A stretch of DNA of 45,731 nt from Elusimicrobiota bacterium (lineage in GTDB: Bacteria > Elusimicrobiota > Elusimicrobia > Elusimicrobiales > UBA9959). The stretch spans positions 1 to 45,731 of the forward strand of contig JACRER010000099.1 of assembly GCA_016234365.1 (NCBI GenBank). Direction: 5' to 3'. This document shows positions 1 to 45,731 of this stretch, one piece after another. The notes under the pieces are model-generated. The model saw only the letters and a program-made list of their open reading frames with translations. It made no database searches and was not told where the DNA came from. How positions within the stretch are numbered: position 1 is the stretch's first letter; each line of letters begins with the position of its first letter. Position numbers and translations under genes: made by a program.

Positions 1-3000
1 GGTGGTATAGGTGTGATCCACAGGCAGATGTGTACTAAGCAGCGTTGTGCCCGAGTCCGAGTACGAAGTGAACGCACAGGTGCCCGTAGCCAGACCTTTA
101 ACTACGAACATGTATGTGGTGCCATCCTTCATATTGTAAAAGGTGAAAGTCCCGCAACTATTACTGGTATACTGTATGTTCCCCTGGGAGAAATCGAAAG
201 GCCCCGACGTGCCAGCCACAGCCGCCTTACCCTGAAATCTGCCGTTGATATTCAGACTTCCGTTGACATCCAAAGTCGCCTGCGGTGCCCCTGTTGAGAT
301 GCCCACATTGCCATCCCCCCGGATATACAGCTTGGTGCTTATGGCATTCCGGAACTGGGCGATATAACCGTCCGTGAAGCCATCCCCTCTGGTCGTAGAA
401 ACGTCCAAAACGTCGCCTTTATTGCCTGTGGCCGTCCCGCCTACTTCAAACCTGACCAACGGGGTCGCATCAGGCACGGTTGTCTGGTCTCTATAAACGT
501 GCAACTGATTAACTGGCGCCCCGGTTCCGATGCCGACGTAGCCTGTGCTCTGTATGCGCATCTTCTCAGAGGGGCCCGCGCCGCCGCTCATTGCCCCGAA
601 CGCAATATCACCGCTTTCCGAATTAGTGGTTCCATTGGTGACGGGAAAATCTATATAACTGGTTTCAGCCACACGGCCATTAGAGCCATAAGATGATAAG
701 CGAAAGCCATAAGCGGCCCCTCCCGAAGATTGATTGAATCGCGCAAAGGTATACCCGCCCACGAACCCCTTGATATCCAGAAGAGCCGATGGTGTAGTAG
801 TGCCGATACCGACATAGCCGCCGGCGGCCAGACTCATTCCGACACCCTGATCGGCGTAGAAATCTATGCCGCCTGTAGCGGCACCACCGCCACGAACCAT
901 CCCAATTCTCATTTTTACCGGGGAGTTGGCCGTATCGATAAATCCACGGTTCCCCCCCAAGTTGAACCCTGCGTCCGAAGATGCGCCAGGTAGACTGAGA
1001 CTCCCTGCGACTGTAAGTTTACTTTGGGCGACAGGCCCGGTCGTGCCGACACCGACGTTGCCGGCGCTTGTTAAATAGAGTCCGGGCGCACCGGACCCGG
1101 TCCCGCCCCAAAGACCGACACCTCCGACCGTACCATTGCCGTATCCGCCGACCGCCCCGTAGTAGGACGCCCCGCTCTTGAACGCCAGCATCTGTCCGCT
1201 GCCGGAAGTTGTTACATTCTGAGTCTGCCCGTCTATAACAAGCTGCTCGTATATGGAACCGTTAGCTGAGTTAGTATTGATATGCAGTTTCGCCGTAGGA
1301 GTCGTGGTCCCGATTCCGACGTAATAACCGCCGCCGTATCCTACACGCATAACGGCATTCCCTCCGCTGTAAAAATCATGGTACGCATTAGCGTTATACC
1401 AAAGCGTGTTGCTGTCTATCCCGAAACCATACGAGGAATTAGCTGTGCCGCCGTTATAGAGCATCAATTGGTAGTTAGAGTTAACGCCTGCCGGCCCCGC
1501 GGACGCTCCGCCATTCCCGATGGTGAATTTGGCGGCCGGGTTGATGGTACCGATACCGACATTGCCTTTACTATCAATAGCCATCATTCCCGTTCCATCA
1601 TTGGACGACACCAAGAGCGCATAAGTGTTTGCCGCATCCTGTTTTACCTGCAGTCGTGCCGCGGCGCCATACAGCCCGATACCGAAGTTCCCGGTTGATT
1701 CTATAGAAAAACCGACACGCGTGTTTTCGGAGTTCTTGTCGCGGAAAACACGCAGGGCCTCCACGCCGGCGCCGCCGGCATTGTCTATTTCCCAGCCTCC
1801 CAGGCCCGCGGCATCCATAAAAGATATCTGCCCGCCCTCAGTCGCGCCCGGAGCGGGAGTAAGACGCAGATTTTCCCCGCCGACTGCCTGGAGGCCGATA
1901 GTAAGCGGGGAAAGAATACTTGCAGTCCCGATGCCGGCATAACCGTTACCTTTCACCACGAACACGTCGGCGTTGACGGCCCCGGTCGTAATCTCCAGCA
2001 TATACTGTCCGGTGGATGCCGACGTTGAGGAAACATGCAGATTAGCCCCTGGCACCGCAGTTCCGATCCCAACGTTGCCTGAATTATCAACCGCCACGCC
2101 CTCGTTCCCGCCGTCATTAGACAGCCAATGGCCGTTCAGCTGGATGTTGGTTGTTGCCGTATGGTTGCCCAGGTTATCGCCCTGCTGCGGATAAAGCACG
2201 CCGGTGGCGGACATGGATGAGACAATGGCCCCGCCAGAATTACGCCAGATCTGCGCGAAATCCGTGGCCAGGGAGCCGGCGGCCAGCACGTCCAGCCTGG
2301 CCTGCGGCGCCCCCGTGGAAATGCCTACATTGCCGTTCATATTCAGCGTAAATCGTTCGTTCGCCTCCGAGTTGCCGCCTGCGCGCAAGCCCAGCCGGTT
2401 AGTGCCCACCGGGGTCGCGGTGAAATACCACTCGTTCGCTCCGTCCCGCCGCAACTGTATGGAAGGCCCAGCCGAGTCCAGCATCGCCAGTTTAACACCG
2501 GGGTTTACAATACCCATGCCGACGTTCCCGTTTCCTTTCACCACGAACACATCTGCGTTAGCGGCCCCCGTGCTGACCTTCAGCATGTCCTGTCCCGCCG
2601 AGGCCGAGGCGGAGGATACATGCAGGTTCGCGCCGGGCGCCCCGGTCCCGATACCGACTTTCCCGTCGTTCATGAAGCGGGCTATTTCATTCTGTGAGCC
2701 CGTACTAAAATCCTCAATAGACATACCGTCCCCGCTGCGCAGCGCCCGGAACCCAAAGACGTTAGCGCCGTAATTATTCAGCTGTACCTGCGAGTTACCG
2801 CTGGTATCGGTCCGTACGTCCAGTATCTGATCGCCGGTCCCTTCCACCTGAAGCTTATAGATCGGCGACTCTGTTCCAATCCCCACGTTCCCGCCCTCCT
2901 GGAAGGAAGCTATCACCGCGTCGGTGTCGGCGTTATTTAAACGCAGGGTATTTGCAGTTTCCAGGCTCAGATCGAATTTACCCGTCGCGCCGCTGAACCG

Positions 3001-4038
3001 GGCGAACCGGATATCCCCTGTACTAATATGGAACAACCGCAGCGGGTTCGCGGTCCCAAGCCCGACGGCCCCCGCGGTTACGGCAAAAGTAGCCCCGCCC
3101 ACGCTGAAACCGTCTCCTGCCACAGTCATGCTCGAATAGGTAGTCAGCGCTTTACTGAAAGTCCCGGACGACGCGCCGACAATGCTCTGCCCGGCCATGT
3201 TAAGGGTCGTCGTGGCCGTATGGTTGCCCAGGTTGTCGCTGCCGGACACGCCGGTCAACCCCGCTCCGTCGCCATAAAACCTATTGGCGTATATCTCGCC
3301 GGCGCCAGTCATCCTTATCACGCTGGAGGCTCCGGTTGAGACCACCAACATATTCCCAGTTTCCCCTGCCCCGCTGGACACCACCAAACGGTACATAGGA
3401 GTAGCTGAACTGATCCCCACATTGCCAGCCCAATCTATCCGCATCCGCTCTATTGCGGTGAGGCTGCCTATACCGGTATTTTGGAAGGAAATATAGGTTC
3501 CGTGGGAGGTTGAAGACCAGTCTTCAGCCGCTTGGAAACGGACAAGGCCAGATTGAAGCGAATATGAACTTCCGTCGTACCCCGCGACCCCGAAGTTACC
3601 TATCACATCATTCAGAAGAACACCGGATAATGCGCCTACGGAACCGCGGGCCTTTCGCATGTGGATTTGCGGACCTGAAGAATCATTGCTAACCTGGTCG
3701 GAGGTGATGCCGCGATAGGAACCTAAGGAGGTGCTGAGGACGTTAAAGGCAGTATCCGGGTTGGCCGTACCTATGCCGACATTACCGTTCGAGGAAACAT
3801 ACAGGAATGGCCTGGATGGAGTGGTGGAAACACTTAGAACGTACGGCCCCGTGCCAGGCGCGATGATAGTGGCCGAGTCTTGCAGAATAGTCGCGCCATC
3901 CACGCGCAGCGTGTCCACAACTTCGAATTCCGCGGCGGGCAGGGCGCCGGCCGCAGGAACAAGCGCCGCAATAATTAGAACAAGCCTTCTCCCGAATGCG
4001 GAGAAATGACAGCGGGAACGCGGACCACCGGATAACAT
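1..4038 (-). CDS. Secreted tail-fibre-like repeat protein, 3'-truncated by window edge
   Basis: One open frame of 1346 codons reads without interruption from an ATG to the left edge; no stop is reached, so the C-terminus is missing. Residues 1-36 look like a signal peptide (twin Arg at 17-18, then a hydrophobic run ending LPAA). The rest is built on about 16 degenerate copies of a G-N-V-G-I-G-T-x-x-P-x-x-x-L-x-V motif, spaced 120-350 bases apart (near 3770, 3415, 3060, 2885, 2655, 2515, 2325, 2070, 1930, 1683, 1555, 1315, 1053, 808, 530 and 300). A DNLGNHTAT motif occurs twice (near 3220 and 2165). Such motifs are common in tail-fibre and S74-peptidase-type surface proteins; a C-terminal chaperone or attachment domain may lie outside the window. 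GC is visibly lower than in neighbours. Surface display or adhesion is inference. Confidence 0.85.
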   Translation of the reverse strand, partial: MLSGGPRSRCHFSAFGRRLVLIIAALVPAAGALPAAEFEVVDTLRVDGATILQDSATIIAPGTGPYVLSVSTTPSRPFLYVSSNGNVGIGTANPDTAFNVLSTSLGSYRGITSDQVSNDSSGPQIHMRKARGSVGALSGVLLNDVIGNFGVAGYDGSSYSLQSGLVRFQAAEDWSSTSHGTYISFQNTGIGSLTAIERMRIDWAGNVGISSATPMYRLVVSSGAGETGNMLVVSTGASSVIRMTGAGEIYANRFYGDGAGLTGVSGSDNLGNHTATTTLNMAGQSIVGASSGTFSKALTTYSSMTVAGDGFSVGGATFAVTAGAVGLGTANPLRLFHISTGDIRFARFSGATGKFDLSLETANTLRLNNADTDAVIASFQEGGNVGIGTESPIYKLQVEGTGDQILDVRTDTSGNSQVQLNNYGANVFGFRALRSGDGMSIEDFSTGSQNEIARFMNDGKVGIGTGAPGANLHVSSASASAGQDMLKVSTGAANADVFVVKGNGNVGMGIVNPGVKLAMLDSAGPSIQLRRDGANEWYFTATPVGTNRLGLRAGGNSEANERFTLNMNGNVGISTGAPQARLDVLAAGSLATDFAQIWRNSGGAIVSSMSATGVLYPQQGDNLGNHTATTNIQLNGHWLSNDGGNEGVAVDNSGNVGIGTAVPGANLHVSSTSASTGQYMLEITTGAVNADVFVVKGNGYAGIGTASILSPLTIGLQAVGGENLRLTPAPGATEGGQISFMDAAGLGGWEIDNAGGAGVEALRVFRDKNSENTRVGFSIESTGNFGIGLYGAAARLQVKQDAANTYALLVSSNDGTGMMAIDSKGNVGIGTINPAAKFTIGNGGASAGPAGVNSNYQLMLYNGGTANSSYGFGIDSNTLWYNANAYHDFYSGGNAVMRVGYGGGYYVGIGTTTPTAKLHINTNSANGSIYEQLVIDGQTQNVTTSGSGQMLAFKSGASYYGAVGGYGNGTVGGVGLWGGTGSGAPGLYLTSAGNVGVGTTGPVAQSKLTVAGSLSLPGASSDAGFNLGGNRGFIDTANSPVKMRIGMVRGGGAATGGIDFYADQGVGMSLAAGGYVGIGTTTPSALLDIKGFVGGYTFARFNQSSGGAAYGFRLSSYGSNGRVAETSYIDFPVTNGTTNSESGDIAFGAMSGGAGPSEKMRIQSTGYVGIGTGAPVNQLHVYRDQTTVPDATPLVRFEVGGTATGNKGDVLDVSTTRGDGFTDGYIAQFRNAISTKLYIRGDGNVGISTGAPQATLDVNGSLNINGRFQGKAAVAGTSGPFDFSQGNIQYTSNSCGTFTFYNMKDGTTYMFVVKGLATGTCAFTSYSDSGTTLLSTHLPVDHTYTT

Positions 4039-4044
4039 CAGAGA

Positions 4045-4050
4045 AGTTTA
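4045..4050 (-). promoter_or_regulatory. -10 box of a probable leaderless promoter (tail-fibre-like gene)
   Basis: On the minus strand the sequence is TAAACT, six bases, ATG. No Shine-Dalgarno lies between the box and the start. The same spacing recurs at five other genes in the window, which supports transcription starting at or next to the start codon. Confidence 0.5.
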
Positions 4051-4137
4051 CCGGATATCCCGGTTTTGCGACAGGGCCTTTAGACTCACGAACAAAGATG
4101 TCGGTTATTAAAGAACTAGCGAAATCAAAATGCGCTA

Positions 4138-4166
4138 TTGCGCAGCGGCATTGAAATGTTTATAGT
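4138..4166 (+). promoter_or_regulatory. Sigma70-like promoter of the HTH protein gene
   Basis: TTGCGC (4138-4143) and TATAGT (4161-4166) are separated by exactly 17 bases. A purine-rich Shine-Dalgarno (GAGGAGG) follows at about 4177-4183, ahead of the ATG at 4192. Confidence 0.5.
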
Positions 4167-4191
4167 GAGAATTGCAGAGGAGGGCGCAACC

Positions 4192-5040
4192 ATGGGCACG
4201 ATATTTTCCGAGACATTAATACTGGCCCGTAAGAGCTCCGGGTTCAAGACGGCTTACAAGTTCTATTACGGTAACGGCGGGGAAGCCGCGCTGGGGATGA
4301 CCTACAGACAGTATTTACTTATTGAGCAGGGAAAGTCCCTCCCGCCTTTCGAACGTTTCAGGATACTACTCCATGCGCTGCGCCTGATCCCGAACGCCGG
4401 CCCCGCTAACGAACTGGTGATCAGCTGGCTCAAGACCATGGCAGGGCAGCCGGCCTTTGCGGAAATCCTGGCCCCGTTACTTTATTTGAAGGAAAACTTT
4501 CCCGGCAAGTCTCCGCTGGAAGATGCCGTAGGCCGCTCCCTGACCGCGAAAAGAACGTTTATCACCCCAAAGCAGTTAGAGGTAATAGCCGAGAACTACA
4601 GCACCTATCTCTGTTATCTGCTTGTTTCAAAAGACTCCGGGACCTGGACGGACAAGGACATCGCCGAGCGGCTTGGAATAGAGAGAGAGGAGACGAGGAG
4701 AGGCCTTAACTCGCTTGTGACGGCAAAACTTCTCAGGCGGACCGCCGCGGGCAAGTTCAAATGCACGGACGCTGCCATGATGCGCGACCTCCCCCAGTCC
4801 AACATCAACCTCGGGCTCTTCACAAAGCTCCGTGAGTATCAGGACAAGGCCCTGAAGTCGGGAAAACAGATGTTCAGCATGCGCGGCTTTGTGAGGGCGG
4901 ACGTGGTGGATTTTTATAACTATTTCCACCTTATGCGTTCCAGCCTTTCAAGCGCGGAAGCATACAACATCACTGAAGGAACGCAAAAATCCGCCATCTT
5001 CTGCGTGGAAGGAAAAGTGACGAAACTGATGGACTTCTAG
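4192..5040 (+). CDS. HTH-domain protein, putative transcriptional regulator
   Basis: 282 residues. I chose this ATG over the in-frame ATG at 4138 because GAGGAGG sits at the right distance upstream and because the longer form would start inside the putative promoter. Residues about 5-50 resemble an XRE-like helix-turn-helix (a segment around 'TYRQYLLIEQGKSLP' fits the recognition-helix region). Residues about 140-195 look like a winged helix (TDKDIAERLGIEREETRRGLNSL). The architecture recalls the TIGR02147/DUF4423 type of regulator, but I cannot assign a named family with certainty. It is divergent from the tail-fibre-like gene, so control of that gene is a reasonable but untested idea. Its stop lies 8 bases from the convergent DUF2892 gene. 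Confidence 0.75.
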   Translation: MGTIFSETLILARKSSGFKTAYKFYYGNGGEAALGMTYRQYLLIEQGKSLPPFERFRILLHALRLIPNAGPANELVISWLKTMAGQPAFAEILAPLLYLKENFPGKSPLEDAVGRSLTAKRTFITPKQLEVIAENYSTYLCYLLVSKDSGTWTDKDIAERLGIEREETRRGLNSLVTAKLLRRTAAGKFKCTDAAMMRDLPQSNINLGLFTKLREYQDKALKSGKQMFSMRGFVRADVVDFYNYFHLMRSSLSSAEAYNITEGTQKSAIFCVEGKVTKLMDF

Positions 5041-5048
5041 GCCGGCCG

Positions 5049-5249
5049 CTAGTCCACTTTGCAGGTATTGATGCCGAACAGGGTGTAAAGACCGCAGTAG
5101 CCGATAAAGCCGGTAATTATGGCGGCGCTGGCCGCCACACCGAGAATGTACAGCGCCGGCCCTTCGGCCCTGTAAGCGCCGAAAGCCAGCCCCAGCCCGG
5201 CGATGACCCGCAGCACCCTGTCGATATTCCCCACGTTCTTCTTGAACAT
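5049..5249 (-). CDS. DUF2892 (YgaP-like) inner-membrane protein
   Basis: 66 residues. The N-terminus N-V-G-x-x-D-R-x-x-R and the C-terminus GYCGLYTLFGINTC are typical of the DUF2892 membrane family (compare the 'CPLY..LGINTC' ending). Two hydrophobic segments fit transmembrane helices (about 11-27 and 31-56). The start has a strong AGGAGG. It lies 8 bases downstream of the disulfide oxidoreductase gene on the same strand, so the two are probably one transcript. DUF2892 domains are often found with rhodanese or thiol-redox proteins, which fits this partner. The function is unknown. Confidence 0.88.
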   Translation of the reverse strand: MFKKNVGNIDRVLRVIAGLGLAFGAYRAEGPALYILGVAASAAIITGFIGYCGLYTLFGINTCKVD

Positions 5250-5257
5250 ATTCCCTC

Positions 5258-5902
5258 CTAGACCGATAAAGAATCCTGCACGGCCTTGAGCATGGCCTGC
5301 TCCGGTTGGGCGCCCACCAGGTGCACTTTGTCGTTGACGACTATCTTGGGCACGCCCTCTACGCCGTATTTATCCGAAAGTTCCGGAAATTCCGTGGCCT
5401 CTATCATTTCGGCGGTCACCTGCTGCGACGCCAGCGCGAACTTATGGGCCAGTACCACCGCCGCCGGGCAGTAAGGGCAGGTGGGCGTGACGAAGACCTT
5501 GATATTCACCGGGGCCTTGAGCGCGGCCAGGGCGGCCAGGGTTTCCGGCTGCAGGTCCGTGGCTGCGGCGACGGAATTTTTCAGTGCCTCCAGCAGCGAA
5601 ACGAACTCGTAGCCGGCGGGAATGCCGTAGATCCTTACGCGCGCCCCTTTGGGGCCTTCCACCACGGCGGCCGGCGAGAGCGTGATGCCGTAGGCGGCGG
5701 CTTTCTCGGTATCGAGGACGCGGTTGTAAATCTCGAGTTTCACTTTAGGGGAGAGAGCGGCGACCTCTTTATAAAAGTCCTCCGCCGGGAGGCAAGTCTG
5801 GCACACCACCGTCTCCTTGAAGTAGAGGAGTTTCACCTCTCCCTCCAGGGCGTCCAGGCGCTTTTTCACTTCGTCGGAAGTCTGCTGGTCCATGAAAGCC
5901 AT
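5258..5902 (-). CDS. Protein disulfide oxidoreductase (two thioredoxin folds)
   Basis: 214 residues with two redox motifs, one per thioredoxin-like half: CQTC at residues 34-37 and CPYC at 142-145. Each half also carries the cis-Pro region (LSP about 75-77; GVP about 183-185). This is the layout of the PDO/glutaredoxin-like family of bacteria and archaea, which catalyse thiol-disulfide exchange in the cytoplasm, often with a thioredoxin reductase. The C-terminal CPYC matches the glutaredoxin-type site. The N-terminal CQTC is less usual. An AAGGAG Shine-Dalgarno supports the start; a second in-frame ATG lies three codons on. No reductase gene is next to it; a DUF2892 membrane protein follows. 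Confidence 0.88.
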   Translation of the reverse strand: MAFMDQQTSDEVKKRLDALEGEVKLLYFKETVVCQTCLPAEDFYKEVAALSPKVKLEIYNRVLDTEKAAAYGITLSPAAVVEGPKGARVRIYGIPAGYEFVSLLEALKNSVAAATDLQPETLAALAALKAPVNIKVFVTPTCPYCPAAVVLAHKFALASQQVTAEMIEATEFPELSDKYGVEGVPKIVVNDKVHLVGAQPEQAMLKAVQDSLSV

Positions 5903-5987
5903 AACTATCGCTCCTTTTCCCTTCCACTATTAGATGCCCGGACCCCGCAAAAGTTTCAGTCCCCGGCCTGGCGCCCGGCGCCCAAGC

Positions 5988-6012
5988 AAAAAGGCACCTC
6001 AGGGGGTGCCTT
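5988..6012 (-). terminator. Intrinsic terminator after the RluA-type gene
   Basis: Read on the minus strand: AAGGCACC, a 6-base loop, GGTGCCTT, with the T run continuing (TTTTT). An 8-bp perfect stem is followed by a U tract, 30 bases past the stop of the pseudouridine synthase gene. Confidence 0.8.
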
Positions 6013-6041
6013 ACATGACGCTTATATATATTACCTTAAAA

Positions 6042-6689
6042 CTAGAGGACTTTTAGCACGCCCATGAAATCGGCCGGAGGGTGCGCCTCCAGCGTCATGG
6101 TTTTGCCAGCCGTGTCCTTGAACCGCAGTTTCCAAGAGTGCAGCATCAGCCGCGGGTATTTGGCCTGCTTTTCCGGCTCGCCGTACATGGAGTCGCCCAG
6201 GACCGGGTGCCCTATGGAATAAAGGTGCGCGCGGATCTGGTGCCGGCGCCCGGTCACTATGGAAACTTCCAATATGGTGGCGGCCTTGAGGCGCTCGAAC
6301 ACCGAATACTTTGTGAGCGAAGGTTTCCCGTCGAAAACCACCGACATCCGGCCCGAGCCGCGCTGCTTGAGCGGCTTATCTATCTCCCCCCGCTCTTCCT
6401 TAACGCGCCCCTCCACCACCACCAGGTACTTCTTCTCCACTTCGCGCGTCTCGAAAAGTCCTGAATAATAACGGTGCGCCTCCGCCGTGCGCGCGAAGAT
6501 AATAAGCCCGCTGGCGTCGCGGTCCAGCCGGTGCACCACGTAAACCCTGCCAAAGCGCTGGTGCAGCAGCCCCACCAGGTGTTTGGCCTTGGCCAGGTCG
6601 CCGCGGGCGGGCATGGTAAGCACGCCGGAGGGTTTATTTATCACCAGCAGTTCCGGCGTCTCGCGGACCACTTCGAAAAGTTGCTTCAT
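6042..6689 (-). CDS. RluA-family RNA pseudouridine synthase (no S4 domain)
   Basis: 215 residues. The HRLDRDASG motif (residues 53-61) contains the catalytic Asp56 of the RluA family, and VTGRRHQIRAHL near residue 145 is the second conserved block. There is no N-terminal S4 RNA-binding domain, so this is the short single-domain form, as in RluA or TruC. It converts a uridine in rRNA or tRNA to pseudouridine; which site is modified cannot be told from the sequence. The start ATG overlaps the TGA of the upstream MFS gene (ATGA), so the two are translationally coupled although their functions look unrelated. An intrinsic terminator follows. Confidence 0.9.
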   Translation of the reverse strand: MKQLFEVVRETPELLVINKPSGVLTMPARGDLAKAKHLVGLLHQRFGRVYVVHRLDRDASGLIIFARTAEAHRYYSGLFETREVEKKYLVVVEGRVKEERGEIDKPLKQRGSGRMSVVFDGKPSLTKYSVFERLKAATILEVSIVTGRRHQIRAHLYSIGHPVLGDSMYGEPEKQAKYPRLMLHSWKLRFKDTAGKTMTLEAHPPADFMGVLKVL

Positions 6690-7894
6690 GCGGCGTGGAA
6701 ATCCTTTTTATAAGTTTCGCCGGCGACTATGGAGGTAACGCCGCCCAAGAGCAGGTAGATCATGGACAGGAAGATGGCGAAGGCCAGGCCGGCCCGGTCG
6801 GAAATCACTCCCAGCAGGAACGGCGAAACAGCGTCCCCGAGCGCGTGGATGATGAAGATATCCAGGGCGAAGGCCATGGAGCGCATCGTCACCGGCACGG
6901 TCTCCACGATAGCGGCGTGGTAAGGCCCGGAATAGGCGAAGATGAAGAACTCGGCGAAGAAGATCATAGCCAGGCACAGGTTAAGGTCCGACGTAAGCAG
7001 CGAAGCCACGCCGAACGGGATACTCAGGAAAAAGCTCATGTAGCCCACTATGAAGTAGGACCGCTTGGTGCGCTTATGCAGCCAATCCGCCGCCCAGCCG
7101 CCGCAGAAGTTGCCGGCGAGCCCCGCCACCACCGTCACCGCGCCGAACAGGAAACCGGCCTTGGCCACGGAAACGCCGAAGGTGCGCACGAAATAAGACG
7201 GCATCCAAGCCGCCATGCCGCCGACTGAAAAAGTGCCTATGGACTGGGCCAGGCAGATAAGCAGGAAGGTCCTGTTCTTAAAAAGCGCCTTATACCCGGA
7301 GAACGAGATATGCTCGGACCGCTGCAGTTTCTCCGGCGTTTCTTTAAGAAATAGCGCTATGAGGCCCAGGAGCATCCCCGGGACCGCCACTATGAAGAAA
7401 GCGTTGCGCCAGCCGAAATGCTGCCCCAGGAAACCGCCCACCAGGTAGCCCACGGCGCTGCCGGCGGGGATGGCCAGCGCGTAAGTGGCCATGACGCGGG
7501 CCCGCTTCTCCACCGGGAACCACTCCGCCAGGAAGGAAGGGCAGACCGTGCCGTAGCCGGCCTCGCCCACGCCTACAGCAGAACGCGTCATGATGAGCTG
7601 GCCGTAGTTCTTTACCAGGCCGCTGAAAAGCGTGGAAATGCTCCAAAAAATGGCGCTCGCGCCTATAATGAGCGGACGCCGTATCCGGTCGCCGAAGTAG
7701 CCCACGAAGGGTGCTACGCACATGTAGACTATCATGAACGACGACGCGAGGAAACCCAGTTGCGCGTCGGAGAGGCGCAGGTCGGCCTTCAGCAGCGGGA
7801 AAACCGCGTAAAGCACCTGCCGGTCTATATAGTTGAACAGGCTGAGGCAGAAAACAAGGAAAAGCACCCTGCGCGGGTAGGTGTCGGCGTTCAT
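6686..7894 (-). CDS. MFS transporter, Spinster-like
   Basis: 402 residues with about 12 hydrophobic segments. The block VGVGEAGYGTVCPSFLAEWFP (about 105-125) and GYFGDRIRRP (about 62-71, the MFS loop 2-3 motif) match the Spinster branch of the major facilitator superfamily. The substrate is unknown; characterised relatives carry lipids, sugars or organic anions. I start it at MNADTYP: the much longer open frame upstream is antisense to the M18 peptidase gene and has no transporter features. No Shine-Dalgarno is seen. TGCTATCAT, an extended -10 form, ends nine bases before the ATG, so the mRNA leader should be very short. The gene is coupled to the downstream pseudouridine synthase gene. Confidence 0.9.
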   Translation of the reverse strand: MNADTYPRRVLFLVFCLSLFNYIDRQVLYAVFPLLKADLRLSDAQLGFLASSFMIVYMCVAPFVGYFGDRIRRPLIIGASAIFWSISTLFSGLVKNYGQLIMTRSAVGVGEAGYGTVCPSFLAEWFPVEKRARVMATYALAIPAGSAVGYLVGGFLGQHFGWRNAFFIVAVPGMLLGLIALFLKETPEKLQRSEHISFSGYKALFKNRTFLLICLAQSIGTFSVGGMAAWMPSYFVRTFGVSVAKAGFLFGAVTVVAGLAGNFCGGWAADWLHKRTKRSYFIVGYMSFFLSIPFGVASLLTSDLNLCLAMIFFAEFFIFAYSGPYHAAIVETVPVTMRSMAFALDIFIIHALGDAVSPFLLGVISDRAGLAFAIFLSMIYLLLGGVTSIVAGETYKKDFHAA

Positions 7895-7954
7895 CTTAAT
7901 ACAATGATAGCAAAATGATAATATATGCCTGACACAGCTTTTCAGGAGGACACT

Positions 7955-9394
7955 ATGATAAAGACCGCTAAAAAGCCCGCCAAAACCGCCAGCCTGGCCT
8001 CGTCTGCCAAGAACGGCTACGAGAGGATCTCCCCCGCCGACCTCAAACATTGCGAGGAAGTGAACAAATCCTACCTGGCCTATATAGCCAAGTCCAAGAC
8101 CGAAAGAGAGGCCCACGACGAGGCCGTCCTGCTGCTCGAGGCCGCCGGCTTCCAGGACATGCGCCAGTACGAGAAAACCGGCCAGAAGCTCAGCCCCGGC
8201 GCCAAAGTTTACCGCTCCAGCGAGGGCAAGACCCTGATGGCCATAGTGGTGGGCAAGCGGCCCCTGGAACAGGGCATGCACATCGTGGGCGGCCATACCG
8301 ACGCCCCCCGCATCGACCTCAAGCCCAACCCGCTCTACGAGAACACGGGCATGGCCCTGCTCGACACCCATTACTACGGCGGCATCAAGAAGTACCAGTG
8401 GCTCACCATCCCGCTGGCGCTGCACGGCGTTTTTGTGAAGGCCGACGGCAAGAAAGTGAACGTCAACATAGGCGAGGACCCCGCGGACCCGGTGCTCTGC
8501 ATCACGGACCTGCTGCCGCACCTGGCGGCGGACCAGTACAAGAAGTCCCTGGGCGAGGCCATCCCCGGCGAAGGGCTGGACGTGGTAGCCGGCTCCATCC
8601 CCACCGCCGAGAAGGACAAGAAGGAGAAGGTAAAGCACAACATCCTGGCCCTGCTCCACAAAAAATACGGCGTTACCGAGGCGGACTTCCAGTCGGCCGA
8701 GCTCGAGATAGTTCCCGCCGCGGCCCCCCGCGAGGCGGGCCTGGACCGTTCCATGATCCTGGCTTACGGCCACGACGACCGCGTTTGCGCCTACACCGGC
8801 CTGAAGGCCATCCTGGACCTTAAGGGCGTGCCGGAATATACCTCCTGCGTGCTCCTCTGCGATAAGGAAGAGATAGGCTCCGTGGGCGCCACCGGCATGG
8901 CCTCAAACCTCTTCGAGAACGCCTCCGCGGAACTGCTCAACCTGACCACGCCCGCCTACAGCGAGCTGGCCCTCAAGCGCGCCCTCCACAACTCCTGGAT
9001 GATCTCCGCCGACGTCAACGCGCTTTTCGACCCCATGTACCCCTCCGTGAGCGAGAAGCGCAATTCCGCGCTCTTAAACCACGGCGTGTGCGTGACCAAG
9101 TACGGAGGCAGCCGCGGCAAGTCCGGGTCTTCCGACGCCTCGGCCGAGTTCATGGCGCACATCCGCCGCATCTTCGACCGCGGCGGCGTGGTCTGGCAGA
9201 CCGGCGAGCTGGGCAAGGTGGACCAGGGCGGCGGCGGCACCATCGCCCAGTTCATGGCCCGCTACGGCATGCAGGTGGTGGACTGCGGCGTGGGCCTGTT
9301 CTCCATGCACGCGCCCATGGAGCTGGCCGGCAAGCTGGACATCTACATGGCCTACAAGGGCTACCTGGCTTTCCTCAAGGACGGGCGGAAATAA
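7955..9394 (+). CDS. M18 family aspartyl aminopeptidase
   Basis: 479 residues, the usual length for the family. Likely dinuclear metal ligands are visible: His114 (GGHTDAP), Asp274/275 (YGHDDR), Glu305/Glu306 (DKEEIGS), Asp353 (SADVNA) and His452 (FSMHAPMEL). The enzyme removes N-terminal residues, typically acidic, from peptides in the cytoplasm, probably as a dodecamer as in known M18 peptidases. I start at MIKTAKK because AGGAGG lies 7 bases upstream; an in-frame ATG 10 codons earlier has no such site. The Lys/Ala-rich first 20 residues are probably unstructured. The asparaginase-like gene follows after 12 bases, so a peptide and amino-acid catabolic pair is plausible. Confidence 0.93.
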   Translation: MIKTAKKPAKTASLASSAKNGYERISPADLKHCEEVNKSYLAYIAKSKTEREAHDEAVLLLEAAGFQDMRQYEKTGQKLSPGAKVYRSSEGKTLMAIVVGKRPLEQGMHIVGGHTDAPRIDLKPNPLYENTGMALLDTHYYGGIKKYQWLTIPLALHGVFVKADGKKVNVNIGEDPADPVLCITDLLPHLAADQYKKSLGEAIPGEGLDVVAGSIPTAEKDKKEKVKHNILALLHKKYGVTEADFQSAELEIVPAAAPREAGLDRSMILAYGHDDRVCAYTGLKAILDLKGVPEYTSCVLLCDKEEIGSVGATGMASNLFENASAELLNLTTPAYSELALKRALHNSWMISADVNALFDPMYPSVSEKRNSALLNHGVCVTKYGGSRGKSGSSDASAEFMAHIRRIFDRGGVVWQTGELGKVDQGGGGTIAQFMARYGMQVVDCGVGLFSMHAPMELAGKLDIYMAYKGYLAFLKDGRK

Positions 9395-9406
9395 GAGGCC
9401 TGCGCC

Positions 9407-9895
9407 ATGACCATAAAGCTCTTCATCACCGGCGGCACCTTCGATAAGGAGTACAACGAGCTCAGCGGAGAGCTCTTCTTCCGCAACACGCACCTGGAAG
9501 AAATGCTGCGCCTGGGGCGCTCGCGCCTGCCGGTGAAAGTGAAGACGCTGATGATGATAGACAGCCTCTTCATGACCGCCGCGCACCGCCGCAGGATCCT
9601 CAAGGAATGCCTGGCCGCGAAGGAAAAGCACATAGTGGTAACGCACGGCACGGACACCATGCCCGAGACCGCGCGCCTTTTAGGCTCGCGCGTCACGGAC
9701 AAGACCGTAGTGCTCACCGGCGCCATGGTGCCCTACAAGTTCGGTTCTTCCGACGGGATGTTCAACCTGGGCTCGGCGCTCTCGTTCGCGCAGGTGCTGC
9801 CGCCCGGGGTCTACATCGCCATGAACGGCCGCTGCTTCAACTGGGACAACGTCCGCAAGAACAAGGCGAAAGGCGAGTTCGAAGAACTGCGCTGA
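9407..9895 (+). CDS. Asparaginase-like protein, N-terminal catalytic domain only
   Basis: 162 residues, about half the usual 320-350 of bacterial L-asparaginases. It keeps the N-terminal active-site blocks: ITGGTFD (Thr11), THGTDTM (Thr82-Asp83) and TDKTVVLTGAM (Lys99), which correspond to Thr12, Thr89-Asp90 and Lys162 of E. coli asparaginase II. The C-terminal domain, which completes the site across the dimer, is absent, and the sequence ends cleanly in a stop followed by a terminator. I see no coding remnant of the missing half downstream. It could be a real single-domain family member with altered substrate, or an old truncation. It sits 12 bases after the M18 peptidase gene, probably in the same transcript. 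Confidence 0.85.
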   Translation: MTIKLFITGGTFDKEYNELSGELFFRNTHLEEMLRLGRSRLPVKVKTLMMIDSLFMTAAHRRRILKECLAAKEKHIVVTHGTDTMPETARLLGSRVTDKTVVLTGAMVPYKFGSSDGMFNLGSALSFAQVLPPGVYIAMNGRCFNWDNVRKNKAKGEFEELR

Positions 9896-9912
9896 CCGCG
9901 CGGCCGCAAAAG

Positions 9913-9941
9913 AAAAAAGCCCGGGAAGTCCCGGGCTTTTT
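9913..9941. terminator. Bidirectional intrinsic terminator
   Basis: GCCCGGG (9919-9925), a 4-base loop, CCCGGGC (9930-9936), flanked by an A run on the left and a T run on the right. It therefore works for the asparaginase-like gene on plus and the ApbE gene on minus, which converge here. Confidence 0.88.
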
Positions 9942-9957
9942 CATCGGCCAGGCCGGT

Positions 9958-10980
9958 TCAGAACAGGCGGCCGGCCTTCTCCCACCGCGCGCCGCCGGGC
10001 AGGACGGTCTCCTTGCCGGCGCCGTCTATCCATACCGCGGAAGAACCCTTCATCCTCGACAGCAGCGAGAACACCTTTTCCCTGCCCATGACCGCCAGCA
10101 CGGCGGAAGGGATGAAGTTCTCCCCGTCCAGCGTCGGGAAATATACCACCAGGCTGGAGAAATTCTCTATCGGATAGCCGGTCTTCAGGTCCAGGATGTG
10201 GGAGTAGAGCTTTCCCTCTATCTGCACAAAGCGCTCCCGCCCGGACGAGGACATGATGACGCCTTCCCCGAAATGCAGCCGGCCGAACAGCCTGTCGTCC
10301 CTGAAGGGGTCCATGATGTCGTAGGACCAGTCCCGCTTGCCGTAGGCCAGCATATTGCCGCCCAGCCGCAGCTCCACAGGGTAGGAAGAATTGAGGTCTT
10401 TCAATATGCGGTAAGCCCGCACGAAACAGTAACCGCGCAGTATCCCGCCCATGTTCAGTTGCACCGGCTTGGAGAAGCGGACGTATTTGCGCTGCGGGTC
10501 TAGCTGTACGTAGCCGGAGCCCATGTTCGCCAGCGCCTTGGCTATCTCCTCGCGGGCCGGCATCTTGCGTGTGGAGGCGGCCTCTTTCCAGATGGGCCAC
10601 AACGGCGCGAAGGTTATATCGAACGCCCCGCCGGTAAGCCGGTAATAATCCAGGGAAAGCAGCAGCAGGCGCATGAACTCCCCGTCCACCCGCACCCATT
10701 CGCCGTAAGCTTTCTTGTTTACCAGCGCGGTCTGGCTGTACGGCTCGCTGAAACTGAACTCGTCGGAGATCCGCTTCCATTCCGCCAGCACGGCGTCCGC
10801 CACGCGGCGGCCCTCTTCTTCGCCGGCGCCGTACACCTTGACCTGGGCCTGCACGTTCATGATGAAGGCCCCCTGCGAGTAAGCCTCCTCTTTGCCGCCG
10901 CAGCCCGCGAGCGGCGCCAGGGCGGCCAATGTCAGGAATAATGCGGCTTTTCTTTTCACGGTGCTCCCCCTTGTGGTCAT
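9958..10980 (-). CDS. apbE: ApbE-family FAD:protein FMN transferase, lipoprotein
   Basis: 340 residues. A lipoprotein signal (KRKAALFLTLAALAPLAGC, Cys27) puts it in the envelope. ApbE blocks follow: GGAFDIT (117-123), NMGGILRGY (176-184, family form DLGGIAKGY), ELRLGGN (203-209) and SSGRERFVQIEGKLYSHILDLKTG (about 245-268). ApbE transfers FMN from FAD to Ser/Thr of target proteins such as Rnf/Nqr subunits; no target is encoded nearby. The usual Asp of DLGG is Asn here. Two starts are possible. This ATG has TATTTT exactly six bases upstream, as in other leaderless genes of the window. An internal GTG (10959) has GGGGGAG four bases upstream and would still keep the signal peptide. Confidence 0.87.
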   Translation of the reverse strand: MTTRGSTVKRKAALFLTLAALAPLAGCGGKEEAYSQGAFIMNVQAQVKVYGAGEEEGRRVADAVLAEWKRISDEFSFSEPYSQTALVNKKAYGEWVRVDGEFMRLLLLSLDYYRLTGGAFDITFAPLWPIWKEAASTRKMPAREEIAKALANMGSGYVQLDPQRKYVRFSKPVQLNMGGILRGYCFVRAYRILKDLNSSYPVELRLGGNMLAYGKRDWSYDIMDPFRDDRLFGRLHFGEGVIMSSSGRERFVQIEGKLYSHILDLKTGYPIENFSSLVVYFPTLDGENFIPSAVLAVMGREKVFSLLSRMKGSSAVWIDGAGKETVLPGGARWEKAGRLF

Positions 10981-10986
10981 TAACTT

Positions 10987-10992
10987 AAAATA
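10987..10992 (-). promoter_or_regulatory. -10 box of a probable leaderless promoter (apbE)
   Basis: On the minus strand the order is TATTTT, AAGTTA, ATG. The six-base spacing equals that at the other leaderless candidates. A Shine-Dalgarno-led internal GTG makes this case less certain than the others. Confidence 0.4.
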
Positions 10993-11100
10993 CATCTTTT
11001 TGCCCGGGTTTTCAACACAGTGCCCGTCGTGTTCCACACCGGGCCGGATATTTTGTATCCTAAATCCAGTTGAAAATTCCCGGAACAGGGGGCGGCAACA

Positions 11101-12720
11101 ATGAAAATCGTATTTTTCGCGGCGCTACTGGTTTCTATCCATGTTTTTTCCTACGCCGAAGCGGCGGCGCTCAGACCGCCGCCGCCGCCCGCCCAGGCCG
11201 CGGCTTCCGCCCCGGTCAACGAATTATCTTCGCTGGCGGATAAGCTTGTGGAAGGCGTAAAAGCCTTCCCCTCCATAAAACTCGCCGTACTGGCCTTCCC
11301 CTACACCAGCGAGAAGCCCTCCGAGGGCCCGGTGGTGATACAGGAGCGTCTTACCACGTTGCTTGCCGGCAGCAAGAACATCACGCTCATAGAGCGCGGC
11401 CTGATGCAGAAGGTAATGGAAGAGTTGAAACTCCAGGCTTCCGGGGCAGTAGACGAAGAGACCGTAAAGAAACTGGGCAAGATGCTGGGCGCCGACGCCG
11501 TGGTGACCGGCACCCTCAACGACCTGCAGGATGGCGGCTGCGAAGTTAACGCCCGCATAGTGGAAGCCGAGAGCGGCAAGATCCTGGCGGCGGCCTCCGC
11601 CTCCGTCACCAAGACCTGGGCCGACACCGCCGCCGTGGCGCCCAAGCCCCCGCAGGATTTCGGCAACAAGCCGTTGGTGCAGGTGGCCATCCTGCTCGAC
11701 ACCTCCAACTCCATGGACGGCCTCATCAACCAGGCGCGCACCCAGGTATGGAAGATCGTGAACGAACTCGTCTCTTCGGAGAAAAGCGGTTCCAAGCCGG
11801 TGATACAGGTAGCCCTCTACGAGTACGGCAACACAGCCCTCTCGGGGGACTCCGGCTGGATACGCCAGGTCCTCCCCTTCACGGAGGACCTCGACAGCGT
11901 GGCGAAGGAACTTTTCGCCCTTAAGACCAACGGCGGCGACGAATACTGCGGCCGGGTCATAAAAGCCGCGGTGGCCGGGCTCAAATGGAGCGACAAGTCC
12001 GACGTGTACAAAGCCATTTTCATAGCCGGCAACGAACCCTTCACCCAGGGCCAGCTCCCTTTCCAGGAAGCTGTCGCCGCCGCGAAGGCCAAGAACATCT
12101 TCGTAAACACCGTCTACTGCGGCGCCCGCCAGCAGGGCATAGCCGAGCAGTGGAAAGCCGCCGCCGAGCTGGCTGACGGCGACTACGCCAACATCGACCA
12201 GTCGCTGCGCGACTACGAAGTTTCCGCTCCGCAGGACAACAAAATAGCCGAACTCAGCGGTAAGCTCAACGACACTTACGTCGTTTATGGCGCCGCCGGC
12301 AAGGCCAAGATGGCCGAGAAGCGCGAGGTCAGCAATATGGCCCGCAGCGCCGGCGCGGCCGGAGCCGCGGAAAGGGCCGCCATCCAGGCCACGGCCCCGG
12401 CCGGGGCGCTGGCCGCAGACTCCTCCTGGGACGTGGTCTCGGCGGTGGAAAGCGGCGCCGTAAAGCGCGACGAGATAAAGAAAGAGCAGCTGCCGGACGA
12501 ACTTAAGAAGCTGGATAAGGCCGGCCTGAACAAGTACCTCGACGGCAAGCTGGCCGAGCGCAAACAGATAAAGGATGAGATCAACCGCCTGCAGGCCCAG
12601 CGCAAAGCCTATATAGCGCAGGAAGAGAAAAAGCGCGCCGGCGGCAACACGCTGGATAAGGCCATGATAGATACTATCCGCAGGCAGGCCACGCGCCGCG
12701 GCTACAAGTTCGACAAGTAA
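11101..12720 (+). CDS. Secreted FlgO-like / von Willebrand A domain protein
   Basis: 539 residues. A signal peptide (1-22) and a Pro/Ala linker are followed by residues 58-170, which resemble the FlgO/CsgG-type fold (KLAVLAFPYTS, ITLIERGLMQKVMEELKLQ, LGKMLGADAVVTGTL). A VWA domain starts near residue 190 with a metal-site DTSNS at 200-204. Ala-rich and charged sequence with coiled-coil character fills about 400-539 (DEIKKEQLPDELKKLDKAGLNKYL). FlgO-like domains occur in outer-membrane-associated lipoproteins and VWA domains bind partners through a metal, so an envelope assembly role is plausible but unproven. The lipobox Cys is absent. The GH3 gene follows 3 bases after the stop, so they share a transcript. 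The pairing of these domains is unusual. Confidence 0.82.
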   Translation: MKIVFFAALLVSIHVFSYAEAAALRPPPPPAQAAASAPVNELSSLADKLVEGVKAFPSIKLAVLAFPYTSEKPSEGPVVIQERLTTLLAGSKNITLIERGLMQKVMEELKLQASGAVDEETVKKLGKMLGADAVVTGTLNDLQDGGCEVNARIVEAESGKILAAASASVTKTWADTAAVAPKPPQDFGNKPLVQVAILLDTSNSMDGLINQARTQVWKIVNELVSSEKSGSKPVIQVALYEYGNTALSGDSGWIRQVLPFTEDLDSVAKELFALKTNGGDEYCGRVIKAAVAGLKWSDKSDVYKAIFIAGNEPFTQGQLPFQEAVAAAKAKNIFVNTVYCGARQQGIAEQWKAAAELADGDYANIDQSLRDYEVSAPQDNKIAELSGKLNDTYVVYGAAGKAKMAEKREVSNMARSAGAAGAAERAAIQATAPAGALAADSSWDVVSAVESGAVKRDEIKKEQLPDELKKLDKAGLNKYLDGKLAERKQIKDEINRLQAQRKAYIAQEEKKRAGGNTLDKAMIDTIRRQATRRGYKFDK

Positions 12721-12723
12721 AAG

Positions 12724-14313
12724 ATGACGCTCCCCCGCCGGCTCCTCTTGCTCGTGCTGCTCGCGCCGGCGTTTCCCGCCAGGGCCGCCTCCCCCTCCAT
12801 AGAGGAGAAGGCGGCCCAACTTTTAATAGTCTCCGTGGACGCGGCGGACATCTCCGCCGCCACCGCCGCCGCCCGCGCCGGGTTGGGCGGCGTGCAGCTG
12901 CAGTGGGGCTCCTACTCGCTGGAACAGACCCGCCGCCTGACGGAAACCCTCCAGGCCGCGGCTTCGCTCCCTTTGTTCATAGGCGTGGACTACGAGGGCG
13001 GCAGCGTCTACGTGCCCACCACGCTGGGCCTGCTTGAGCTGCCCACCAACATGATGCTGGGCGCGGCGGCCGACGAGAACAATACCGCCACCCTCTTCTA
13101 CCTGGCCGGCAAGGAACTGCGCCGGGCCGGCATCAACATGGCGTTCGGCCCCGTGCTGGACGTCAACACCAACCCGCGCAACCCCATAATCGGCATCCGT
13201 TCCTTCGGCTCAGACCCCGCGGAGGCCGCGCGCCTTGGCGGCGCGGTCATCAACGGCCTCAAAGCCGCCGGCGTGATAGCGGTAGCCAAGCATTTCCCCG
13301 GCCACGGGGCGGCGGGGCAGGACTCGCACAAGACACTGCCGGAGATAGCCGTTTCCAGCGCCGAGCTTTACGCCTCCCACCTGCCGCCGTTCCGGGCAGC
13401 CGCCGCGCTCGGCGTGCCTGCCATAATGACGGCGCATATCCTCTACCCCGCCCTTGACGGCCGCAACCCAGCCACGCTTTCCACCGCCGTTATAGGCGGC
13501 CTGCTCCGGGGCGGCCTGGGCTACGACGGACTGGTAATGACCGACAGCCTGGACATGAGCGCTATCACTTCGCGCCGCAGCATCCGCAAGGCGGCCGCAG
13601 CGGCCCTCAAGGCCGGCGCCGACATACTGCTTATAGGCAAGGGCGATTTTAGGGCGGCGGTCAGGGAAATAGCGGCACAGGTACACGCGGGCGTCATCAG
13701 CGAAGAACGGCTGGACGAAGCCTATGGCAGGGTACTGGCGGCCAAGCGCGCCGCGGGCCTTTTCTCGCGCACCGAAGAACAGTCTCCGTTCGATAAAGCG
13801 TATCTGGATATAACCCGCGCGCTTTCCCGCAAAGGCCTCACGCTGGTGCGCGGTGGCGGCCAGCTCCCCCTCCCTAAAGGGGCGAAGGTGGCCGTCATCA
13901 TCTTCGCGCCGCAGCGCTTCGCGGCCAACGCCATCAGTCTCTACCGGGTACTGCTGGAGAACGGCTACGCCGCCAGCCAGTATTTCTTTGATATAGGCGT
14001 GAAACCCGCCGAGGCCAGAAAGGTGCTGGCGGCGGCGGCCGGCGCGGACGCGCTGGTGATAGGCAGTTTCCAATGGGCCGCCGGGCAGAACGTTACCCAA
14101 CGCGAAACCATAAACGCGCTGCTTGGCTCCGGCAAGCCCGCCGTGCTCCTGAGCCTCATGAACCCCTATGACCTGGCCGGCTATCCCGGGGCTTCATGCG
14201 CGCTGGCCCTTTACGGCATGACCGCGCCTTCCATGGAAGCCGCCGGCGAAGCGCTGGCCGGCCTGCTGGCGCCCGAAGGCAAACTTCCTATCGTGCTTCC
14301 CTCTCCCCGTTGA
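12724..14313 (+). CDS. Glycoside hydrolase family 3, NagZ-type beta-N-acetylhexosaminidase, exported
   Basis: 529 residues. A signal peptide (about 1-21, ending ARAA) is followed by a GH3 TIM-barrel with KHFPGHG (189-195), a downstream DSH (200-202) and a catalytic nucleophile Asp274 in VMTDSLDMS. The KH-PGHG...DSH loop is the His/Asp acid-base signature of the NagZ branch, which cleaves GlcNAc from peptidoglycan fragments. From about 365 a second domain follows, as in the two-domain exported enzymes of Bacillus rather than the cytoplasmic single-domain NagZ of E. coli. The start is 3 bases after the FlgO/VWA stop. The usual DQEGG near residue 89 reads DYEGG here. Confidence 0.9.
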   Translation: MTLPRRLLLLVLLAPAFPARAASPSIEEKAAQLLIVSVDAADISAATAAARAGLGGVQLQWGSYSLEQTRRLTETLQAAASLPLFIGVDYEGGSVYVPTTLGLLELPTNMMLGAAADENNTATLFYLAGKELRRAGINMAFGPVLDVNTNPRNPIIGIRSFGSDPAEAARLGGAVINGLKAAGVIAVAKHFPGHGAAGQDSHKTLPEIAVSSAELYASHLPPFRAAAALGVPAIMTAHILYPALDGRNPATLSTAVIGGLLRGGLGYDGLVMTDSLDMSAITSRRSIRKAAAAALKAGADILLIGKGDFRAAVREIAAQVHAGVISEERLDEAYGRVLAAKRAAGLFSRTEEQSPFDKAYLDITRALSRKGLTLVRGGGQLPLPKGAKVAVIIFAPQRFAANAISLYRVLLENGYAASQYFFDIGVKPAEARKVLAAAAGADALVIGSFQWAAGQNVTQRETINALLGSGKPAVLLSLMNPYDLAGYPGASCALALYGMTAPSMEAAGEALAGLLAPEGKLPIVLPSPR

Positions 14314-14322
14314 GAACCTCTA

Positions 14323-14351
14323 TTGAGGGCCGGGGCGAAATTATCTAAACT
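14323..14351 (+). promoter_or_regulatory. Sigma70-like promoter of the nucleoside transporter gene
   Basis: TTGAGG (14323-14328), 17-base spacer, TAAACT (14346-14351). The leader then holds AAGGAGAA before the ATG at 14384. Confidence 0.5.
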
Positions 14352-14383
14352 TTACTGATTCAGTTCGCAACCAAGGAGAACCC

Positions 14384-15622
14384 ATGAGACTGGTAAGCGT
14401 TTTCGGCATGTTCGTCATCCTCGCCATAGCCTGGCTGGTCAGCAAGAACCGCAAGGCCATAAACTACAAGGCCGTCGCGGCCGGCACGCTGCTGCAGATC
14501 CTCCTGGGCGCGCTCATTATGCGCGTCCCCCTCGGCCAGAAGTTCTTCATGTTCCTTAACGACGTGATAGTAAAGCTCCTCTCGTTCACCAACGAAGGCT
14601 CCAAATTCGTCTTCGGCGGGCTGATGGACAACCCGTCGCTGGGCTTCATCTTCGCGTTCCAGGTGCTGCCCACCATCATCTTCTTCTCCTCCCTGATGGC
14701 CGTTCTGTACTACCTGGGTGTCATGCAGCGCATCGTTAAGGCCTTCGCCTGGGTGATGACGCGCTTCATGAACGTCTCCGGCGCGGAGTCGCTGGTGGCC
14801 AGCGCCAACATCTTCGTGGGGCAGACCGAAGCCCCCCTGGCCATCCGCCCCTACATGGCCGGCCTCACCGAGTCCGAACTCTTTGTGGTGATGACCGCCG
14901 GCATGGGCACGCTGGCCGGCGGCGTGATGGGCAGTTATACCGGCATGCTGCTGCCCTACATCCCCGGCATCGGCGGCCACCTGCTCGCCGCCTGCATCAT
15001 GTCCTCCGTCGGGTCCATAGTCATCGCCAAGCTGATGATCCCCGAGACCGGCGAACCCGTGACGCGCGGCAAGCTGGACATGAAGCTGGAGCTTCCTGAC
15101 AAGAACGTTATAGACGCGGCGGCCAACGGCGCCACCACCGGCCTTCAGATGGCCCTGAACGTGGGCGGCTGCCTGCTGGCCTTCATGGCGCTGCTCGCCA
15201 TGCTCAACTTCATAGTGGGCCACGCCGGCGCGCTGGCGGGCCACCCCGCCCTTTCCCTGGAAAAGATCTTCGGCTGGGTCTTCACCCCGGTGGCCTGGCT
15301 GACCGGTATCCCCATGAGCGAAGCCCCGCAGGTGGGCAGCTGGATAGGTCAGAAGACCGTGCTCAACGAATTCGTGGCCTACTTCAGCATGTCGGATTTC
15401 CTTAAGGCCAACCCGGCGGCGCTGAGCCAGCGCTCGCTGGTCATAGCGGCGCACGCGCTGGCCGGCTTCTCCAACTTCCTGTCGATAGCCATCCAGATAG
15501 GCGGCCTGGGCGCGCTTGCCCCGGAACGCCGCCACGACATCGCCCGCCTGGGCCTCTACGCGGTACTCTCCGGGTCGCTCGCCTGCTTCATGAGCGCGGC
15601 CATCACCGGCTTCCTGCTCTGA
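14384..15622 (+). CDS. Concentrative nucleoside transporter (CNT/NupC family)
   Basis: 412 residues, the usual length for bacterial CNTs, with about eight to ten hydrophobic helices. The family blocks are visible: NIFVGQTEAPLAIRPYMAGLTESELFVVMTAG (about 144-175) and GGVMGSYTGML (about 178-188), plus the C-terminal SNFLSIAIQIGGLGALAPERR. The QTEAPL segment binds the nucleoside in known structures. The family imports nucleosides with Na+ or H+ across the inner membrane. An AAGGAG Shine-Dalgarno supports the start. The gene has its own promoter-like sequence and ends at a strong terminator, so it is probably transcribed alone. Confidence 0.95.
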   Translation: MRLVSVFGMFVILAIAWLVSKNRKAINYKAVAAGTLLQILLGALIMRVPLGQKFFMFLNDVIVKLLSFTNEGSKFVFGGLMDNPSLGFIFAFQVLPTIIFFSSLMAVLYYLGVMQRIVKAFAWVMTRFMNVSGAESLVASANIFVGQTEAPLAIRPYMAGLTESELFVVMTAGMGTLAGGVMGSYTGMLLPYIPGIGGHLLAACIMSSVGSIVIAKLMIPETGEPVTRGKLDMKLELPDKNVIDAAANGATTGLQMALNVGGCLLAFMALLAMLNFIVGHAGALAGHPALSLEKIFGWVFTPVAWLTGIPMSEAPQVGSWIGQKTVLNEFVAYFSMSDFLKANPAALSQRSLVIAAHALAGFSNFLSIAIQIGGLGALAPERRHDIARLGLYAVLSGSLACFMSAAITGFLL

Positions 15623-15631
15623 GCCGGGAAT

Positions 15632-15670
15632 AAAAGAAAAAGCGCGGGCAACTGCCCGCGCTTTTTCTTT
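15632..15670. terminator. Bidirectional intrinsic terminator
   Basis: GCGCGGGCA and TGCCCGCGC pair around a 2-base turn, or a 4-base loop if the closing A-T is open. An A run precedes and a T run follows the stem, so it serves both the CNT gene and the convergent WD40 gene. Confidence 0.9.
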
Positions 15671-15685
15671 GTCCGGCGCGTCGCC

Positions 15686-16660
15686 TCAGGGCACTTTCCA
15701 GAGCTTGACCGTCTTATCCTTGGAGCCGGAGGCCAGTGTTTTGCCGTCGGGAAAGAAGGCAAGGGCCTCCACGCTGTCGGTGTGGTCCGTAAACTGCTTA
15801 ACAGGCACCTTGGTCCTGGTCAGCAGGGGCCACAGTTTTACCGCGTTATCCATGCCGCCGCTGGCCACGTACTTCCCGTCCGGGGAGATGGCTACCGCCC
15901 TGGCCCCGCCGCGGTGCGCCCCGAACCCGTTAACCAGCATGCCATCGCTAAGCCGCCAGACCTTTACGGTGCCGTCCATGCTGGCGGAGGCGGCGTAGGC
16001 GCCGTCATACGATATCGCCACGCAGCGCACCGGTTCCTTATGCGCCTTTATAGACCGTATCATTTTGGCGTCGGGGACGTTCCAGAGCGTAACTGAGCCG
16101 TCCCCGTTGCCGGCCAATATAGTGTTGCCGTTCGGGCCCACCGCTATGGAGTAAACGTTCTCCACCTGCGCCTTCATGGTATGGATGGAATCGGTGCCGG
16201 GAAAGCTCCAGACGCCTACGGAATTGAGGCCGCCGGAAGCGATGTAATCCCCGTTCGGAGAGAATTTTACGCCGTACATACTGTAACTCTGGCCCTGGAT
16301 GCTGTTGGCGAGCAGGCCGGAAGGCACTTTCCAGATCTCTATGGTCTGGTTGCCGAGAGAGGCGATATAATCCCCCTCCGGAGAGAAATCCACGCCCCAT
16401 ACGGTTTCGGTGTGCCCGCCCATGGTCTTCTTTATCCGGCCGGTCTTCACGTTCCAGAGCGCGACGTTGGTATCCAGTCCGGCTGAAGCCAGGTACTGCC
16501 CGTCCGGTGAGACAGCCAGTGTTTCCACGCCCGCGCTGTGCCACGACAGCGTTTTAAGCGGAGGTTCCGTGGGGGCCTTGGCCGCAGGCGCCGCAGCTCC
16601 GGGCGCGGCGGGAGCCGCCCACAGTGCCGCGGAAAAAATATATGCCAGTACGTTGAACAT
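15686..16660 (-). CDS. Exported seven-bladed WD40 repeat protein
   Basis: 324 residues. The N-terminus FNVLAYIFSAALWAAPAAPGAAAPAAKA looks like a signal peptide and Ala/Pro linker, so the protein is probably periplasmic or secreted. Seven WD40 repeats fill the rest, about 40 residues each, with recurring SPDG-x-YLASGG and VKLW blocks. This is enough to close one beta-propeller. Repeats 5 to 7 are closest to consensus. WD40 propellers are protein-binding scaffolds and no enzymatic function is seen. I start at MFNVLAY: GGGAGGG lies seven bases upstream and no start features occur in the 12 extra codons of the longer frame. It is divergent from the glycosyltransferase gene. Confidence 0.88.
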   Translation of the reverse strand: MFNVLAYIFSAALWAAPAAPGAAAPAAKAPTEPPLKTLSWHSAGVETLAVSPDGQYLASAGLDTNVALWNVKTGRIKKTMGGHTETVWGVDFSPEGDYIASLGNQTIEIWKVPSGLLANSIQGQSYSMYGVKFSPNGDYIASGGLNSVGVWSFPGTDSIHTMKAQVENVYSIAVGPNGNTILAGNGDGSVTLWNVPDAKMIRSIKAHKEPVRCVAISYDGAYAASASMDGTVKVWRLSDGMLVNGFGAHRGGARAVAISPDGKYVASGGMDNAVKLWPLLTRTKVPVKQFTDHTDSVEALAFFPDGKTLASGSKDKTVKLWKVP

Positions 16661-16716
16661 GATGATCCCTCCCGTGTGCAAGGATATTCTACACAATTGA
16701 TGATTGAAAAATATTC

Positions 16717-16722
16717 TAGAAT
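16717..16722 (+). promoter_or_regulatory. -10 box of a probable leaderless promoter (glycosyltransferase)
   Basis: TAGAAT, six bases, ATG. There is no Shine-Dalgarno between the box and the start codon. Confidence 0.5.
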
Positions 16723-16728
16723 TACCGT

Positions 16729-17931
16729 ATGGCGCTGAAGTTGCTCATAAACTCGTTCTTCCGCGGCGGCGCGGAAAAACAGTTCGCCGCCCTGGCGGGG
16801 CTGCTGCCGACCGAGGCGGTGTTCCTGCTGGAGGACGAGACCGCGGGCGCGCCGCCCTCCGTCCCCGTAAAAGCCCTTTCCCGCCACACGTCCCGCACCA
16901 GCCCGCTGCTCAAGACCGCGGCCATACCCCTTTACGCCAGCCGGCTGGCGGCGGCCGCCGGCCGCGGCGACACAGTACTCTCCTTCATGGAGCGCTCCAA
17001 TATAGTCAACGTCATAGCCGGCCGCGCCGGCGGGCACCGCAGCGTTATCTGCGAACGCACCCGTCCCTCCGGGGAGTTCTCCGGCCTGCGCGGCGCGCTG
17101 ATGCGCCCGCTGATCCGCCGCTATTACCCCTTGGCCGACATAGTAGTGGCAAATTCAGCCGGGGTAAAGAAGGACCTCACCGACAATTTCGGAGTACCCG
17201 CCGATAAGATACGGGTGATCCACAACGGCTGCGACGCCGCTGGCATCGCGGCGCTCGCCGCCAAGCCGCTGCCGGAAGGCTGGGACACGGTCTACGCCCG
17301 GCCAGTGCTGGCCACCAGCGGCCGCCTGACCGCCGCAAAAGGGCAGTGGCACCTGCTGCGGATTTTTAAGGCTTTAAAGCAAGAAGTCCCGGCCGCGGCG
17401 CTGGTCCTGGTCGGGGATGGCGAACTGCGGGGAATGCTGACGCGTCTGGCCGTCAGGCTGGGGCTGAAGGTCTCAGCCTCCGGAGATCCGGACCCGCAGG
17501 CTGACGTCTATTTTGCCGGCTTCCGGGAAAACCCCTATCCGTTCCTGGCAAAAGCCAGGCTCTTTGTCTTCACGTCTCTCTGGGAAGGTTTTCCTAACGC
17601 GCTGGTGGAGGCCATGGCCTGCGGCGTCCCGGTGGTAGCCGCCGATTGCGCGGCCGGCCCGCGAGAGATACTCGACCCGCTTTCAGTCCCTGGCGGCGGC
17701 ACCGCTATCCCGGAAACGGCGCCTTACGGCACCCTGATGCCGGTGCTCTCCGGGTTCCGGCTGGGGACGGACCCCCTGGAACCGGAAGAGACGGCCTGGG
17801 CTGAAACGCTGTCCAAACTGATCTCCGACGTTCCGGCGCTGGAACGCTTCTCCGCCGCCGGCCTCAAACGCGCCGCAGATTTCGGACTTGCCCGCGCCGC
17901 GGCCCGCTGGCGCGAGCTCCTCGGCTGCTGA
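16729..17931 (+). CDS. Glycosyltransferase family 4
   Basis: 400 residues with the two Rossmann-like halves of the GT-B fold. An N-terminal glycine-rich acceptor loop (FFRGGAEKQFAAL, 10-22) and a C-terminal donor-binding block (SLWEGFPNALVEAMACGVPVVAAD, about 284-307) with the EX7E motif define the GT4 family. VVANSAGVKKDL and IRVIHNGCD (about 140-168) are also typical. It would transfer a sugar from a nucleotide donor to lipid, glycan or protein at the cytoplasmic face. No other polysaccharide genes surround it, so the product cannot be guessed. A stand-alone gene: the divergent WD40 gene is upstream and a convergent gene starts 5 bases beyond its stop. Confidence 0.9.
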   Translation: MALKLLINSFFRGGAEKQFAALAGLLPTEAVFLLEDETAGAPPSVPVKALSRHTSRTSPLLKTAAIPLYASRLAAAAGRGDTVLSFMERSNIVNVIAGRAGGHRSVICERTRPSGEFSGLRGALMRPLIRRYYPLADIVVANSAGVKKDLTDNFGVPADKIRVIHNGCDAAGIAALAAKPLPEGWDTVYARPVLATSGRLTAAKGQWHLLRIFKALKQEVPAAALVLVGDGELRGMLTRLAVRLGLKVSASGDPDPQADVYFAGFRENPYPFLAKARLFVFTSLWEGFPNALVEAMACGVPVVAADCAAGPREILDPLSVPGGGTAIPETAPYGTLMPVLSGFRLGTDPLEPEETAWAETLSKLISDVPALERFSAAGLKRAADFGLARAAARWRELLGC

Positions 17932-17936
17932 TATCC

Positions 17937-18914
17937 TTATTTCCCCGCCCTGCGCCGGCTCGGCCTGCGGGGCTCCTGGCTTTGCATGGTCATACGGAAA
18001 GTTCCCGACCAGGGGCTGTAAGCCTCGCCGTCGGAACCCATCAGCCGCATGAAATATTCTTCCCCGGGGCGCACCGGCAGGCCGGAGGCCTTATAGGAAG
18101 TCGTGTCGGAGAATACGTCCATCTGCGGCGGCGCGAATTCAGCCGTCTCGGAAAGCTGGAGGCGGTAATACCGGTATTGAGCCGAAGGCCCCCAGACGAT
18201 AGCCCGGTAAAACTCTTTCTCCCGGGGTTTGCCCGGGGGAGGCAGCGTTTCCTTCCCGGCGGTGCCGGGGCGGGAGACGGCAAAAGTGAAAGTTTCGGAA
18301 AAAGCCCCGTCCTTGACGGCTCCGTTATTAAGCCCCATCACCCCGGCCACGCGCCAGTAATACACCCCGTCCGTCCAGAAGGCGGGAAAAATAACGTAGC
18401 GGTTGGAGGCCGTGCGCGAGTCCAGCATCAGGCGCGAAAAGTCGGGAGCCTGGCTGACCTGCAGGCGGTAATAGAGCGCCTTCATGACCGCGTTCCATTC
18501 AAGCGTCAGGCCCTCTTTCTTGCGCCCTGCCTGGCGCACGTCGGAACTGACCACCAGGGGAGCCTCCGGCGGGTCCTCCACAAAACGTTTATTCCACACG
18601 TTCACGGCAAAGACGGCGCGCTCGCCGTACCGGGCGAAGGCTCCCCAGTCTTCCACTTTTTCGCGGTAGACCTGAGCACCGTAAAATTCTTTAAGGGACT
18701 TATCCAGCGTCGCCGGGATGTAGCCCATAAAAACGCTGGGAGGATATGAGTCCAGGAGCTTGGCCCCGCCCTTATCCAGCAGCGCCTGGAAGCCTTTGTC
18801 GAAGGCGGTCTTCTCCGAAGGGAGGATGAGCAGGGCGTTGGCCCTGGGCGGTTCCCCGGCACTGGCGGTCTGCGCGGCCAGGCCCAGCGCCGCCGCCAAG
18901 ATGATCGTCTTCAT
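17937..18914 (-). CDS. Exported protein with two fibronectin-III-like repeats
   Basis: 325 residues. A clean signal peptide (MKTIILAAALGLAAQTASA) and a GGGGGAGG Shine-Dalgarno mark the start. Residues about 25-70 (NALLILPSEKTAFDKGFQALLDKGGAKLLDSYPPSVFMGYIP) resemble in outline an I9-type propeptide or inhibitor fold, but this is weak. Two similar beta-rich segments follow, each with a Trp start and a Y-Y-R-L-Q-x-S core (LEWNAVMKALYYRLQVSQAPDF about 138-160; IVWGPSAQYRYYRLQLSETAEF about 240-262), as in fibronectin-III-like surface proteins. The last 15 residues are strongly basic. I do not recognise a named family; a cell-surface role is inference. Confidence 0.75.
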   Translation of the reverse strand: MKTIILAAALGLAAQTASAGEPPRANALLILPSEKTAFDKGFQALLDKGGAKLLDSYPPSVFMGYIPATLDKSLKEFYGAQVYREKVEDWGAFARYGERAVFAVNVWNKRFVEDPPEAPLVVSSDVRQAGRKKEGLTLEWNAVMKALYYRLQVSQAPDFSRLMLDSRTASNRYVIFPAFWTDGVYYWRVAGVMGLNNGAVKDGAFSETFTFAVSRPGTAGKETLPPPGKPREKEFYRAIVWGPSAQYRYYRLQLSETAEFAPPQMDVFSDTTSYKASGLPVRPGEEYFMRLMGSDGEAYSPWSGTFRMTMQSQEPRRPSRRRAGK

Positions 18915-18943
18915 TTTTCCTCCCCCGGCGCGGGCCGGTTTGA

Positions 18944-18949
18944 TAAAAT
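18944..18949 (+). promoter_or_regulatory. -10 box of a probable leaderless promoter (small membrane protein)
   Basis: TAAAAT, six bases (CTAACT), ATG. No Shine-Dalgarno is present. Confidence 0.5.
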
Positions 18950-18955
18950 CTAACT

Positions 18956-19279
18956 ATGGACGGCAAACACCTGGCCAGGCCCGATGACGTTGTGGAGCCG
19001 GAACTTCTGGGCACCGCCGGCTCCCGGCCGCGCGCGGACGACGCTTTTTACCAGCCTCCGCAACGGCCAGGCCTGCTGGCGCGGCTTAAATTCTTCGCCG
19101 CCGCCGCCCTGGGCCTGTTGGCCGCGGTACTCTTCTTCTGCGGCGCCCTGCTCACCTCTACGGTGATCGGGGCCATCATAGGCATCCCGCTCATGCTCGC
19201 CGGCGCGGTCGTCTTCTTCCTGCTCTTCAAACTCCTCACGCTCGGCTCAAAAAACTCCTTCATCATCCGCCGCTTCTAA
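18956..19279 (+). CDS. Small two-helix membrane protein, unknown function
   Basis: 107 residues. A polar N-terminal 40 residues, rich in charged residues and Pro, is followed by two hydrophobic helices (about 44-67 and 70-94) and a short basic tail (FIIRRF). I recognise no family. The gene is divergent from the fibronectin-like protein gene, separated by 41 bases that must hold both starts. The plus-strand start fits the leaderless pattern. Codon use, with many GC-ending third positions, matches the neighbours, so I take it as real. Downstream lies the structured intergenic region. Confidence 0.65.
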   Translation: MDGKHLARPDDVVEPELLGTAGSRPRADDAFYQPPQRPGLLARLKFFAAAALGLLAAVLFFCGALLTSTVIGAIIGIPLMLAGAVVFFLLFKLLTLGSKNSFIIRRF

Positions 19280-19283
19280 GGAA

Positions 19284-19481
19284 GGCAGGCCTGCAAGTGC
19301 GCAGGTCCTGTCGAGGGCTTACCTCGTCACCCGCTCCCATTAGTCAGCCTGCCGCGGAGGCCGGGCGGGGTGTTCCTCCGCGAACCCATTGCGGAGGGGA
19401 GGCTCCAAAGCCGCAGGCTTTGGAGGGGAACCACGCAAGGGTTCCCTGCAGTCAGGGTGAGAGGAGGAATGCCCCGCCCGG
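19284..19481 (+). other. Candidate structured RNA, two multi-branched domains
   Basis: Between two convergent genes. Domain 1: GGCAGGC (19284-19290) pairs with GCCTGCC (19347-19353) and encloses CTGC/GCAG (19291-19304) and CGAGG/CCTCG (19312-19326), a three-way junction. Domain 2: the arms at 19361-19379 and 19463-19481 form a 19-bp helix with two wobble pairs. It encloses two perfect hairpins: CTCCAAAGCC/GGCTTTGGAG (19403-19425) and GGGAACC/GGTTCCC (19426-19446). The wobbles are G-U only if the plus strand is the RNA; on the minus strand they would be A-C mismatches. CCTCC near 19375 can alternatively pair with GGAGG at 19393. I recognise no known RNA family. It could also be a palindromic mobile repeat. 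Confidence 0.45.
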
Positions 19482-19489
19482 CTCCCCCC

Positions 19490-22400
19490 TTACCTGACGT
19501 TAATGAGCATCCCGGCCGAGTGGGCGGCGAACTCGGGCGCGTACATGGACTGCATCACCGCCGAACCCAGCCGGAACTTGCCCGCCGTCGTGGGGCGCAG
19601 CCGGTACTTCAGCACGTACTCGCCGTGCGGCAGCCACTCCACGAAGAAGTTGGTCAGCGAATCGCGCGGCTCCTCGTAACGGCCCAGCCCGTCCCAGCGC
19701 CAGCCGCTGTTAAGGGCCTCCGCCTCAAAACCGGCGGCCTTCGGGTCCTTGATGTGCACATATTCGAACTGGCTGCGCGTCGTCACGGTCAGCTGCACTT
19801 CCAACTGGTCGCCTACGGCCACGGTGTCGCCGGAAGCCAGCGGCTTCAGCACGTAATTGGCGCCCTCTTTCTCGCGCAGGAAATACTTGCGCGAGACGTT
19901 CATCATCCCGGCCGGGGATTCCTCGGCGGGTTTGTCGGTGGTGTAGACCCCGGTGAAAGAGGCGAAGGCCAGCCCCGGCCCGCGCTTGTGTATCTCAGGC
20001 GCCAGGTGCCTGGGCGTTATCTCCGCGCCATACTTGGACCAGCGCAGGGGTTTGGCCACCCAGTCGAACGGCTTCAGGTCCAGTTTCTCCTGGGCCCCGG
20101 CCCATTTCACGGCATAAGAATCGCCCTTGTCCAGCGCCCCCTTCGTCTTCATAACGTCGAGCAGGGAGTAAATGGCCGCGGCTGAGGCCTTGGTGGACTT
20201 CCACTCGTTGGCTTTGCGGTTGAACAGCAGCCAGCGCGCCAGCCCGGCTATCTTCGGGTCCCTGGGGCGCACGGCCAGCAGCGTGCGCAGCATGAACGCG
20301 TGCTTCTCGACGGTATCGTTGTACCAGCGCCAGGAGATCTTCTCCGGAGTCCAGTAGACGCCGGCTATCTCGTCGGAGCGGGCGCCGTCCATGGCGCGGT
20401 CCAGGTAGCTCTCCGCCTTCTGCTTCTCCCCCAGCCGCAGGTAGACGTAGGCCGCGTAGGCTTTGCCGAACGCGGTCATGGCGTTGGAGTTGCGGTCCGC
20501 GTAGTCCACCCAGGCCTTGGCAAAAGTGCGCGCGGTCGCGCTCTCCGCCCAGGTTTCCGGGAATGAGGTAACCACGTAAGCCGCGTAAAGCACCAGGGAG
20601 GTTTCCTCATCCTCCGCCTTCAGGTGGGCCGGGATCTCGGACAGCACGTAAGTCAGGGCCTTGCGCGCCATATCCTCGGGGATGTCCACGCCGTAGCGGG
20701 AGGCCTCCGCCAGGCCTTCCAGCACGTAAAGCGTCATGTACACGTTGGCTTGCCCGCCGGGGAACCAGGGGAAGGCGCCGTTGGGCATCTGGTAGGTCTT
20801 CAGTTTGCCCAGCGAGTCCTCCTTTTCGGCCGCCACCGTGGCCGGGTCCAGCATGTCCGTCACCGGCCAGTAGGACTGGCGGCCGCGGGACTCACGCTCC
20901 CACGGCGTTTCCATCAGGGTCATCAGCCGCACCGGGTTGTCGCGTTCCCATTCCGGGGTTACCGTCGACCGCTTCGGGACCTTCGCGGCGGCATCGGCCA
21001 GCTGCGGGTACTTCCGGTAGAAACTGTTGGTGATAGCCAGCGGCACGTAGCGGTTAAGCAGCTGCTCCGTGCACTCGTACGGGTAGGTCACCAGGAAGGG
21101 CAGGCTGTTGAGCACCGTAAGGATGAGCTGCGGCTGCACCTCCAGGTGCAGCGCCTCCATCCGGCGCGTCGGGTCGGCGGCGGCCAGTTCGGCCAGCGAG
21201 AACTTTTTGGAAGCGTCGCCGTCCAGCGCCGCCACGGAGGAAGCTATCAGGCGCTCGCGGCTGGGCAGCACCGGCAGGTCGTTCTCCTGCGCGTCGGCCA
21301 GGCGCCCGGCGCGCGCCACCGCGCGCACCTTGTAGAGGCCCGTGCCTGGCGGCACCGCTATGTCCCAGTAAAGCGCCGTAGTCCCCCCGGCTTTTACGGT
21401 AAAGGGCCGCACGGGCGCGGTTATGCCCAGCGAAGCTATGGCGTCGCCGCCGTCGCGCACGGCGGACAGCGTCACCTCGCCTGAGAGTTCGCCGACCGTA
21501 TCGTTGGTAACCACCGCGGTAAGGCGGGAAGCGTCGCCCTCGCGGAAGAACCGCGGGATATCCAGGCGCACCATCAGGTCCTTCTTGGTTACCGTCTCGG
21601 CAGCCGCGGAGCCGCGCTTAGCATCCTTGGTAAGCAGGTAGGACGTGATCTTCCAGGAAGTGAGCCTCTCCGGGATCCGGAAGGTGAACTTTGCGTTACC
21701 GTCGAGCACTTTCAACTGCGGGTTATAGTAGGCGGTTTCGGAGAAGTCGGTCCTAACTTTGGGCGCCGGCTCCTGGGCGGCTTTGGCCTGGCCCGGGGCG
21801 GCTTTCTCTTTGAGGGTGCTGTCGGCTTTGGCCCCGGCCAGTTGCGGTGCCGCAGCAGGGGAAGCTAACCTGGCGGTGTTGCCGCCCTGGGACAGGTCCA
21901 TGGCAAGCGACTCCTCGGATTCCGAGAAACCGCCCATGGCCTTGGCCGCATACATCAACCCGCCCCTGGAAGCGCGCATCATGGCAGAGGCTATGCGCAA
22001 CGAGGCCAGGCGCTCTTCTTTCACGCCGCTCCGGAAAGCTTCCAGCATGCGCTGTATAAGACCGGTCCTAACCGGCAGCGAAACCGCGTAAGGCGCGAAC
22101 AGGGAACCGTAGCCCTCCCCGCCGGTCGGACGCCGCGGGTAAAGCGCAGCGCCCCAGAACCCTTCGTCGGCGCCGTAATATTCCAGCGAACGGTCGAAGA
22201 TCTTTACCAGGGCCTCGCCTGAGACGGGGCGCCCTGCGGCGTCCCTGGCCTTCAGTGCCCAGGCGACTTTCTGCCCTGGCGCCAGCGCGCGGGCATAGTC
22301 CAGCGTCAGGGAAACGTCCTTGTCCGTGCGCGGCACGTCGGCCTCCGCCACCGCGGAATACACGTTGAACCCGCCGGCACCCAGCCAGCGTACGCCAAAG

Positions 22401-25400
22401 CCGCCGCGGTGCTCGCGGCCCACCTTGACCTTAAGAACCGACAAGCCGCCGTCGGCAAGGGCCTGTTTGGAGAGCACGAATTCCCCTGCCAGCGTTTCAA
22501 CAAAACGCACGCCCTTCAGCGGCGAAGCGCCTATCAGTACGCGGGCCGTCTCTCCGGGCTGGTAAGAGGTGTGTTCGAAGATGGCCACGGAAGGCAGCCT
22601 CAGCGCGGCGTTGGCCGCCGAGTCCTCCGCGGCCGAGACCAGCACCAGTTCTCCGGAACTCTCCCCTCCCCACGGGTCTTTCGCTTTGAGGCGGAAGCGG
22701 TAGGCGCCTGGCGGCAGCGGTTTCAGCGAGATCTTCTCCGGGGCATTCTTCCTGAACACGACTTTGCCGGCCGCGGCCAGCTTGCCGTCCGGGACTTTTG
22801 CAAAGGCCTGTTCAAGGGAGGGCGTGCGGCCGAAAGAACCCCACTGCGCGCCCGGGTCCGACATTTCGGGATCTTTTTCCAGCCGGTAAACCGAATACTC
22901 CGCCTCGCCGGCCTGCTGGGAGTCGTTGAGGTCGAGCAGGCGCGCGGAGAGTTCGGCGGGTTTATCCGGCGTGAAGAATCCCGCCTCGGGGGTAATGTCG
23001 AAGACGTAAACCTTGGCCCCGGCGCGGTAACCGCGGGAATCCGTTATAGTGCGGCCGCCGGCGTCGCGCGCCTCAACCTCTACCTGGTAGGAGGACGGAT
23101 AGTCGGCGTAGTCGCCGCCTTCCGGCTGCGGGGTAAAGGTCAGCGAGAACTTCCCGTCGTCGCCGGTGCGGGTTTCTCCGGAAGCGGCTTCCACCGGGGC
23201 CGCCGGGGCGTAGAACCAGGACCAGTACCAGCAGAACCACGGCACGTAGCGCGAGCGCGTCACGCGGTATTTCACCGCCGCGCCAGGCACCGGAGAACCG
23301 AAATAGTACTTAACGTCGCCGGTCAGTTCGGCTTTCTCGCCGTAGCGCAGGGGCTTGCCGGCCGCGGCCAGCTTCACTTCGAACTCGGGGCGCTTATATT
23401 CCTCAACGCCGAACTGGACGGAACCGCTGAAGGAACGCGAATACTCCGCTATCTCGGCCGAGACGCTGTAATTGCCCAGCAAGCGGCCGGCGGGAACGGT
23501 AAAAGTTCCGGCGGCGCTGCCCATGGGATTGACCGACAGGGTCTTGGAATACACTTCCTGCCAGTTAGGGTCCCGCGCGGTGATCTTAAGCACGGCCTGC
23601 CCCGCGTAGGTCCTGAAACCCCGGGGGCGCCTCTCCAGCACGGTAGCCTTGAACTTCACTTCCTGCCCGGGCCGGTAAACAGGCCGGTCGGTCTCCACAT
23701 AAACGCTCAGCGGCTGGGGCACGCTCAGCCCGGCCGAGGCCGGGGAGTTCCAATAGGCATAGGCCCCGCCGCGCGAAAGCAGAGGGTCGAACGAGAAATA
23801 CTGGTCGGCGGGATAGGCTATGGTGAGCGGGTGAGAGAAGGCCGCGGAACCGTCGGCGCCGGTCTTGAGCGCCACCTCAAGCCAGTCGCCGTAGGATTTG
23901 GTGTAGAAAGCCTCTATCGGCGCGCCGGCGAGCGGCTTGCCGGTGAGCGCGTTCACCGCGTAAAGCCGGAAGAGTTCGGCCGCGGTTTCCCGGCGGGGAG
24001 CGGCCGGCTCGAACAGGAAATCCTCGGGGTCTCCGGCCACGCCGCCGGTGCCCAGCAGGAAAATATCCGTGATATTCACCGTTATGCCGCGCAGCATGGA
24101 GGCGCCGTCCTCAAAGCCGGAGTCCCCCGAGGCGACTATCACGTAAATGCCTTTTTTAAGGGCCGGGGAGACAGGCTGCTCCGTCTTGTATTCGTACGGC
24201 GCGGGATAAGTTACTTTGGTTTCCCATGAGGCGTAAGGCTTCTTGCCGCCCAGGAAGTGGCGCACGGCGTCGTCCTGCAGGTATTTCACGCGGCCCCAGC
24301 CCTTCTCGGCGTAAGTACCGATGGAAACCAGTTCCTCAGGGTCGGTCTTGTACGCCCTGAAGTACACGGACTGCAGGTTGCGGGCGGTTACCCTGAGTAT
24401 TTTCTGCCCAGGGGGCGGAGCGAAGGAGGCGGCCAGTTCCAGTACGGGCAGCTCTATTTCGGCGCGCACCTTGGCGCAGAGGGCCGCGGGCTTGGAACCG
24501 GCCGCGGCGGCTTCAGCTTTCCTGCACAGGTCCACGGCGGCCTTATAATCCGGCTTGTCCTTGGCGAAGCCGGCGGCGCGGTAAAGCGCCCAGGCCCGCG
24601 CCAGCGGGGTTTTAAAGGAGTCTCCCCAGGCGCGCATGGTGGCGGCGGCCTCTTCGCGCAGTTTCACGCCGTCGGCGGCGCGCACCTTGTCGGGATGTTC
24701 GAAAGGGATCATGGCGCGCTCAGCCTTCCAGTAATCGCGCACAAAATCCATGGCCGAAGAGCTTATCCCGGCGGCGTCCTCGAAAATAGCGGCCGCTTTG
24801 AGGGCGGGCGCGGCGGCGGCGGAATAGTCCGCCTTGTAACCGGGTTTAACGAAAGGCGCCGCGTCGGGCAGGGCGGAGTCGCCGGCTTCCTGGGAAAGCA
24901 GCCAGCCGGTCCAGCGCAGCACGGAAAAATCCCACAGCGTCGGGGTATAAGCCAGCTCCGCGCCTTTAACGTTGACAAAATAATCCTCGCCCTCCAGCCG
25001 GTGCTTAAGGAGTTCCCCGCGCAGCGGCCATAAAGAGTCGTAATCCGCGGCAACGCGGCGCCGCCACTGCGCGGCGGTGAGTTTGGTCACGTCGGAAACG
25101 CCTTTCTGCTCGTCCTGCGGCAAAGTATAGCCGTAACGCTCCAGCAGCTGGCGGCCGGCCTCGGCCCGCAGCAGCAGAAAGCGCCCCTGCCAGAGCGGGG
25201 CGGAAGGAAGCTTCATATCGGACAGCCGCTGCGCGGCCTCCGCGTAGCGCAATAGCAGGCCTTCGGCTTCCGCGGCGCGGTAGCGGGCTTTCAGCCCGTC
25301 GTCGCCGGGGAGGGCCAGGGCCTCCTGGTAAGCGGTCAGCGCCTCCTGGTACATCCCCTTGTCGAAAAAGTCGTCGGCCTTCTTAAGGCCTCCGGGCGCG

Positions 25401-25447
25401 GCAAAAGCCTGCCCCGCAAAAAGCACCAGCATCAATATGGTCTTCAT
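19490..25447 (-). CDS. Bacterial alpha-2-macroglobulin family protein, exported
   Basis: 1985 residues, exported (signal MKTILMLVLFAGQAFA; GGGGGAGAG Shine-Dalgarno). Residues about 21-75 look like tetratricopeptide-type helices (KADDFFDKGMYQEALTAYQEAL). Then come macroglobulin beta-domains, including a classic MG2 block (VYVETDRPVYRPGQEVKFKATVLERR, near 590) and a later SSYQPGETARVLIGASPL. The A2M domain (about 1250-1310) is followed by the thioester site CTEQ (Cys1459-Gln1462, in TYPYECTEQLLNRY) and the alpha-helical thioester barrel with repeated Gly/Pro motifs. In the family the thioester covalently traps attacking proteases in the periplasm. No pbpC (PBP1C), the common partner gene, is adjacent. 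A Tyr/Trp-rich segment near 740 and an Ala/Met-rich stretch near 1150-1230 may be insert and bait regions. Confidence 0.92.
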   Translation of the reverse strand: MKTILMLVLFAGQAFAAPGGLKKADDFFDKGMYQEALTAYQEALALPGDDGLKARYRAAEAEGLLLRYAEAAQRLSDMKLPSAPLWQGRFLLLRAEAGRQLLERYGYTLPQDEQKGVSDVTKLTAAQWRRRVAADYDSLWPLRGELLKHRLEGEDYFVNVKGAELAYTPTLWDFSVLRWTGWLLSQEAGDSALPDAAPFVKPGYKADYSAAAAPALKAAAIFEDAAGISSSAMDFVRDYWKAERAMIPFEHPDKVRAADGVKLREEAAATMRAWGDSFKTPLARAWALYRAAGFAKDKPDYKAAVDLCRKAEAAAAGSKPAALCAKVRAEIELPVLELAASFAPPPGQKILRVTARNLQSVYFRAYKTDPEELVSIGTYAEKGWGRVKYLQDDAVRHFLGGKKPYASWETKVTYPAPYEYKTEQPVSPALKKGIYVIVASGDSGFEDGASMLRGITVNITDIFLLGTGGVAGDPEDFLFEPAAPRRETAAELFRLYAVNALTGKPLAGAPIEAFYTKSYGDWLEVALKTGADGSAAFSHPLTIAYPADQYFSFDPLLSRGGAYAYWNSPASAGLSVPQPLSVYVETDRPVYRPGQEVKFKATVLERRPRGFRTYAGQAVLKITARDPNWQEVYSKTLSVNPMGSAAGTFTVPAGRLLGNYSVSAEIAEYSRSFSGSVQFGVEEYKRPEFEVKLAAAGKPLRYGEKAELTGDVKYYFGSPVPGAAVKYRVTRSRYVPWFCWYWSWFYAPAAPVEAASGETRTGDDGKFSLTFTPQPEGGDYADYPSSYQVEVEARDAGGRTITDSRGYRAGAKVYVFDITPEAGFFTPDKPAELSARLLDLNDSQQAGEAEYSVYRLEKDPEMSDPGAQWGSFGRTPSLEQAFAKVPDGKLAAAGKVVFRKNAPEKISLKPLPPGAYRFRLKAKDPWGGESSGELVLVSAAEDSAANAALRLPSVAIFEHTSYQPGETARVLIGASPLKGVRFVETLAGEFVLSKQALADGGLSVLKVKVGREHRGGFGVRWLGAGGFNVYSAVAEADVPRTDKDVSLTLDYARALAPGQKVAWALKARDAAGRPVSGEALVKIFDRSLEYYGADEGFWGAALYPRRPTGGEGYGSLFAPYAVSLPVRTGLIQRMLEAFRSGVKEERLASLRIASAMMRASRGGLMYAAKAMGGFSESEESLAMDLSQGGNTARLASPAAAPQLAGAKADSTLKEKAAPGQAKAAQEPAPKVRTDFSETAYYNPQLKVLDGNAKFTFRIPERLTSWKITSYLLTKDAKRGSAAAETVTKKDLMVRLDIPRFFREGDASRLTAVVTNDTVGELSGEVTLSAVRDGGDAIASLGITAPVRPFTVKAGGTTALYWDIAVPPGTGLYKVRAVARAGRLADAQENDLPVLPSRERLIASSVAALDGDASKKFSLAELAAADPTRRMEALHLEVQPQLILTVLNSLPFLVTYPYECTEQLLNRYVPLAITNSFYRKYPQLADAAAKVPKRSTVTPEWERDNPVRLMTLMETPWERESRGRQSYWPVTDMLDPATVAAEKEDSLGKLKTYQMPNGAFPWFPGGQANVYMTLYVLEGLAEASRYGVDIPEDMARKALTYVLSEIPAHLKAEDEETSLVLYAAYVVTSFPETWAESATARTFAKAWVDYADRNSNAMTAFGKAYAAYVYLRLGEKQKAESYLDRAMDGARSDEIAGVYWTPEKISWRWYNDTVEKHAFMLRTLLAVRPRDPKIAGLARWLLFNRKANEWKSTKASAAAIYSLLDVMKTKGALDKGDSYAVKWAGAQEKLDLKPFDWVAKPLRWSKYGAEITPRHLAPEIHKRGPGLAFASFTGVYTTDKPAEESPAGMMNVSRKYFLREKEGANYVLKPLASGDTVAVGDQLEVQLTVTTRSQFEYVHIKDPKAAGFEAEALNSGWRWDGLGRYEEPRDSLTNFFVEWLPHGEYVLKYRLRPTTAGKFRLGSAVMQSMYAPEFAAHSAGMLINVR

Positions 25448-25475
25448 GATCTCTCCCCCGCAGGCCGCCAGCGGC

Positions 25476-26324
25476 CTAGAATTCTCCCAGCAATATCTGT
25501 TCCAGTTCCAGTTCCACCCCGGAAGCGGCCTTGACCCGCGCCCGCACCTGCGCGATGAGCGCGTAAATATCGGAAGCGGTGGCGCCCCCGGAGTTTACTA
25601 TAAAGCCGGCGTGCTTTTCCGAAACCGCGGCCCCGCCGACGCGCAGCCCCTTAAGGCCCGCTGCGTCTATCAGGCGCGAAGCGTAATCCCCCTGTGGCCG
25701 CTTGAAAACGCTCCCGGCCGACGGCAGGTCCAGCGGTTGCTTCACCTCGCGCGAGGCCAGCACGCAGGAGCGGTCCTGCAGCAGCACGCCGCTGTCTCCC
25801 TGCGGGAAGTCGAAAGCCGCGGCGGTTAAAATAAGTTTGTCCAGGCCCTGCGTATGGCGGTAGGCGTGAGGAATATCCTTCTTTTCCAGGCGCACCAGGC
25901 GTCCTTCGGCGTCCAGCCCTTCCACCCAGGCCAGGCGGTCAAAAGTTTCCTGCCCGAAAGCTCCGGCGTTCATGCGCACTGCGCCCCCGACGGAGCCGGG
26001 GATGCCGGAGGTCTTTTCCAGGCCGCCAAGGCCCTTTTCTGCTGAAAGCCGTACAAGGTCGTCCCACAGCACCCCGGCCTGCGCGGTTATCCTGAGGCCC
26101 TGCGCGCCCAGCGCGGCCAGCCTCCCCGTCAGGGCGGTAACGCCCGGGAGGCCCTTATCGCTTACCAGCACGTTGGAGCCCTGCCCCAGCACGGTCAAAG
26201 GCAGCGCGTTGGCACGGCACCAGGCCGACAGCCAGGCGAATTCTTCCGCCGAGGCTGGCTCTACCAGGATCTCCGCCGGGCCGCCGGCTTTATAGGTAGT
26301 GAACCCGGCCGCAGGCGCGCCCAA
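25476..26324 (-). CDS. murB: UDP-N-acetylenolpyruvoylglucosamine reductase MurB
   Basis: 282 residues from a TTG. FAD- and substrate-binding blocks are clear: GGPAEILVEP, LGQGSNVLVSD, SGIPGSVGGAVRMNAGAFG, SAGSVFKRP (proton-donor Ser in the second step), HAGFIVNSGGATASD and the C-terminal Glu in ELELEQILLGEF. It reduces UDP-GlcNAc-enolpyruvate to UDP-MurNAc in the cytoplasm for peptidoglycan. The frame stays open upstream of the TTG, and those codons (ILDHSQLKEKFGRYCVLGAPAAGFTTYKAGG) look like a normal MurB N-terminus. The true start therefore probably lies at an ATT (26372) or CTG (26378) overlapping the EamA stop (26365-26367), with a GGGGG run upstream. I give the first conventional start. 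Confidence 0.93.
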   Translation of the reverse strand: MGAPAAGFTTYKAGGPAEILVEPASAEEFAWLSAWCRANALPLTVLGQGSNVLVSDKGLPGVTALTGRLAALGAQGLRITAQAGVLWDDLVRLSAEKGLGGLEKTSGIPGSVGGAVRMNAGAFGQETFDRLAWVEGLDAEGRLVRLEKKDIPHAYRHTQGLDKLILTAAAFDFPQGDSGVLLQDRSCVLASREVKQPLDLPSAGSVFKRPQGDYASRLIDAAGLKGLRVGGAAVSEKHAGFIVNSGGATASDIYALIAQVRARVKAASGVELELEQILLGEF

Positions 26325-26364
26325 AACGCAGTACCTGCCGAATTTTTCCTTCAGCTGGGAGTGA

Positions 26365-27291
26365 TCAAGAATTGACAGAAACCCCCGTAGGCCTGGCCCG
26401 GCCGTCCCTGAGGCCCACCAGGTAAACTCCCCCCAATATCAGCATGCCCCCGAAGAAAGCGGGCGCGGCGGCCTTTTCCCCAAGCAGGAGGTAGGAAGCC
26501 AGCATAGCAGAGAACGGCTGCAGGTAGATAAAGTAGGAGGCTTTTACGCCGCCGAGCCCTTCCACCGCGCTGTTCCAGAACAGGTAGCCCACGGCGGAAG
26601 ACAGCACGCCCAGGTAGGCCAGCCCAGCCCAGCCGCGGGCGCTTACCGCAAAATAATCAGCGGGCCCTCCGGAAAGCAGCCAGGCCGGCAGCACGCTCAC
26701 GAGCGCCACCAGCATGGTAGCGGCCGTAGCTTTGGCCTGCGGCCAGCCGGCCAGCCAGCGCTGGGAGAAAAGAATGTAGAAAACCCAGTCGACGCAGCTG
26801 ATAAGGAAGATCAGGTCGCCTTTAGTGGAGGGCAGGGCAAAAGCGCCGGCCCCGGCCCGCCCGAAGACCACCAGCAGGGTACCCGCCGTGCCCAGCGCGA
26901 AAGCGCCGATTTTGAACCAGCCTATGCGCTCGCCCCGCACCGCGGCCAAAGCGGCGACAAGGATCGGTATGGTGCAAATAAGCCAGCCGGCGTTGGAAGC
27001 CAGAGTATACTTAAGCGCGTAGGCCTGGATATACTGCTGGGCGGAAACGCCCAGCACCGAAAGAACGAATAGCCGCCACAACGTGCGGCCGGTGAAATCC
27101 TTGAGCGAGAGGCGCGCGCCTCCGACGAGTACCAGCAGCGAAACCCCGATCGCGGCCCGCGACACCACTATGGTGAGCGGGCCCACCTCCGCCATCAGCC
27201 CCTTGGTAAAAGTATAGGACGCCCCCCACACGGCGGTAGCCGCCGCCGCGCGGAGGTACAACCACTGATTTTTGGAGCTGGTCTCAGGCAT
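26365..27291 (-). CDS. EamA/DMT-superfamily permease
   Basis: 308 residues, ten predicted hydrophobic helices in two EamA repeats: first from LYLRAAAATAVWGASYTFTKGL, second from GDLIFLISCVDWVFYILFSQRWL. The pattern WGASY-FTKG near the first helix and the C-terminal SAVGYLFWNSAVEGLGGVKASYFIYLQPFSAMLASYLLLGEK are typical of RhaT/EamA drug-and-metabolite exporters. The substrate is unknown. I start at MPETSSKN; a TTG eight codons upstream is possible but has no Shine-Dalgarno. The reading frame overlaps the likely beginning of murB, so the two are probably co-transcribed. A structured element lies directly upstream and separates it from ornithine aminotransferase. Confidence 0.9.
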   Translation of the reverse strand: MPETSSKNQWLYLRAAAATAVWGASYTFTKGLMAEVGPLTIVVSRAAIGVSLLVLVGGARLSLKDFTGRTLWRLFVLSVLGVSAQQYIQAYALKYTLASNAGWLICTIPILVAALAAVRGERIGWFKIGAFALGTAGTLLVVFGRAGAGAFALPSTKGDLIFLISCVDWVFYILFSQRWLAGWPQAKATAATMLVALVSVLPAWLLSGGPADYFAVSARGWAGLAYLGVLSSAVGYLFWNSAVEGLGGVKASYFIYLQPFSAMLASYLLLGEKAAAPAFFGGMLILGGVYLVGLRDGRARPTGVSVNS

Positions 27292-27316
27292 CTGGTTCGC
27301 GATTCCCGGATTCAAA

Positions 27317-27446
27317 GGGGCGACAAGGGTATGGGTTCGGCGGGTGCTCGCGCAGGGCGAGGCTTACGTAAGCGCCGAGCCCGAGCGGCAGCGCGGCCAC
27401 GGTGTGGCCGACAGCGTGCCCGACGGGCCCATACCCCTGCCGCCCC
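27317..27446 (-). other. Candidate structured RNA or palindromic element between rocD and the permease
   Basis: On the minus strand the arms 27446-27428 and 27335-27317 form a 19-bp helix (GGGGCGGCAGGGGTATGGG with CCCATACCCTTGTCGCCCC) with two G-U wobbles. On the plus strand those two positions would be A-C mismatches, so the minus strand is the likely RNA. Inside lie a hairpin CGGCCAC/GTGGCCG and an arm closed by GCTCG/CGAGC containing the 12-base palindrome GCTTACGTAAGC. It begins 4 bases past the ornithine aminotransferase stop and ends about 25 bases before the permease start. It could be an attenuator or riboswitch-like leader of the permease/murB transcript, or a mobile repeat. No U run is visible, so it is not a standard terminator. 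Confidence 0.45.
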
Positions 27447-27450
27447 GACA

Positions 27451-28665
27451 CTACTTAGAGAGAACCTTCTTAATGCGCTTGAAGGCCCAGTCTATCTCTT
27501 TCTGCGTAACCACCAGCGGCGGCGCAAAGCGGATCACGTGGTCGTGCGTCTCTTTCGCCAGCAGGCCCAGGCCCATCAGCTGCTCGCAGTACGGGCGGGC
27601 CTTGCAGTCCATCTCCACGCCTATCAACAGGCCCTTGCCGCGCACTTCCTTGATGTGCTTGCCCTTGATGGTGCGCAGCTTCTCTATGAAATACTTGCCC
27701 ATCTCGTAGGAGTTCTCTACGAGCTTCTCCTCGACGAGCACCTTAAGCGCCTCGCGCGCCACCGCGCAGGCCAGCGGGTTGCCGCCGAACGTGCTGCCGT
27801 GGTCGCCGGGGTTGAAGACGCCGAGAATGGCCTTGGAGGACACCACGGCCGAGATCGGCATCACGCCGCCGCCCAGGGCCTTGCCTATGGTTATCATGTC
27901 CGGCTTCACGCCCTCGTAATCGGAGGCGAATTTCTTGCCGCTGCGGCCGAAGCCGGTCTGGATCTCGTCGGCCACGAACAGCACGTTATTGGCCTTGCAC
28001 AGGTCGTAGGCGGCCTTCAGGTAGCCGGCCGGCGGCACTATTATGCCAGCCTCGCCCTGGATGGGTTCCAGGAGGAACGCCACGGTGTTCGGGGTGATAG
28101 CCGCCTTCAGCGATTCTATGTTGCCGTACTCAACGGTTTTAAAGCCGGGGGTGAACGGCCCGAAGCCGTCTCGGTACTGTGCCTCGGTGGAGAAAGAAAC
28201 GGTGGTTATGGTGCGCCCGTGGAAGTTATTGGAGCAGGTGATGATCTCGGCACGGCCTTCCTGCACGCCCTTCACCTTGTAGCCCCATTTGCGCACGGTC
28301 TTCAGCGCGGTCTCCACCGCTTCGGCGCCGGAGTTCATGGGCAGCGCCATCTCGTAGCCGGTGAATTCGCAGAGTTCCTTCAGGAACGGCCCTATCTGGT
28401 CGTTATTGAAAGCGCGCGAAGAGAGAGTAAGCTTCTTGGCCTGCTCCACGAGCGCCTTGATGACGCGCGGGTGGCGGTGGCCGTGGTTAAGCGCTGAATA
28501 AGCGCTGAGCATGTCCATGTACTTCTTCCCCTCCGGATCTTTCACCCACACGCCTTTGGCGGTGGTGATGACGATGGGGAGCGGGTGATAGTTATTGGCG
28601 CCGTATTGCTCGGCCACCTCTATCAGCTTGCGGCTTTCGGTATTCTCGGTCTGGTTAGTGTCCAT
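27451..28665 (-). CDS. rocD: Ornithine--oxo-acid aminotransferase
   Basis: 404 residues, the length of the class III aminotransferases of the RocD/OAT type. Visible marks: [24 protein letters not shown], the PLP-lysine block [32 protein letters not shown] and [15 protein letters not shown]. It converts ornithine and 2-oxoglutarate to glutamate-5-semialdehyde and glutamate, linking arginine breakdown to proline and glutamate metabolism. A strong AAGGAG is present. No other arginine genes are nearby. The close similarity of its N-terminus ([38 protein letters not shown]) to OAT rather than ArgD or GabT is my reason for the assignment. A structured element follows its stop. Confidence 0.92.
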
Positions 28666-28724
28666 GATGATCTCCTTGTTAAGGGGAGCGGCCCTGCGTT
28701 CAAAGCTGCCAGCCTCCCGAGTTG

Positions 28725-29453
28725 TTAAAACTTGACGCCGGCCCCGGCGGAGTAACCCGTCTGGCCGTGCAGGATGTTATAAGCGCCGTAGACATAGAGC
28801 AGCGGCATCGGCGCCAGGCGCACCCCCAGGGTGTAGCGGGGTTTGGAGATGGAGGCGCGGGTGCCGTTAAGGGCGGCGCTCACGTTCTTTATCTCGATCT
28901 TCGTGCGGTCCAGGCCCACCCCGGCGAAAGGCTTTATCACCGGGATGTCGAAAGAGGCCACTGCGTTGAGGGACATATGGCTGCCCTTGAAATAATCGTA
29001 GGTTATCACGTCATAATAGGCGCTCACCGAAACATCGGGGATGAACTTGGTGAGGGCGCCGCTCTTGAGGACTTCCTTGCGCAGGCCGCCGCCGATTATG
29101 GAGAAGCCGGAGTAGCCTACCCCCCGCACCATCACGTCGGCGCCCAGGAAGGGCAGTGCCGCGCCGCCGTGCAGCATGGCCGCGCCGAAAGTCTTCACAT
29201 CCGCGTCGCGCAGGATGCGGTTCTCGGCAGAGGGCTTGGCCTGAAGGGTCACTGCGGCGCCGGCCTCGAAGCCGGGGAAACCCAGCCCGCGTCCTGAATT
29301 AAAGTCATTGGCCCCTATGACGCCGCCCAGGTCGGCGGCAAAGGGCTTAAGGTAGGAATCCTGGACCAGGGACTTGAAGTCCGAAAACGGGTCGGCCTTG
29401 GCGCCCGCGGCCAGCAGCGGCAGCAGGCAGAGAGATAGGATGAACTTTTTCAT
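28725..29453 (-). CDS. Outer-membrane beta-barrel-like protein
   Basis: 242 residues. A signal peptide ([20 protein letters not shown]) behind GGAGG precedes a sequence of alternating hydrophobic and polar residues, Gly-rich turns and a C-terminal Phe (GAGVKF), the signature of proteins recognised by the BAM complex. About ten beta-strands are suggested. It may be a small 8- to 10-strand barrel. Function and ligand are unknown. It lies 59 bases upstream of rocD on the same strand, but rocD has its own good Shine-Dalgarno, so co-transcription is uncertain. The sequence does not match a family that I can name. Confidence 0.72.
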
Positions 29454-29538
29454 TTTTCCTCCAAAAACCCGGATTGATTAGTATATTATGACAAATAAAT
29501 AATAGGACGGGAACCCCCGGAGCCGCGCGGAGTTTTGC

Positions 29539-29544
29539 TATTAT
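29539..29544 (+). promoter_or_regulatory. -10 box of a probable leaderless promoter (YgiQ-type gene)
   Basis: TATTAT, six bases (TTAGCC), ATG. No Shine-Dalgarno is present in between. Confidence 0.5.
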
Positions 29545-29550
29545 TTAGCC

Positions 29551-31317
29551 ATGAGTTTCCTGCCGATGACGGCCGAAGAAATAAAAAAAGCGGGCTGGGA
29601 CGCCGTAGACGTGGTCCTGGTGACCGGCGACGCCTATGTAGACCACCCGTCTTTCGCCATGGCGCTGGTGGGCCGCGTCCTGCAGGCTGAGGGCCTGCGC
29701 GTGGCTATCCTGGCCCAGCCGCGCTGGGACAACTGCGAGGATTTCAAGAAGTTCGGCCGCCCGCGCCTGTTCTACGGCGTTTCAGCCGGGAACATGGATT
29801 CCATGATCAACAAGTACACGCACAATAAAAAAGTGCGTTCTTCCGACGATTTCTCCCCAGGCGGCCGCACGGGCCTGCGCCCGGACAGGGCCACCATAAT
29901 TTATTCCCAGCGCTGCCGCGAGGCGTATCCCGACGCGCCGGTGGTGGTGGGCGGGATAGAGGCGACCATGCGCCGTTTCGCGCATTACGATTACTGGTCG
30001 GATAAGGTGCGCCACAGCGTGCTGCTGGATTCCAAAGCCGATCTGCTGGTCTACGGCATGGGCGAGCGCCAGGTGCGCGAGATCGCCGCAAGGCTCAACT
30101 CCGGGGAGAAGATAGGGGCTCTGCGAGACGTACGCGGCACCGCCTACCCGCTTGGCGCCAGGGAAACGGCGGCGCTGAGCCTGCCTGACGCCGAGCAACT
30201 CCCTTCAGCTGGCGAAGTCGCCGGCGACCGGGTAAAGTTCTCCGCCGCCACGCGCCTGATCTACGAAAATTCCAACCCCTACAACGCGGCCGTTCTTGTG
30301 CAGAAGAGCGAAGGCAAGGCCGTGGTGCAGAATCCCCCCGCCCTGCCGCTCACTACGGCCGAGATGGACGCCGTCTACGGCCTGCCCTTCACCAAGCGCG
30401 CGCACCCGTCGTACAAGGAACCCATCCCGTCGCTGGAGATGATAAAAGATTCCATAGTCATCCACCGCGGCTGCTTCGGCGGCTGCGCGTTCTGTTCGCT
30501 TACGCTGCACCAGGGTCGCTTTATCCAGAGCCGCTCCCCGGGATCGGTGGAGAAAGAAGCCGCCCGACTGCTCAATACTCCCCGCCATCCCGGCAACCTC
30601 TCGGACCTGGGCGCCCCGTCGGCCAACATGTACGAGATGCGCGGGCATAACATGGAAGTCTGCAAAGCCTGTAAAAAACTTTCCTGCGTCCACCCGGCCA
30701 TCTGCCCGAACCTCAACACGGACCACAAGCCGCTGCTGGCGCTGATGCGGCGCATCCGCGCGCTGAAAGGCCTGAAGAAAGCCTTTGTCGCGAGCGGCAT
30801 CCGCATGGACCTGGCGCTGAAGTGCGGCGAGTATATCTCCGAGATAGCGCGCTTCCACACCGGCGGCCAGCTTAAAGTGGCTCCGGAACACGTTTCCCCC
30901 AAGGTTTTGTCGGTGATGAAGAAGCCCGGCGTGGAAGTTTTCAAGGAGTTCGCCGCCAAGTTCCTCGCCGAATCCAGGAAAGCCGGCAAAGAGCAGTACC
31001 TGGTGCTCTACTTCATCTCGGCCCACCCCGGCTCCACGCTAGCGGATATGGCCGAGCTCGCCGTGTTCCTGAAGGAGCGCAATATCCGGCCCCAGCAGAT
31101 AAACGATTTCCTGCCGGCGCCCATGGAATACGCCACGTCCATCTATTTTACCGGGCTCGACCCGTTCACCCTGGAGCCCGTCTACGTCCCCAAAAAAGAA
31201 GCGGAGCGGCGCATGCAGCGCGCGCTCCTGCAATACTACAAGCCGGAGAACCGGCCCCTCATCATCAAAGCCCTCCGGGAAATAAACCGCCCGGACCTCC
31301 TAAAAAAAATCCTCTAA
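29551..31317 (+). CDS. YgiQ family radical SAM protein (UPF0313)
   Basis: 588 residues. The radical-SAM cluster motif CFGGCAFC is at Cys308, Cys312 and Cys315 (CxxxCxxC), which in the family binds a 4Fe-4S cluster and S-adenosylmethionine. Family blocks are clear: VTGDAYVDHPSFAMALVGRVLQAEGLRVAILAQP at the N-terminus, VVVGGIEATMRRFAHYDYWSDKVRHSVLLDSKADLLVYGMGE, and KVAPEHVSPKVLSVMKKPG. The sequence also has a Cys-rich CKACKKLSCVHPAICPN near 376-391, which may bind another metal. The reaction of YgiQ is not established. The last codon's TAA overlaps the left REP palindrome, so the gene ends exactly where the transposon element begins. Confidence 0.92.
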   Translation: MSFLPMTAEEIKKAGWDAVDVVLVTGDAYVDHPSFAMALVGRVLQAEGLRVAILAQPRWDNCEDFKKFGRPRLFYGVSAGNMDSMINKYTHNKKVRSSDDFSPGGRTGLRPDRATIIYSQRCREAYPDAPVVVGGIEATMRRFAHYDYWSDKVRHSVLLDSKADLLVYGMGERQVREIAARLNSGEKIGALRDVRGTAYPLGARETAALSLPDAEQLPSAGEVAGDRVKFSAATRLIYENSNPYNAAVLVQKSEGKAVVQNPPALPLTTAEMDAVYGLPFTKRAHPSYKEPIPSLEMIKDSIVIHRGCFGGCAFCSLTLHQGRFIQSRSPGSVEKEAARLLNTPRHPGNLSDLGAPSANMYEMRGHNMEVCKACKKLSCVHPAICPNLNTDHKPLLALMRRIRALKGLKKAFVASGIRMDLALKCGEYISEIARFHTGGQLKVAPEHVSPKVLSVMKKPGVEVFKEFAAKFLAESRKAGKEQYLVLYFISAHPGSTLADMAELAVFLKERNIRPQQINDFLPAPMEYATSIYFTGLDPFTLEPVYVPKKEAERRMQRALLQYYKPENRPLIIKALREINRPDLLKKIL

Positions 31318-31339
31318 AATAGGGACAGCGCCCTATTTT
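31316..31339. repeat. REP palindrome, copy 1 (left flank of RAYT gene)
   Basis: AAAATAGGG, 6-base loop (ACAGCG), CCCTATTTT: 9-bp arms. It fills the whole gap between two convergent stop codons, the TAA of the radical SAM gene (31315-31317) and the TGA of the transposase gene (31339-31341). Its 20-base core AATAGGGACAGCGCCCTATT is identical to three other copies in the window. Confidence 0.88.
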
Positions 31340-32037
31340 CACAAAAAACAATCATTTCCAGTCCTACCTCCCTCCGGCCGGCCCACAGCTAATGGATGAA
31401 GGCGGCGGCCCAGACGCCTTTCCATCATCCGCACGAACGCCTCATCACCGACCGGACGGCCGGTGCGTGTGTTTTTCCGGAGGCATCCGCTCTCTTCAAA
31501 ATCGTCTTCTTTAGAAAGCCATGTTCCCCAATCCCGTTTCAGATCCGGAAGCAACGACCATAATGCGTCAAGGTCAAACCTAAACCTGTCGCCGGCATGG
31601 CCCAGATGCATGGCTGCGCTTGACCATCCCCAGCTACCCGCCGCGGCGACCATCCCCGCCCTTACGGGATTTCTCTCTACATACCTCGCAGCAGCCACCA
31701 AATGTCTACCGTCGAGGGGACAGGAGTAAAACCGCCCTTGCCACAAATGCCCCCTCAATCCGCGCCTCCAGTTAATGTATTGCGCATATCTCATATGGGC
31801 GGTATTAAAAACGCGCGCCAAAGAATACTCACTGCCAGGGATGGCGACAAAGTGCACGTGATTCGGCATAAGGCAATACGCCAGAATCGAGAGAGCATTT
31901 TGCAAGGCGTATTCCGAAATCAGGCTCAAGTATCTTTCCCGGTCAGAATCGCTTTCGAACACCATTCCGCCATAGTTCCCTCTCTGCGTAATGTGGTGAG
32001 GCAAACCGACACCAACCGCTCTGGATATTCTTGGCAT
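31339..32037 (-). CDS. REP-associated tyrosine transposase (RAYT), Y1 family
   Basis: 232 residues. The HUH motif HVH (residues 60-62, in LMPNHVHFVAIP) and catalytic Tyr119 in AARYVERNPVRAGM are in the order and spacing of Y1 transposases. The HLWQGRFYSCPLD segment is also typical of the RAYT branch, which cuts and joins single-stranded DNA at REP hairpins. I start at MPRISR, which follows GGGGGTGG and matches the usual N-terminus (MPRI.RAV..G.PHHITQRG); the extra 15 residues of the longer frame have no such features. C-terminal about 50 residues are extra to the core fold and charged. The stop overlaps the left REP by one base. Confidence 0.9.
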   Translation of the reverse strand: MPRISRAVGVGLPHHITQRGNYGGMVFESDSDRERYLSLISEYALQNALSILAYCLMPNHVHFVAIPGSEYSLARVFNTAHMRYAQYINWRRGLRGHLWQGRFYSCPLDGRHLVAAARYVERNPVRAGMVAAAGSWGWSSAAMHLGHAGDRFRFDLDALWSLLPDLKRDWGTWLSKEDDFEESGCLRKNTRTGRPVGDEAFVRMMERRLGRRLHPLAVGRPEGGRTGNDCFL

Positions 32038-32106
32038 ACTCCACCCCCTGCCTGCACATAGCATAGCAGAGCAACCCGACAACGTAGTGTCGGGTTCCGG
32101 GCACGG

Positions 32107-32128
32107 AATAGGGCGCTGTCCCTATTTT
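32107..32128. repeat. REP palindrome, copy 2 (right flank of RAYT gene)
   Basis: Inverted relative to copy 1. It contains the same 20-base core read on the minus strand. The TAG stop of the minus-strand RNase D gene (32122-32124) lies inside its arm. Confidence 0.88.
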
Positions 32129-33264
32129 ATTTGGTGGTGTTTTTTGAGGAACTCTACGAGTTCGGCGCCGTACAGGGACGCCTTCTCGGCGCCCACGCCG
32201 CGGATGGCCTGCATGTCCGCCACGCTCCTGACCTGCGCCATCGCCACGCGTTCCAGCACATCGTTGCCCATGATAGCCTCCGGCAGCATGTTGCGCCGGG
32301 TGGCGGTCTCTTTGCGCCAGAGCTTCAGCAGCTTGAACTTATTCTTCACCGTCTCAAAATAGGCGCGCTTCTCGCGCGAGATCTCGCGGCGGGGCACGTG
32401 GTATTCGGGCCCCTTCAGGCCCTTCTGCAGGGCTTCGCGGATCCACGCGCCGTGGGCGGACAGCACGTAAGCGCTGACGCCTTTGAAAATCGAGAGATTA
32501 TGCAGGCCCTCGCGCGGGGCCACGGACAGGCGCAGCATCAGGTCCTCGCTGATCACCTTGAACGGCGGGGTATTCTTCTTTATCGCCGCCACTTCGCGCG
32601 CCATGTACAGCTCCCGCAGCACCGCCAGGCCGCGGCCGTTGAGCTGGCGCGAACCTTTAAGAGTCAGGAAGCCCGACTCGTCGAACCGCATGGGCGTGGG
32701 CTCTATCTTGCAGATCTGCTCGAATTGCCCCAGGGCCTCGGCCAGGCGCCCTTTCTTCTCAAGCTCCGCCCCCAGCAGGTCGCGCAGTTTTTTAAGATAA
32801 ATGGTATCGCCGCTGGCGTAATCCAGCATCTCTTTGGACAGGGGCCGCTTGCCCCAGTCCGCTTTCTGGAATTTCTTGTTAAGCTCCACGCCAAAGAACT
32901 CCCCCACCATACTGTCCAGGCCGCACTTGATGATGCCCAGGTACTTGGCCGCCACCATCACGTCGAAAATATTGGCGAAGGTGCATTTAAGCGCCGCCTT
33001 GAAAACGCGGATATCGGAATCCGCGGAATGGAAGATCTTCTCCACGGCCGGGTCGGCCAGCACCGGCAGCATCGGCTTTATATCCACGGCCAGCGTATCC
33101 ACCACGGCGTTAAAATCTTCTCCGGAGAGCTGCATCAGGCAGAACTTCTCTTTATATGCGTAGAGGCTGTTGGATTCCGTGTCTATGGAAATAAATCTCT
33201 GGGTCGCGAGCTTTGCGGCCAGCTCGTCAAATTCACCCTGCTTGTCGATGAAAGTGTAACTCAT
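32122..33264 (-). CDS. rnd: Ribonuclease D
   Basis: 380 residues. The DEDD 3'-5' exonuclease residues are visible: Asp28 and Glu30 (ISIDTES), Asp84 (HSADSDIRV), and the Tyr/Asp block DWGKRPLSKEMLDYASGDTIYLKKL. The C-terminal half contains HRDC-like helices, with a helix-hairpin-helix-like RSVADMQAIRGVGAEKASLYGAELVEFL near the end. It trims the 3' ends of tRNA and other stable RNAs. No good Shine-Dalgarno is seen; TATAGT ends five bases before the ATG, so the mRNA is almost leaderless. Its last codons (IK, TAG) are at the right REP copy, so the extreme C-terminus may have been altered by the insertion. Confidence 0.93.
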   Translation of the reverse strand: MSYTFIDKQGEFDELAAKLATQRFISIDTESNSLYAYKEKFCLMQLSGEDFNAVVDTLAVDIKPMLPVLADPAVEKIFHSADSDIRVFKAALKCTFANIFDVMVAAKYLGIIKCGLDSMVGEFFGVELNKKFQKADWGKRPLSKEMLDYASGDTIYLKKLRDLLGAELEKKGRLAEALGQFEQICKIEPTPMRFDESGFLTLKGSRQLNGRGLAVLRELYMAREVAAIKKNTPPFKVISEDLMLRLSVAPREGLHNLSIFKGVSAYVLSAHGAWIREALQKGLKGPEYHVPRREISREKRAYFETVKNKFKLLKLWRKETATRRNMLPEAIMGNDVLERVAMAQVRSVADMQAIRGVGAEKASLYGAELVEFLKKHHQIK

Positions 33265-33269
33265 GATAA

Positions 33270-33278
33270 ACTATAATA
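33270..33278. promoter_or_regulatory. Overlapping divergent -10 boxes between RNase D and the pseudouridine synthase
   Basis: TATAAT reads on plus (33272-33277), while TATAGT and TATTAT read on minus over the same bases. The plus start would have about a 25-base leader with GGCGGAG; the minus start is almost at its ATG. Two RNA polymerases could not occupy the shared box at once. Confidence 0.45.
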
Positions 33279-33308
33279 ACATTTATCAGGCGGAGTTGGC
33301 CCGGCCCC

Positions 33309-33875
33309 ATGACGACGATAATCTTCAACAAGCCCTACGGCGTACTTTCCCAGTTTACCCCGGAACACGGGCACGCGTCGCTGGCTGATTTTTCTCTGCC
33401 CAAGGGCGTCTACCCGGCAGGCCGTCTGGACGCCGACAGCGAAGGGCTGCTGCTGCTCACCTCCGACGGCGCGCTGCAGGCCCGCGTGGCCGACCCGCGC
33501 CACAAGACCGCCAAGACCTACTGGGCCCAGGTAGAGCGGGAGATCACCGAAGAGGCGCTGGCCAGGCTCCGCGCCGGCGTGGAACTGAACGACGGCCCCA
33601 CCCTGCCTTGCGGCGCTCGCGCCCTCCCGGACCCCGGGATGGCGCCGCGCGTGCCCCCGGTGCGGTTCCGCAAGACCGTCCCCACGTCCTGGGCCGAGCT
33701 AAAGCTGAAAGAAGGCCGCAACCGGCAGGTGCGCCGCATGCTGGCGGCGGTAGGGTTCCCCGTGCTGCGGCTCCTGCGCGCGGCCATCGGACCGCTGACG
33801 CTGGCCGGGCTGGCGCCGGGAGAGTGGCGCGAGCTGACCCCCGCGGAAATTTCAAGGCTGAGAGGTGCCAAATGA
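33309..33875 (+). CDS. RsuA/RluE-type pseudouridine synthase
   Basis: 188 residues. The catalytic block GRLDADSEGLLLLTSDG contains Asp41, typical of the RsuA/RluB/RluE/RluF family, and KLKEGRNRQVRRMLAAVG is the conserved C-terminal block. It lacks the S4 domain of RsuA and RluB, as RluE does; the N-terminus is close to RluE (FNKPYGVLSQFTPE). In E. coli, RluE modifies U2457 of 23S rRNA; the same site here is inference. The stop overlaps the ATG of the dehydrogenase gene (ATGA), so the two are coupled. Confidence 0.92.
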   Translation: MTTIIFNKPYGVLSQFTPEHGHASLADFSLPKGVYPAGRLDADSEGLLLLTSDGALQARVADPRHKTAKTYWAQVEREITEEALARLRAGVELNDGPTLPCGARALPDPGMAPRVPPVRFRKTVPTSWAELKLKEGRNRQVRRMLAAVGFPVLRLLRAAIGPLTLAGLAPGEWRELTPAEISRLRGAK

Positions 33876-34759
33876 GCGTTCCCAGAAGGATAGGTTTCAT
33901 AGGGCTGGGTAGAATGGGCAGGGCCATGGCCCTGAACCTGGTGAAGGCGGGCTTCCAGGTGGCGGTGTACAACCGCACCCGGCAGCGCACCACGGAATTC
34001 GCCGACGCCGGCTGCGAGGTGGCGGCCACGCCGCGCGCGCTGGCAAAACTTTCGGACGCCGTCATAACCATGGTCTCCGACCCCGCGGCGATGGACGCCG
34101 TGCTGGAGGGGCCGGAAGGCGTCCTCTCCGCTTTCGCCGGCGGCAACACGCTCATAAACATGAGCACCCTTTCCCCCGACTACACGGCGGCGCTCGCCCG
34201 CAAGTGCCATATCGCCGGCGTGAATTTCCTGGACTGCCCCGTCTCCGGCTCCAAGCCCGCCGCGGAAGCGGCCAAGCTGGTGATCCTGGCCGGGGGCGAC
34301 AAGGCCGCCGTGGAGAAGTACGACAAAGTCCTTAAAGCCATGGGCCGGGCCGTAGTGTACGCCGGTCCGGCGCCCGCCGGCACCGCGCTGAAACTCTGCG
34401 TTAACCTGATAATAGCGCAGCTTACCACGGCGCTGGCGGAATCCGCCGCCCTCGCCGAAGCGCAGGCCCTGGACCCGGCGCTCATCTTCGACACGCTCGC
34501 CGAGAACCCGGCCCTCAACTGCGGCTATTTCTCTCTCAAGAAGGATAACATCCTGAAGAAAGAGCATTCCCCCGCCTTCCCGCTCAAGCACATGCTCAAG
34601 GACGCCCGCTTTATGCTGGCCGAAGCGGCGCGCAAGAAACTGGAACTGCCGGTCACCGCCGCGGCTGAAGCCCTGATGACCAGGGCCTCTGAACTTGGCT
34701 ACGGCGACCGGGACCTCAGCGTCATCCAACTCCCCCTCACTGAACCCCTGCGTCGCTGA
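33872..34759 (+). CDS. NAD(P)-dependent beta-hydroxyacid dehydrogenase family protein
   Basis: 295 residues. The N-terminal dinucleotide fold starts with GFIGLGRMGRAMALNLVKAGF; substrate-binding block FLDCPVSGSKPAAEAAKLVILAGGD and the catalytic Lys region GTALKLCVNLIIAQ follow. This is the 3-hydroxyisobutyrate dehydrogenase / glyoxylate-succinic semialdehyde reductase family, which oxidises 3-hydroxyacids or reduces aldehydes with NAD(P). The substrate cannot be named; SPDY in place of the typical SP- segment offers no clue. I start it at the ATG overlapping the preceding stop; the upstream frame is the shadow of the pseudouridine synthase gene. Confidence 0.9.
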   Translation: MSVPRRIGFIGLGRMGRAMALNLVKAGFQVAVYNRTRQRTTEFADAGCEVAATPRALAKLSDAVITMVSDPAAMDAVLEGPEGVLSAFAGGNTLINMSTLSPDYTAALARKCHIAGVNFLDCPVSGSKPAAEAAKLVILAGGDKAAVEKYDKVLKAMGRAVVYAGPAPAGTALKLCVNLIIAQLTTALAESAALAEAQALDPALIFDTLAENPALNCGYFSLKKDNILKKEHSPAFPLKHMLKDARFMLAEAARKKLELPVTAAAEALMTRASELGYGDRDLSVIQLPLTEPLRR

Positions 34760-34790
34760 AGCGGCTTGCGCGGCGGCCGTTATTTTGCTA

Positions 34791-34810
34791 AAGTTAGGTG
34801 AGACTAACTT
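34791..34810. promoter_or_regulatory. DtxR-type iron-box operator
   Basis: AAGTTAG, 6-base centre, CTAACTT: a perfect 7-bp inverted repeat ending at the base before the dtxR ATG. Against the DtxR/IdeR consensus TTAGGTTAGGCTAACCTAA it reads TTAGGTGAGACTAACTTA, matching at most positions. It overlaps the probable -10 (TAAAGT, 34789-34794) and the only Shine-Dalgarno-like sequence (GGTGAG), so bound repressor would block initiation. It implies negative autoregulation of the operon by iron. Confidence 0.75.
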
Positions 34811-35257
34811 ATGCAGAAAAAACACCACCCCCCGCTTTCCCCCAGCCTCGAGGACTACCTCGAGGCCGCCTATACCCTCAGCCGCACCGACGGGTCGGCC
34901 CGCAGCTGGCGCATAGGCGCTGCGCTTAAAGTTTCCAAACCTTCGGTGAGCGGCGCGATACGCGCCCTGGCCGCGCGCGGCCTGGTGCTGCAGGAACCCT
35001 ACGGGGCGGTCCGCCTTTCCGCGGATGGCCTCCGGCTCGGCGCCGAAATAGCCGGCCGCCACGCGCTGCTCAAGGATTTCTTCGTCTCCATCCTGGGCCT
35101 GGACCCCGCCGAGGCGGAGAATGACGCCTGCCGCGCGGAGCACGCGCTCAGCCGCGAAGCCCTCCGGCGGGTACAAGCGCTCGCGCTTTTCCTCAAAACC
35201 CCCGCCCGCCGGGCCACGCTGGCCGCGGCGCGGCGCGCGGCCGGGGAGGCCATATGA
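34811..35257 (+). CDS. DtxR-family iron-dependent repressor, short form
   Basis: 148 residues. The N-terminal winged helix (LEDYLEAAYTLSRTDGSARSWRIGAALKVSKPSVSGAIRALAARGLV) matches the DtxR/MntR family. The dimerisation and metal segment has GRHALLKDFF and NDACRAEHALS. The C-x-x-E-H pattern is that of iron-type DtxR/IdeR (EACRWEH) rather than manganese-type MntR, which lacks the Cys. The SH3-like C-terminal domain is missing, and the related FeoA fold instead forms the start of the next protein. It overlaps the feoAB gene by 4 bases (ATGA). With the operator just upstream, it probably represses its own operon when Fe(II) is abundant. Confidence 0.9.
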   Translation: MQKKHHPPLSPSLEDYLEAAYTLSRTDGSARSWRIGAALKVSKPSVSGAIRALAARGLVLQEPYGAVRLSADGLRLGAEIAGRHALLKDFFVSILGLDPAEAENDACRAEHALSREALRRVQALALFLKTPARRATLAAARRAAGEAI

Positions 35258-37221
35258 AACTAGCCCCCGCCCTTACGCTGCTTTCAATGCGGGAGAACGA
35301 AACCGGCTATATCCTCGAAGTCTCCGGCGACGGGGAATTCCAGGGCAAGCTCAGGGCCATGGGCCTTTACCCCGGCCGCCACATAACCAAACGCTCCCGG
35401 GAGAATTCCTCCGGCCCCGTGCTGGTGGAAGTCATGGGCACCAGGGTGGCCCTCGGCCGCGGCATGGCCGACAAAGTCTCAGTGAAAGTAAAGTCCAGAC
35501 GGCTGCTGCTGGCCGGCAACCCCAACGTGGGAAAAAGCGTGGTCTTCTCGCGCCTTACCGGGCTGGACGTGATCTCCTCCAATTACCCCGGCACCACCGT
35601 GGAATTCACCGCCGGGCACACCATCCTGGCCGGGGAGCGCTTCTCCATAGTGGACGTGCCGGGCGCCTACAGCAACGCGCCCACCAATAAGGCCGAGGAA
35701 GTGGCCCGCGACCTACTGGCGGACCCGGACAAGGCGCTTATCCTCAACGTGGTGGACGCCACCAACCTGGAGCGCAACCTGTTCTACACGCTGGAACTCT
35801 CCTCGCTGTGCTCGCCCATGGTGGTGCTCCTGAACAAATGGGATATCGCCCGCCGCAAGGGCGTGGAAATAGACCCGCAGGCGCTGGGGCGCCATCTCGG
35901 CGTGCGCGTGATACCTTTTGTGGCCACCACCGGCGAAGGCCTCTCTGGGCTCAAGACCGCCGTGGAAGACTTCAACGCCGGTCGCCTGCCGGCCCCGGCC
36001 TGCCTGCCCGCAGATCCCGACGAAAAATGGAAGCTGATAGGCCGCATTTCCGCGGAATGCCAGAAAATTACCCACAAGCACTCAACCCTGCTCGAGAAAC
36101 TGGAAGATGTAACTTCGCGCCCGGCCACCGGCCTGCCTTTCGCGGCCGCGGCAATGCTGCTCATTTTCTGGGCGATACGTTCCGTGGGAGAAGGCCTTAT
36201 AAACTACGTCCTGGACCCGCTCTTCCGTGTCACCTGGCTGCCGCTGGTCACGGGGGCGCTCTCGGGCCTGCACGACGGAGCTTTTATAAAAACGCTGCTC
36301 CTGGGCTCCACGCCGGCGCCCATGGAGTCCTTCGGGGTCCTTACCACCGGCGTCTACATCCCGTTCGTCACGGTAATGCCTTATATTATTTCCTTCTATG
36401 CGGCCCTCGGCCTCCTGGAAGACATCGGCTACCTGCCCCGCCTGGCGGTGCTCTTGGACAGTTACATGCACCGCCTGGGCCTGCACGGCTACGGCACCAT
36501 CCCGCTGATGCTGGGGCTGGGCTGCAAAGTGCCGGCCATAATGGCCGTGCGCGTGCTGGAAACGCCGCGCGAACGCGTTATAGCCACGGCCCTCACGCTG
36601 GGACTGGCCCCGTGCATGCCGCAGACCGCCATGATCTTCAGCCTGCTTTCCCCCTACCCGCTCAAGTATACGCTGGCGGTCTTCGGGGCGGTCGCGGCCG
36701 CGGGCATAGCCAGCTCGCTGGCGCTTTCCCGCCTGCTCAAGGGAGAGACGCCGGAGCTGTTCCTGGAGATCCCGCCGTACCAGACGCCCTGCGCCCCTAT
36801 ACTCGCCAGGAAGCTCTGGTTCCGCCTCAAGGACTTCCTGACGGAGGCCGTGCCGATGATCGTCTTCGGCGTGCTCCTTATCAACCTGATGGAGGCCAGC
36901 GGTTTGCTGGCCGGCCTTGCCGGCTTTTTCAAGCCCGCCGTCACCGGCCTGCTCGGCCTGCCGGCGGAAACGGTCTCGGTGATGACGCTCGGCTTTTTGC
37001 GCAAGGACGTTTCCATAGCCATGCTCGCTCCGTTCGCGCTGGGCCCCGGCGCGATGGTAGTGGCCAGCGTTTTCCTGAGCCTCTACCTGCCCTGCCTGGG
37101 CAGTTTCATGGTGACGGTGCGCGAACTGGGATCGCGCGACGCGGCCAAGGTCTTCGCGGCCAATTTCCTGGCCGCGCTGCTGTTCGCGGCGGCTTTGAAT
37201 CTGCTCGTAAGATTCCTATAA
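35254..37221 (+). CDS. feoB: Fused FeoA-FeoB ferrous iron transporter
   Basis: 655 residues. Residues 1-80 are a FeoA/SH3-like domain (GKLRAMGLYPG, LVEVMGTRVALGRGMADKV). The FeoB GTPase follows: G1 GNPNVGKS (88-95), switch NYPGTTVE, G3 DVPG (134-137) and G4 NKWD (194-197). The membrane part has the first gate motif (GYGTIPLMLGLGCKVPAIMAVRVLETPRER) and the second half (LGFLRKDVSIAMLAPFALGPGA). It imports Fe(II) across the inner membrane. The FeoB part is about 575 residues, shorter than the usual 700 or more, mainly at the helical and C-terminal regions. G3 is DVPG rather than the common DLPG. Coupled to dtxR, with the MFS gene 25 bases downstream. Confidence 0.93.
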   Translation: MKLAPALTLLSMRENETGYILEVSGDGEFQGKLRAMGLYPGRHITKRSRENSSGPVLVEVMGTRVALGRGMADKVSVKVKSRRLLLAGNPNVGKSVVFSRLTGLDVISSNYPGTTVEFTAGHTILAGERFSIVDVPGAYSNAPTNKAEEVARDLLADPDKALILNVVDATNLERNLFYTLELSSLCSPMVVLLNKWDIARRKGVEIDPQALGRHLGVRVIPFVATTGEGLSGLKTAVEDFNAGRLPAPACLPADPDEKWKLIGRISAECQKITHKHSTLLEKLEDVTSRPATGLPFAAAAMLLIFWAIRSVGEGLINYVLDPLFRVTWLPLVTGALSGLHDGAFIKTLLLGSTPAPMESFGVLTTGVYIPFVTVMPYIISFYAALGLLEDIGYLPRLAVLLDSYMHRLGLHGYGTIPLMLGLGCKVPAIMAVRVLETPRERVIATALTLGLAPCMPQTAMIFSLLSPYPLKYTLAVFGAVAAAGIASSLALSRLLKGETPELFLEIPPYQTPCAPILARKLWFRLKDFLTEAVPMIVFGVLLINLMEASGLLAGLAGFFKPAVTGLLGLPAETVSVMTLGFLRKDVSIAMLAPFALGPGAMVVASVFLSLYLPCLGSFMVTVRELGSRDAAKVFAANFLAALLFAAALNLLVRFL

Positions 37222-37246
37222 TTACTCTCGGCAAAAAGGACTGACC

Positions 37247-38440
37247 ATGGGATTTTTCAAAGACATGCGCGCGGGGCTTACCCGCAACGTAACCTTCCTG
37301 GGCGTGGTGAGCGGGCTGACGGACATCTCCAGTGAGATGCTCTACCCTATAGTGCCCGTCTTCCTCACTTCGGTGCTGGGCGCGCCCATGCAGGTGGTGG
37401 GCCTTATAGAGGGCGTGGCCGAAGCCACGGCCAGTTTCGTAAAGATCCTGGGCGGGCGTCTGTCCGACAAGGCCGGCAAGCGCAAGCCTTTCGTGATAGC
37501 CGGCTACTCGCTCTCCGCGATCTCGAAACCCGTGCTGGCCCTGGCCGCCACGTGGCACTTCGTCCTCTTCTCCCGCTTTATCGACCGGGTAGGCAAAGGC
37601 CTGCGCACGTCGGCGCGCGACGCGCTCATCGCCGGTTCCATCGAGAAGGAACACTGGGGCAAGGCCTTCGGCTTCCACCGCGCCATGGACACTCTGGGCG
37701 CCGCGCTGGGCCCGCTTACCGCGCTGGCCCTTATCCACTTCATGGGCGCCCAAACGCCAAATTACCGTTTCATCTTCATGGCCGCCTTTATCCCCGCACT
37801 GCTCGGCGTAGGCGTGCTCCTTTACTTCGTAAAGGAAGCCGCGCAGGCCCGCCCCGCCGGAGAACCGCAGCCCGCCGCCGAGCCTATGACGGCCGACTTC
37901 AAGGCCTTCGTCGCGCTTTACGCCCTCTTCGCCCTGGGTAATTCCAGCGACGTCTTCCTTATCATGAAGGCCAAAAGCATGGGCTTCACGCTCACCCATG
38001 TGATACTGGCCTACACCGGCTACAACCTGGTCTACGCCCTGCTGGCCTCGCCGGCGGGCTGGCTGTCGGACAAACTGGGCAAAGTGAAGACCATGTGCTT
38101 CGGCTTCCTGGTCTTCGCCGCGGTCTACCTCGGCTTCGCCCTTGCGGACAAGCCCTGGATGATCTGGGCGCTGTTCGCCCTGTACGGTTTCTACGGCGCC
38201 TTCAACGAAGGCATAGCCAAAGCGGTCATCGCCCACCTCAGCACCGGCAACAACCGCGCTTCGGCCATGGGCTATTTCCAGGGCACGCTCGGGTTCCTTA
38301 CCTTCGCCGCCAGCGCGCTGGCGGGCTTGCTCTGGGACAAGGTCTCCCCGGCGGCGCCTTTCCTGGTGGGCGCCGCAGGCGCCCTGCTGGCCGGCCTGGC
38401 GCTTACGTTCTGGACCTCCCGCAAAAAACTGCAATTCTGA
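37247..38440 (+). CDS. MFS transporter in the iron operon
   Basis: 397 residues, about 12 hydrophobic segments. Motif GGRLSDKAGKRKPFVIAGYSLSAISKP (about 68-95, with the loop 2-3 signature) and FSRFIDRVGKGLRTSARDALIA (about 108-130) are close to the DHA-type MFS proteins often annotated as multidrug or unknown-substrate exporters. The gene is 25 bases after feoAB and 9 bases before the desulfidase gene, on one strand, so it should be co-transcribed and iron regulated. Export of a metal complex, sulfur compound or siderophore-like molecule is possible but speculative. AAAAGGA provides a Shine-Dalgarno. Confidence 0.88.
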   Translation: MGFFKDMRAGLTRNVTFLGVVSGLTDISSEMLYPIVPVFLTSVLGAPMQVVGLIEGVAEATASFVKILGGRLSDKAGKRKPFVIAGYSLSAISKPVLALAATWHFVLFSRFIDRVGKGLRTSARDALIAGSIEKEHWGKAFGFHRAMDTLGAALGPLTALALIHFMGAQTPNYRFIFMAAFIPALLGVGVLLYFVKEAAQARPAGEPQPAAEPMTADFKAFVALYALFALGNSSDVFLIMKAKSMGFTLTHVILAYTGYNLVYALLASPAGWLSDKLGKVKTMCFGFLVFAAVYLGFALADKPWMIWALFALYGFYGAFNEGIAKAVIAHLSTGNNRASAMGYFQGTLGFLTFAASALAGLLWDKVSPAAPFLVGAAGALLAGLALTFWTSRKKLQF

Positions 38441-38449
38441 CAAGGCAAC

Positions 38450-39730
38450 ATGAAAAACCTTCTGAGCGAAGTCCTTAAACACGAAGTCTACCCGGCGATG
38501 GGCTGCACGGAGCCAGTAGCGGTCGCCTTTGCGGCGGCTACGGCCGCCCGCCTGCTGAAAGGCCCCGCCACGGCCGTTACGGTGCGCACCGACGCGGGTA
38601 CCTACAAGAACGGCCTGGCCGTGGCCATTCCCAACACGCGCGGCGAAAAAGGGAACCTGCTGGCCGCCGCCATCGGCGCGGTGGTGCGCAAACCCGAACT
38701 CGGCGCCGAACTCTTTAAAGCCCTGCCGGCGGCCCGCCTGCGCGAAGCCTCCGCGCTGGTCCGCGGCGGCAAAACCGCCATCTCCGCAGATTATTCCAGG
38801 CGCGGCATCTACATCTGCGCCGAAGTGCGCGCCGGCCGCGAAACGGCCCGCTGTGTGCTGGAAGGCGGCCACGCCCGCGTGGCCCTGCTTACCCACAACG
38901 GAAAAACCGTACAGAAAGCCGCCGCGGCCGCGCGCAAGGCCCGCCTGCCCTACAAAGAAGCCCTGCGCCGGGCCACGTTCAAGGACCTGTTCCGCGCCGC
39001 CGAGACCGTTACCCCCGCCGAACTGAAATACCTGCGCAAAGGCGTGGAGATGAACCTCGCGGCCGCCAGCGAAGGCCTTAAACTGCGCAAGGTGGGATAT
39101 TATGTGCGCGACCTGATCAGCAAAGGCTATCTTAAGCGCGACATCCTCTCCAACGCAAAACTGACCGCCGCCGCCGCCACGGACGCCCGCATGGCCGGCG
39201 CGCCCGTCCCCGTGATGTCCAGCGGGGAATCCGGCAACCAGGGCGTAATAGCCGTGCTGGTGCCGTGGCTGGTGGGCAAGGCTTTCAGCGTACCCGAAAA
39301 ACGCATCCTCAAAAGCATAGCCCTCTCGCACCTCGTTAACTCCTATATCAAGGTCTTCACCGGAGAACTCGCCCCCATCTGCGGCTGCGCCGTGGCCGCG
39401 GGCGTGGGCGCCTCGGTGGCCGTGGTGTGGCAGCGCAACGGCGCGAACGTTAAAAAGACGACCCTCGCGGTCAACACCGTTATCAGCGACATCGGCGGCA
39501 TGCTCTGCGACGGCGCCAAGAGCGGCTGCGCGCTGAAGGTAGCCTCTTCGGCCGATTCCGCCATCCGGGCCGCCTGGATGGCCTCCAACGGCGAAGGCAT
39601 CACCGACGAGGAAGGCTTTGTGGGGCATTCCGCCGAGCAGACCATCAAGAACATCTCCCGCATCTCCAGCCTTGGCATGGACAAGGTAGACCGCATCATT
39701 CTCGACATCATGGCGGAAAAGCGGCCGTGA
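38450..39730 (+). CDS. cyuA: UPF0597 / L-cysteine desulfidase (CyuA/YhaM) family protein
   Basis: 426 residues, the family length. Family landmarks are MGCTEPVAVAFAAA with Cys19, PVPVMSSGESGNQGVIAVLVP, APICGCAVAAGVGASVAV, and GGMLCDGAKSGCALKVASSA. The invariant Cys residues are proposed to hold a 4Fe-4S cluster as in serine dehydratases. The E. coli protein degrades cysteine to pyruvate, ammonia and sulfide anaerobically. Location in an iron-regulated operon is notable: sulfide and iron are both cluster precursors, and the enzyme itself needs iron. The TGA overlaps the GTG start of the next gene. Serine dehydratase-like activity is the main alternative. Confidence 0.9.
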   Translation: MKNLLSEVLKHEVYPAMGCTEPVAVAFAAATAARLLKGPATAVTVRTDAGTYKNGLAVAIPNTRGEKGNLLAAAIGAVVRKPELGAELFKALPAARLREASALVRGGKTAISADYSRRGIYICAEVRAGRETARCVLEGGHARVALLTHNGKTVQKAAAAARKARLPYKEALRRATFKDLFRAAETVTPAELKYLRKGVEMNLAAASEGLKLRKVGYYVRDLISKGYLKRDILSNAKLTAAAATDARMAGAPVPVMSSGESGNQGVIAVLVPWLVGKAFSVPEKRILKSIALSHLVNSYIKVFTGELAPICGCAVAAGVGASVAVVWQRNGANVKKTTLAVNTVISDIGGMLCDGAKSGCALKVASSADSAIRAAWMASNGEGITDEEGFVGHSAEQTIKNISRISSLGMDKVDRIILDIMAEKRP

Positions 39731-40473
39731 GCGGCTATGCCGTAGCACTTGCGGCCGCGTCCGGGGACCCTCGCCGGGCGGCCAGGTTCCTGGCGGGGCT
39801 GCGCGGCGGGGACGCGCGCCAAGCCGCCGTTTTCCTTCGGGGCAACCCGGGTTTCCTGGGCCGGGCGCTTACGCTGGCGGCCGCGAAAGATCTTATGGAG
39901 TCCGCAAAAAGGACCGGGCTGCCGGCCGCGCTCTTCGCCGAAGAAGATCTCCCCCCTGCGCCCGCGCCGTTTTCCGTGACAGCTTTAACATTTCTGCCGG
40001 ACGGCGTTTCCGTTAACTACGGAGAACAAGAACTGCCGCTGGCCTACTCGGACATCGCCTCTATCTCCGCCGCCGCCTGGGACGCCCCGGCCCCGCCCCC
40101 GGAGCTGCGCCTGCTCAAAGCCCAAACCGCTGCCAGCGTTATAACGTCGGCCGGAGGGGACGCCGGTGAGCCTTACACGCCGCCGCAGGAAACCCTGCTA
40201 CGCGCCGACGTCCTGGCCGGCGCGACGCGCCTGCTGCTGGCGCCGGAGAACATGGATTTCTCCGCGCTTGGCCCGGAACGGTCCGCCTCAAGCCTGCAGA
40301 ACCTGCGCCTGCTGCTGGGCCGCCTGCGCGCGGCCGCGCCGGGCGCCGCCGTTAACGCTACACTGGCGGCCCTGCTCGAAAGCGCGCCGCTCGCCCCCCT
40401 CAAGGTGGACGGCCCGGAAGCCGCCGACCTCGAGGTTTCCCGCCTCCTGCTCCTGACGTCACGCCGCGCCTAG
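39727..40473 (+). CDS. Hypothetical protein at the end of the iron operon
   Basis: 248 residues, Ala/Leu-rich, starting at a GTG that overlaps the cyuA stop (GTGA), which is good evidence for translation. I recognise no family. The N-terminal 60 residues are probably helical repeats (DPRRAARFLAGLRGGDARQAAVFLRGNPGFLGRAL); a Pro-rich linker near 76-83 precedes a beta-like segment (FSVTALTFLPDGVSVNYGEQELPLAYSDIASIS). The C-terminal part is helical (TLAALLESAPLAPL). No Cys-rich motif, signal peptide or membrane segment is visible, so it is probably cytoplasmic. An accessory role in the operon is only implied by coupling. Confidence 0.75.
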   Translation: MSGYAVALAAASGDPRRAARFLAGLRGGDARQAAVFLRGNPGFLGRALTLAAAKDLMESAKRTGLPAALFAEEDLPPAPAPFSVTALTFLPDGVSVNYGEQELPLAYSDIASISAAAWDAPAPPPELRLLKAQTAASVITSAGGDAGEPYTPPQETLLRADVLAGATRLLLAPENMDFSALGPERSASSLQNLRLLLGRLRAAAPGAAVNATLAALLESAPLAPLKVDGPEAADLEVSRLLLLTSRRA

Positions 40474-40506
40474 CGGCAGGCCTGCCGCTTGCCCGCCGGA
40501 CTTTAC

Positions 40507-40512
40507 TATAAT
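40507..40512 (+). promoter_or_regulatory. -10 box of a probable leaderless promoter (GH57 DUF3536 gene)
   Basis: Consensus TATAAT, six bases (AAGCAG), ATG. There is no Shine-Dalgarno. It supports the ATG at 40519 over a TTG at 40489 that would place the promoter inside the gene. Confidence 0.55.
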
Positions 40513-40518
40513 AAGCAG

Positions 40519-42972
40519 ATGGAAAAGCACCACGCCGCGCACCAGAGGTTCTTCGCACTGCACGCGCATTTCTACCAGCCGCCCCGCGAAAATCCCTGGA
40601 CCGGCCGCATAGACCCGCAGCCGTCGGCGTGGCCGTTCCACGACTGGAATTCCAGGATAGCGAGGGAATGCTACCTGCCCAACGCCTGCGCGCGCATCAA
40701 CGACGCCTCCGGGCGCGTGCTGGAGCTGGCCAGCAACTACCTGCACATGAATTTCAACTTCGGGCCCACGCTTTTTTCCTGGCTCGAGAAGAACTATCCG
40801 TTCTATTATGAAAAGATCGTCCATGCGGCCAGGCAATCGCGCGAGGCTACGGGGCACTCCAACGCCATAGCGCAGGCTTACAACCACATGATCATGCCGC
40901 TGGCCCCCTTCCAGGACCGGCTGACGCAGGCGCTGTGGGGCATAAAGGATTTCGAGAAACGCTTCGGGTTCAAACCTGAGGCGATGTGGCTGCCGGAGAC
41001 CGCCGCCTCCGACGACACCCTGCGCCTGCTGGTGGACCTGGGCATGAAGTACGTGATCCTTTCCCCCTACCAAGCCGAAAAGGTCAAAACTCATAACGCC
41101 AAGGACTGGCAGGACGCCGCCTCCGGGAATTTCGACACCACGCGCCCCTACCTGTGGCACGACACCCTGCCCGACGGCGCCAAGGTGCGCGGCCGCAGCC
41201 TCGCCATCTTCTTCTACGACGGCCCGCTCTCCAAGGCCGCCGCTTTCGAAGGTCTCACGCGCGACTCCGCCGCGTTCGCAGACCGCGTGGAAGCCTGTTT
41301 CCGCCACGGCCACCACGGCCCTCAGCTGGTAAGCATGGCCGTGGACGGCGAGACTTTCGGCCATCACCACAAATTCGGCGACATGACGCTGGCTCACGCA
41401 TTCCTGCACGAGCTCAAGAAGCGCGGCATCCGCACCGTTAATTTCGCGCAGTACCTTGAACTGCACCCCCCCACGGACGAGGTCCGCATAAAACCCGGCC
41501 CCGACGGGGAAGGCACGGCCTGGAGCTGCGCGCACGGCGTGCGCCGCTGGAAAGGCGGCTGCGACTGCGGCCGCGAGGATAACGGCAGCCTCAACTGGCG
41601 CCTGCCGCTGCGCGCCGCGCTCAACAGCCTGCGCGACGCCGCCTCCGACGTCTACACCGCGGAAGGCGCCAAGTTCTTCCGCGCCCCATGGGAAGCCCGC
41701 AACGATTACGCGGACCTGCTGCTGGACCGTTCCGCGCAAGCGCAGGACGCCTTCTTCGCCAAACACGCCGCCCGCGAGCTGAACAAAGCCGCCAGGACGC
41801 GCGCGCTGCAGCTCCTGGAGATGCAGAAGCACGCCATGTTCATGTTCACCAGCTGCGGCTGGTTCTTCTCCGACGTTTCCCGCATAGAAGCGGTACAGAA
41901 CCTGCGCTACGCCGCGCGCGTGGCCGAAACGCTGCGCGACCTCGGCTTCGAGAACGCCGACCGCGGCTTCCTGTCGCTGCTGGCCATGGCGCACTCCAAT
42001 TATCCCGAAGCCGGCGACGGCCTGGCGCTGTACCAGAAAGCGGTGAACGAGAACCACCTGGCACGCCAGAAGGCCGCGGCCCTTATAATAGCGGAGGCCC
42101 TGCTCGGCGACGGGAACGGCGCCGCCCCCGAAGCCGTGAAGACCGAGGAAAGGATGAACCGGGACGGCGTGCTCTGCCTGCGCGGCAAGGTACAGGCGCC
42201 CGGGCCAGACGGTGAGGAAACGCTGGCTTTCTGCTACCTGCGCCGCGACGAGGAATTCCCGCTGATGTTCTTCGCGGCTCCCGGGGATACCGGGGCCTTC
42301 AAAGACCTCTTCGCTCTGGGCTCCCCCTCCGAAATACAGGCCGCCCTGGAAAAGTCGCCAGGCGCCGCCAAGGTGACCTTTGACGACCTCTCCTGGGAGG
42401 AGCGCACCCTTTACGCGTGGATGCTGGCCGCGGCGGCGCGCCCCGGCCACGCGGCGGGCATCAACAAGATCCTCGAGGATTACCTGTACCTGCTGGCCCG
42501 CCTGGCGGGCCGGGCGCTGGCTTCCTGGGCCCCGCTGCGCGCCCAGGCCGCCGGCTACGCCCGCCAGGCCGCCGAACTGGCGTTCTCCGCGGCCGCCGCG
42601 CACGGCGGCTCCGAGATAGAAAAACTTTCGGCCCTGGCCGCCCGGCTTAAGACCGCTGGCCTGGAAGCCGGCTTCGACCCGGCACCGGAGGCGGCGGCCG
42701 GCCTGGCCCTGCGCGTCGGCAGCGCGGCGCTGGCGGACCCGTCGGAGCGCAACCTGGAAGACCTGTTGCACCTGCTGCGCGCGGCCCGCGACCTGGGCTC
42801 CGGCGACCTCACCTTCCACCTGCAGAACTGCCTGCTGGACCTGTTCACCGCGGCCGCGCAGCGCCCCCTGGGCGGCAAAGCGGCCAGGCGCCTTAAGGAA
42901 CTCTACGACGCCTCCGGCATCCTGATAGAGCACTTCAACGCCCGTCTCGAAGAAATGGCCCTGAATAAATAG
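40519..42972 (+). CDS. GH57-family glycoside hydrolase with DUF3536 domain
   Basis: 817 residues. The N-terminal GH57 domain starts RFFALHAHFYQPPRENPWTG, with the catalytic Glu160 in MWLPETAASDDTL and a likely acid Asp in SMAVDGETFGHHHKFGDMTLAHAF. A Cys-containing loop WSCAHGVRRWKGGCDCGREDN (about 332-352) and the helical DUF3536 half follow. GH57 acts on alpha-glucans, but the specificity of the DUF3536 members is not established; a role in glycogen breakdown or remodelling is suggested by the convergent branching enzyme. The stop TAG is contributed by the left arm of REP copy 3. The last residues (MALNK) should be compared with orthologues for signs of truncation. Confidence 0.92.
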   Translation: MEKHHAAHQRFFALHAHFYQPPRENPWTGRIDPQPSAWPFHDWNSRIARECYLPNACARINDASGRVLELASNYLHMNFNFGPTLFSWLEKNYPFYYEKIVHAARQSREATGHSNAIAQAYNHMIMPLAPFQDRLTQALWGIKDFEKRFGFKPEAMWLPETAASDDTLRLLVDLGMKYVILSPYQAEKVKTHNAKDWQDAASGNFDTTRPYLWHDTLPDGAKVRGRSLAIFFYDGPLSKAAAFEGLTRDSAAFADRVEACFRHGHHGPQLVSMAVDGETFGHHHKFGDMTLAHAFLHELKKRGIRTVNFAQYLELHPPTDEVRIKPGPDGEGTAWSCAHGVRRWKGGCDCGREDNGSLNWRLPLRAALNSLRDAASDVYTAEGAKFFRAPWEARNDYADLLLDRSAQAQDAFFAKHAARELNKAARTRALQLLEMQKHAMFMFTSCGWFFSDVSRIEAVQNLRYAARVAETLRDLGFENADRGFLSLLAMAHSNYPEAGDGLALYQKAVNENHLARQKAAALIIAEALLGDGNGAAPEAVKTEERMNRDGVLCLRGKVQAPGPDGEETLAFCYLRRDEEFPLMFFAAPGDTGAFKDLFALGSPSEIQAALEKSPGAAKVTFDDLSWEERTLYAWMLAAAARPGHAAGINKILEDYLYLLARLAGRALASWAPLRAQAAGYARQAAELAFSAAAAHGGSEIEKLSALAARLKTAGLEAGFDPAPEAAAGLALRVGSAALADPSERNLEDLLHLLRAARDLGSGDLTFHLQNCLLDLFTAAAQRPLGGKAARRLKELYDASGILIEHFNARLEEMALNK

Positions 42973-42988
42973 GGACAGCGCCCTATTT
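42967..42988. repeat. REP palindrome, copy 3
   Basis: AAATAGGG, 6-base loop, CCCTATTT. The core is identical to the RAYT-flanking copies. The TAG of the GH57 DUF3536 gene (42970-42972) is inside its left arm. Confidence 0.88.
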
Positions 42989-43050
42989 CCCGCGCCATAT
43001 TCATGCTGTGGTGGGACGGTCTATTCTGAAATAAAGCTGAAAATATATAA

Positions 43051-43080
43051 CAAAAAAACGCCCCGCAGATGCGGGGCGTT
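43051..43080 (-). terminator. Intrinsic terminator of the branching-enzyme transcript
   Basis: On the minus strand: AACGCCCCGC, loop ATCT, GCGGGGCGTT followed by a T run. The 10-bp perfect stem with a long U tract lies 28 bases past the gene's stop, inside the REP doublet. A weaker tract on plus may help stop the convergent transcript. Confidence 0.85.
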
Positions 43081-43088
43081 TCCTTGCT

Positions 43089-43109
43089 AATAGGGCGCTG
43101 TCCCTATTT
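43089..43109. repeat. REP palindrome, copy 4
   Basis: Inverted relative to copy 3, with the same core read on minus. The TAA of the branching enzyme gene (43108-43110) overlaps its end. Confidence 0.88.
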
Positions 43110-44727
43110 AACTGCGGGCGGCCTTCTGCATTTCCTCGGTGGAGAACACCCTGTAGTTCATCTCCGGGAAGATGTTATCGCGCCACTCCAGGTCCTTCAG
43201 GAAGTTCTCTTCCAGCCGGTTGCCCATGATCTGCTCATAGAGCCCGTTGAAGCGGTGCGTGTGCGCTATGAAGCGCTTGGTAGAGTAGTTCTTGGCCGTA
43301 CCCACCGTCATCAGGAACGCCCAGTCGGAGGACATCCCCAGCACCACTTCGCGCGCGCACTGGTTAAGGGCGCGTTTGAGCGTGCCGTCGGCGTTAGGGA
43401 ACTTATTGGCCATTTCCACCATGCGCTCCACCTGCTTGTGCAGGTGGCGGTACATCCAGTCGTTGGTGCCGTTAAGCCAGACTTCGTTGTAGCCCTTATC
43501 GCCCCAGGTGGACATGGAAGGCTGCACTACCTGGTTGTCCGGGTGGATGGTCAGGTACTCGCTCGGCGTCACCATCTTTATGGTCTTCTGGTCGTGGTGC
43601 ACTTTCTTGAAGAGGAACTCCAGAAAGTCCACGCCCTCGTACCACCAGTGGCCGTAAAGCTCAGCGTCGTACATGGAAACCACTACGGGCTTCTTGCCGA
43701 GGAAGCCGTTAAGGTGCTCTATCTGGCGCTCGCGGTTGAACATGAAGTTGCCGGCGTGGCTGGCCGCCAGTTCCCGTGCCTCCGTGGGATTATACGGAGC
43801 CTTCTGGTCCAGTTGCACTTTGCCGGTGATCTTGCAGTACTTCATGCCGATGTTGCGGCGTACGCCGTCCTGGTGCAGGTAGGGCTTCACGTAATCGTAT
43901 TCCAGGTCGTAACCCAGGTCGCGGTAGAACTCGCGGTAGCGGTTGTCGCCCGGGTAGCCGGTCTCGGCGCTCCATACCTGCTGGGCGCTCTCCATGTCGC
44001 GGCCGAAGGCGGCCACGCCGGAAGGGCAGTACACCGGGGCATACACGCCGTAGCGGGGCCTCGGGCTGCCGTAAATTATTCCGTGCGTCTCCAGGAAGAA
44101 GAACCGGATGCCCTGCGCCTTCAGGAACACGTCGTCGCCGGGGTTGTAGGCGCATTCGGCCAGCCAGATGCCGCGGGGCCCGCGGCCGAAATGCTTGCGG
44201 TAGTCGTCGGCGGCCAGTTTGATCTGGGCGTGCACGGCCTCTTTGCGCAGCTCCAGCGGCAGGAAGCCGTGCGTGGCGCCGCAGGTGATGATCTCCAGCT
44301 TGCCCATGTCCTGGAACTTCTTGAAACCGTCCAGGACGCGGCCGTGGTAATAGTCCTCGTACAGTTCGCGGATGCGGCGGAACTTGCGTTCGTACATCTT
44401 GGCCACTTCGTAGTAGCCGGTGTTGCGGGTGCGCACCACCTCTTTCTCGGCCAGTTCCAGGCGCAGGCTGTAGTAGCGTCGGAAGCGTTCCTGCAGCAGC
44501 GGGTCCGCCATCATGTTGCACAGCGGGGGCGTAACGGACATCGTCACGCGGAAATCAGTACCTTCCGCGGTCAGGCGTTCGTACACGTCCAACAGCGGAA
44601 TGTAGGTCTCGCACATCGCCTCGAAGAACCAGTCTTCCTCAAGGAAGTCCTCGTATTCGGGGTGCCGGATGAACGGCAGGTGCGCGTGCAGTACTAGAGC
44701 GAGGTAACCTTTTTCTTTATTTGCCAT
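43108..44727 (-). CDS. GH57 1,4-alpha-glucan branching enzyme
   Basis: 539 residues, close to the 520-560 of GH57 branching enzymes. The catalytic nucleophile is probably Glu191 (GIWLAECAYNPG) and the acid/base Asp354 (SMYDAELYGHWWYEG), agreeing with Glu184 and Asp353 of the Thermus enzyme. The N-terminal LALVLHAHLPFIRHPE holds the metal/substrate His pair, and the C-terminal DUF1957 region has the Trp-rich VWLNGTNDWMYRHLHKQVERM. It makes alpha-1,6 branches in glycogen. Its ATG lies within the last codons of the DUF4912 gene (11-base overlap), so translation is coupled. Its stop overlaps REP copy 4 and a strong terminator follows. Confidence 0.94.
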   Translation of the reverse strand: MANKEKGYLALVLHAHLPFIRHPEYEDFLEEDWFFEAMCETYIPLLDVYERLTAEGTDFRVTMSVTPPLCNMMADPLLQERFRRYYSLRLELAEKEVVRTRNTGYYEVAKMYERKFRRIRELYEDYYHGRVLDGFKKFQDMGKLEIITCGATHGFLPLELRKEAVHAQIKLAADDYRKHFGRGPRGIWLAECAYNPGDDVFLKAQGIRFFFLETHGIIYGSPRPRYGVYAPVYCPSGVAAFGRDMESAQQVWSAETGYPGDNRYREFYRDLGYDLEYDYVKPYLHQDGVRRNIGMKYCKITGKVQLDQKAPYNPTEARELAASHAGNFMFNRERQIEHLNGFLGKKPVVVSMYDAELYGHWWYEGVDFLEFLFKKVHHDQKTIKMVTPSEYLTIHPDNQVVQPSMSTWGDKGYNEVWLNGTNDWMYRHLHKQVERMVEMANKFPNADGTLKRALNQCAREVVLGMSSDWAFLMTVGTAKNYSTKRFIAHTHRFNGLYEQIMGNRLEENFLKDLEWRDNIFPEMNYRVFSTEEMQKAARS

Positions 44728-45571
44728 CGGTGGTGGTAGCCCTGGTCACTTTGATGTCTATTTCCCTGGTGTCGGTCTCGTCCTTGGACATGGCTTTGAC
44801 CGGCAGGTCCACTACGCCGTCGGGCAGCGCAAAGCGCATGGAGAAGGTGCCGTCCGGGTTAAGGTTCACCTTGCGGCCGGAAACGGTCACAAAGGCGTCG
44901 GGCTCGGTAGCCCCGTAAAGGATCAGTTCGCAATCCGCCACCAGCCAGAACTTCTTCTGGTCCGGCTTCTGCAGCGAGTGCGAGCTCATGGAGGAGACGC
45001 CCCACGACGAAGCGCGGCTGAACACCGCGCGCAGCATCTCCCAGCGCTGGGCCAGGGACTTGGCCACTTCGCCGGAACCCTTGCCGATGTATTCCACTCC
45101 GGACAGCTGCATGAGCTTGTCGAAATCCGAGGTTACGGCCATCCACTTCTCGTCGGTCACTTCGGAGACGCGCCCGCCGGGGAGGTTTACGGTATTGGTC
45201 TTGACCAGGCCTATAAAGGTACCGTCCGGCATCACCAGGCCGACCTCGCAGCAGTAGGCGCGGCCACTTTCCTGCACGTTAATGTACCAGCTCTTGGCGT
45301 CCAGCATCACCGCCACGTCGAAATAGCGGGCCTCTCCGCCCATGGTCACGTCGTAAACGCGGATGACCTGGCGGCCTTTCTGAAAGACGTCCGCTCCGTG
45401 CTTTTTGCGGGTTTCGGCCTTGGAATTTTCGGTGATCTCCCAATAGATGAACATCCAGTTGGGATCGCGAGGCATGAGGGCCGCTTCGGTAGTGCCGTAA
45501 CCTTCAGGCAGCGCCTTGTGCTCTTCCGCAGGCGCGGTATTGGTCTTCTTCATCTGCCCTGACGAGGTCAT
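44717..45571 (-). CDS. DUF4912 domain protein
   Basis: 284 residues. The block LMPRDPNWMFIYWEITENSKAETRKKHG (about 32-59) is the signature of DUF4912, a beta-sandwich family commonly encoded beside GH57 alpha-glucan enzymes. It continues with VIRVYDVT, SWYINVQESGRAYCCEVGLVMPDGTFIGLVKTNTVNLP, and a C-terminal segment (about 205-275) with beta-sandwich character (VSGRKVNLNPDGTFSMRFALPDG). No signal peptide is seen, so it should act in the cytoplasm, perhaps as a glycogen-binding or regulatory partner. AAGGAG supports the start. The overlap with the branching enzyme argues strongly for a functional pair. Confidence 0.92.
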   Translation of the reverse strand: MTSSGQMKKTNTAPAEEHKALPEGYGTTEAALMPRDPNWMFIYWEITENSKAETRKKHGADVFQKGRQVIRVYDVTMGGEARYFDVAVMLDAKSWYINVQESGRAYCCEVGLVMPDGTFIGLVKTNTVNLPGGRVSEVTDEKWMAVTSDFDKLMQLSGVEYIGKGSGEVAKSLAQRWEMLRAVFSRASSWGVSSMSSHSLQKPDQKKFWLVADCELILYGATEPDAFVTVSGRKVNLNPDGTFSMRFALPDGVVDLPVKAMSKDETDTREIDIKVTRATTTDGK

Positions 45572-45579
45572 TGTTTCTC

Positions 45580-45663
45580 CTTGATTCGGGTCCGGTTAGG
45601 AAAAGTTTGAACGGGACCCGGGGGAGCGCCGGTATTTGGTAACGCGTCCCCCCCTTTCACCCT
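45580..45663 (-). promoter_or_regulatory. Structured 5' leader of the DUF4912/branching-enzyme transcript
   Basis: From the probable transcription start to the Shine-Dalgarno the minus-strand leader contains CGGGTCC/GGACCCG (45587-45593 with 45614-45620), just upstream of AAGGAG, and a second G-rich/C-rich pairing (GGGGG with CCCCC around 45618-45656). The first hairpin could expose or bury the ribosome site. I do not recognise a riboswitch class. Confidence 0.35.
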
Positions 45664-45669
45664 ACGAGC

Positions 45670-45678
45670 ATCATAGCA
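45670..45678 (-). promoter_or_regulatory. Extended -10 promoter element (DUF4912/branching enzyme)
   Basis: On minus: TGCTATGAT, an extended -10 form. The expected -35 position has no clear TTGACA. It would give a leader of about 90 bases. Confidence 0.4.
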
Positions 45679-45731
45679 AATTCAGGGGCGGCAGAAACAG
45701 GGAAAAACCGGCCTTTATATAATATTTATAC

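Follow-up and report, generated by a model that had tools for sequence, protein, structure and literature searches.

The window, that is, the whole stretch of 45,731 nt analysed here, contains two genes that converge on one gap, a 107-aa ORF with its stop codon at 19279 and a bacterial alpha-2-macroglobulin gene with its stop codon at 19490, in agreement with the convergent setting given in an earlier note on this DNA. The gap is occupied at 19284-19489 by members of two dispersed repeat families placed side by side, part A at 19284-19353 and part B at 19359-19489. A search of the same genome returned 20 further partial matches in two sets, one matching the first part only and the other the second part only, and copies of A and of B were each found without the other. 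Judged from the sequence, the B copy is intact and adjoins a deletion derivative of A, both being inserted between the convergent genes. The single RNA with two domains that had been proposed is thus replaced by separate, abutting repeats, the G.T-tolerant strands of which are opposite. An end module, CCGACTNNGCATCTCGCGG, is common to some copies of A and some copies of B, so the two resemble sister elements that differ in their cores.

The copy of A at 19284-19353 is a short form lying on the minus strand, taken as the G.T-tolerant strand of full-length A, and is matched by copies in its own genome over 41-51 nt at 92-95% identity. It retains the outer arms GGCAGGC/GCCTGCC, with about 110 nt of the interior deleted, while full-length A has about 190 nt, as in L011:307-493. 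Family A, read in its own orientation, shows 36 G.T against 6 A.C pairs, and this orientation corresponds in 19284-19353 to the minus strand, opposite to B. Another A-type repeat, almost complete in length, lies at 27316-27449 on the minus strand, with a CACGGTGTGG hairpin and an outer stem of GACAAGGGTATGGG/CCCATACCCCTGCC.

The B copy at 19359-19489 is an intact, plus-strand member of a family of about 130 nt and scores 113 bits with covariance model R1. The long helix enclosing two hairpins is present as had been described, though with a length of 20 bp rather than 19 bp. This outer stem, P1, pairs 19360-19379 with 19463-19482 at a probability of about 1; its sequence is variable in the family while the pairing is kept, and its two imperfect pairs, T19371.G19471 and G19372.T19470, are indeed both G-U on the plus strand. 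Inside it, the inner helix P2 pairs 19384-19387 with 19455-19458, and its family pairs covary (A-G/C-T, A-T/A-T, C-G/C-G, C-T/A-G). A purine-rich core strand, TTG[GC]GGARGGGRGG (19389-19402), consists of near-invariant alignment columns and is followed by the 10-bp hairpin P3 at 19403-19425 (19403-19412/19416-19425), the stem sequence of which is exchanged between copies, and by the hairpin P4 at 19426-19446 (stem 19426-19432/19440-19446), which has a conserved loop, RCGNRAS, with GCAA at 19435-19438. The P4 loop keeps the GNRA form throughout, being GCAA and rarely GTAA in the genus and GGGA or GAGA elsewhere. The TGCAGTC on the 3′ side of P4 (19447-19453) is invariant within the genus.

The plus strand reaches a folding energy of -128 kcal/mol, whereas its shuffles average -103 (z -4.7) and none of 200 came as low. 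The fold of the minus strand is almost as stable (z -4.45), as a palindrome would lead one to expect, so that energy and z alone do not tell the strand. The CCTCC at 19375-19379 does have both of the GGAGG partners previously pointed out, at 19393 and 19463, plus a third at 19356-19360, which lies inside an 8-bp match. The conformational switch suggested from them was rejected, since the alternative pairs have an ensemble probability of about 0 against about 1 for the long helix, and any 5-bp alternative is kept in only 25 of 90 copies. A pseudoknot between CAA of the P4 loop and TTG, suggested by eye in the genus, is not retained in the other families and was dropped. In four copies of B (L074, L089, L093 and L099), an additional hairpin and then [CT]GCAGTGCC stand on the 5′ side of P3, as if a module of hairpin plus TGCAGT had been duplicated. 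Apparently orthologous copies in two species (L088 against L135/L009) share flanks and outer stem while their P3 sequences are unrelated, which suggests that P3 may be replaced by conversion or template switching.

Covariation was evaluated on 84 distinct copies of B and 33 pairs. The pair cells were standard-paired in 97.6% of cases, and double changes occurred in 22 of the 33 pairs. A total of 412 doubly changed cells were counted against 99 in shuffles, with 0 of 500 shuffles reaching this value, and the signal was gone when the partner was shifted by one column. The covariation of the outer stem is very strong. An earlier refuter of the RNA reading, a mobile repeat lacking covariation, applies in its first half, B being a mobile repeat, but not in its second.

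In addition, the strand bias that had been argued from two pairs extends to the whole family, as the outer stems of B carry, on the plus strand, 96 G.T against 16 A.C (p=4e-15; 49 copies against 8). This count is separate from the covariation test, the stems having been aligned under equal scores for G.T and A.C; most of the copies entering it were picked by the exact core motif and not by their stems, while A3 was fitted to the model. The G.T:A.C ratio is 23:2 for copies sense to both neighbours (++), 19:3 for copies antisense to both (--) and 14:1 for copies between convergent genes, and the integrity of the fold is equal in sense and antisense tandem sites. The excess of G.T whatever the direction of the neighbours implies that the fold of one strand is selected, and not by way of transcription of the neighbouring genes. 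The conserved property of B is therefore the shape of one strand and not its letters, the arms having almost no fixed sequence. Covariation beyond shuffles and a wobble bias on one strand, by which a structured RNA is recognised, are both found in B and fit RNA and ssDNA alike; the frequency of wobbles and the GNRA loop somewhat favour RNA, with ssDNA being compatible.

Elusimicrobiota are known mostly from metagenomes, and the genomes compared here are MAGs. The covariance model of B gave matches in 31 of the 32 genomes of the genus, ranging from 1 to at least 80 in each and numbering at least 12 in the genome studied, with all per-genome counts being lower bounds, as no more than 107 or 150 candidates were scored in each genome. 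A 28-base core motif returned 65 matching stretches in a public genome collection, of which the named records are Elusimicrobia/Elusimicrobiales MAGs, such as GWA2_62_23, GWC2_64_44 and GWB2_63_22, and the others bacterial MAGs; no exact match to it occurred in viral contigs. Elsewhere in the class, further genera and families contain weaker and more divergent matches, which are also multicopy, and outside the genus the architecture is unchanged while the stem sequences are unrelated and some are very A+T-rich. One B-like copy from a distant genus (G237; L188 1500-1622) lies about 700 nt upstream of a 16S rRNA gene. The element had been called unassigned, and a search of Rfam (4227 families) agrees, giving no match at the gathering threshold and only chance-level matches at a relaxed threshold; literature searches brought up no paper on such an element in Elusimicrobia.

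An RNA of a single locus, as had been envisaged, does not fit these results, since B is multicopy and interspersed and is gained, lost and inverted at the same sites. In the gap that follows the alpha-2-macroglobulin gene, B runs opposite to the gene in 19359-19489 and in L111 (G014) and codirectional with it in L104 (G003), L113 (G023) and L121 (G025), while L105 and L106 have no B and L103 has, in place of B, an unrelated palindromic element. The L104 copy itself (~2680-2730) bears a palindromic insert of about 45 nt, GGGCTATGCCC...GAGCTATGCTC, nested in its P4 loop, and a related sequence is also present in L120; this insert is possibly a third small repeat family. The nifS-nifU gap of two species has B in opposite orientations between orthologous genes (L048 against L068). 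The gap between purM and purN contains a sense B in five species, remnants in two, A-type elements in several and nothing in several. Among 46 copies with clear neighbours, called from simple ORFs, 16 are sense and 16 antisense in tandem gaps, 13 are convergent and one is divergent, and a further 14 cases lying in genes are probably due to over-called ORFs. Together, these gains, losses, inversions and orientation counts indicate an inserted element that is tolerated where the link between a gene and its promoter stays intact. No target-site duplication was clear by eye at copies of B, and no partner IS sharing terminal inverted repeats with A or B was found.

The five purM-purN copies share position and flanks, and their stems differ by matched changes, as in GGGG-G-ATTACCCCCG / TAAT-C-CCCC of G013 against GGGG-C-ATTACCCCCG / TAAT-G-CCCC of G023. 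Such changes may reflect either selection in place or refreshment by conversion, and copies kept vertically in this way could point to a host function at some sites.

We consider it probable that B is a non-autonomous, interspersed, mobile element kept or propagated through one folded strand, either RNA or ssDNA. Such an element would spread through intergenic spaces and later be lost again, with its fold maintained as a long stem of free sequence leading to a junction, where a conserved purine-rich strand is joined by two hairpins, one exchangeable and the other capped by a GNRA-type loop. The plus strand would be recognised, as folded RNA or ssDNA, by a trans-acting factor during propagation, and effects on neighbouring mRNAs would be a by-product. 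A more far-reaching version, which we put forward tentatively and regard as rather doubtful, would make B a mobile family of the whole Elusimicrobiota, its folded RNA or single strand being recognised by shape (a GNRA-capped junction within a free stem) and moved by an enzyme that is neither Y1/RAYT nor reverse transcriptase, through a mechanism so far undescribed.

A host-functional cis RNA of old dispersal, acting in the processing, attenuation or stability of mRNA, is unlikely, even if the '++' copies often begin 7-20 nt past a stop codon and end 14-50 nt ahead of the next start and the sense copies between purM and purN were kept in five species with matched changes, because tandem copies are evenly sense and antisense with folds of equal integrity, both orientations occur in the one alpha-2-macroglobulin gap, and the same gaps of many relatives have no B. 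The strong hairpin between convergent stops, together with the stop codons that precede many copies, might alternatively recall a transcription terminator working in both directions; this is very improbable, as the stem is not followed by a T-run, many copies lie between codirectional genes just 14-50 nt apart, and termination needs neither a conserved core nor a GNRA loop. A strand-specific fold independent of the neighbours and a GNRA-type loop would also suit a non-coding RNA that acts in trans and is encoded by many dispersed gene copies, each having its own promoter, but B often fills the entire gap with 6-30 nt left, giving no room for a promoter, and the copy number varies from 0 to at least 80 among close relatives, so that this is the least credible of the explanations considered.

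An element of the REP/REPIN type, mobilised by a Y1 (RAYT, TnpA-REP) transposase that acts on its single-stranded hairpin, would agree with selection for the fold of one strand, as expected for ssDNA recognition, and with the avoidance of divergent gaps. The genome contains four Y1_Tnp genes, one of them in the window, a REP-associated-type transposase gene (PF01797) at 31339-32082 on the minus strand, which is single and has no A or B repeats flanking it. Nevertheless, such mobilisation is quite improbable: no B lies near the Y1 genes of this genome, the counts of Y1 genes and of B are uncorrelated over the 32 genomes (Spearman rho 0.01, with B counts as minimum values), and five genomes free of Y1 hold from at least 9 to at least 31 matches to B, while others with Y1 hold 0-3 among the matches listed. 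Moreover, B is 130 nt long and its arms vary while its core is conserved, the reverse of a REPIN. Mobilisation by a reverse transcriptase, with B as a derivative of a group II intron or retroelement, is likewise unsupported, as RVT_1 is missing from 24 of the 32 genomes, including several of the richest in B (G006, G022, G013, G023, G025, G029 and G031). No recurrent protein gene was found beside B, the repeated neighbours being confined to common paralogous families and to orthologous sites.

B is a family new to Rfam. Its outer stem varies freely in sequence, and what is conserved, over dozens of copies and across families of the phylum, is the shape of one strand. As a natural experiment it is unusually clean for asking whether selection on the fold of such a repeat acts through RNA, ssDNA or host function. 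As the carriers, copy numbers, filled and empty orthologous sites and enzymes to exclude are now listed, the question is testable.

Interspersed repeats of the ERIC and BOX type are usually defined by conserved sequence. B is ERIC-like in size, intergenic placement and palindromic design, ERIC being an imperfect palindrome of about 127 bp that is intergenic and non-autonomous, forms a long stem-loop RNA and bears short inverted repeats at its ends and duplicated target sites (PMC2229807); unlike ERIC, B has no definable ends of this kind, combines variable arms with a conserved internal core and belongs to a different phylum. The BOX elements of streptococci are interspersed repeats built of modules, extensively structured as RNA and acting in cis if co-transcribed (PMC3049150). 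Their modules are conserved in sequence, with the number of tandem boxB units varying, whereas B varies by compensated changes in its arms, and no sequence relation between B and BOX was found. REPs have 20-50 nt and follow a conserved tetranucleotide, which is GTAG in most cases (PMC8266576). No GTAG occurred at the base of the stem in a 60-copy alignment of B, and GGAG precedes some copies only. B shares with REP, BIME and REPIN the extragenic palindrome, the avoidance of divergent gaps and probably recognition as a single strand, but is longer than REP, lacks a tetranucleotide of the GTAG type and is independent of the Y1 gene count. Like MITEs of the ERIC, Correia and RUP type, B is non-coding, multicopy, mostly intergenic and highly base-paired and falls within their size range of about 100-200 bp, and the mosaic that it forms with A resembles the organisation of BOX and BIME.
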